Source: a virus. From it: 20,549 bases of DNA. The number at the start of each line of letters is the position of its first letter. The stretch's first letter is position 1. The translations under genes were made by a program, and so were the position numbers. Shown piece by piece: positions 1 through 20,549 of this stretch. The notes beneath the pieces were generated by a model. It searched no databases. It was not told the origin of the DNA and saw only the letters and a program-made list of their open reading frames with translations. The DNA lies in the IMG/VR virus record IMGVR_UViG_3300028822_000136, positions 1 through 20,549 of that record. One strand, 5' to 3'.

Positions 1-429
1 AATTACACCAGCTTCATCACTAGTGAAAGTTTCTAATGCAACACCTTGATAGTAGTCACCAGAAGCAGTTCCAGACGCAGCAGTATGTTGTGTTTGGAAA
101 TATCCTTTAGATACTGCTTTCACTTTATCTCCAGCAGTAATAGAACCAGATGCACGAACAGTAACTTTACCTGTAGTGTAAATCCCGATATCATCTTCAT
201 TTGAAGCAGTGTAAGCTGCAACACCAATAAATGCATTGGATGATCCTGGCGTAGATCCATGATCTTTTGAAGATTCTTTAACAAAAGGAACACCAGTTCC
301 AGTTCTTTCTGCATAAAATTCTACTGCTTGTCCAGCTTTGATTGCTCCAGAAGCCTTGAAATTACAAGCATTCCAAGTTTCTTCTACGAGGATATCCTCG
401 TTGCTAATTGCTGAAAAACTCATTGCCAT
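1..429 (-). CDS. Capsid decoration protein, DUF2190-like (3' end outside window)
   Basis: The 143 visible residues begin MAMSFSAISN and continue as a glycine/alanine/threonine-rich beta protein. They contain a repeated 'aGdkVkavs.G.......A.G.ALEt..sdeaG' pattern (for example TAGDKVKAVSKG, then GVALETFTSDEAG), typical of DUF2190-type capsid cement proteins that bind the outside of HK97-fold shells. The start at 429 is set by an AGGTGAT ribosome site at 434-440; a second in-frame ATG lies two codons later. The gene runs off the left edge, so the C-terminus is unknown. It follows the protease/scaffold gene by 61 bp, as expected for a head module. Family assignment is by pattern only; a trimeric head-fibre base is an alternative. 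Confidence 0.75.
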   Translation of the reverse strand, partial: MAMSFSAISNEDILVEETWNACNFKASGAIKAGQAVEFYAERTGTGVPFVKESSKDHGSTPGSSNAFIGVAAYTASNEDDIGIYTTGKVTVRASGSITAGDKVKAVSKGYFQTQHTAASGTASGDYYQGVALETFTSDEAGVI

Positions 430-490
430 AATATATCACCTATATTATATTTAACATTATTAAATAAATTTACACATATTATAAGAAGTT

Positions 491-1741
491 TTATTTCCTA
501 TAAATCCTACCATGTTTAATAATAATTCCAGTATCTTTTTCAAGATGTTCTTCTTCTGCTTCAGATGTAGTTTGTGGTTCTTCCTCGATCTTCTCTAATT
601 CTTTAATTCGAGCTTCGAGTTCTTTGACTTTTTCTTCATATCCTTTAATTGCATCGTCTCTAGCTTTTAAGGCATATTGAATTTCTTTTCCGTCGTCTTT
701 GTTGTCATCATCTGATTTTTCAGTTTCTTCTACTTTATCTGATTTCTCTTCTACTTGTTCTTCAACTGGATTTTCTTCAATCATAGATTTCATTGTTTCT
801 TGAACGTTTTCAACAATAGACTTTTCCATGGTCGCAAACATTTCATTCATTCTATCAATGATTTTGTCTAATCCTTGAATTGCTTCATCTTCATCAGTAA
901 CTTCTGTAGATTCTGCATCAGACTCTTCAGTTTTTTCAGTTGTTTTAGTTGTTTCTTCGACATTATCATCTGCTTGTTCCTCAACGGTTTCTTCTTTTTG
1001 ATCTTCTGCCTTTTCTACTTTTTCGTCTTTACAATCTTCACAGATTTCATCATCTTGTTCTTCTTTTTTAGTCATTTTATCATCTTTATTATCAAATTCT
1101 TTACATACATCTGATTTTGCAATAATCTCAAATCCAGAAGATTTGTTTATTGGATTACTACAAACAGAAACTTCAAATAAGTTAATCTTATCAATTATTT
1201 CATAGCACTTATCTTCATCACAATGATTATGCTTCTCAATAATTTCTCCACCAATTGAAAACCCTTTCATTACACCTGATACTATTTTTCTCCAAATTCC
1301 TTGAGCGGATTCTAAATCATTTCTAATCTCAGCAACAATATATAATCCTTTATCATCTACTCGTGTTCTTAGGTCATTATACTCTTGGAGTATTTTACCA
1401 ATTTGAATATTTTTATGAACTACCATAACATTAGCATAACTTTCATCATCTAATAATGATTTGAGTCCTTCTTCTAATACGTTTGGTGGTATGAATTGAT
1501 TATCATCATCAACTACAGCTACACTTGCATATCCTGCAATGATTCGTTTTCCTTCATTTGATTTTTTTACTACGTCAAAGTCGCCCTTTAAATCAAATTC
1601 TATATGTTTTTCATTATCATTTTCATTATAAATTATAATTTCTGGAGAAAAGTCTTTAAGATATTTTTCTAGTTTATAATCTAATTCTTTCTTTTGTAGA
1701 GAGTTTAATGGGCCCTTAACTACTACATCTATATTTTTCAT
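491..1741 (-). CDS. XkdF/S78-like capsid maturation protease fused to acidic scaffold-like tail
   Basis: 416 aa. Residues about 65-205 look like a herpesvirus-fold prohead protease of the XkdF (Peptidase_S78_2) type: strand 'GYASVAVVDDD', a candidate catalytic His109 in MVVHKNIQIGK, a candidate Ser162 in VMKGFSIGGE, and the closing 'LFEVSVCSNPINKSSG' at 188-203 that resembles the family's E-x-S-x-x-x-x-P element. Residues 214-300 are almost pure Glu/Asp/Lys/Thr, and 301-400 are amphipathic and likely coiled coil. This is how protease-scaffold fusions are built, and the 309-aa capsid protein has no delta domain of its own. The ATG at 1741 shares one base with the preceding stop. The long acidic segment creates a spurious opposite-strand reading frame. 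A second protease-fold gene lies at 3874-4392, so which one matures the head is open. Confidence 0.78.
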   Translation of the reverse strand: MKNIDVVVKGPLNSLQKKELDYKLEKYLKDFSPEIIIYNENDNEKHIEFDLKGDFDVVKKSNEGKRIIAGYASVAVVDDDNQFIPPNVLEEGLKSLLDDESYANVMVVHKNIQIGKILQEYNDLRTRVDDKGLYIVAEIRNDLESAQGIWRKIVSGVMKGFSIGGEIIEKHNHCDEDKCYEIIDKINLFEVSVCSNPINKSSGFEIIAKSDVCKEFDNKDDKMTKKEEQDDEICEDCKDEKVEKAEDQKEETVEEQADDNVEETTKTTEKTEESDAESTEVTDEDEAIQGLDKIIDRMNEMFATMEKSIVENVQETMKSMIEENPVEEQVEEKSDKVEETEKSDDDNKDDGKEIQYALKARDDAIKGYEEKVKELEARIKELEKIEEEPQTTSEAEEEHLEKDTGIIIKHGRIYRK

Positions 1742-1980
1742 TAAATCAATCCTACTATGAAAGCCATTGTTACTGTGACAATGAAACTAATCGTAGCCGA
1801 TATTCCAGCAACTTTAACTCTTAAATCAGTTAAATTCTTATTATATCTATTGAATTCATTTCTTAGACACTTCTGTTCTGCTTTTATCTCTCTCAGTTCA
1901 TTAGATATAGATTTCATTGCAGATATTGTTTGACCACGCCATTCAGCTAAATCTATCCATCGTTCTTCATCATTAGTCAT
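1741..1980 (-). CDS. Coiled-coil protein with C-terminal membrane anchor (XhlA-like)
   Basis: 79 aa. Residues 1-55 are charged and helical with heptad-like spacing (ISNELREIKAEQKCLRNEF), and residues about 57-78 form one hydrophobic segment ending the protein (ISATISFIVTVTMAFIVGLI). This resembles XhlA-type holin-associated proteins of bacterial phages and many small tail-anchored viral proteins. It sits between the PAS-like gene (2 bp away) and the protease/scaffold gene (1-bp overlap), so it is translated from the same transcript. The ribosome site is weak, consistent with translational coupling. Whether it acts in lysis or in the virion cannot be told from sequence. Confidence 0.72.
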   Translation of the reverse strand: MTNDEERWIDLAEWRGQTISAMKSISNELREIKAEQKCLRNEFNRYNKNLTDLRVKVAGISATISFIVTVTMAFIVGLI

Positions 1981-1982
1981 AT

Positions 1983-2414
1983 TTAAACATCATTTATTAA
2001 TATTATAGATAAAACAGCAGCTACACCATTATATTTTAGAGGTATACACATAACTTTATATACAAGACCATCAACTAATCTAGATGGAACATCATGTGAA
2101 ACTACTCTTTTCTTATCTATGCATTCTTGCGTTATTAGATTTTTAGTTGATGGATTACATTCCCAACCAAATTGTTTCCACCAAGAAACATTGCTATCTA
2201 AATCTAGTTTTATATCCAAAGTATCTAAATAGTCTAATAATCCTTTATTTGCATGTATTATATTGTCGTCACAATCTGTTATTAAAGTAGCAGTTTCTAA
2301 ATGGTCAAGGAATACGAATAATGTATCCAAAAATGGATACTTGGGTTTTTCATATTTATTTAATTTCTTAGATATTTCTTCAAGTTTTTTTATACGATTT
2401 TCTAGATTTGTCAT
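1983..2414 (-). CDS. Small PAS-domain-like protein
   Basis: 143 aa. Residues 1-25 form a short coiled coil (LENRIKKLEEISKKLNK). Residues about 30-143 follow the PAS layout: 'FLDHLETATLITDCDDNIIHANKGLLDYL' matches the canonical opening of a PAS fold (helix, strand, D-x-x-x-I-x-x-x-N, helix), then a W-W-x-x-F-x-W-x-C segment and a final beta section (YKVMCIPLKYNGVAAVLSIIL). PAS domains bind ligands or mediate dimerisation in signalling proteins. No kinase, cyclase or HTH is attached, so it is a stand-alone PAS plus coiled coil. It has a GGTGA ribosome site just upstream and lies directly after the major capsid gene, an odd place for a sensor domain. The fold call is by eye. Confidence 0.62.
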   Translation of the reverse strand: MTNLENRIKKLEEISKKLNKYEKPKYPFLDTLFVFLDHLETATLITDCDDNIIHANKGLLDYLDTLDIKLDLDSNVSWWKQFGWECNPSTKNLITQECIDKKRVVSHDVPSRLVDGLVYKVMCIPLKYNGVAAVLSIILINDV

Positions 2415-2428
2415 GGTTCACCAATTAA

Positions 2429-3358
2429 TTACACAGTTAAAATTCTCACTGCAGCATCATCATTTGATACACCAACTCCAAATCTCATACTCACTATGAA
2501 GTTAGTTAGGTCATTAACTGGTTCTTCGTATACATCCAATGTTATATCTTTTCTTATTGCTATAAATCCATAATTTTGTGAATCTAATAGAATGCCAAAA
2601 TATTTACCAGATGCATCATTATCTACCCAATCATCGCTTGGTGTATCTAATACATACGAATTTAATCCAAATAATTTTCCACCATCATAATTTATATTTT
2701 TTGGTGTATTTGTTATTAACTGTCCAACTGCTCTTGGTCTAAAGATAATATCTGTTGGCTTCCAACCTAGAGTTCCTAATTCTTCGTATGCATCTCCAAT
2801 ATGTTCATATTTTAATGGAGCTGAAGTTGCATCAACATCTGATGGAGTAGTACCATTATGGTCATCAATTAATTTTTGGATAACAACTTCATTTAATTTA
2901 TTTTCAATTGCTTCTCCAAGTTTATTTAATTCTGCTTCAATAATTCCAAATTGTTTATCTTCTATTAATTCTTGGGTTATTTGACTTCTTAATCCATATT
3001 GTTTCGTATTAACTGCACCACTAGCATATGTATTCGTTTTTATTGGAAAACTATTTCCTTCTGATATCTCTTGAGCCAAGTTGCCAGATGGTTTAGTCCC
3101 AGTAATTGGTTTAACTTGATATGAGTTAACTTGTATCGTAGGAAGTATTTTTCTCATAACTTGTCGTCTTTGAGCACCAGTATTAATCGCGTTATACACT
3201 TCTTCTCTAAGTAATTCACCAGAATCAAAATCACTAGATAACAATAATTCTTTATCTCCTTTATCTAAGCAACTATTGAATGAGTATGAATCTAAAATCT
3301 TTTTCTTTTGAGATTCAGATGCAGTTTCATATCTTAATAATTCAGTTAGCTTTGTCAT
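2429..3358 (-). CDS. HK97-fold major capsid protein
   Basis: 309 aa, a normal length for a mature-type HK97 capsid subunit without an N-terminal delta domain. After a 60-residue N-terminal arm come features of the family: 'REEVYNAINTGAQRRQVMRKILPTI', an E-loop-like stretch around AQEISEGNSFP, 'QYGLRSQITQELIED' starting the spine helix, 'ENKLNEVVIQKL' along it, then the A-domain region 'GWKPTDIIFRPRAVGQLI' and a C-terminal beta section ending AAVRILTV. The ribosome site is GAGGA 8-9 bp upstream of the ATG. It is flanked by the 46-aa gene and the PAS-like gene. The lack of a delta domain fits the separate scaffold-like tail on the 491-1741 protease. Confidence 0.85.
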   Translation of the reverse strand: MTKLTELLRYETASESQKKKILDSYSFNSCLDKGDKELLLSSDFDSGELLREEVYNAINTGAQRRQVMRKILPTIQVNSYQVKPITGTKPSGNLAQEISEGNSFPIKTNTYASGAVNTKQYGLRSQITQELIEDKQFGIIEAELNKLGEAIENKLNEVVIQKLIDDHNGTTPSDVDATSAPLKYEHIGDAYEELGTLGWKPTDIIFRPRAVGQLITNTPKNINYDGGKLFGLNSYVLDTPSDDWVDNDASGKYFGILLDSQNYGFIAIRKDITLDVYEEPVNDLTNFIVSMRFGVGVSNDDAAVRILTV

Positions 3359-3399
3359 TTTTTATCCTCTTATATACATAATCACATTATTACATATTA

Positions 3400-3540
3400 T
3401 TATTTATCTTTATCATGTTGTTCCCAAATTGAGTAACAAATAGCTACTGCACGCTTATGTTCTTCTCCCTCAGATTCTACAATAGGTATACACCTACTTA
3501 TGAAATCCTCCTTACTCTCATTTGGTTTTACTTTTGGCAT
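3400..3540 (-). CDS. 46-aa conserved-type head-module protein
   Basis: A 46-residue product beginning MPKVKPNESKEDFISRC and ending WEQHDKDK. The pattern 'P..NESK.dFi.RC.p...eeg....qAvAIC...W' is one I recognise as a short motif recurring in tailed-phage head modules, either stand-alone or as an extension of protease or head proteins; its function is not known to me. The start at 3540 has GAGGA 6-10 bp upstream and lies inside the 3' end of the HIT-like gene (23-bp overlap), which argues for coupled translation. The two cysteines (in SRC and AIC) are conserved in that pattern and might bind metal together. Confidence 0.72.
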   Translation of the reverse strand: MPKVKPNESKEDFISRCIPIVESEGEEHKRAVAICYSIWEQHDKDK

Positions 3541-3874
3541 TTTTATTCCTCAAATCTATTAAATCAGGTAAATTATGTTTGTCGTAAATAATCTCTGCGT
3601 GCCAATGATCTTGTACTGGATATTTACGTATCTTTAATTTTGTAGAATTGCCATATAATTCTCTACATTTATATAACATTCTTCCCCATTGTTCTTTTCC
3701 TACAGACTCAACATGGTCTGTTGATATAACATAATGTTTCTTTTTAAGTTTCACAATAACAAAATCATCAAATTCTTTTATTTTATCATGTTCAGGATAA
3801 TATAATTCAACAGGAACTTTTTCCTTTTCAAAGATATCACAAAACGGACATCCTGATACATGTAATGATTTCAT
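3518..3874 (-). CDS. HIT-like nucleotide-binding protein
   Basis: 118 aa. The N-terminal 'GCPFCDIFEKE' (Cys9, Cys12) is the usual opening of HIT-family proteins, followed by the 'fddFvIVKLKKKHYVISTDHV' strand that in HIT proteins reads 'vlvipkrHv'. Near the C-terminus is 'QDHWHAEII' (His90, His92), corresponding to the H-x-H-x-H catalytic triad with the third His replaced by Glu. HIT proteins hydrolyse or transfer nucleotidyl groups. The broken triad could mean altered chemistry or simple binding. The ATG at 3874 shares one base with the upstream stop. The 46-aa gene starts inside its 3' end. Assignment comes from motif order, not from a search. Confidence 0.6.
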   Translation of the reverse strand: MKSLHVSGCPFCDIFEKEKVPVELYYPEHDKIKEFDDFVIVKLKKKHYVISTDHVESVGKEQWGRMLYKCRELYGNSTKLKIRKYPVQDHWHAEIIYDKHNLPDLIDLRNKNAKSKTK

Positions 3875-4392
3875 TATTCATACAACCAATTTGGTGGATC
3901 TTCACCAAAGTCATCAATCTTAGATTCACGACAAGCAGGTGCTGTAACCACAGCAAGTCCAATATATTCTAAGTCTTTGACATATCTTTCGTTATTATGA
4001 TTCCAACCATCTTCTGTTATTAATTCAACTGATAACCAATTCACTAATCCATTATCAATTAATTCTATTGTATCTCTAGAATTCTGAGTTACAGGATAAA
4101 TATATAAATCAGCTCTAACTTTTTCTCCATCCCAATAAGGATTTACAAATCTTCCAATTCTCTTAAGAGTTTCATGGGAGTGATCTATATTAAGATAATT
4201 TTCTTGTATATTATTCACTGTTCTTTGTAATAATTCAGGCGTATATTCAACAGGAGACATAGTTATTGAGTCAGTATGTGACCCAGGAGCTATCATTACA
4301 GCATCATGATATATCCTTACATCTGTAGACTTTCCAAACACTTTGGTATCATAATCAAAGTCTATATTGTGTACTCTAAGTTTCTTTGTCAT
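3874..4392 (-). CDS. Prohead protease (herpesvirus-protease fold)
   Basis: 172 aa from the internal ATG at 4392, chosen because GAGGA precedes it and the residues upstream (a run of KKRKK) merely read through the acidic 3' end of the portal gene in another frame. Candidate catalytic residues are His71 or His73 in 'NIDHSHETLKRIGRF' and Ser121 in 'NWLSVELI', followed by 'LEYIGLAVVTAPACRES', matching the 'l.giAlv..PA' element of phage prohead proteases. Its place directly after the portal gene (17-bp overlap) is the classic position of the maturation protease, which cleaves scaffold and capsid termini inside the procapsid. No separate C-terminal scaffold is present, in contrast to the 491-1741 product. 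Confidence 0.78.
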   Translation of the reverse strand: MTKKLRVHNIDFDYDTKVFGKSTDVRIYHDAVMIAPGSHTDSITMSPVEYTPELLQRTVNNIQENYLNIDHSHETLKRIGRFVNPYWDGEKVRADLYIYPVTQNSRDTIELIDNGLVNWLSVELITEDGWNHNNERYVKDLEYIGLAVVTAPACRESKIDDFGEDPPNWLYE

Positions 4393-5773
4393 TTTCTTCC
4401 TCTTTTTTATCTTCTTCCTCTTCTTCAGATTCATCAGACTCATCTACTTCATCGCCAGTATCAGGTTCTTCTTCAGAACCCTCATCTGGTTTTTCGTTTT
4501 TATCAGAACCTTCTTCGAATTCACCATATAAAATAGTATTTGCTTCATCTATATCTAATTCTTGTTCACCGAATTTCTTTCTTATTTCATTTATGGTAAA
4601 TGGTTTTACTGTAGAAGATCTGAATCCTCTAATTAAGTTACCCATCCATTTTGCATTCATTGCATCATCTTCAGAAGTAACTCCTTTAAATTTAATATGG
4701 ACATATAATTCATTTTCTTCATCTTCCATATTATATCCATTTGCTTGTAATACTTTTTTAAATAACTGTTCTTCAACAGTTCTTGATATTCTATTTTGAA
4801 ATGACCTAATCATTCTTTCAAATAAGATTGCTTTAGTTTTTGATGTTGCATTAGTCGCTGTAGCACCTAGACCTAAAACTTCTTCTGGGCATAACATCCC
4901 AACAATAACTTGTGAACGATTAAAACCATAATAATCCTCAACACCTTGTATACCTTTTTCATCAATAGGATATACATTAACATTCCAGGGTACTATTAAT
5001 TCATTTTTTTCGTCTATGTCTTCTACTTCTTTTTCTATAGCAGCTAATACATTTGAGTCTGGTATTTGTCCATCTTTCTCTGAACCAACAGAAAATACTA
5101 ATTTTGATGTACCATGACGCAATATGGCAGCAGTTAATGCTTGATCTACTCTAACTTTATCATTGATAGCATCCATATTCGCTTTTAATAATGATATTCC
5201 ATATGGTTTATCTGGCTGCGAAAATAATTTAATGTGGCATATTCTTTCTCTATCTAGTTTTGGGACCTTATCTTTTTCTCTCAATCCAAGACTTTGTCTA
5301 TAATTTTGTACAATACCAAATTTATCGAACTCAATTTCCATTGTTTTTGGATCTACTGGTTTTAAACTTGATGGTTCGCCTTTCTTATTACCAATGATTT
5401 CCATGAATCCATCACCGAAAACAAGAGAATATGTAACATTATCTAACAAATGTTGTTGTAAATCTACTTTTCTACACCATCTTTCTACTATTTTCTTAGC
5501 TTCATCATCATTTGATACGATATCATAGCCAACCATTACAGTACTATATGCTACAGAATTAATTGCAGCCCATAAAGTTCCTTCGCCAGTATAATAATCC
5601 CAATATGTTTGGAGTTGTTCTTTAGTTCTCTCTGCTTTAGACATTCCTCCAAAGCCTTTTGAATCACCTGTTTTTACTGTAGTTTTTGGTTTACCTGTTT
5701 TTTCATCATAGTATCTTATTTTTGGTCTGAATAGACCATTTATACTTTTTCCTAAATTTTCAACAATTCCCAT
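4376..5773 (-). CDS. Portal protein
   Basis: 465 aa, normal for an HK97/SPP1-type portal. Diagnostic stretches include 'GEGTLWAAINSVAYSTVMVGYDI' near the N-terminus, 'SLVFGDGFMEIIGNKKGEPSSLKPVDPKTMEI' in the wing region, 'HIKLFSQPDKPYGISLLKA' and 'GLGATATNATSKTKAILFERMIRSFQNRI' leading into the stem helices. The last 45 residues are an extreme acidic tail of Glu, Asp and Ser. The portal forms the dodecameric DNA entry ring and docks the terminase. It starts 2 bp after the Alba gene stop, and its tail overlaps the protease gene by 17 bp. The ribosome site is weak, again suggesting coupling. Confidence 0.92.
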   Translation of the reverse strand: MGIVENLGKSINGLFRPKIRYYDEKTGKPKTTVKTGDSKGFGGMSKAERTKEQLQTYWDYYTGEGTLWAAINSVAYSTVMVGYDIVSNDDEAKKIVERWCRKVDLQQHLLDNVTYSLVFGDGFMEIIGNKKGEPSSLKPVDPKTMEIEFDKFGIVQNYRQSLGLREKDKVPKLDRERICHIKLFSQPDKPYGISLLKANMDAINDKVRVDQALTAAILRHGTSKLVFSVGSEKDGQIPDSNVLAAIEKEVEDIDEKNELIVPWNVNVYPIDEKGIQGVEDYYGFNRSQVIVGMLCPEEVLGLGATATNATSKTKAILFERMIRSFQNRISRTVEEQLFKKVLQANGYNMEDEENELYVHIKFKGVTSEDDAMNAKWMGNLIRGFRSSTVKPFTINEIRKKFGEQELDIDEANTILYGEFEEGSDKNEKPDEGSEEEPDTGDEVDESDESEEEEEDKKEEENDKET

Positions 5774-5775
5774 CT

Positions 5776-6039
5776 TTATTCACTTTTAATTTTTCCACAA
5801 ATATCAATAGATAATACAGATACTTTTCTATCTTCGAAATCTTCACTTTTAATATTTATAAAGACTTCTGGCTTTTCTATGTCACGTTTAAGAATCTCAG
5901 CAACATCTACAGTGGTTTTTATATTGTTGCCTCTTCCAAGTAACCTAACAGGTTTTTCTTGATTTAGTACCCATTTTCCAGCATTGATATATTTAGATAT
6001 TGGTTTGCTCCCAATATATACAATTTCAATCTCACTCAT
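5776..6039 (-). CDS. Alba-family DNA/RNA-binding protein
   Basis: 87 aa covering the whole Alba fold: 'IVYIGSKPISKYINAGKWVLNQ' (strand 1, the nucleic-acid-contacting K-P-x-x-x-Y loop and helix 1), 'VRLLGRGNNIKTTVDVAEILKRDI' (strand 2, the R-G-x-x-I-x-x-x-V-D signature, helix 2), then two C-terminal strands ('VFINIKSEDF', 'VSVLSIDICGKI'). Alba dimers coat archaeal DNA and bind RNA. A perfect AGGAGG site precedes the ATG. It sits between the large terminase and the portal genes, so it is expressed with packaging proteins, which suggests a role on packaged or replicating viral DNA (inference). It is also the strongest single protein pointer to an archaeal host. Confidence 0.85.
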   Translation of the reverse strand: MSEIEIVYIGSKPISKYINAGKWVLNQEKPVRLLGRGNNIKTTVDVAEILKRDIEKPEVFINIKSEDFEDRKVSVLSIDICGKIKSE

Positions 6040-6055
6040 TGTATTTTCCTCCTAG

Positions 6056-7432
6056 CTAAATTTTCATAACATATGGATTGCGTTTTTTAGTTTTCACCGA
6101 ATTAATTACCGCATCCCAATCGACATCTCGTTGGTCACCAGATACTTGTATAGCAAATGCTAGACTATCAACACAATCATCGTGTGCTCCTCTTGGAAAC
6201 TTAATTAATTCATCGCATAGATTAACTAAGTCAGGATTAATATTAATCCGATGAGTTTCTAACAATACTGCTAATCTTTGTATTCTTGACCACTTATCAT
6301 TGACCCATGATGACTTTAATGGTTCTATGGGCAATGAAGTATTTTCCATCCATTCATCTGTTATGATACGCTGAGTAGCATTTGATTCTATGCCTATTTT
6401 TTTAGGTGCGTATCTATCGCTTAATGACTTGATTATTTCCAATTGTCTACTCATAGACACCTTATCACGTATATTTTCAACAACATAATATGTTTTATCT
6501 TTGTCTCTTGCTACTACTGTTACAGAAAAATAGTCTCCCTCTTCACTTTTTGATGCTAAATCAACACCAATGTACCTATCGGTTTCGCTAGGTATGTTTC
6601 TTGGATTCCAATTATTCTGAGCAAATTCAACCCAATCTATTTTAATTGGTGAATCCTCAGTTTGAACAATTTCATTTTGGTACTGCATAGCAAATGCAGT
6701 TGCACCAATATGTTCATCTCTCAATTCAATTAAATCATCATATGTAAATCTCTCTGGCCATAAAGATTCTTTAGTATCTTTATTTATAGCTTGATATCTC
6801 AATGTAGTATACATTGACTTTTCAGATAGATAATTATGTAAATCGTCCTCATGCCAGCGAGTAGCAATATTAATAATTTTTCCACCAGGTTCCAACATTT
6901 CTAATAATTCAGTATTATACCAGTCACGAATTTGTTTTCTGCGATTTGCTGTGGCAACGTTTTGCCTATCTTGAACATCATCTAATATAATCATGTCGTA
7001 GTGAGATGATATTTGTGATGATGTAACACCTAACACTTGTAGTGTTGGTTCTTTATGTTGGATTCCACCTTTTGGGTTCTTAACTCTTATTTTATTTCTT
7101 GACCATGTTGGTGATTTTTGTTCACCAAATAGTTCAGTTACTTTTTCTAATTCCAAACAAGACTTAATAAAATTCATCATGTCTTCAGACTTGTTTGCAT
7201 TCATTGATACAATTAATATTCTTATTCTTGGATTACGTAATATATTCCATACTACAAATCCTTCTACAATAGTTGATTTACCATGTCCTCTTGGTGCAAG
7301 AAGACAAAGATGATCACTCTCTTCCATTGCATTAATCCATTCATTATGGAAGTCCTTTACTGTCAGTCCTAAAACATCTTCCATAAATGATTTGCAGCTT
7401 GTCATGTATTTTAGAACTTCGAAATCACTCAT
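6056..7432 (-). CDS. terL: Terminase large subunit (packaging ATPase-nuclease)
   Basis: 458 aa. The ATPase half has Walker A 'APRGHGKST' (46-54), Walker B with catalytic acid 'MIILDDVQD' (147-155) and coupling motif 'INIATRWHEDD' (187-197). The RNase H-like nuclease half has 'RYIGVDLASKSEEGDY' with Asp291, 'KIGIESNATQ' with Glu349 and 'HDDCVDSLAFA' with Asp418/419 and Asp422, so all expected metal ligands are present. It pumps DNA through the portal and cuts the concatemer. The enzyme looks intact. It is followed 16 bp later by the Alba gene. Confidence 0.95.
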   Translation of the reverse strand: MSDFEVLKYMTSCKSFMEDVLGLTVKDFHNEWINAMEESDHLCLLAPRGHGKSTIVEGFVVWNILRNPRIRILIVSMNANKSEDMMNFIKSCLELEKVTELFGEQKSPTWSRNKIRVKNPKGGIQHKEPTLQVLGVTSSQISSHYDMIILDDVQDRQNVATANRRKQIRDWYNTELLEMLEPGGKIINIATRWHEDDLHNYLSEKSMYTTLRYQAINKDTKESLWPERFTYDDLIELRDEHIGATAFAMQYQNEIVQTEDSPIKIDWVEFAQNNWNPRNIPSETDRYIGVDLASKSEEGDYFSVTVVARDKDKTYYVVENIRDKVSMSRQLEIIKSLSDRYAPKKIGIESNATQRIITDEWMENTSLPIEPLKSSWVNDKWSRIQRLAVLLETHRININPDLVNLCDELIKFPRGAHDDCVDSLAFAIQVSGDQRDVDWDAVINSVKTKKRNPYVMKI

Positions 7433-7500
7433 AATATCCTATAAAGAAATAATTAACATTATAACATCTAACCATTCAGATAATTTTTAATTAGTGATAA

Positions 7501-7614
7501 TTAGAAACCACTGAATGCAAACTGAAATTCAAATAAAGTGCCTAAAATCCAAAGTAATCCAATTCCAGCTAGAATTTTGATTCCTAAATCTGAATCTTTA
7601 ACAAAGTCCATCAT
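7501..7614 (-). CDS. 37-aa single-span membrane peptide
   Basis: A 37-residue product, MMDFVKDSDLGIKILAG at the N-terminus followed by a hydrophobic helix (residues about 12-30, IKILAGIGLLWILGTLF). A full GGAGG site at 7622-7626 lies 7 bp before the ATG, better than many neighbours, which is the main evidence that it is translated. It lies between the holin-like gene and the large terminase. It may be a holin partner or a small membrane modulator; no family recognised. Confidence 0.65.
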   Translation of the reverse strand: MMDFVKDSDLGIKILAGIGLLWILGTLFEFQFAFSGF

Positions 7615-7661
7615 ATATTTTCCTCCATAAATTATACAACATTATACTAACACATACTTGT

Positions 7662-7907
7662 TTAATCAATTTGATTGTATTCATCTTTCCAGTGTTTTAC
7701 CATATTTGATACTCCTTGAAGTATCGAAATGATTAAACCGGTATATATTGCATATTCAGGTGGTAATTGTAATACTTCTACATATTCAATAATCCAAGCA
7801 AGACCAGCTGCCATTACAGTTAAAACTAAACCATATAAAAAATGTTTAGCAGTCTTTTCCCAATCAAATCCTTCACCTGGTTTCCAGAATGGTTTTTTAT
7901 AATTCAT
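7662..7907 (-). CDS. Holin-like protein with two membrane spans
   Basis: 81 aa when started at MNYKKPFWKP (7907). This start is preferred because GGAGG lies 8-12 bp upstream, while the residues encoded further upstream overlap the TerS-like gene. Two hydrophobic segments (about 22-41 'FLYGLVLTVMAAGLAWIIEY' and 52-68 'AIYTGLIISILQGVSNM') are followed by a charged tail, HWKDEYNQID. Size and layout fit small holins, which permeabilise the host membrane at lysis. The gene overlaps the end of the TerS-like gene by 11 bp. Holin function is inferred from shape and context only. Confidence 0.62.
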   Translation of the reverse strand: MNYKKPFWKPGEGFDWEKTAKHFLYGLVLTVMAAGLAWIIEYVEVLQLPPEYAIYTGLIISILQGVSNMVKHWKDEYNQID

Positions 7908-8469
7908 TAGATTCTTCCTCCAACATTTTAAAAACTTTCTTTCTACAGTCCGGGCAGAGTTGTCTAGCATAATCAAGTAGTGTGTTTCTAATATTGACTT
8001 CTTTCTTATAAATTATGTTTTGTGTTGGTTTGATAATATGATGATCCGTGTATTCTCGTATAGACACCAAATTCTTTCTCATTTGGTCATTAGCTGTTTG
8101 CCATGCCTTCAACATTTGACTTAAATCTTTTGTATCTAAGTCATCACTATTAATTTTATTTTTATATTCCATTACTAAGTTATTCATTGCTTCTGCATCT
8201 AGTATGTTTTGTCTCATTCTCTGATTGAATTCTTGTTGAACAACTTGTGTTGGATCTTTAATCTTTTCAAGTTTGCCTTCTAATCTATTCTCATCAAGTT
8301 TATTTACGTATCTGCCTACAGTCATCTTATTGACCTTAGCTAATTCGGGAACATCAGAATATTTTTCTGAGATATGTTTAGCAATAGCGTAGTTAGATTT
8401 ACCTTCATCTAACATTGATTTGACTTCATCTTCAAGTCCCCATTTCTTTATCTTACATTGTTTTGTCAT
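7897..8469 (-). CDS. Terminase small subunit-like HTH protein
   Basis: 190 aa. Residues 10-58 form a predicted helix-turn-helix ('EGKSNYAIAKHISEKYSDVP...KMTVGRYVNKL'), typical of small-terminase and resolvase-like DNA binders. Residues 60-150 are helical, and the C-terminal 'LCPDCRKKVF' (Cys172, Cys175) could hold half a metal site. As the first gene of the packaging module, upstream of the large terminase, the natural role is recognition of packaging-initiation DNA. The ATG at 8469 has an AGGTGAT site. The C-terminal region resembles a late phage-regulator fold less than it does TerS, but a transcriptional regulator cannot be excluded. Confidence 0.65.
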   Translation of the reverse strand: MTKQCKIKKWGLEDEVKSMLDEGKSNYAIAKHISEKYSDVPELAKVNKMTVGRYVNKLDENRLEGKLEKIKDPTQVVQQEFNQRMRQNILDAEAMNNLVMEYKNKINSDDLDTKDLSQMLKAWQTANDQMRKNLVSIREYTDHHIIKPTQNIIYKKEVNIRNTLLDYARQLCPDCRKKVFKMLEEESNEL

Positions 8470-8622
8470 TTAATATCACCTTATAATTAATTATATAATA
8501 AATTGATTACCCACCTATTCCCGTCGTACTTGACTCTCCTGATAAATGTATTATTGAATACATAAATGTATATATTTTTGTATTCTCTCAATATATATAG
8601 TCCAAGAGCAAATGTGGTCCTA

Positions 8623-8639
8623 CTATATAAAGCTTTCGG
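8623..8639 (-). promoter_or_regulatory. Archaeal promoter of the head/packaging operon
   Basis: On the minus strand this reads ACCGAAAGCTTTATATAG: a BRE-like ACCGAAAG followed by a TTTATATA box, the same layout as the other promoters here. Transcription should begin near 8600, about 130 nt before the first structural gene's ATG at 8469, giving a leader with an AGGTGAT ribosome site. Confidence 0.7.
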
Positions 8640-8811
8640 TCTAAATGGATATTTGGGTGTGTTACTGCTAAAATTTTTTGAGTTTGAGGCATGGATGGCG
8701 GTTTAGAGTATGAGGGTTAAGTATGGTGTTAGGGGTGGTTAGATAAGGACGTTAGGGGTCTAAAATGGGTTAAAGTTACCTGATATTTTTATCACTAAGC
8801 AAGCTAAAACG

Positions 8812-8860
8812 ATTAACAATTGTTAATATTTCCATATGTTTAAAATTAACGATTGTTAAT
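8812..8860. promoter_or_regulatory. Paired palindromic operator-like sites
   Basis: ATTAACAATTGTTAAT (8812-8827) is a perfect 16-bp palindrome, and ATTAACGATTGTTAAT (8845-8860) is the same site with one change. Their starts are 33 bp apart, close to three helical turns, so dimers could bind the same DNA face. They lie 40-90 bp upstream of the HNH gene promoter and could control both directions. Confidence 0.6.
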
Positions 8861-8863
8861 TTT

Positions 8864-8895
8864 TTGTAATCGTTTCTAAACTGTAATGATTACAA
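8864..8895. repeat. Inverted repeat next to the plus promoter
   Basis: TTGTAATC (8864-8871) and GATTACAA (8888-8895) are exact reverse complements separated by 16 bp. The right arm is part of an 11-bp palindrome (8883-8893). It ends 5 bp before the BRE of the 8901 promoter, so a bound protein would contact or block TFB. Confidence 0.5.
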
Positions 8896-8900
8896 TTTAC

Positions 8901-8918
8901 ACCGAAAGGTTTATATAC
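8901..8918 (+). promoter_or_regulatory. Leaderless archaeal promoter for the HNH gene
   Basis: ACCGAAAGG at 8901 followed by TTTATATA (8910-8917). The predicted start, about 25 bp downstream of the box centre, coincides with the ATG at 8940, so the mRNA should be leaderless or nearly so. Confidence 0.75.
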
Positions 8919-8939
8919 TCATAAATCCATTAAGGTAGT

Positions 8940-9473
8940 ATGACACCAAAACCAAAAAATCAAAAAATAGATGCTGATGCAATCCTAAAAGAATATTCAA
9001 CGGACCCCCAAAAATATGTTGAATTTCAAAAATCAATAATTGACAAATCAAATCTGAAAAACCATTTTCTGAAAAAAGATATTTCAGACTACAAAAACAT
9101 TGATGCATTTTTAAAAGATTTTATTGAATCTTTTGCATCATTCGGTATTCAATTAAGGATACCAACCCGTAACGGTTCAGGTTTTTTATGGTTCAATAAA
9201 ACTAAAAAAAGGCATAAAATACGATTTATGAAAACAGAAAAAAACCACGATAACGAAGGATTAAAAGGTAGTCAAAAAAACTTTTCCAAGTGTATGTATT
9301 TCTTATATAATTCAAAAAACTTATCATCACTTGCATTTAAAAGAATGTTTTTTGACTATAACATATTTGAAATCCATCATGCTGACCAAAACAAATTAAA
9401 CGATTCAAAAAACAATTTAGTTTGTTTAACAATTAAACAACATAAAATGGTTCATAAATTATTGAACCAATAA
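8940..9473 (+). CDS. HNH endonuclease-like protein
   Basis: 177 aa. The C-terminal 35 residues carry the HNH pattern: 'FEIHHADQNKLNDSKNNLVCLTIKQHKMVH' with His146-His147, Asn158/159, and His168/His172. The first 130 residues are basic and unfamiliar; 'GFLWFNKTKKRHKIRFMK' may contact nucleic acid. HNH enzymes nick or cut DNA and occur as homing endonucleases, packaging partners or defence nucleases. Encoded alone downstream of operators and not next to the terminase, it looks more like a regulated or homing type. Translation probably starts leaderlessly from the promoter at 8901. There is no Cys-x-x-Cys zinc pair around the motif. Confidence 0.72.
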   Translation: MTPKPKNQKIDADAILKEYSTDPQKYVEFQKSIIDKSNLKNHFLKKDISDYKNIDAFLKDFIESFASFGIQLRIPTRNGSGFLWFNKTKKRHKIRFMKTEKNHDNEGLKGSQKNFSKCMYFLYNSKNLSSLAFKRMFFDYNIFEIHHADQNKLNDSKNNLVCLTIKQHKMVHKLLNQ

Positions 9474-9514
9474 TTTTTTCTTTATTTATAATAAAAAAAT
9501 AGGAGATGAAAAAA

Positions 9515-9643
9515 ATGAAAACCATTATAATAAGAGGAAAAAAATATCTTATGATAAATGATTGTTTATTAAGTTGTGAAAAATTAAATAAAATAAATAA
9601 ACAAATGATTGAATTAAGTAAAAATTTAAAGGAGATGAAATAA
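9515..9643 (+). CDS. Small lysine-rich protein, 42 aa
   Basis: Product begins MKTIIIRGKKYLMINDC and is otherwise helical (LNKINKQMIELSKNLKEMK). A GGAGATG site lies 9-13 bp upstream of the ATG at 9515, and the stop shares the TAATG junction with the next gene, a pattern of coupled real genes. No family recognised. It lies 41 bp after the HNH gene and probably on its transcript. Confidence 0.55.
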   Translation: MKTIIIRGKKYLMINDCLLSCEKLNKINKQMIELSKNLKEMK

Positions 9644-9816
9644 TGAAAACAAAAATCTTTAAAAATAGAAAACAAGCATTAAAATTTAAAAAGAAGGTTG
9701 ATGGCGAACTAACTTGGTATCAAAAACCTTCATTAAGAAGGTTTAAAAGTAAGACTACTGGTAAAATGGTTTCCAGACCAATAATTAAAACATTCTTTAA
9801 GGTAACTTATTATTAA
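9643..9816 (+). CDS. Small highly basic protein, 57 aa
   Basis: 57 aa with 17 Lys and 5 Arg and almost no acidic residues, including 'MKTKIFKNRKQALKFKKK' at the N-terminus, then 'SLRRFKSKTTGK'. Start at 9643 is fixed by GGAG 11 bp upstream and a one-base overlap with the previous stop. The composition suggests nucleic-acid binding. It is the last gene before the terminator at 9799-9836, whose stem starts inside the 3' end of the gene. Confidence 0.6.
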   Translation: MKTKIFKNRKQALKFKKKVDGELTWYQKPSLRRFKSKTTGKMVSRPIIKTFFKVTYY

Positions 9817-9836
9817 GTTATCTTTACCTTTTTTTA
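9799..9836 (+). terminator. Stem-loop plus T-run terminator
   Basis: AAGGTAA (9799-9805) pairs with TTACCTT (9824-9830), and inside it TAACTT and AAGTTA form an alternative stem. A run of seven T follows directly. It closes the 8940-9816 transcription unit. Confidence 0.65.
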
Positions 9837-10025
9837 TCTTTATTGATAGTCGGATCGATCCATCTACTTTATTTGATTAGGGGGTCCGCCCAATGATTAC
9901 TTGAATTATCCACCGAAGGGGGTCCGCCCATATCAATTGTTTTGTATTATTATATTGATATTATAATAATAATAAAATAAATAAATAAATAAATAAAATA
10001 AAAAAAGAAAAAAGAAAAAGAAAAA
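9837..10025. other. Non-coding spacer with low-complexity A/T tract
   Basis: Contains two copies of the GC-rich repeat (9880-9892, 9918-9930), then a simple AAAT/AAATA tract and A/G-rich sequence at about 9960-10025. On the minus strand the latter is a long T-rich run directly after the stop at 10026, likely the terminator of that gene. Confidence 0.6.
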
Positions 10026-10319
10026 TTATTTCTTTTTCAATTCTTTTTTCAAATCATTTAATTGTTTTTCCAAAGATGCAATTTTATTATCTTTGGCCTT
10101 TGTGGCCTTCTTTTTCCATGAAACGCCATTCATGGCTTTGGCCACTTTTTCCACCATGTCTTTACTGACACAAACAGAACCACGCCCAGAATGGATATTG
10201 ATGAACAACGAACCATTATTATCCATCGCCTTGATGGTGGTGGTTCGGGTTTTTTCTTTACCGTTTGATGCTTCGTATTTTTCCTTGACACTTATAGTGT
10301 CTAATGTTTCAGATGCCAT
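10026..10319 (-). CDS. Small beta-domain protein with coiled-coil tail (paralogue A)
   Basis: 97 aa. An N-terminal domain (about 1-70) includes 'KTRTTTIKAMDNNGSLFINIHSGRG' and 'VSKDMVEKVAKAMNGVSWKK'. The C-terminal 20 residues form a lysine-rich coiled coil (IASLEKQLNDLKKELKKK). It is about half identical to the product at 11097-11381. The order strand-turn-strand then helix is reminiscent of PC4-type single-strand DNA-binding domains, but I would not assign it. It has its own promoter, starts within about 10 nt of the predicted transcription start, and is followed by a T-rich run. Two GC-rich repeats lie downstream and one just upstream of its promoter. Confidence 0.75.
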   Translation of the reverse strand: MASETLDTISVKEKYEASNGKEKTRTTTIKAMDNNGSLFINIHSGRGSVCVSKDMVEKVAKAMNGVSWKKKATKAKDNKIASLEKQLNDLKKELKKK

Positions 10320-10348
10320 ATTGCTCCAATATAGTAATAGTCATATGG

Positions 10349-10366
10349 GTATATAAGTCTTTCGGT
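10349..10366 (-). promoter_or_regulatory. Promoter of paralogue A
   Basis: Minus strand reads ACCGAAAGACTTATATAC, followed by CCATA shared with the other promoters of this region. Predicted start lies within about 10 nt of the ATG at 10319. A GC-rich repeat (10372-10384) begins 5 bp upstream of the BRE and can pair with the inverted copy at 10402-10410. Confidence 0.75.
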
Positions 10367-10487
10367 GATCTGGGGGTCCGCCCAATTCATCTATTATTTA
10401 AGCGGACCCCGAATGGTGTTTTTACATAAATACAAAAATATACAAAAAAATATAAAATATAAAAAAATAAAATAAAAAAAATAAAAA

Positions 10488-10688
10488 TTAAATATTGGCC
10501 TCGGCTATATAATATATTTCAATTATTTCATAACCTTCTTCTTCCAATTTCATTATATTCTTTTCTTCTGTGCATACTTTACCAATACCTGACATTTTAC
10601 AAGAATACCAATCTTGTTTTCTTTTACTTGGTATTATATCAATCAACGGTATTTCTTGGCCTTCTTCATCGTATTTATCATATGTCAT
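10488..10688 (-). CDS. 66-aa acidic protein of unknown function
   Basis: Product begins MTYDKYDEEGQEIPLIDI and contains 'WYSCKMSGIGKVCTEEK' with two cysteines, ending in a hydrophobic 'YEIIEIYYIAEANI'. No family recognised. Evidence for a real gene is its own promoter (10714-10733) placed so that the ATG is almost at the transcription start, the same plan as its two neighbours, and the long T-rich tract on the minus strand after the stop. Strongly acidic, so unlikely to bind DNA directly. Confidence 0.65.
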   Translation of the reverse strand: MTYDKYDEEGQEIPLIDIIPSKRKQDWYSCKMSGIGKVCTEEKNIMKLEEEGYEIIEIYYIAEANI

Positions 10689-10713
10689 ATTATCATTAGT
10701 ATATATGTATTAT

Positions 10714-10733
10714 GGATATATAAAGGTTTTGGT
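10714..10733 (-). promoter_or_regulatory. Promoter of the 66-aa gene
   Basis: Minus strand reads GACCAAAACCTTTATATATC; the BRE is GACCAAAA instead of ACCGAAAG. TTTATATA is centred about 30 bp upstream of the ATG at 10688. A GC-rich repeat begins 7 bp upstream of the BRE (10740). Confidence 0.7.
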
Positions 10734-10789
10734 CTGAACGGGGTCCGCCTAGGCCTTGGCCTCGTCAAGGGGTCCGCCTAGAATCTTAT

Positions 10790-10825
10790 AGAAAGAAAGA
10801 AAAAAGAGTGATTGTTGTATCACTC
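10790..10825 (-). terminator. Hairpin plus T-run terminator of the 29-aa unit
   Basis: On the minus strand GAGTGAT (starting at 10825) pairs with ATCACTC after a 6-nt loop and is followed by TTTTTTCTTTCTTTC. The TGA stop codon of the 29-aa frame is part of the stem. Confidence 0.7.
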
Positions 10826-10909
10826 ATATTTATATGGTTGCCAACCAAATATTTTATGTTGTTGGCTTTCATCGATGGTTGATAAATCAACCCTTGTTGC
10901 CTTAGTCAT
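10820..10909 (-). CDS. Possible 29-aa mini-protein
   Basis: Reads MTKATRVDLSTIDESQ and ends GWQPYKYE. It is tiny, but the reading frame exactly fills the space between a near-leaderless promoter (10930-10950) and a terminator hairpin whose stem contains its stop codon. This is the same promoter-gene-terminator plan as the neighbouring units. It may be a peptide, or a short regulatory RNA that happens to be open. No family recognised. Confidence 0.45.
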   Translation of the reverse strand: MTKATRVDLSTIDESQQHKIFGWQPYKYE

Positions 10910-10929
10910 ACAATATAGTAATGGGCTTA

Positions 10930-10950
10930 TGGGTATATAAAGTTTTCGGT
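10930..10950 (-). promoter_or_regulatory. Promoter of the 29-aa unit
   Basis: Minus strand reads ACCGAAAACTTTATATACCC followed by ATAAG. The BRE matches the promoter at 8901. The ATG at 10909 is about 27 bp from the box centre. A GC-rich repeat (10963-10975) lies upstream. Confidence 0.75.
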
Positions 10951-11096
10951 TGATGGTATTTAGGGGGTCCGCCTAGGATTTACTGGTTTTTGTTATATGT
11001 GGGTCCGCCTAAAATACATAAAAAAATCACACAAAAAAATAAAATGGGGTCCGCCTAATAAATAAAAACTAAAAAAATAAAGAAGGGGAAATCCCC

Positions 11097-11381
11097 TTAC
11101 TTTTTTAATTGTTTTTTCAGGTCGGCTAACTGTTTTTCCAGGTCGGCTATCTTACTATCCTTCTTAGCCGTTTTTTTCCAGGATAGACCAGTTAAAGCCT
11201 TGCCTACCTTACTTGCCTTGTCCTTAGGCAAGTTTACACTGCCACGACCACAGTGAATATTAATGAACTCACTGCCATCGTTAACCATACTGCGAACAGT
11301 TATGGTTCTTGTTTTCTTGGCACCAGCCTTATTCTCGTAGGTATCCTTGATTGATACCTTGTCAATCACTTCCGACGTCAT
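11097..11381 (-). CDS. Small beta-domain protein with coiled-coil tail (paralogue B)
   Basis: 94 aa, beginning MTSEVIDKVSIKDTYE, about half identical to paralogue A over its whole length. Shared blocks include KTRT, 'GS.FINIH.GRGSV', 'GxSWKK' and the closing 'KIA.LEKQL.DLKK.LKK' coiled coil. Conservation is strongest in the FINIH-GRGSV core, the likely functional surface. The gene is noticeably richer in G+C than its neighbours and than its paralogue, hinting at separate acquisition or stronger selection. Its promoter puts the ATG at the transcription start. GC-rich repeats lie on both sides. Function unknown; nucleic-acid binding is a guess from size, basic tail and copy number. Confidence 0.78.
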   Translation of the reverse strand: MTSEVIDKVSIKDTYENKAGAKKTRTITVRSMVNDGSEFINIHCGRGSVNLPKDKASKVGKALTGLSWKKTAKKDSKIADLEKQLADLKKQLKK

Positions 11382-11400
11382 ACTACCTGTATGGTCTTAT

Positions 11401-11420
11401 GGGTTTATATAGTTTGTGGT
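11401..11420 (-). promoter_or_regulatory. Promoter of paralogue B
   Basis: Minus strand reads ACCACAAACTATATAAACCC and then ATAAGACC, matching the others in TATA position and in the CCCATA that follows. The box is centred about 26 bp upstream of the ATG at 11381, so the mRNA is expected to be leaderless. A GC-rich repeat begins 8 bp upstream (11429). Confidence 0.7.
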
Positions 11421-11621
11421 CGTTTTTAGGGGGTCCGCCTATTCTTATTCATATTCCATATATTTGAGCGGACCCTCATCTTTTTATCGGTGGAATTTGA
11501 GGGGTCCGCCTAACTTGGGGGTCCGCCCAGCAATGGGGGGTCCGCCTAATCATCAATTCATATCAAATGTGTTATAACAAATATGTTAATGACATCCTTA
11601 AAACCAGATAAAAGATACCAA

Positions 11622-11657
11622 ATCTGATATAAAATTCATCCCATATCTGATATAAAA
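11622..11657 (+). repeat. Iteron-like direct repeats
   Basis: ATCTGATATAAAA occurs exactly at 11622-11634 and 11645-11657, 23 bp apart. Looser relatives flank it (AGATAAAAGATAC at about 11607, GGATATAAC at about 11671). Confidence 0.5.
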
Positions 11658-11817
11658 CACCTATACATACGGATATAACTATATATCTATTACTATGGAC
11701 GGAACTAAAAGGATTCTAATACTATGCAGAGGAGAGATTTAGGCACTATGATAGTATATAGTATATTAATCTATTAATAGGTGCAAACTAAAAGGCGATA
11801 AATCTATGTGAAGTAGG

Positions 11818-12012
11818 ATAGGTGGTAGAAATATAATATTAATAGTAGTGGTAGTAGTAATAGTGATAGGAATAATAATAGTAGTAGTGACTAATTTTAA
11901 TATATATACTACTTAATACTTTCCACCTATTTTACTACTAATACTATTAATACTTTTACTACTAATATTACTACTACTACTAATACTAATACTACTAATG
12001 ATAATAATACTA
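11818..12012. repeat. Long imperfect inverted repeat of TAG/CTA triplets
   Basis: The left arm (about 11818-11890) is rich in TAGTAG, AATAGT and AATAAT on the plus strand. The right arm (about 11924-12012) is rich in CTACTA, ACTATT and ATTACT. The outer ends match exactly: ATAGGTGG at 11818-11825 against CCACCTAT at 11924-11931. The centre is an A/T run of about 35 bp. The arms can slip in register, so the region could extrude as a cruciform or give several stem-loops. Confidence 0.65.
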
Positions 12013-12129
12013 TTAATTCACCCCAATTCTATCTACCTGCTAAATTTTTACTATACCAACTTCAATTTTACACTATACCTATGACATTTTTAGTATATAC
12101 TATGACTATTTATTGAAACTCATAGCCAG

Positions 12130-12167
12130 AATTATTAATCTAATGGTAAATTATTAATCTAATGGTA
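12130..12167 (+). repeat. Perfect tandem 19-bp repeat
   Basis: AATTATTAATCTAATGGTA is present twice head to tail (12130-12148 and 12149-12167). The sequence that follows, about 'GGTATAGCATAGGGTGTTTA', is similar to 'GGTAGAGTATAGGGTAGTTA' near 13953, on the other side of the operon. Confidence 0.75.
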
Positions 12168-12232
12168 TAGCATAGGGTGTTTATAATATCGTAACACTAT
12201 GTCTAATATATAGGAATAAATTATACAATCTG

Positions 12233-12246
12233 TCCTATATATAGGA
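12233..12246. promoter_or_regulatory. Palindromic operator-like site
   Basis: TCCTATATATAGGA is a perfect 14-bp palindrome 70 bp upstream of the operon promoter. A half-match, ATATATAGGAAT, is at about 12206-12217. It could be a regulator site for the 12356-13813 operon. Confidence 0.4.
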
Positions 12247-12316
12247 ATTAGATATAGTACTATCAATATGCCCTGTTACTACAAATACTATACTAATCCT
12301 AATCCTATGAATAGAC

Positions 12317-12334
12317 ACCGAAAAGTATTTAAAC
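12317..12334 (+). promoter_or_regulatory. Promoter of the 12356-13813 operon
   Basis: ACCGAAAAG (12317-12325) is followed by TATTTAAA (12326-12333), about 26 bp upstream of the ATG at 12356, so the first gene is probably translated from a leaderless message. Confidence 0.7.
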
Positions 12335-12355
12335 CCCCTTCAAGTTGTATGGGTG

Positions 12356-12796
12356 ATGTCAAGTAAAAAGGTATTAGATGTTCCAGCAACATCTAACAGG
12401 CATATAGAAGCAGGCGATGACGATAGTAGTGTAATCTACTTTCATGGCGAATATCGAACAATAAATGATATACTATTAGATAGTATAACAGAAGATAATA
12501 GAAATATCATTATAGAATACGGAAACATAGATGGTGGCAAAACTACTGTTACTATAACACCTAAAATTAGTGTTGTAAGGCAGTTTGATATAGACTATGA
12601 CGCAGACAGAATACTAACAGAAGATGAAATAATTTCCTATATTAGTGCAGTTCGTGATGATATAGGATTTACTACTGATATGGACAGAAAGCAATTAGTA
12701 ACAATTAGGACAAGTATCCTATGGCGAATGTTACATGGCGAAATTGACCATGAAAACTATAAAGAAATAATATCCTATATAGATGGGGTGATATAA
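12356..12796 (+). CDS. Unknown protein, first gene of origin-adjacent operon
   Basis: 146 aa from the ATG at 12356; a GTG one codon earlier is also in frame but sits at the predicted transcription start. The N-terminal half looks beta-rich and acidic ('SSVIYFHGEYRTINDILL', 'RNIIIEYGNIDGGKTTVTI'). The C-terminal 60 residues look like a helical bundle ('LTEDEIISYISAVRDDIGF', 'LVTIRTSILWRML'). No family recognised. The gene is followed without a gap by the 54-aa gene (stop TAA then ATG). Being first in an operon beside the repeat-rich region, a replication or regulatory role is plausible but not shown. Confidence 0.75.
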   Translation: MSSKKVLDVPATSNRHIEAGDDDSSVIYFHGEYRTINDILLDSITEDNRNIIIEYGNIDGGKTTVTITPKISVVRQFDIDYDADRILTEDEIISYISAVRDDIGFTTDMDRKQLVTIRTSILWRMLHGEIDHENYKEIISYIDGVI

Positions 12797-12961
12797 ATGG
12801 AAGAAAATATAGTAAAAGATAGTAAATATATAGGCGATAAATATGATATGTCTATCCTATGTATCTTTTATAGATGCAAAGAAGAACAACAAGCAGAAGA
12901 AGATTATGAAGAATATAGACTACAATACTATAACAATAATAGATTAGGTTGGGTGAGTTAA
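12797..12961 (+). CDS. 54-aa acidic protein
   Basis: Product begins MEENIVKDSKYIGDKYD, contains 'LCIFYRCKEEQQAEEDYEEYR' and ends RLGWVS. The ATG follows the previous stop immediately and its own stop is followed immediately by the next ATG, so it is wedged exactly between two genes. GGGGTGATA in the end of the previous gene is the ribosome site. The middle is a charged helix rich in Glu and Tyr. No family recognised. Confidence 0.65.
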   Translation: MEENIVKDSKYIGDKYDMSILCIFYRCKEEQQAEEDYEEYRLQYYNNNRLGWVS

Positions 12962-13813
12962 ATGAGTGAACAAGTAAAAGAAATGATAGAAAAGTTAAGA
13001 CAAGACAAATCTATATCTAAAATAAAAGAAAGAGAACGCTATGCTGAAATAGAGTATAGTAGCAGACAGAATATAAACCACAACTTCATAGGTAGAGTAT
13101 TTCCTAATGATAGTGTGAAACAGCGATTAATAGGAGAAGGATGTTCCTATGATGTAACTAATTACGGATATGATAAAGATATAGATACAGGTCGCAACCA
13201 GAAGATTATCACATATAGAGCATCTGATATAGGCACAACTAATAATATTAATAGAGTGGAAAAGCCACAAGAAACATTAGGTTATCCATTCCGTAGACAT
13301 ATATCCTATAAAATGATGGCAGATGGCAAAGATAGATTACAGTATAGAGCAAATTGCATAGAAACACACATCAAACATAAAGACGGCAATAGATATAAAC
13401 CATTAGATAATCATTTCGTAACTAAAGTTTTTTATCTATATGCAAGATTTAATTTAGATGTAAGATTTAATTTAGATGTGCCATCCTATAAGATAAGAAA
13501 TATGGCTAATAAACAAAAAACTATATCTGGATTAGATGTATTAAATATGCTGAAATATCTATATAATGCCATTAAATCCTATCATCCATTCTTCTATCAT
13601 AAAAACGGAACTTGTAAGTATAATGTAGAGTGGTTATATAATACTATTTTTGATATAGAAAGAATGGGTTTGATTGATTATGAATATACATTAACTAAAG
13701 TTAATCGTGATGTGAATACTAATAGTAGAAATATAACTTCTGAACAAGTGAAACAATGGCGATTAGATAGACAACGAAAAATAAATAGTGGCGAATATGT
13801 GGATGTCTTATAG
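12962..13813 (+). CDS. Unknown 283-aa basic protein, candidate replication initiator
   Basis: 283 aa, basic. The N-terminus is a charged helix (MSEQVKEMIEKLRQDKSISK). The middle part (60-160) is unfamiliar. Residues about 185-255 ('TISGLDVLNMLKYLYNAIKSY', then 'YNVEWLYNTIFDIERMGLIDYEY') could form a winged helix. An 18-bp tandem duplication adds six residues, giving 'ARFNLDVRFNLDV' at about 162-174. No Walker motif, zinc pair or clear HUH (H-x-H) motif is visible, so a helicase or a rolling-circle nuclease is not supported. GGGTGAG just upstream is the ribosome site. It ends in a terminator that includes its stop codon. Replication initiation is suggested only by position beside the repeat-rich region. 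Confidence 0.75.
   Translation: MSEQVKEMIEKLRQDKSISKIKERERYAEIEYSSRQNINHNFIGRVFPNDSVKQRLIGEGCSYDVTNYGYDKDIDTGRNQKIITYRASDIGTTNNINRVEKPQETLGYPFRRHISYKMMADGKDRLQYRANCIETHIKHKDGNRYKPLDNHFVTKVFYLYARFNLDVRFNLDVPSYKIRNMANKQKTISGLDVLNMLKYLYNAIKSYHPFFYHKNGTCKYNVEWLYNTIFDIERMGLIDYEYTLTKVNRDVNTNSRNITSEQVKQWRLDRQRKINSGEYVDVL
13445..13480 (+). repeat. 18-bp in-frame tandem duplication
   Basis: AGATTTAATTTAGATGTA (13445-13462) is repeated with one change at the last base (13463-13480), duplicating RFNLDV in the protein. Near identity implies a recent slippage event. Confidence 0.85.
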
Positions 13814-13847
13814 ACATCTATTTTTTATTATTTTTTTTATTTTTTAC
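13802..13847 (+). terminator. Strong stem-loop/T-run terminator
   Basis: GATGTCT (13802-13808) pairs with AGACATC (13812-13818) across a 3-nt loop, followed by a long T-rich tract. The stop codon of the 283-aa gene lies within the hairpin. Confidence 0.8.
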
Positions 13848-14283
13848 TAATAGTAATAGGTTGATATATCAAATTTTTAGTCATACCTATTACTTTTTTT
13901 TATATATGACGACTATATTTTAATACCTATTAACTAAATTATAATATGAATGGTAGAGTATAGGGTAGTTAAATTTTAGTATATTTTATAGATTATTTAA
14001 TAGTAAAGGAATTTTTTATTTTTTGCTTTTAGTTTATATTTAATTTAAATCAAGAATATACCTTACTTACCATTAATGATTCTATGGTTAATCAATTAGA
14101 TTAAACTTTCTTTAATCTTTATGTATTACTTATCTATATTTATATTTATATTAATATTAATTATTAATCTTCTTTTTCTCTTTAGTGATAATAGATTCTA
14201 TATTAGTATTAGAATTAAATCTATTTCTCTAATGATATAGTATCTAATGATAGCATTTCTATTTTAATAAGAGTAGAAGAAAA

Positions 14284-14299
14284 TCGAAAGGTTTAAATA
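14284..14299 (+). promoter_or_regulatory. Promoter-like site 1 upstream of the ncRNA region
   Basis: TCGAAAGG followed by TTTAAATA (14292-14299). Closely matches the BRE and box of the other promoters; predicted start near 14320. No gene follows directly. Confidence 0.6.
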
Positions 14300-14325
14300 C
14301 TTTGGACTCATGGTATTTAAAGTTT

Positions 14326-14342
14326 TCCGAAATCTTTAAATA
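14326..14342 (+). promoter_or_regulatory. Promoter-like site 2 upstream of the ncRNA region
   Basis: TCCGAAATC followed by TTTAAATA (14335-14342), 43 bp after site 1. Predicted start near 14363, with no gene following. Confidence 0.55.
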
Positions 14343-14510
14343 TGATGTGCATTTTTTGCAATTAAGTGGCAACAAAATTTTTTGATTGATTAATTATTTA
14401 ATTATTTATTTAATTATTTAATTAATTATTAGATATATTAATTATCTTTTCCCATTTAATATATCTATTTATTAATTTATTTTGTGCTATCTATATATTT
14501 ATTTGGGAGA

Positions 14511-14520
14511 TTTATATATA
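14511..14520 (+). promoter_or_regulatory. TATA box before the structured RNA
   Basis: TTTATATATA at 14511-14520 predicts a start near 14540, just where the first hairpin begins. The preceding bases (GGGAGA) are a poor BRE compared with the other promoters. Confidence 0.45.
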
Positions 14521-14539
14521 GATTAAATTGATGTCTTTA

Positions 14540-14679
14540 GTAGGTAATATCTACCTATGTGAGTGTTAGGCACTACTCACCAGCATGGTTGTGGTAAAAC
14601 ACAATAACGATAGGATAATATATCTTAGATTTTTTAGGCTACACTATTAGTAGTCCTTTATTATCCTATCTCTCAACTT
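14540..14679 (+). ncRNA. Structured non-coding RNA candidate (hairpin series)
   Basis: Four successive stems with no open frame. TAGGTA (14541-14546) pairs with TACCTA (14552-14557). GTGAGT (14559-14564) pairs with ACTCAC (14575-14580). TTGTG pairs with CACAA around 14589-14604. GATAGGATAATA (14609-14620) pairs with TATTATCCTATC (14659-14670) over 12 bp and encloses a smaller bulged hairpin, AGGCTAC (14636-14642) against GTAG-T-CCT (14650-14657). The series runs straight into the tRNA-like element, so the two may form one transcript of about 240 nt from the TATA box at 14511. I recognise neither RNase P RNA nor 7S RNA motifs in it. Confidence 0.55.
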
Positions 14680-14780
14680 GTGGGGTTATATATATCTATT
14701 CTTACATAGACAATAGATATATGTGGTATATAGTTAGATTTGATGGCTATCTATAATAGGTTCGATTCCTATACCCTGCA
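14680..14780 (+). ncRNA. tRNA-like element with atypical core
   Basis: GTGGGGT (14680-14686) pairs in all seven positions (two of them G-U) with ACCCTGC (14773-14779), followed by a single A and no encoded CCA. The T arm is perfect: ATAGG-TTCGATT-CCTAT (14756-14772), with the canonical GGTTCGATTCC. Between them, 69 nt replace the usual 47-50. There is an 8-12 bp A/T hairpin (TATCTATT 14693-14700 against AATAGATA 14712-14719), then a 7-bp hairpin, ATAGTTA (14730-14736) against TGGCTAT (14744-14750), with a 7-nt loop, then a 5-nt variable-like spacer. No standard D arm or U33-containing anticodon loop can be drawn. An intron-bearing tRNA, a tRNA pseudogene, a tRNA mimic, or an attachment site derived from a host tRNA are the options. 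Confidence 0.5.
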
Positions 14781-14782
14781 CT

Positions 14783-15022
14783 ATGAAATTATTATATAAT
14801 ATTAGATGTAAGTATTATATGCTACATAATTATATTAGTGATATAAAAAAATATAGCATCTATTGGTATAAAACAGGAAGGAACTATAACTATCCAATAT
14901 GTTGTATATTATTTTTTATATTTACGCCTATTTGTATAAATAAAAAATATAACAATCCTATGAAGTATACAGGATATTTAATGTGTCCTATATGTAGGAA
15001 AAAATACTATAATAAAAGGTGA
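14783..15022 (+). CDS. Small Tyr/Lys-rich protein with membrane-like segment and CPxC
   Basis: 79 aa, beginning MKLLYNIRCKYYMLHNY, rich in Tyr, Ile and Lys, with a hydrophobic stretch 'YPICCILFFIFTPICI' (about 38-53) and ending 'GYLMCPICRKKYYNKR'. The final CPIC could be half of a zinc ribbon. It begins 2 bp after the tRNA-like element and lacks a clear ribosome site, so the start may be elsewhere or the frame may be fortuitous. The next gene's AGGTGAT site overlaps its stop, supporting an operon. Confidence 0.45.
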   Translation: MKLLYNIRCKYYMLHNYISDIKKYSIYWYKTGRNYNYPICCILFFIFTPICINKKYNNPMKYTGYLMCPICRKKYYNKR

Positions 15023-15030
15023 TTAAAAAT

Positions 15031-15192
15031 ATGGGAACAGAAATATATGAAGAACATAATATGTATATAAAGCGATTCTGGGGTGGAGAAGATAAAGGCA
15101 CATCATTTATATTCTATATGGATGAAGTAGAAATGACACAAAAAGAATTGCTTAAGTTCATAGGAACATTATTAGAATATGTAATGTTATAA
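15031..15192 (+). CDS. 53-aa protein of unknown function
   Basis: Product begins MGTEIYEEHNMYIKRFW, continues 'GTSFIFYMDEVEMTQKELLKFIG' and ends LLEYVML. AGGTGAT sits 8 bp before the ATG, the best ribosome site in this neighbourhood. It appears to be a small beta-beta-alpha protein. No family recognised. A small hairpin, GTTAC/GTAAC, follows at about 15201. Confidence 0.6.
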   Translation: MGTEIYEEHNMYIKRFWGGEDKGTSFIFYMDEVEMTQKELLKFIGTLLEYVML

Positions 15193-15268
15193 TAAATTAT
15201 AGTTACTTATGTAACAGGTTAGTCTACCTTAAAAAGACATATATAAAATATAAACGGAGGTATATATT

Positions 15269-15463
15269 ATGGCAAACACAACAGTAGAATTAGACGCAAA
15301 AACAGGAAAAGGATACCCAAAAGTTCAAGTGAAATTGAACGATAGTTTTAGTGGGTATAAAATGAAATCCCAAAGTGGCAACGATATGATTAAGTTATAT
15401 GGTCAAGTTGTCATTGACGGACAAATCTATACTGCTATGGGACAATTTGTCCTTAAACAATAA
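15269..15463 (+). CDS. 64-aa beta-rich protein with strong ribosome site
   Basis: Product begins MANTTVELDAKTGKGYPKV, then 'KLNDSFSGYKMKSQSGNDM', ending 'IYTAMGQFVLKQ'. The composition is all-beta, near-neutral and soluble. GGAGGT 8 bp upstream of the ATG is an optimal archaeal ribosome site, and codon use is cleaner than in the neighbours (GGC, AAC, GTC occur). Both suggest high expression. It stands alone between 76-bp and 350-bp gaps. It might be a small virion or nucleic-acid-binding protein; no family recognised. Confidence 0.7.
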   Translation: MANTTVELDAKTGKGYPKVQVKLNDSFSGYKMKSQSGNDMIKLYGQVVIDGQIYTAMGQFVLKQ

Positions 15464-15817
15464 TTAGCATTATAGATTTCTGGAATAGTGATTGTTCGAT
15501 AGTGCTATTTACAGTAGAATTAAAATACATAGGGCAACACAAAGATTAAGTTGTAAAAATGCGTTGGGTTAAATTAAAAGATATTGTGGGTTTAGGATTT
15601 TTATCCCAAGTAAAAAATGTTGATACATATAGGTTTTACCCTTTTTGTTGAATTAACCTTACCCAGTAGATTTATATAAGGCATTTCAGCAGTGGTGAAA
15701 ATAGGAAGATGTCTAATCCCTATGTATAAATAAATGCTGAAATAAATAGTGCTTGAGTTGTGAAGATGAGATAGGCAGTATCCTATCATAAATTAATTTT
15801 ATGTTGAGGTTATGAAT
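15464..15817 (+). promoter_or_regulatory. Structured leader/promoter region of the long plus operon
   Basis: About 350 bp without a convincing gene; a 30-codon frame at 15559-15651 lacks a ribosome site. A TTTATATA box lies at 15671-15678, with predicted start near 15700. ATTTCAGCA (15683-15691) pairs with TGCTGAAAT (15735-15743), enclosing ATAGG/CCTAT. GATAGG (15770-15775) pairs with CCTATC (15782-15787) just before the GAGGT ribosome site (15806-15810). The last hairpin and the stem at 14609-14670 share GATAGG/CCTATC ends. It may be a structured 5' leader or a separate small RNA. Confidence 0.45.
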
Positions 15818-16282
15818 ATGGGAAAAATACCAAAATATATTTATGATGGATTAAGAGCAAAAGGCGAAGAAAAAGTTGATAGAAAAATTAATGAACTAAT
15901 AGAGCCATTTAATAGTGAACTACAAGCAACATATAATGATTTATTGGAAAAACATCGAAAGGACTATTTAGATTATATCAATAAGAATATTGATGGGAAA
16001 GTAGATACCAGCGTAAGATATAATAATTGGTCTAAAAGAACGGATATTTATATTAACATCAATGGACTTTATATATGTGATATAGGTGATTATTCTCCAT
16101 TAAGAAAAGAATGGAAAGTAATTAAATATAAATACGAAGATAAAATTAAGAAAATCTCTAATAGAGTTAGGGATAAATTTGATGATTGGTTGCTTAATCT
16201 ATGGCAGAATGGAACTACGGATGCTAATGTATCACTACCATCATTTGATAATATAGATATTTCAGATATTATTGATGAATGA
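15818..16282 (+). CDS. 154-aa charged helical protein of unknown function
   Basis: Starts MGKIPKYIYDGLRAKGEEKV. The ATG at 15818 is preferred to the in-frame one at 15812 because GAGGT (15806-15810) is then 7 bp away instead of 1 bp. Residues 15-60 are a long amphipathic helix ('VDRKINELIEPFNSELQ', 'YNDLLEKHRKDYLDYI'), then a beta section ('TDIYININGLYICDIGDY'), then another helix. It is the first gene of the compact plus-strand operon. No family recognised. Confidence 0.72.
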   Translation: MGKIPKYIYDGLRAKGEEKVDRKINELIEPFNSELQATYNDLLEKHRKDYLDYINKNIDGKVDTSVRYNNWSKRTDIYININGLYICDIGDYSPLRKEWKVIKYKYEDKIKKISNRVRDKFDDWLLNLWQNGTTDANVSLPSFDNIDISDIIDE

Positions 16283-16311
16283 ATAAATGAACAATTAAAA
16301 GAAGGAATAAA

Positions 16312-16620
16312 ATGATTATAGAAGTATTAACTATAATCTGTGGATGGATAGCAATTGTTGGTATATATTCGTGGTATTTCTTACTTGGATTTAGTTTAGG
16401 TTCAGATATAGATTTATCAAATTATTTATTTAGTATAATTATTGTATCAGCAATTTGCTATCTATCTGTATGGATTATGAATTTTGGAGAAATGACTAAT
16501 AGAATATCAAATGATGTGAGTTCATTTATATCTATTAACTTATTAACATTGTTAATAGCATTATTCACATTATTATTAGGATATTTCATAGGTAAGGGAT
16601 TTGATTATGCAAAAAGATAA
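16312..16620 (+). CDS. Three-span membrane protein
   Basis: 102 aa, beginning MIIEVLTIICGWIAIVGIY. Hydrophobic segments at about 3-28, 38-58 and 72-95, with short loops. Ribosome site GAAGGA lies before the ATG. It overlaps the next membrane-protein gene by 14 bp, so the two are probably made together and may act as a pair, for instance in the host envelope. No family recognised; holin-like action cannot be excluded. Confidence 0.7.
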   Translation: MIIEVLTIICGWIAIVGIYSWYFLLGFSLGSDIDLSNYLFSIIIVSAICYLSVWIMNFGEMTNRISNDVSSFISINLLTLLIALFTLLLGYFIGKGFDYAKR

Positions 16621-16957
16621 AAATGAAAATAAAAATGTTAGTGAGATAATTTCAAATAGTATATCTGGTTCGCTATTAATTGCAGCATTAGGATATTTTG
16701 TCTATGGTGGATTAGATGGGGCATTTGGTATAGTAATTTTTGGTAGCATACTTGGTATATCTTTGTTAATATCAATAATCCCATATGGGATTGGATTCAT
16801 AGCACAGGTATGTATAATATTCTTCTGGTTAATTCCATTTCTATTTGAATTTACAGGACTATATCATACTTGGCTAACTTGGTTAGAAGTTATTGCTACA
16901 TTAATACTTGGTGTTATTGTAAATTTGATAATGACAATAGGTATATCAGAACGATAA
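16607..16957 (+). CDS. Four-span membrane protein
   Basis: 116 aa from the ATG at 16607 (MQKDKNENKNVSEI); an upstream in-frame TTG is less likely. GGTAAGGGA lies before the start, inside the previous gene. After a polar N-terminus come four hydrophobic segments ('LLIAALGYFVYGGL', 'IVIFGSILGISLLISII', 'CIIFFWLIPFLFEF', 'VIATLILGVIVNLIMTI'). No family recognised. Its stop codon overlaps the stem of the hairpin at 16956-16980. Confidence 0.7.
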   Translation: MQKDKNENKNVSEIISNSISGSLLIAALGYFVYGGLDGAFGIVIFGSILGISLLISIIPYGIGFIAQVCIIFFWLIPFLFEFTGLYHTWLTWLEVIATLILGVIVNLIMTIGISER

Positions 16958-16980
16958 AGGCACTATAAAAATGTGCCTTT
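16956..16980 (+). terminator. Stem-loop after the membrane-protein pair
   Basis: AAAGGCAC (16956-16963) and GTGCCTTT (16973-16980) form an 8-bp perfect stem with a 9-nt loop. There is no long T-run, so it may be a partial terminator or a processing/stability hairpin. Confidence 0.55.
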
Positions 16981-16996
16981 ATTATGGTGATTAACT

Positions 16997-17191
16997 ATGT
17001 GGAAACAAATGTATAGTGGAATGGGTGTATTAACGATGTATGTTAATACTAAAAATAAAGATATAATCTATTTAGAAAAAAAAGATAAATGGACTGTATT
17101 TCTACATAAAGGTAAAGGTGGAACTGATAGTATATATTCAGATAAAGATAAAGAAAAAGCATTAAAATTTATTAAAAATTATATTGAATAA
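16997..17191 (+). CDS. 64-aa protein of unknown function
   Basis: Product begins MWKQMYSGMGVLTMYVN, then 'DIIYLEKKDKWTVFLHKGKGG' and a C-terminal helix 'DKEKALKFIKNYIE'. The beta-rich body followed by one helix is typical of small phage early proteins of unknown role. GGTGATTAACT precedes the ATG. Lysine-rich and basic. Confidence 0.68.
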   Translation: MWKQMYSGMGVLTMYVNTKNKDIIYLEKKDKWTVFLHKGKGGTDSIYSDKDKEKALKFIKNYIE

Positions 17192-17202
17192 TTGTGATTA
17201 CT

Positions 17203-17490
17203 ATGAAACTAAAAGATTTCGTTGAGTGTTGGACTAATTCTAAATCAGGATATATAATTGAATTGTGGTTTACTGATAACAATAAACCATATATAATTAG
17301 TCAACATATAAGAGTGTTTCTTGAACACTATGGTAGAAAACCTAAAAAAGGATATGATATTCATCACATTGATGGGGATAAAACTAATAATAGTATTGAT
17401 AACTTACTTGAAATAGAAAGAAGTCAGCATAAAAAATTACATAATAAAGATATGTATAAAGGTGAGCATTATTACAAAAAAAGTATATGA
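17203..17490 (+). CDS. HNH endonuclease (small, homing type)
   Basis: 95 aa from the ATG at 17203, with GTGAT 5-9 bp upstream. The motif 'YDIHHIDGDKTNNSIDNLLEIERSQHKKLH' has His54-His55, Asp57, Asn62/63, and His76 and His80, complete for an H-N-H catalytic core. 'VFLEHYGRKPKKG' before it matches the usual N-terminal lead-in of phage HNH enzymes. These small enzymes nick DNA and often spread by homing. The start of the next frame lies inside its 3' end. It differs in length and lead-in from the HNH protein at 8940, so the two are not close copies. Confidence 0.82.
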   Translation: MKLKDFVECWTNSKSGYIIELWFTDNNKPYIISQHIRVFLEHYGRKPKKGYDIHHIDGDKTNNSIDNLLEIERSQHKKLHNKDMYKGEHYYKKSI

Positions 17491-17665
17491 TATTATATCT
17501 AACACACCAAATTATTATTGGACTTATCTATCATTAATAGGATTACTTGGTTTTTTAATTAGTTATACTAATTGCTATTTATTAGTTTGGTTTTATTATA
17601 TATTCGGAACGATACATATATATAACTTTTGTAAGGTAGTGAAGAAAAGATGGAATTTAAATTAA
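17462..17665 (+). CDS. Small two-span membrane protein (GTG start)
   Basis: 67 aa, starting with GTG as MSIITKKVYDIISNT. Hydrophobic segments at about 18-34 ('YYWTYLSLIGLLGFLIS') and 37-55 ('NCYLLVWFYYIFGTIHI'), then a basic end, KVVKKRWNLN. It overlaps the HNH gene by 29 bp and the following gene by 16 bp. Lack of a good ribosome site and the non-ATG start lower confidence, but the membrane-protein pattern is clear. Confidence 0.5.
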   Translation: MSIITKKVYDIISNTPNYYWTYLSLIGLLGFLISYTNCYLLVWFYYIFGTIHIYNFCKVVKKRWNLN

Positions 17666-17934
17666 ATATGTATTATATTATTAATAGAGTTAGAGATAAT
17701 TTACCACCTGTCTATATACTAACTAAATGTGTTGATAATAAAAAGTTATTATGTATATTTGATAGTGATTTGTTTAACGATTTATCAGTAGTAATTTGGA
17801 CAAATAAAATATTAGATGTTAATGAAAAATGTGTAGTATGTAGTGAAGAACACATATCACTTAAAGATAGTTATATTAAAGAATTTAATAATCTTGAAGA
17901 TGCAAAATCTCATTTGATTGCTTTAATGATATAG
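17650..17934 (+). CDS. 94-aa protein of unknown function
   Basis: Product begins MEFKLNMYYIINRVRDN and includes 'YILTKCVDNKKLLCIFDSD' and 'EKCVVCSEEHISL', ending in a helix, 'NLEDAKSHLIALMI'. The CVVC could bind metal with the other cysteines. GTAGTGAAG precedes the ATG. It overlaps the previous frame by 16 bp and ends next to the following gene's AGGTGA site. No family recognised. Confidence 0.68.
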   Translation: MEFKLNMYYIINRVRDNLPPVYILTKCVDNKKLLCIFDSDLFNDLSVVIWTNKILDVNEKCVVCSEEHISLKDSYIKEFNNLEDAKSHLIALMI

Positions 17935-17943
17935 GTGAAAAAA

Positions 17944-18207
17944 ATGGTATATAAAATTAAAGAAATAGAAAAGACTTGTTCTGCGTGTCCAAGTCAATGG
18001 GAAGGCACATTAGATAATGGAAAAATGATATATATTAGATATAGATGGGGCTATTTATCTGTTCGTATATCTAATGAACCAACTAATAATCCTATGAATG
18101 CAGTAAACGGCATAGAAATATTTGGATTAAATTATGGTGATGGATTTGATGGAGTTATTGAATTAGATAAAGTTTTAGAATTAGCAAAAGATGTAATAAA
18201 AATGTGA
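17944..18207 (+). CDS. 87-aa protein with CSACPSQWEG motif
   Basis: Starts MVYKIKEIEKTCSACPSQW at the ATG 17944, since AGGTGA is 5-10 bp upstream and the GTG at 17935 lies within that site. The block 'CSACPSQWEG...G..IYIRYRWGYLSV' is a pattern I associate with small uncharacterised phage proteins in which a C-x-x-C and the 'RYRWG' strand are conserved. No enzymatic role is known to me. The C-terminus is a helix, 'ELDKVLELAKDVIKM'. Confidence 0.68.
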   Translation: MVYKIKEIEKTCSACPSQWEGTLDNGKMIYIRYRWGYLSVRISNEPTNNPMNAVNGIEIFGLNYGDGFDGVIELDKVLELAKDVIKM

Positions 18208-18211
18208 TATA

Positions 18212-18448
18212 ATGTGGTATGATTGTAGTAAACTCCCACCTAATGATTGGGATTGGGAACAATGGAAAAAAGATTTAGATAAACATTATAGGTATCATTT
18301 AAATAGACGGCATATAATTGCTTTAAAAATATTAGATGAAATTTATGATGATTGGGATATTGGAAAAAGAACTACTGAAATGATAGATGGATTATCTTCT
18401 ATATGGGTTAATAGATTAGATGAAATGGAATGTGATGTTGAATGGTAA
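18212..18448 (+). CDS. 78-aa acidic Trp-rich protein
   Basis: Product begins MWYDCSKLPPNDWDWEQW and ends RLDEMECDVEW. It has eight tryptophans and is mainly helical and acidic. A GTGATATA site overlaps the previous stop. The 3' end overlaps the zinc-ribbon gene by 7 bp. An acidic, compact, early-region protein could be a host-protein inhibitor, but that is only a guess. No family recognised. Confidence 0.65.
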   Translation: MWYDCSKLPPNDWDWEQWKKDLDKHYRYHLNRRHIIALKILDEIYDDWDIGKRTTEMIDGLSSIWVNRLDEMECDVEW

Positions 18449-19224
18449 AAAGAAAGAAAAGCACAATAGATGCAGGTATTCCGTGGTATAGAGATTTATC
18501 ATTATCTACTAAAGAAATTATCGTTGGTAGAGTTTGTTTATCTTGTGGTGAAATTATAGGTGAAGAACTTAATGGAACTTGTGCTAATAAACAAAGACAT
18601 AGTGAATGTCAAAAAGAACATAGAAAAAAATTACAATTAAAATCATCTCAAAAAAGAAATCCACCACAATATTTAAATAAAAAGAAATATTGTGTAGATT
18701 GTGGTAAAGAATTAAGAAAGTCTAAAGTTATAAGTAGTCTTGCTAATAGATGCGATTGGTGTCAATTTCTAAAAACTAAACAAAATCAAAAAAAATATGT
18801 AAGAAATGATAGAGAAATTACTGTTGGTGTTGGATGTATTATATGTGGCAAATTCACACCAGCAAAAAACTATAACAAAAAATATTGTGATGATTGTAAA
18901 GATGGTAATAAAAGAATTACTGAATCTGAAATAAATTCACAAGAAGATAAATATAATACAGCAATGGAATATATGAAAAAACACGGAAGAATAAAAACTA
19001 AAAAACCAACAGGAACATATGATACATCACCAAGTCATATTGGAAATGTAGAACATATGAAAACTAAAAATAACAAACCAAACTTTGAACAAGAAAGAAA
19101 AGCAGTATCTAAAATTAAAAATGAAACATTAAAATCAAGTAAGTATCACGGACAATATAGTGTATGTGAAGGTGATGTAATCCGTGGTGATGCATTTAAT
19201 TATAAAAAGAAAAATGAGGAATAA
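18442..19224 (+). CDS. Triple zinc-ribbon protein
   Basis: 260 aa, basic. Three cysteine clusters: Cys32-Cys35 with Cys47/Cys56; Cys84-Cys87 with Cys104-Cys107; and Cys132-Cys135 with Cys149-Cys152. Each is a treble-clef or ribbon-like module ('CLSCGEIIG', 'CVDCGKELRKS', 'CIICGKFTPAKNYNKKYCDDC'). The C-terminal third (160-260) is basic, polar and probably disordered. The architecture suggests DNA or RNA binding. It overlaps the preceding gene by 7 bp. Regulator, recombination accessory or host-takeover factor are all possible. Confidence 0.72.
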   Translation: MVKRKKSTIDAGIPWYRDLSLSTKEIIVGRVCLSCGEIIGEELNGTCANKQRHSECQKEHRKKLQLKSSQKRNPPQYLNKKKYCVDCGKELRKSKVISSLANRCDWCQFLKTKQNQKKYVRNDREITVGVGCIICGKFTPAKNYNKKYCDDCKDGNKRITESEINSQEDKYNTAMEYMKKHGRIKTKKPTGTYDTSPSHIGNVEHMKTKNNKPNFEQERKAVSKIKNETLKSSKYHGQYSVCEGDVIRGDAFNYKKKNEE

Positions 19225-19226
19225 AA

Positions 19227-19532
19227 ATGGATATTGAAACAGATAGGAAAACAATAACAATAGAAATTAGAGAACACGCAAATGTAGTAATACAGAATTT
19301 AGATGTCCCATCATTCGGATATATTAATGAAACAATCGCAATAAACTATGATGTTTTTAATCAAGGTGGTGAAGATATGTGCTTCTGTGAGGTAAAAACA
19401 TCGGATGGTGTAGTATTAGATAGGAAAGAATTAACATTAACACCTAATAGCACAACTAATATTGAGCATTTGATTAGTTTTGATAGTGTTGGCAATATAG
19501 ATGTTATTGTTAAAATTGGATACATTGAATAA
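19227..19532 (+). CDS. CARDB/Ig-like beta-sandwich protein
   Basis: 101 aa. 'INETIAINYDVFNQGGEDMCFCEVK...LDRKELTLTPNSTTNIEHLISFDSVGNIDVIVKI' matches the CARDB/APHP pattern (N-x-G following a beta strand, then a 'l.pgst' turn), an Ig-like adhesion fold common in archaeal surface proteins. GAGGAA lies before the ATG. There is no signal peptide, so it may be a virion or tail-associated domain rather than secreted. It follows the zinc protein by 2 bp. Confidence 0.62.
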   Translation: MDIETDRKTITIEIREHANVVIQNLDVPSFGYINETIAINYDVFNQGGEDMCFCEVKTSDGVVLDRKELTLTPNSTTNIEHLISFDSVGNIDVIVKIGYIE

Positions 19533-19546
19533 ATGGATGGGATATT

Positions 19547-19792
19547 TTGCTATTTATTTTGTTTGTGAAGTATGTAAATCAAGTGTTCAAGGGCATAGAA
19601 TTTAATATAGAATCGTGCTTGTTATACTTTACATTCAATAGCAAAATATACGCAGAAGTGTGGAAAGATGGGAAGATGGAGATGAGAGAGGAAAGAAAAA
19701 TTGTTTTTCCATTAGGTATCTGGGTAGTTAAATATCCAGATGCCATTTGGAAAAGCACAGAATATAAAATAAGGTGTGGGTATGAAAAATAA
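19547..19792 (+). CDS. 81-aa protein of unknown function, start uncertain
   Basis: The frame opens at a TTG with a hydrophobic start (MLFILFVKYVNQVFKG) and contains 'CLLYFTFNSKIYAEVWKDGKM' and 'IVFPLGIWVVKYPDAIW'. No ATG or good ribosome site lies at its head. ATGs at 19533 and 19537 lead into other frames that stop within 22 codons. One of these begins MGYFAIYFVCEVCKSS, so a frameshifted or decayed gene is possible. The body looks protein-like and overlaps the glycoprotein-like gene by 11 bp. Confidence 0.45.
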   Translation: MLFILFVKYVNQVFKGIEFNIESCLLYFTFNSKIYAEVWKDGKMEMREERKIVFPLGIWVVKYPDAIWKSTEYKIRCGYEK

Positions 19793-20363
19793 ACTATACG
19801 AAAATATATTATTAGTAATCTCAATAATAACATTTATTATGCTTTTATCTATACTTGGATGGTTAGCATTAAATCTTGATGATGGAGAAGGACTTCCTGA
19901 TACACCTTTAGTTCCATCATCATTTAGTAGTAATTTTAGTGAAATTGGAAACTTTACTTTAGATTCTGGATGGCAATTAGTTTCAATGCCAGATAATATA
20001 AACAAAACAAGTATATATATTAATTATGAAAATAATACATATAATTGGAATGATGCAATAGATAATAATTTAATAGCAAATGTTGTAATGGAATATACTA
20101 ATAATGGTTATGTGTCAACAAATTACTTACTAAAAACAAGAGGATATTGGATATATTGTTATGTTGATGGAATACAATTATCAGATGAGCCATCAATTAT
20201 CTATTGTAGTAAATTATATACTGGATTTTCTAATATGTCAAATATAACTTGTAGTAAAGTAATAATTTCACCAGAATTATATGATAATGAGATATATTGT
20301 AATACATTCATAGCAACTGATTTTTATGAATTTTATTATTTAGGTGGGGAAGTGCTACAATAA
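19782..20363 (+). CDS. Membrane-anchored, glycosylation-rich surface protein
   Basis: 193 aa from the ATG at 19782 (AAGGTGTGGG just upstream). Residues 9-30 are one hydrophobic signal-anchor ('ILLVISIITFIMLLSILGW'). The rest is polar with six N-x-S/T sequons (Asn51, 57, 74, 84, 151, 154). 'DSGWQLVSMPDNINKTS' and 'GYWIYCYVDGIQL' match the 'GWNLVS.P ... GYWiY' pattern common in archaeal secreted proteins. Orientation predicts a large outside domain that may be N-glycosylated. It could alter the host surface or sit on virions. Its stop shares bases with the next ATG. Confidence 0.7.
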   Translation: MKNKLYENILLVISIITFIMLLSILGWLALNLDDGEGLPDTPLVPSSFSSNFSEIGNFTLDSGWQLVSMPDNINKTSIYINYENNTYNWNDAIDNNLIANVVMEYTNNGYVSTNYLLKTRGYWIYCYVDGIQLSDEPSIIYCSKLYTGFSNMSNITCSKVIISPELYDNEIYCNTFIATDFYEFYYLGGEVLQ

Positions 20364-20446
20364 TGGATATTATAACAGATAATAGAGCATTTAAAATTTC
20401 AATAATAGAACCAATACCACCACCACCAGAAATTGAAGGTGAATGA
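20363..20446 (+). CDS. 27-aa proline-tailed peptide
   Basis: Reads MDIITDNRAFKISIIEPI followed by PPPPEIEGE. It opens with a one-base overlap (TAATG) and its end carries GGTGA for the next gene. The first residues resemble the N-terminus of the 19227 product (MDIETDRKTITIEI), so it could be a truncated relative. Alternatively it is a chance frame. Confidence 0.4.
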   Translation: MDIITDNRAFKISIIEPIPPPPEIEGE

Positions 20447-20447
20447 T

Positions 20448-20549
20448 ATGTTATGTGAAATATGCACTAAAAAAATTACTAAAAAAGAATGGGAAGAAAA
20501 TAATCATATATGTTATAAATGTAGTAATGAATTAAATATAAACAAAATT
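20448..20549 (+). CDS. Zinc-ribbon protein, 5' part (continues beyond window)
   Basis: The 34 visible residues start MLCEICTKKITKKEWEE, then carry 'HICYKCSNELNINKI'. Cys3-x-x-Cys6 and Cys-x-x-Cys about 20 residues later make a zinc-ribbon pair. GGTGA lies 5-9 bp before the ATG. The remainder lies outside the window. Confidence 0.6.
   Translation, partial: MLCEICTKKITKKEWEENNHICYKCSNELNINKI

Follow-up and report, generated by a model that had tools for sequence, protein, structure and literature searches.

The window analysed here, which is the entire 20,549-base virus record IMGVR_UViG_3300028822_000136, contains a block of small single-gene units with copies of a short GC-rich element in their intergenic spaces. 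These elements are putative sites of one regulator, probably viral, which is likely to govern the small monocistronic, early-type genes of the block as a virus-specific regulon. Because the operator sequence differs between related viruses while the layout and the genes persist, the comparison suggests a virus-encoded regulator that alters its recognition. A regulon with one shared operator was one of the two readings offered in the original prediction, and it is well supported by the uniform orientation of the promoter-proximal copy and its 20-bp distance to the TATA box in five relatives.

Genomic context

The left arm of the window encodes terminase, portal and HK97-type capsid proteins, and the right arm is divergent from it. 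The block is bordered on one side by the left arm and on the other by an 800-base AT-rich gap, where the cumulative GC skew reaches its minimum; this gap is a possible replication origin. GC content is about 30–39% in the block and 18–39% across the window. The gap also holds a long imperfect inverted repeat of TAG/TAC-type triplets (11834–12017, 53-nt arms, 77% complementary), itself a possible origin. The 283-aa protein that adjoins the gap gave a low-confidence structure model (pLDDT 53).

BRE/TATA promoters and near-leaderless starts point to an archaeal host, and archaeal character is indicated further by a relative, G003, whose genes include those for DNA polymerase B, a nuclease with an ERCC4-type domain and an ATPase resembling Rad51. 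A search of genome contigs with a terminase profile did not find the host, with one remote bacterial contig among the matches listed. Against named phages, the terminase gave remote matches only (<30% identity among the matches listed), and neither the 283-aa protein nor the block proteins described below as family A gave any match.

Two further observations concern regions outside the block. Positions 14647–14785, directly before a 79-aa ORF starting at 14783, are 91% identical to one related locus (L020, 561–698), which is above most genes; no gene of at least 40 aa was called there, and the stretch may be an RNA or a missed gene. In each of the loci L018, L019 and L020 two places match the major capsid protein of the window, giving two capsid paralogues.

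Single-gene units and the element in the window

The block contains four genes of 97, 66, 29 and 94 aa, all on the minus strand. The features are listed below; the element copies come from a motif scan, and those on the minus strand are in the functional orientation.

9882–9892, minus: element, orphan copy past the last gene; no TATA octamer at the expected distance
9920–9930, minus: element, orphan copy past the last gene; no obvious promoter
10026–10319, minus: family A gene, 97 aa; predicted to have four strands, a helix and a coiled helix at the C-terminus
10350–10357, minus: TATA octamer CTTATATA (97-aa gene); core 24 bp upstream
10374–10384, minus: element, promoter-proximal copy of the 97-aa gene
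10399–10409, plus: element, inverted distal copy, one mismatch
10488–10688, minus: 66-aa gene; 88% amino acid and 87% nucleotide identity to the L020 unit
10717–10724, minus: TATA octamer TTTATATA (66-aa gene); core 24 bp upstream
10741–10751, minus: element, promoter-proximal copy of the 66-aa gene; also from alignment with L020
10770–10780, minus: element, distal copy of the 66-aa gene; also from alignment with L020
10790–10825, minus: hairpin and T-run terminator of the 29-aa unit (z −4.6)
10820–10909, minus: small ORF, 29 aa, tentative gene
10934–10941, minus: TATA octamer TTTATATA (29-aa unit); core 31 bp upstream
10965–10975, minus: element, promoter-proximal copy of the 29-aa unit
11001–11011, minus: element, distal copy
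11047–11057, minus: element, distal copy directly after the T-rich end of the 94-aa gene
11097–11381, minus: family A gene, 94 aa; the 97-aa gene is its paralogue
11406–11413, minus: TATA octamer ACTATATA (94-aa gene); core 25 bp upstream
11431–11441, minus: element, promoter-proximal copy of the 94-aa gene
11465–11475, plus: element, inverted distal copy, one mismatch
11502–11512, minus: element, distal copy, first cluster
11519–11529, minus: element, distal copy, first cluster
11538–11548, minus: element, distal copy, first cluster
11549–12352, no strand: AT-rich stretch without a called gene between the divergent arms; cumulative GC skew minimum

The sequence GGGTCCGCCYA occurs 14 times at up to one mismatch between 9882 and 11548 and nowhere else in the window at that threshold, where dinucleotide shuffles gave a mean of 0.02 copies and at most 1. 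Twelve copies are exact and lie on the plus strand as written; read on the minus (coding) strand the element is TRGGCGGACCCC, with the core GCGGAC. The two inverted copies each deviate from the core at one base (GCTTA, GCTCA). All 14 fall outside the four genes. The count, the two orientations and the restriction to intergenic spaces of this block are thus as originally predicted, the inverted pair being inexact.

Each gene has a BRE/TATA promoter, with its start codon 32–38 nt from the 5′ end of the TATA octamer, so that the genes described earlier as leaderless are near-leaderless. T-rich sequence follows every gene; the 29-aa unit has a clear hairpin with a T-run, and the hairpin downstream of the 94-aa gene was no better than shuffles (z −0.9). 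Among the block genes scanned there were no useful Pfam, PHROGs or PADLOC matches, including anti-CRISPR and Aca proteins, which often lack homologues. Rfam gave no match.

Related viruses keep the layout with other cores

A terminase search yielded 19 related loci. The motif of the window was absent from the relatives (12 whole records checked), and the same layout with other cores was found in five relatives: L020, L021, L022 and L061, whose contigs extend into the block, and L086. L061 was located by its element pattern and L086, a contig end with three copies, by a profile of the small-terminase region. The block of L020 has 19 forward GCGTAA cores, that of L022 has 12 forward GAGGAA and that of L061 has 21 forward GCGGAA, from which the window core differs at one base; L086 also has GCGGAA. 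The element type is uniform or nearly so in the window and these three complete or nearly complete blocks, and mixed in the few copies of L086 and in L021, where GAGGAA, GCGTAA and GCGGAA occur together (the GAGGAA count of 6 in L021 includes two in, or at the start of, coding sequence). The relatives have a longer element: at most copies TTAATAT lies about 25 bp upstream of the core, followed by an AT-rich part and the core. The window element is without this TTAATAT half.

The arrays spread over every intergenic gap across 1.7 to 5.3 kb, with orphan copies past the last gene, and the ratio of forward to inverted copies is 12:2 in the window, 19:3 in L020, 12:0 in L022 and 21:4 in L061. The number and kind of single-gene units vary among the relatives, and the common genes mostly keep their order. 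Related viruses with the same genes and no repeats, which were to speak against the original prediction, did not appear: gene, positions and layout are kept with a different repeat sequence, and a more distant relative without the array (L028) is also without the block genes. L021, L022 and L061 come from one metagenome (3300028920) yet have different cores, which mildly disfavours a single host factor.

Several other candidates were set aside. When IMG/VR was scanned for contigs with GGGTCCGCCYA twice at short distance, only GC-richer contigs were returned, several with short tandem repeats, and a scan for GGCGGACCCC followed by TTATATA returned no contig with an array. Many TGACGGC copies lie near start codons in a more distant relative (L027, 130–450 and 1150–1390). 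They were not taken as the same system, since two promoters that were read have them downstream of TATA and others form a cluster apart; they may belong to another operator system. Two further features were seen in the L061 array region. At 8549–8698 (minus) the product of one unit, which has its element and promoter, seems to be a GC-rich, structured RNA of some 100–150 nt in place of a protein (z −3.6); neither Rfam nor the related loci compared gave a match to it. At 6858–7436 (locus plus strand) there is a 192-aa ORF on the opposite strand that resembles the HNH-type proteins flanking the arrays.

Position of the element relative to TATA

Across L020, L021, L022 and L061, 22 of 22 promoters have a distance of exactly 20 bp from the start of the core to the TATA octamer, and the single promoter read in L086 makes this 23 of 23 across five relatives. 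The 14-bp spacers are constant in length and keep a BRE-like part while varying elsewhere (mean pairwise identity 49%, compared with 30% for shuffled spacers). The proximal copy is always forward, and inversions occur only among distal copies (two in the window, three in L020). Distances between copies are more variable, with clusters at 35–39 and 46–49 bp. Their helical phasing (near 37 and 47–48 bp; p about 0.0001–0.0006 against jittered values) is a hint only, from a loose test in which one cluster dominates.

A constant distance to TATA and a site upstream of BRE are what is expected of an archaeal activator touching TBP or TFB, and the fixed spacing favours activation as the mode of control. 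Three observations count against the regulon and against activation. The window element is without the TTAATAT half of its relatives. In the window the nearest copy lies 24, 24, 31 and 25 bp upstream of the TATA octamer (97-, 66-, 29- and 94-aa genes), so that the spacing is not constant and the TATA rule is broken; and the orphan copies at 9882 and 9920 lie past the last gene with no TATA octamer at a fitting distance, where there is no gene for an activator to serve.

Change of the element in place

The 66-aa gene offers a direct comparison between the window and L020. It is more alike in the two viruses (88% of residues and 87% of bases identical, codon identity 0.80) than the terminase gene (75.5%, 75% and 0.57), and its similarity extends through the promoter to and across both upstream elements. 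In the alignment these elements stand at matching positions with a common CGAGGCC in between, and L020 has GCGTAA at both of them, the window GCGGAC. The same unit is therefore present in both viruses, with both copies of its own genome's type. Recent exchange is not special to the block, since a 57-aa gene outside it (15019–15192) is as closely shared with L020 (codon identity 0.87, above the terminase gene).

Common descent of the elements in the window and in its relatives is suggested by their position and orientation, the shared GCGGA and this one orthologous unit. In L061 one unit with a Zn-ribbon gene (core at 3597, reversed locus) has GAGGAA among GCGGAA units; this unit and the mixture in L021 look as if the change were incomplete, or as if a unit had arrived with its own element.

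A candidate regulator

One gene family, here called family A, is the sole gene common to all five complete or nearly complete blocks, with two copies each in the window (94 and 97 aa), L020 and L061 and one each in L022 and L021. It is always the first unit beside the AT-rich gap, behind the densest cluster of elements. Because it is the first unit in every block and the densest site cluster stands at this first promoter, family A is the most likely candidate for the regulator. The paralogues of one virus cluster together, without strong support. The predicted model (pLDDT 86) combines four strands with a helix and, at the C-terminus, a coiled helix. Its matches to PDB folds are weak, the most sensible being the nucleic-acid-binding folds of PUR-alpha and Whirly (E 0.2–1.3). 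With a best plausible E of about 0.2, this modelled fold counts against the assignment, as does the lack of a known DNA-binding domain among the block genes scanned, save sub-threshold Zn-ribbon matches in one L022 unit. Behind family A genes a 20-codon ORF (MQYA...TW..IK.WI) was seen in three places, at L022:5850–5912 and after each family A gene of L061; it is perhaps a conserved tiny protein.

Proposed mechanism and its alternatives

In the mechanism we propose, a DNA-binding protein, probably virus-encoded, would occupy the elements, and the single-gene units would be early genes. The regulator would act mainly as an activator, contacting TBP/TFB from about position −50, with the upstream copies binding further regulator molecules. 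Its recognition sequence would have shifted in small steps (GAGGAA, GCGGAA, GCGTAA, GCGGAC), each change affecting most of a genome's sites at once. The placement, orientation and spacing of the elements and their co-occurrence with family A are all explained by a regulon with a shared upstream operator.

The alternative with the largest share of probability after the regulon, though still unlikely, resembles stoperator repression: a viral repressor on all copies would shut the early promoters and block read-through, with each virus having its own immunity type. The copies do lie mostly one way relative to transcription, in short intergenic gaps and also past the last gene, and they differ among relatives as in the cluster A mycobacteriophages (PMC6550527); the orphan copies and this analogy would favour repression with road-blocking over activation. 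However, an exact 20-bp spacing in 23 promoters exceeds what a road-block needs, the sites lie upstream of BRE and not over it, and they are confined to one block and not spread genome-wide. Among the proteins scanned, which are part of the ORFs of a record that may be a fragment, neither an integrase nor a repressor was recognised.

Far less probable is that the elements are recombination sites of a cassette system, with units gained, lost and moved by exchange between repeats. This was the other reading of the original prediction, and its indirect support remains: the number and content of units vary, n units are bordered by n+1 clusters, family A is duplicated in tandem in L061, which also has its one GAGGAA unit, and the window and L020 are closer in the 66-aa gene than in the terminase gene. 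Against shuffling, no breakpoints were found at elements, gene order is mostly kept, a gene outside the block is equally closely shared, and at the one orthologous unit compared the similarity crosses both elements, which themselves changed while the neighbouring gene stayed. Nor does recombination need strict promoter spacing. Replication iterons, repeated initiator sites by the origin, have marginally the smallest chance of all; the block adjoins the gap with its skew minimum and divergent arms and has its densest cluster there, but copies in every intergenic gap over 1.7 to 5.3 kb, at a set place relative to promoters, do not fit such sites.

Beyond the regulon itself, it is possible, but in our judgement rather doubtful, that the operator was re-keyed wholesale from one close relative to the next, in step with a regulator encoded by the virus (family A). 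Each virus would then have a control or superinfection type of its own, as an independently evolved archaeal counterpart of phage immunity specificity. The six related contigs make testable the general question of how recognition can change jointly in a regulator and its many sites. The block also presents small genes without assigned function that are probably early and possibly anti-defence, and similar blocks could be recognised in new viruses from their layout (an element, then 20 bp, TATA and a near-leaderless gene) and not by protein similarity.

Comparison with known systems

The many short asymmetric sites, mostly in one orientation relative to transcription and shifting gradually between relatives, resemble the stoperators of cluster A mycobacteriophages (PMC6550527, PMC9283540). 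Those have a bacterial host and bacterial promoters, a known repressor and sites genome-wide, and a fixed promoter distance does not define them, whereas all copies here lie in a 1.7-kb block.

The nearest archaeal precedent is the early-gene regulatory sequences that were used to find anti-defence genes. In SIRV2 and other archaeal viruses, virus-specific regulatory sequences surround the core promoters of early single genes; the sequence outside the core promoter varies by virus, and the authors infer different regulators (PMC11065993). As in that system, small single genes without assigned function stand in a row in the window's virus, and several share a regulatory sequence at a strong BRE/TATA promoter. 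Instead of surrounding the core promoter, the sequence here is a separate element that stands 20–31 bp before TATA; it occurs in one to five copies, some of them inverted and some orphaned, and the virus is tailed and of another lineage. No protein like Aca8 of that system was recognised here. The repeats of halovirus HF2 are a second precedent: in this tailed archaeal virus, too, repeated intergenic sequences act with gene promoters (PMC8707807). The HF2 repeat carries the TATA box and start site and is well conserved among relatives (PMC8707807), whereas the element here is separate from the promoter, 24–31 bp upstream in the window with several promoterless copies, and changes between relatives. 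We therefore file the system of the window as a variant, a member of neither the early-gene regulatory sequence system nor the HF2 repeats.
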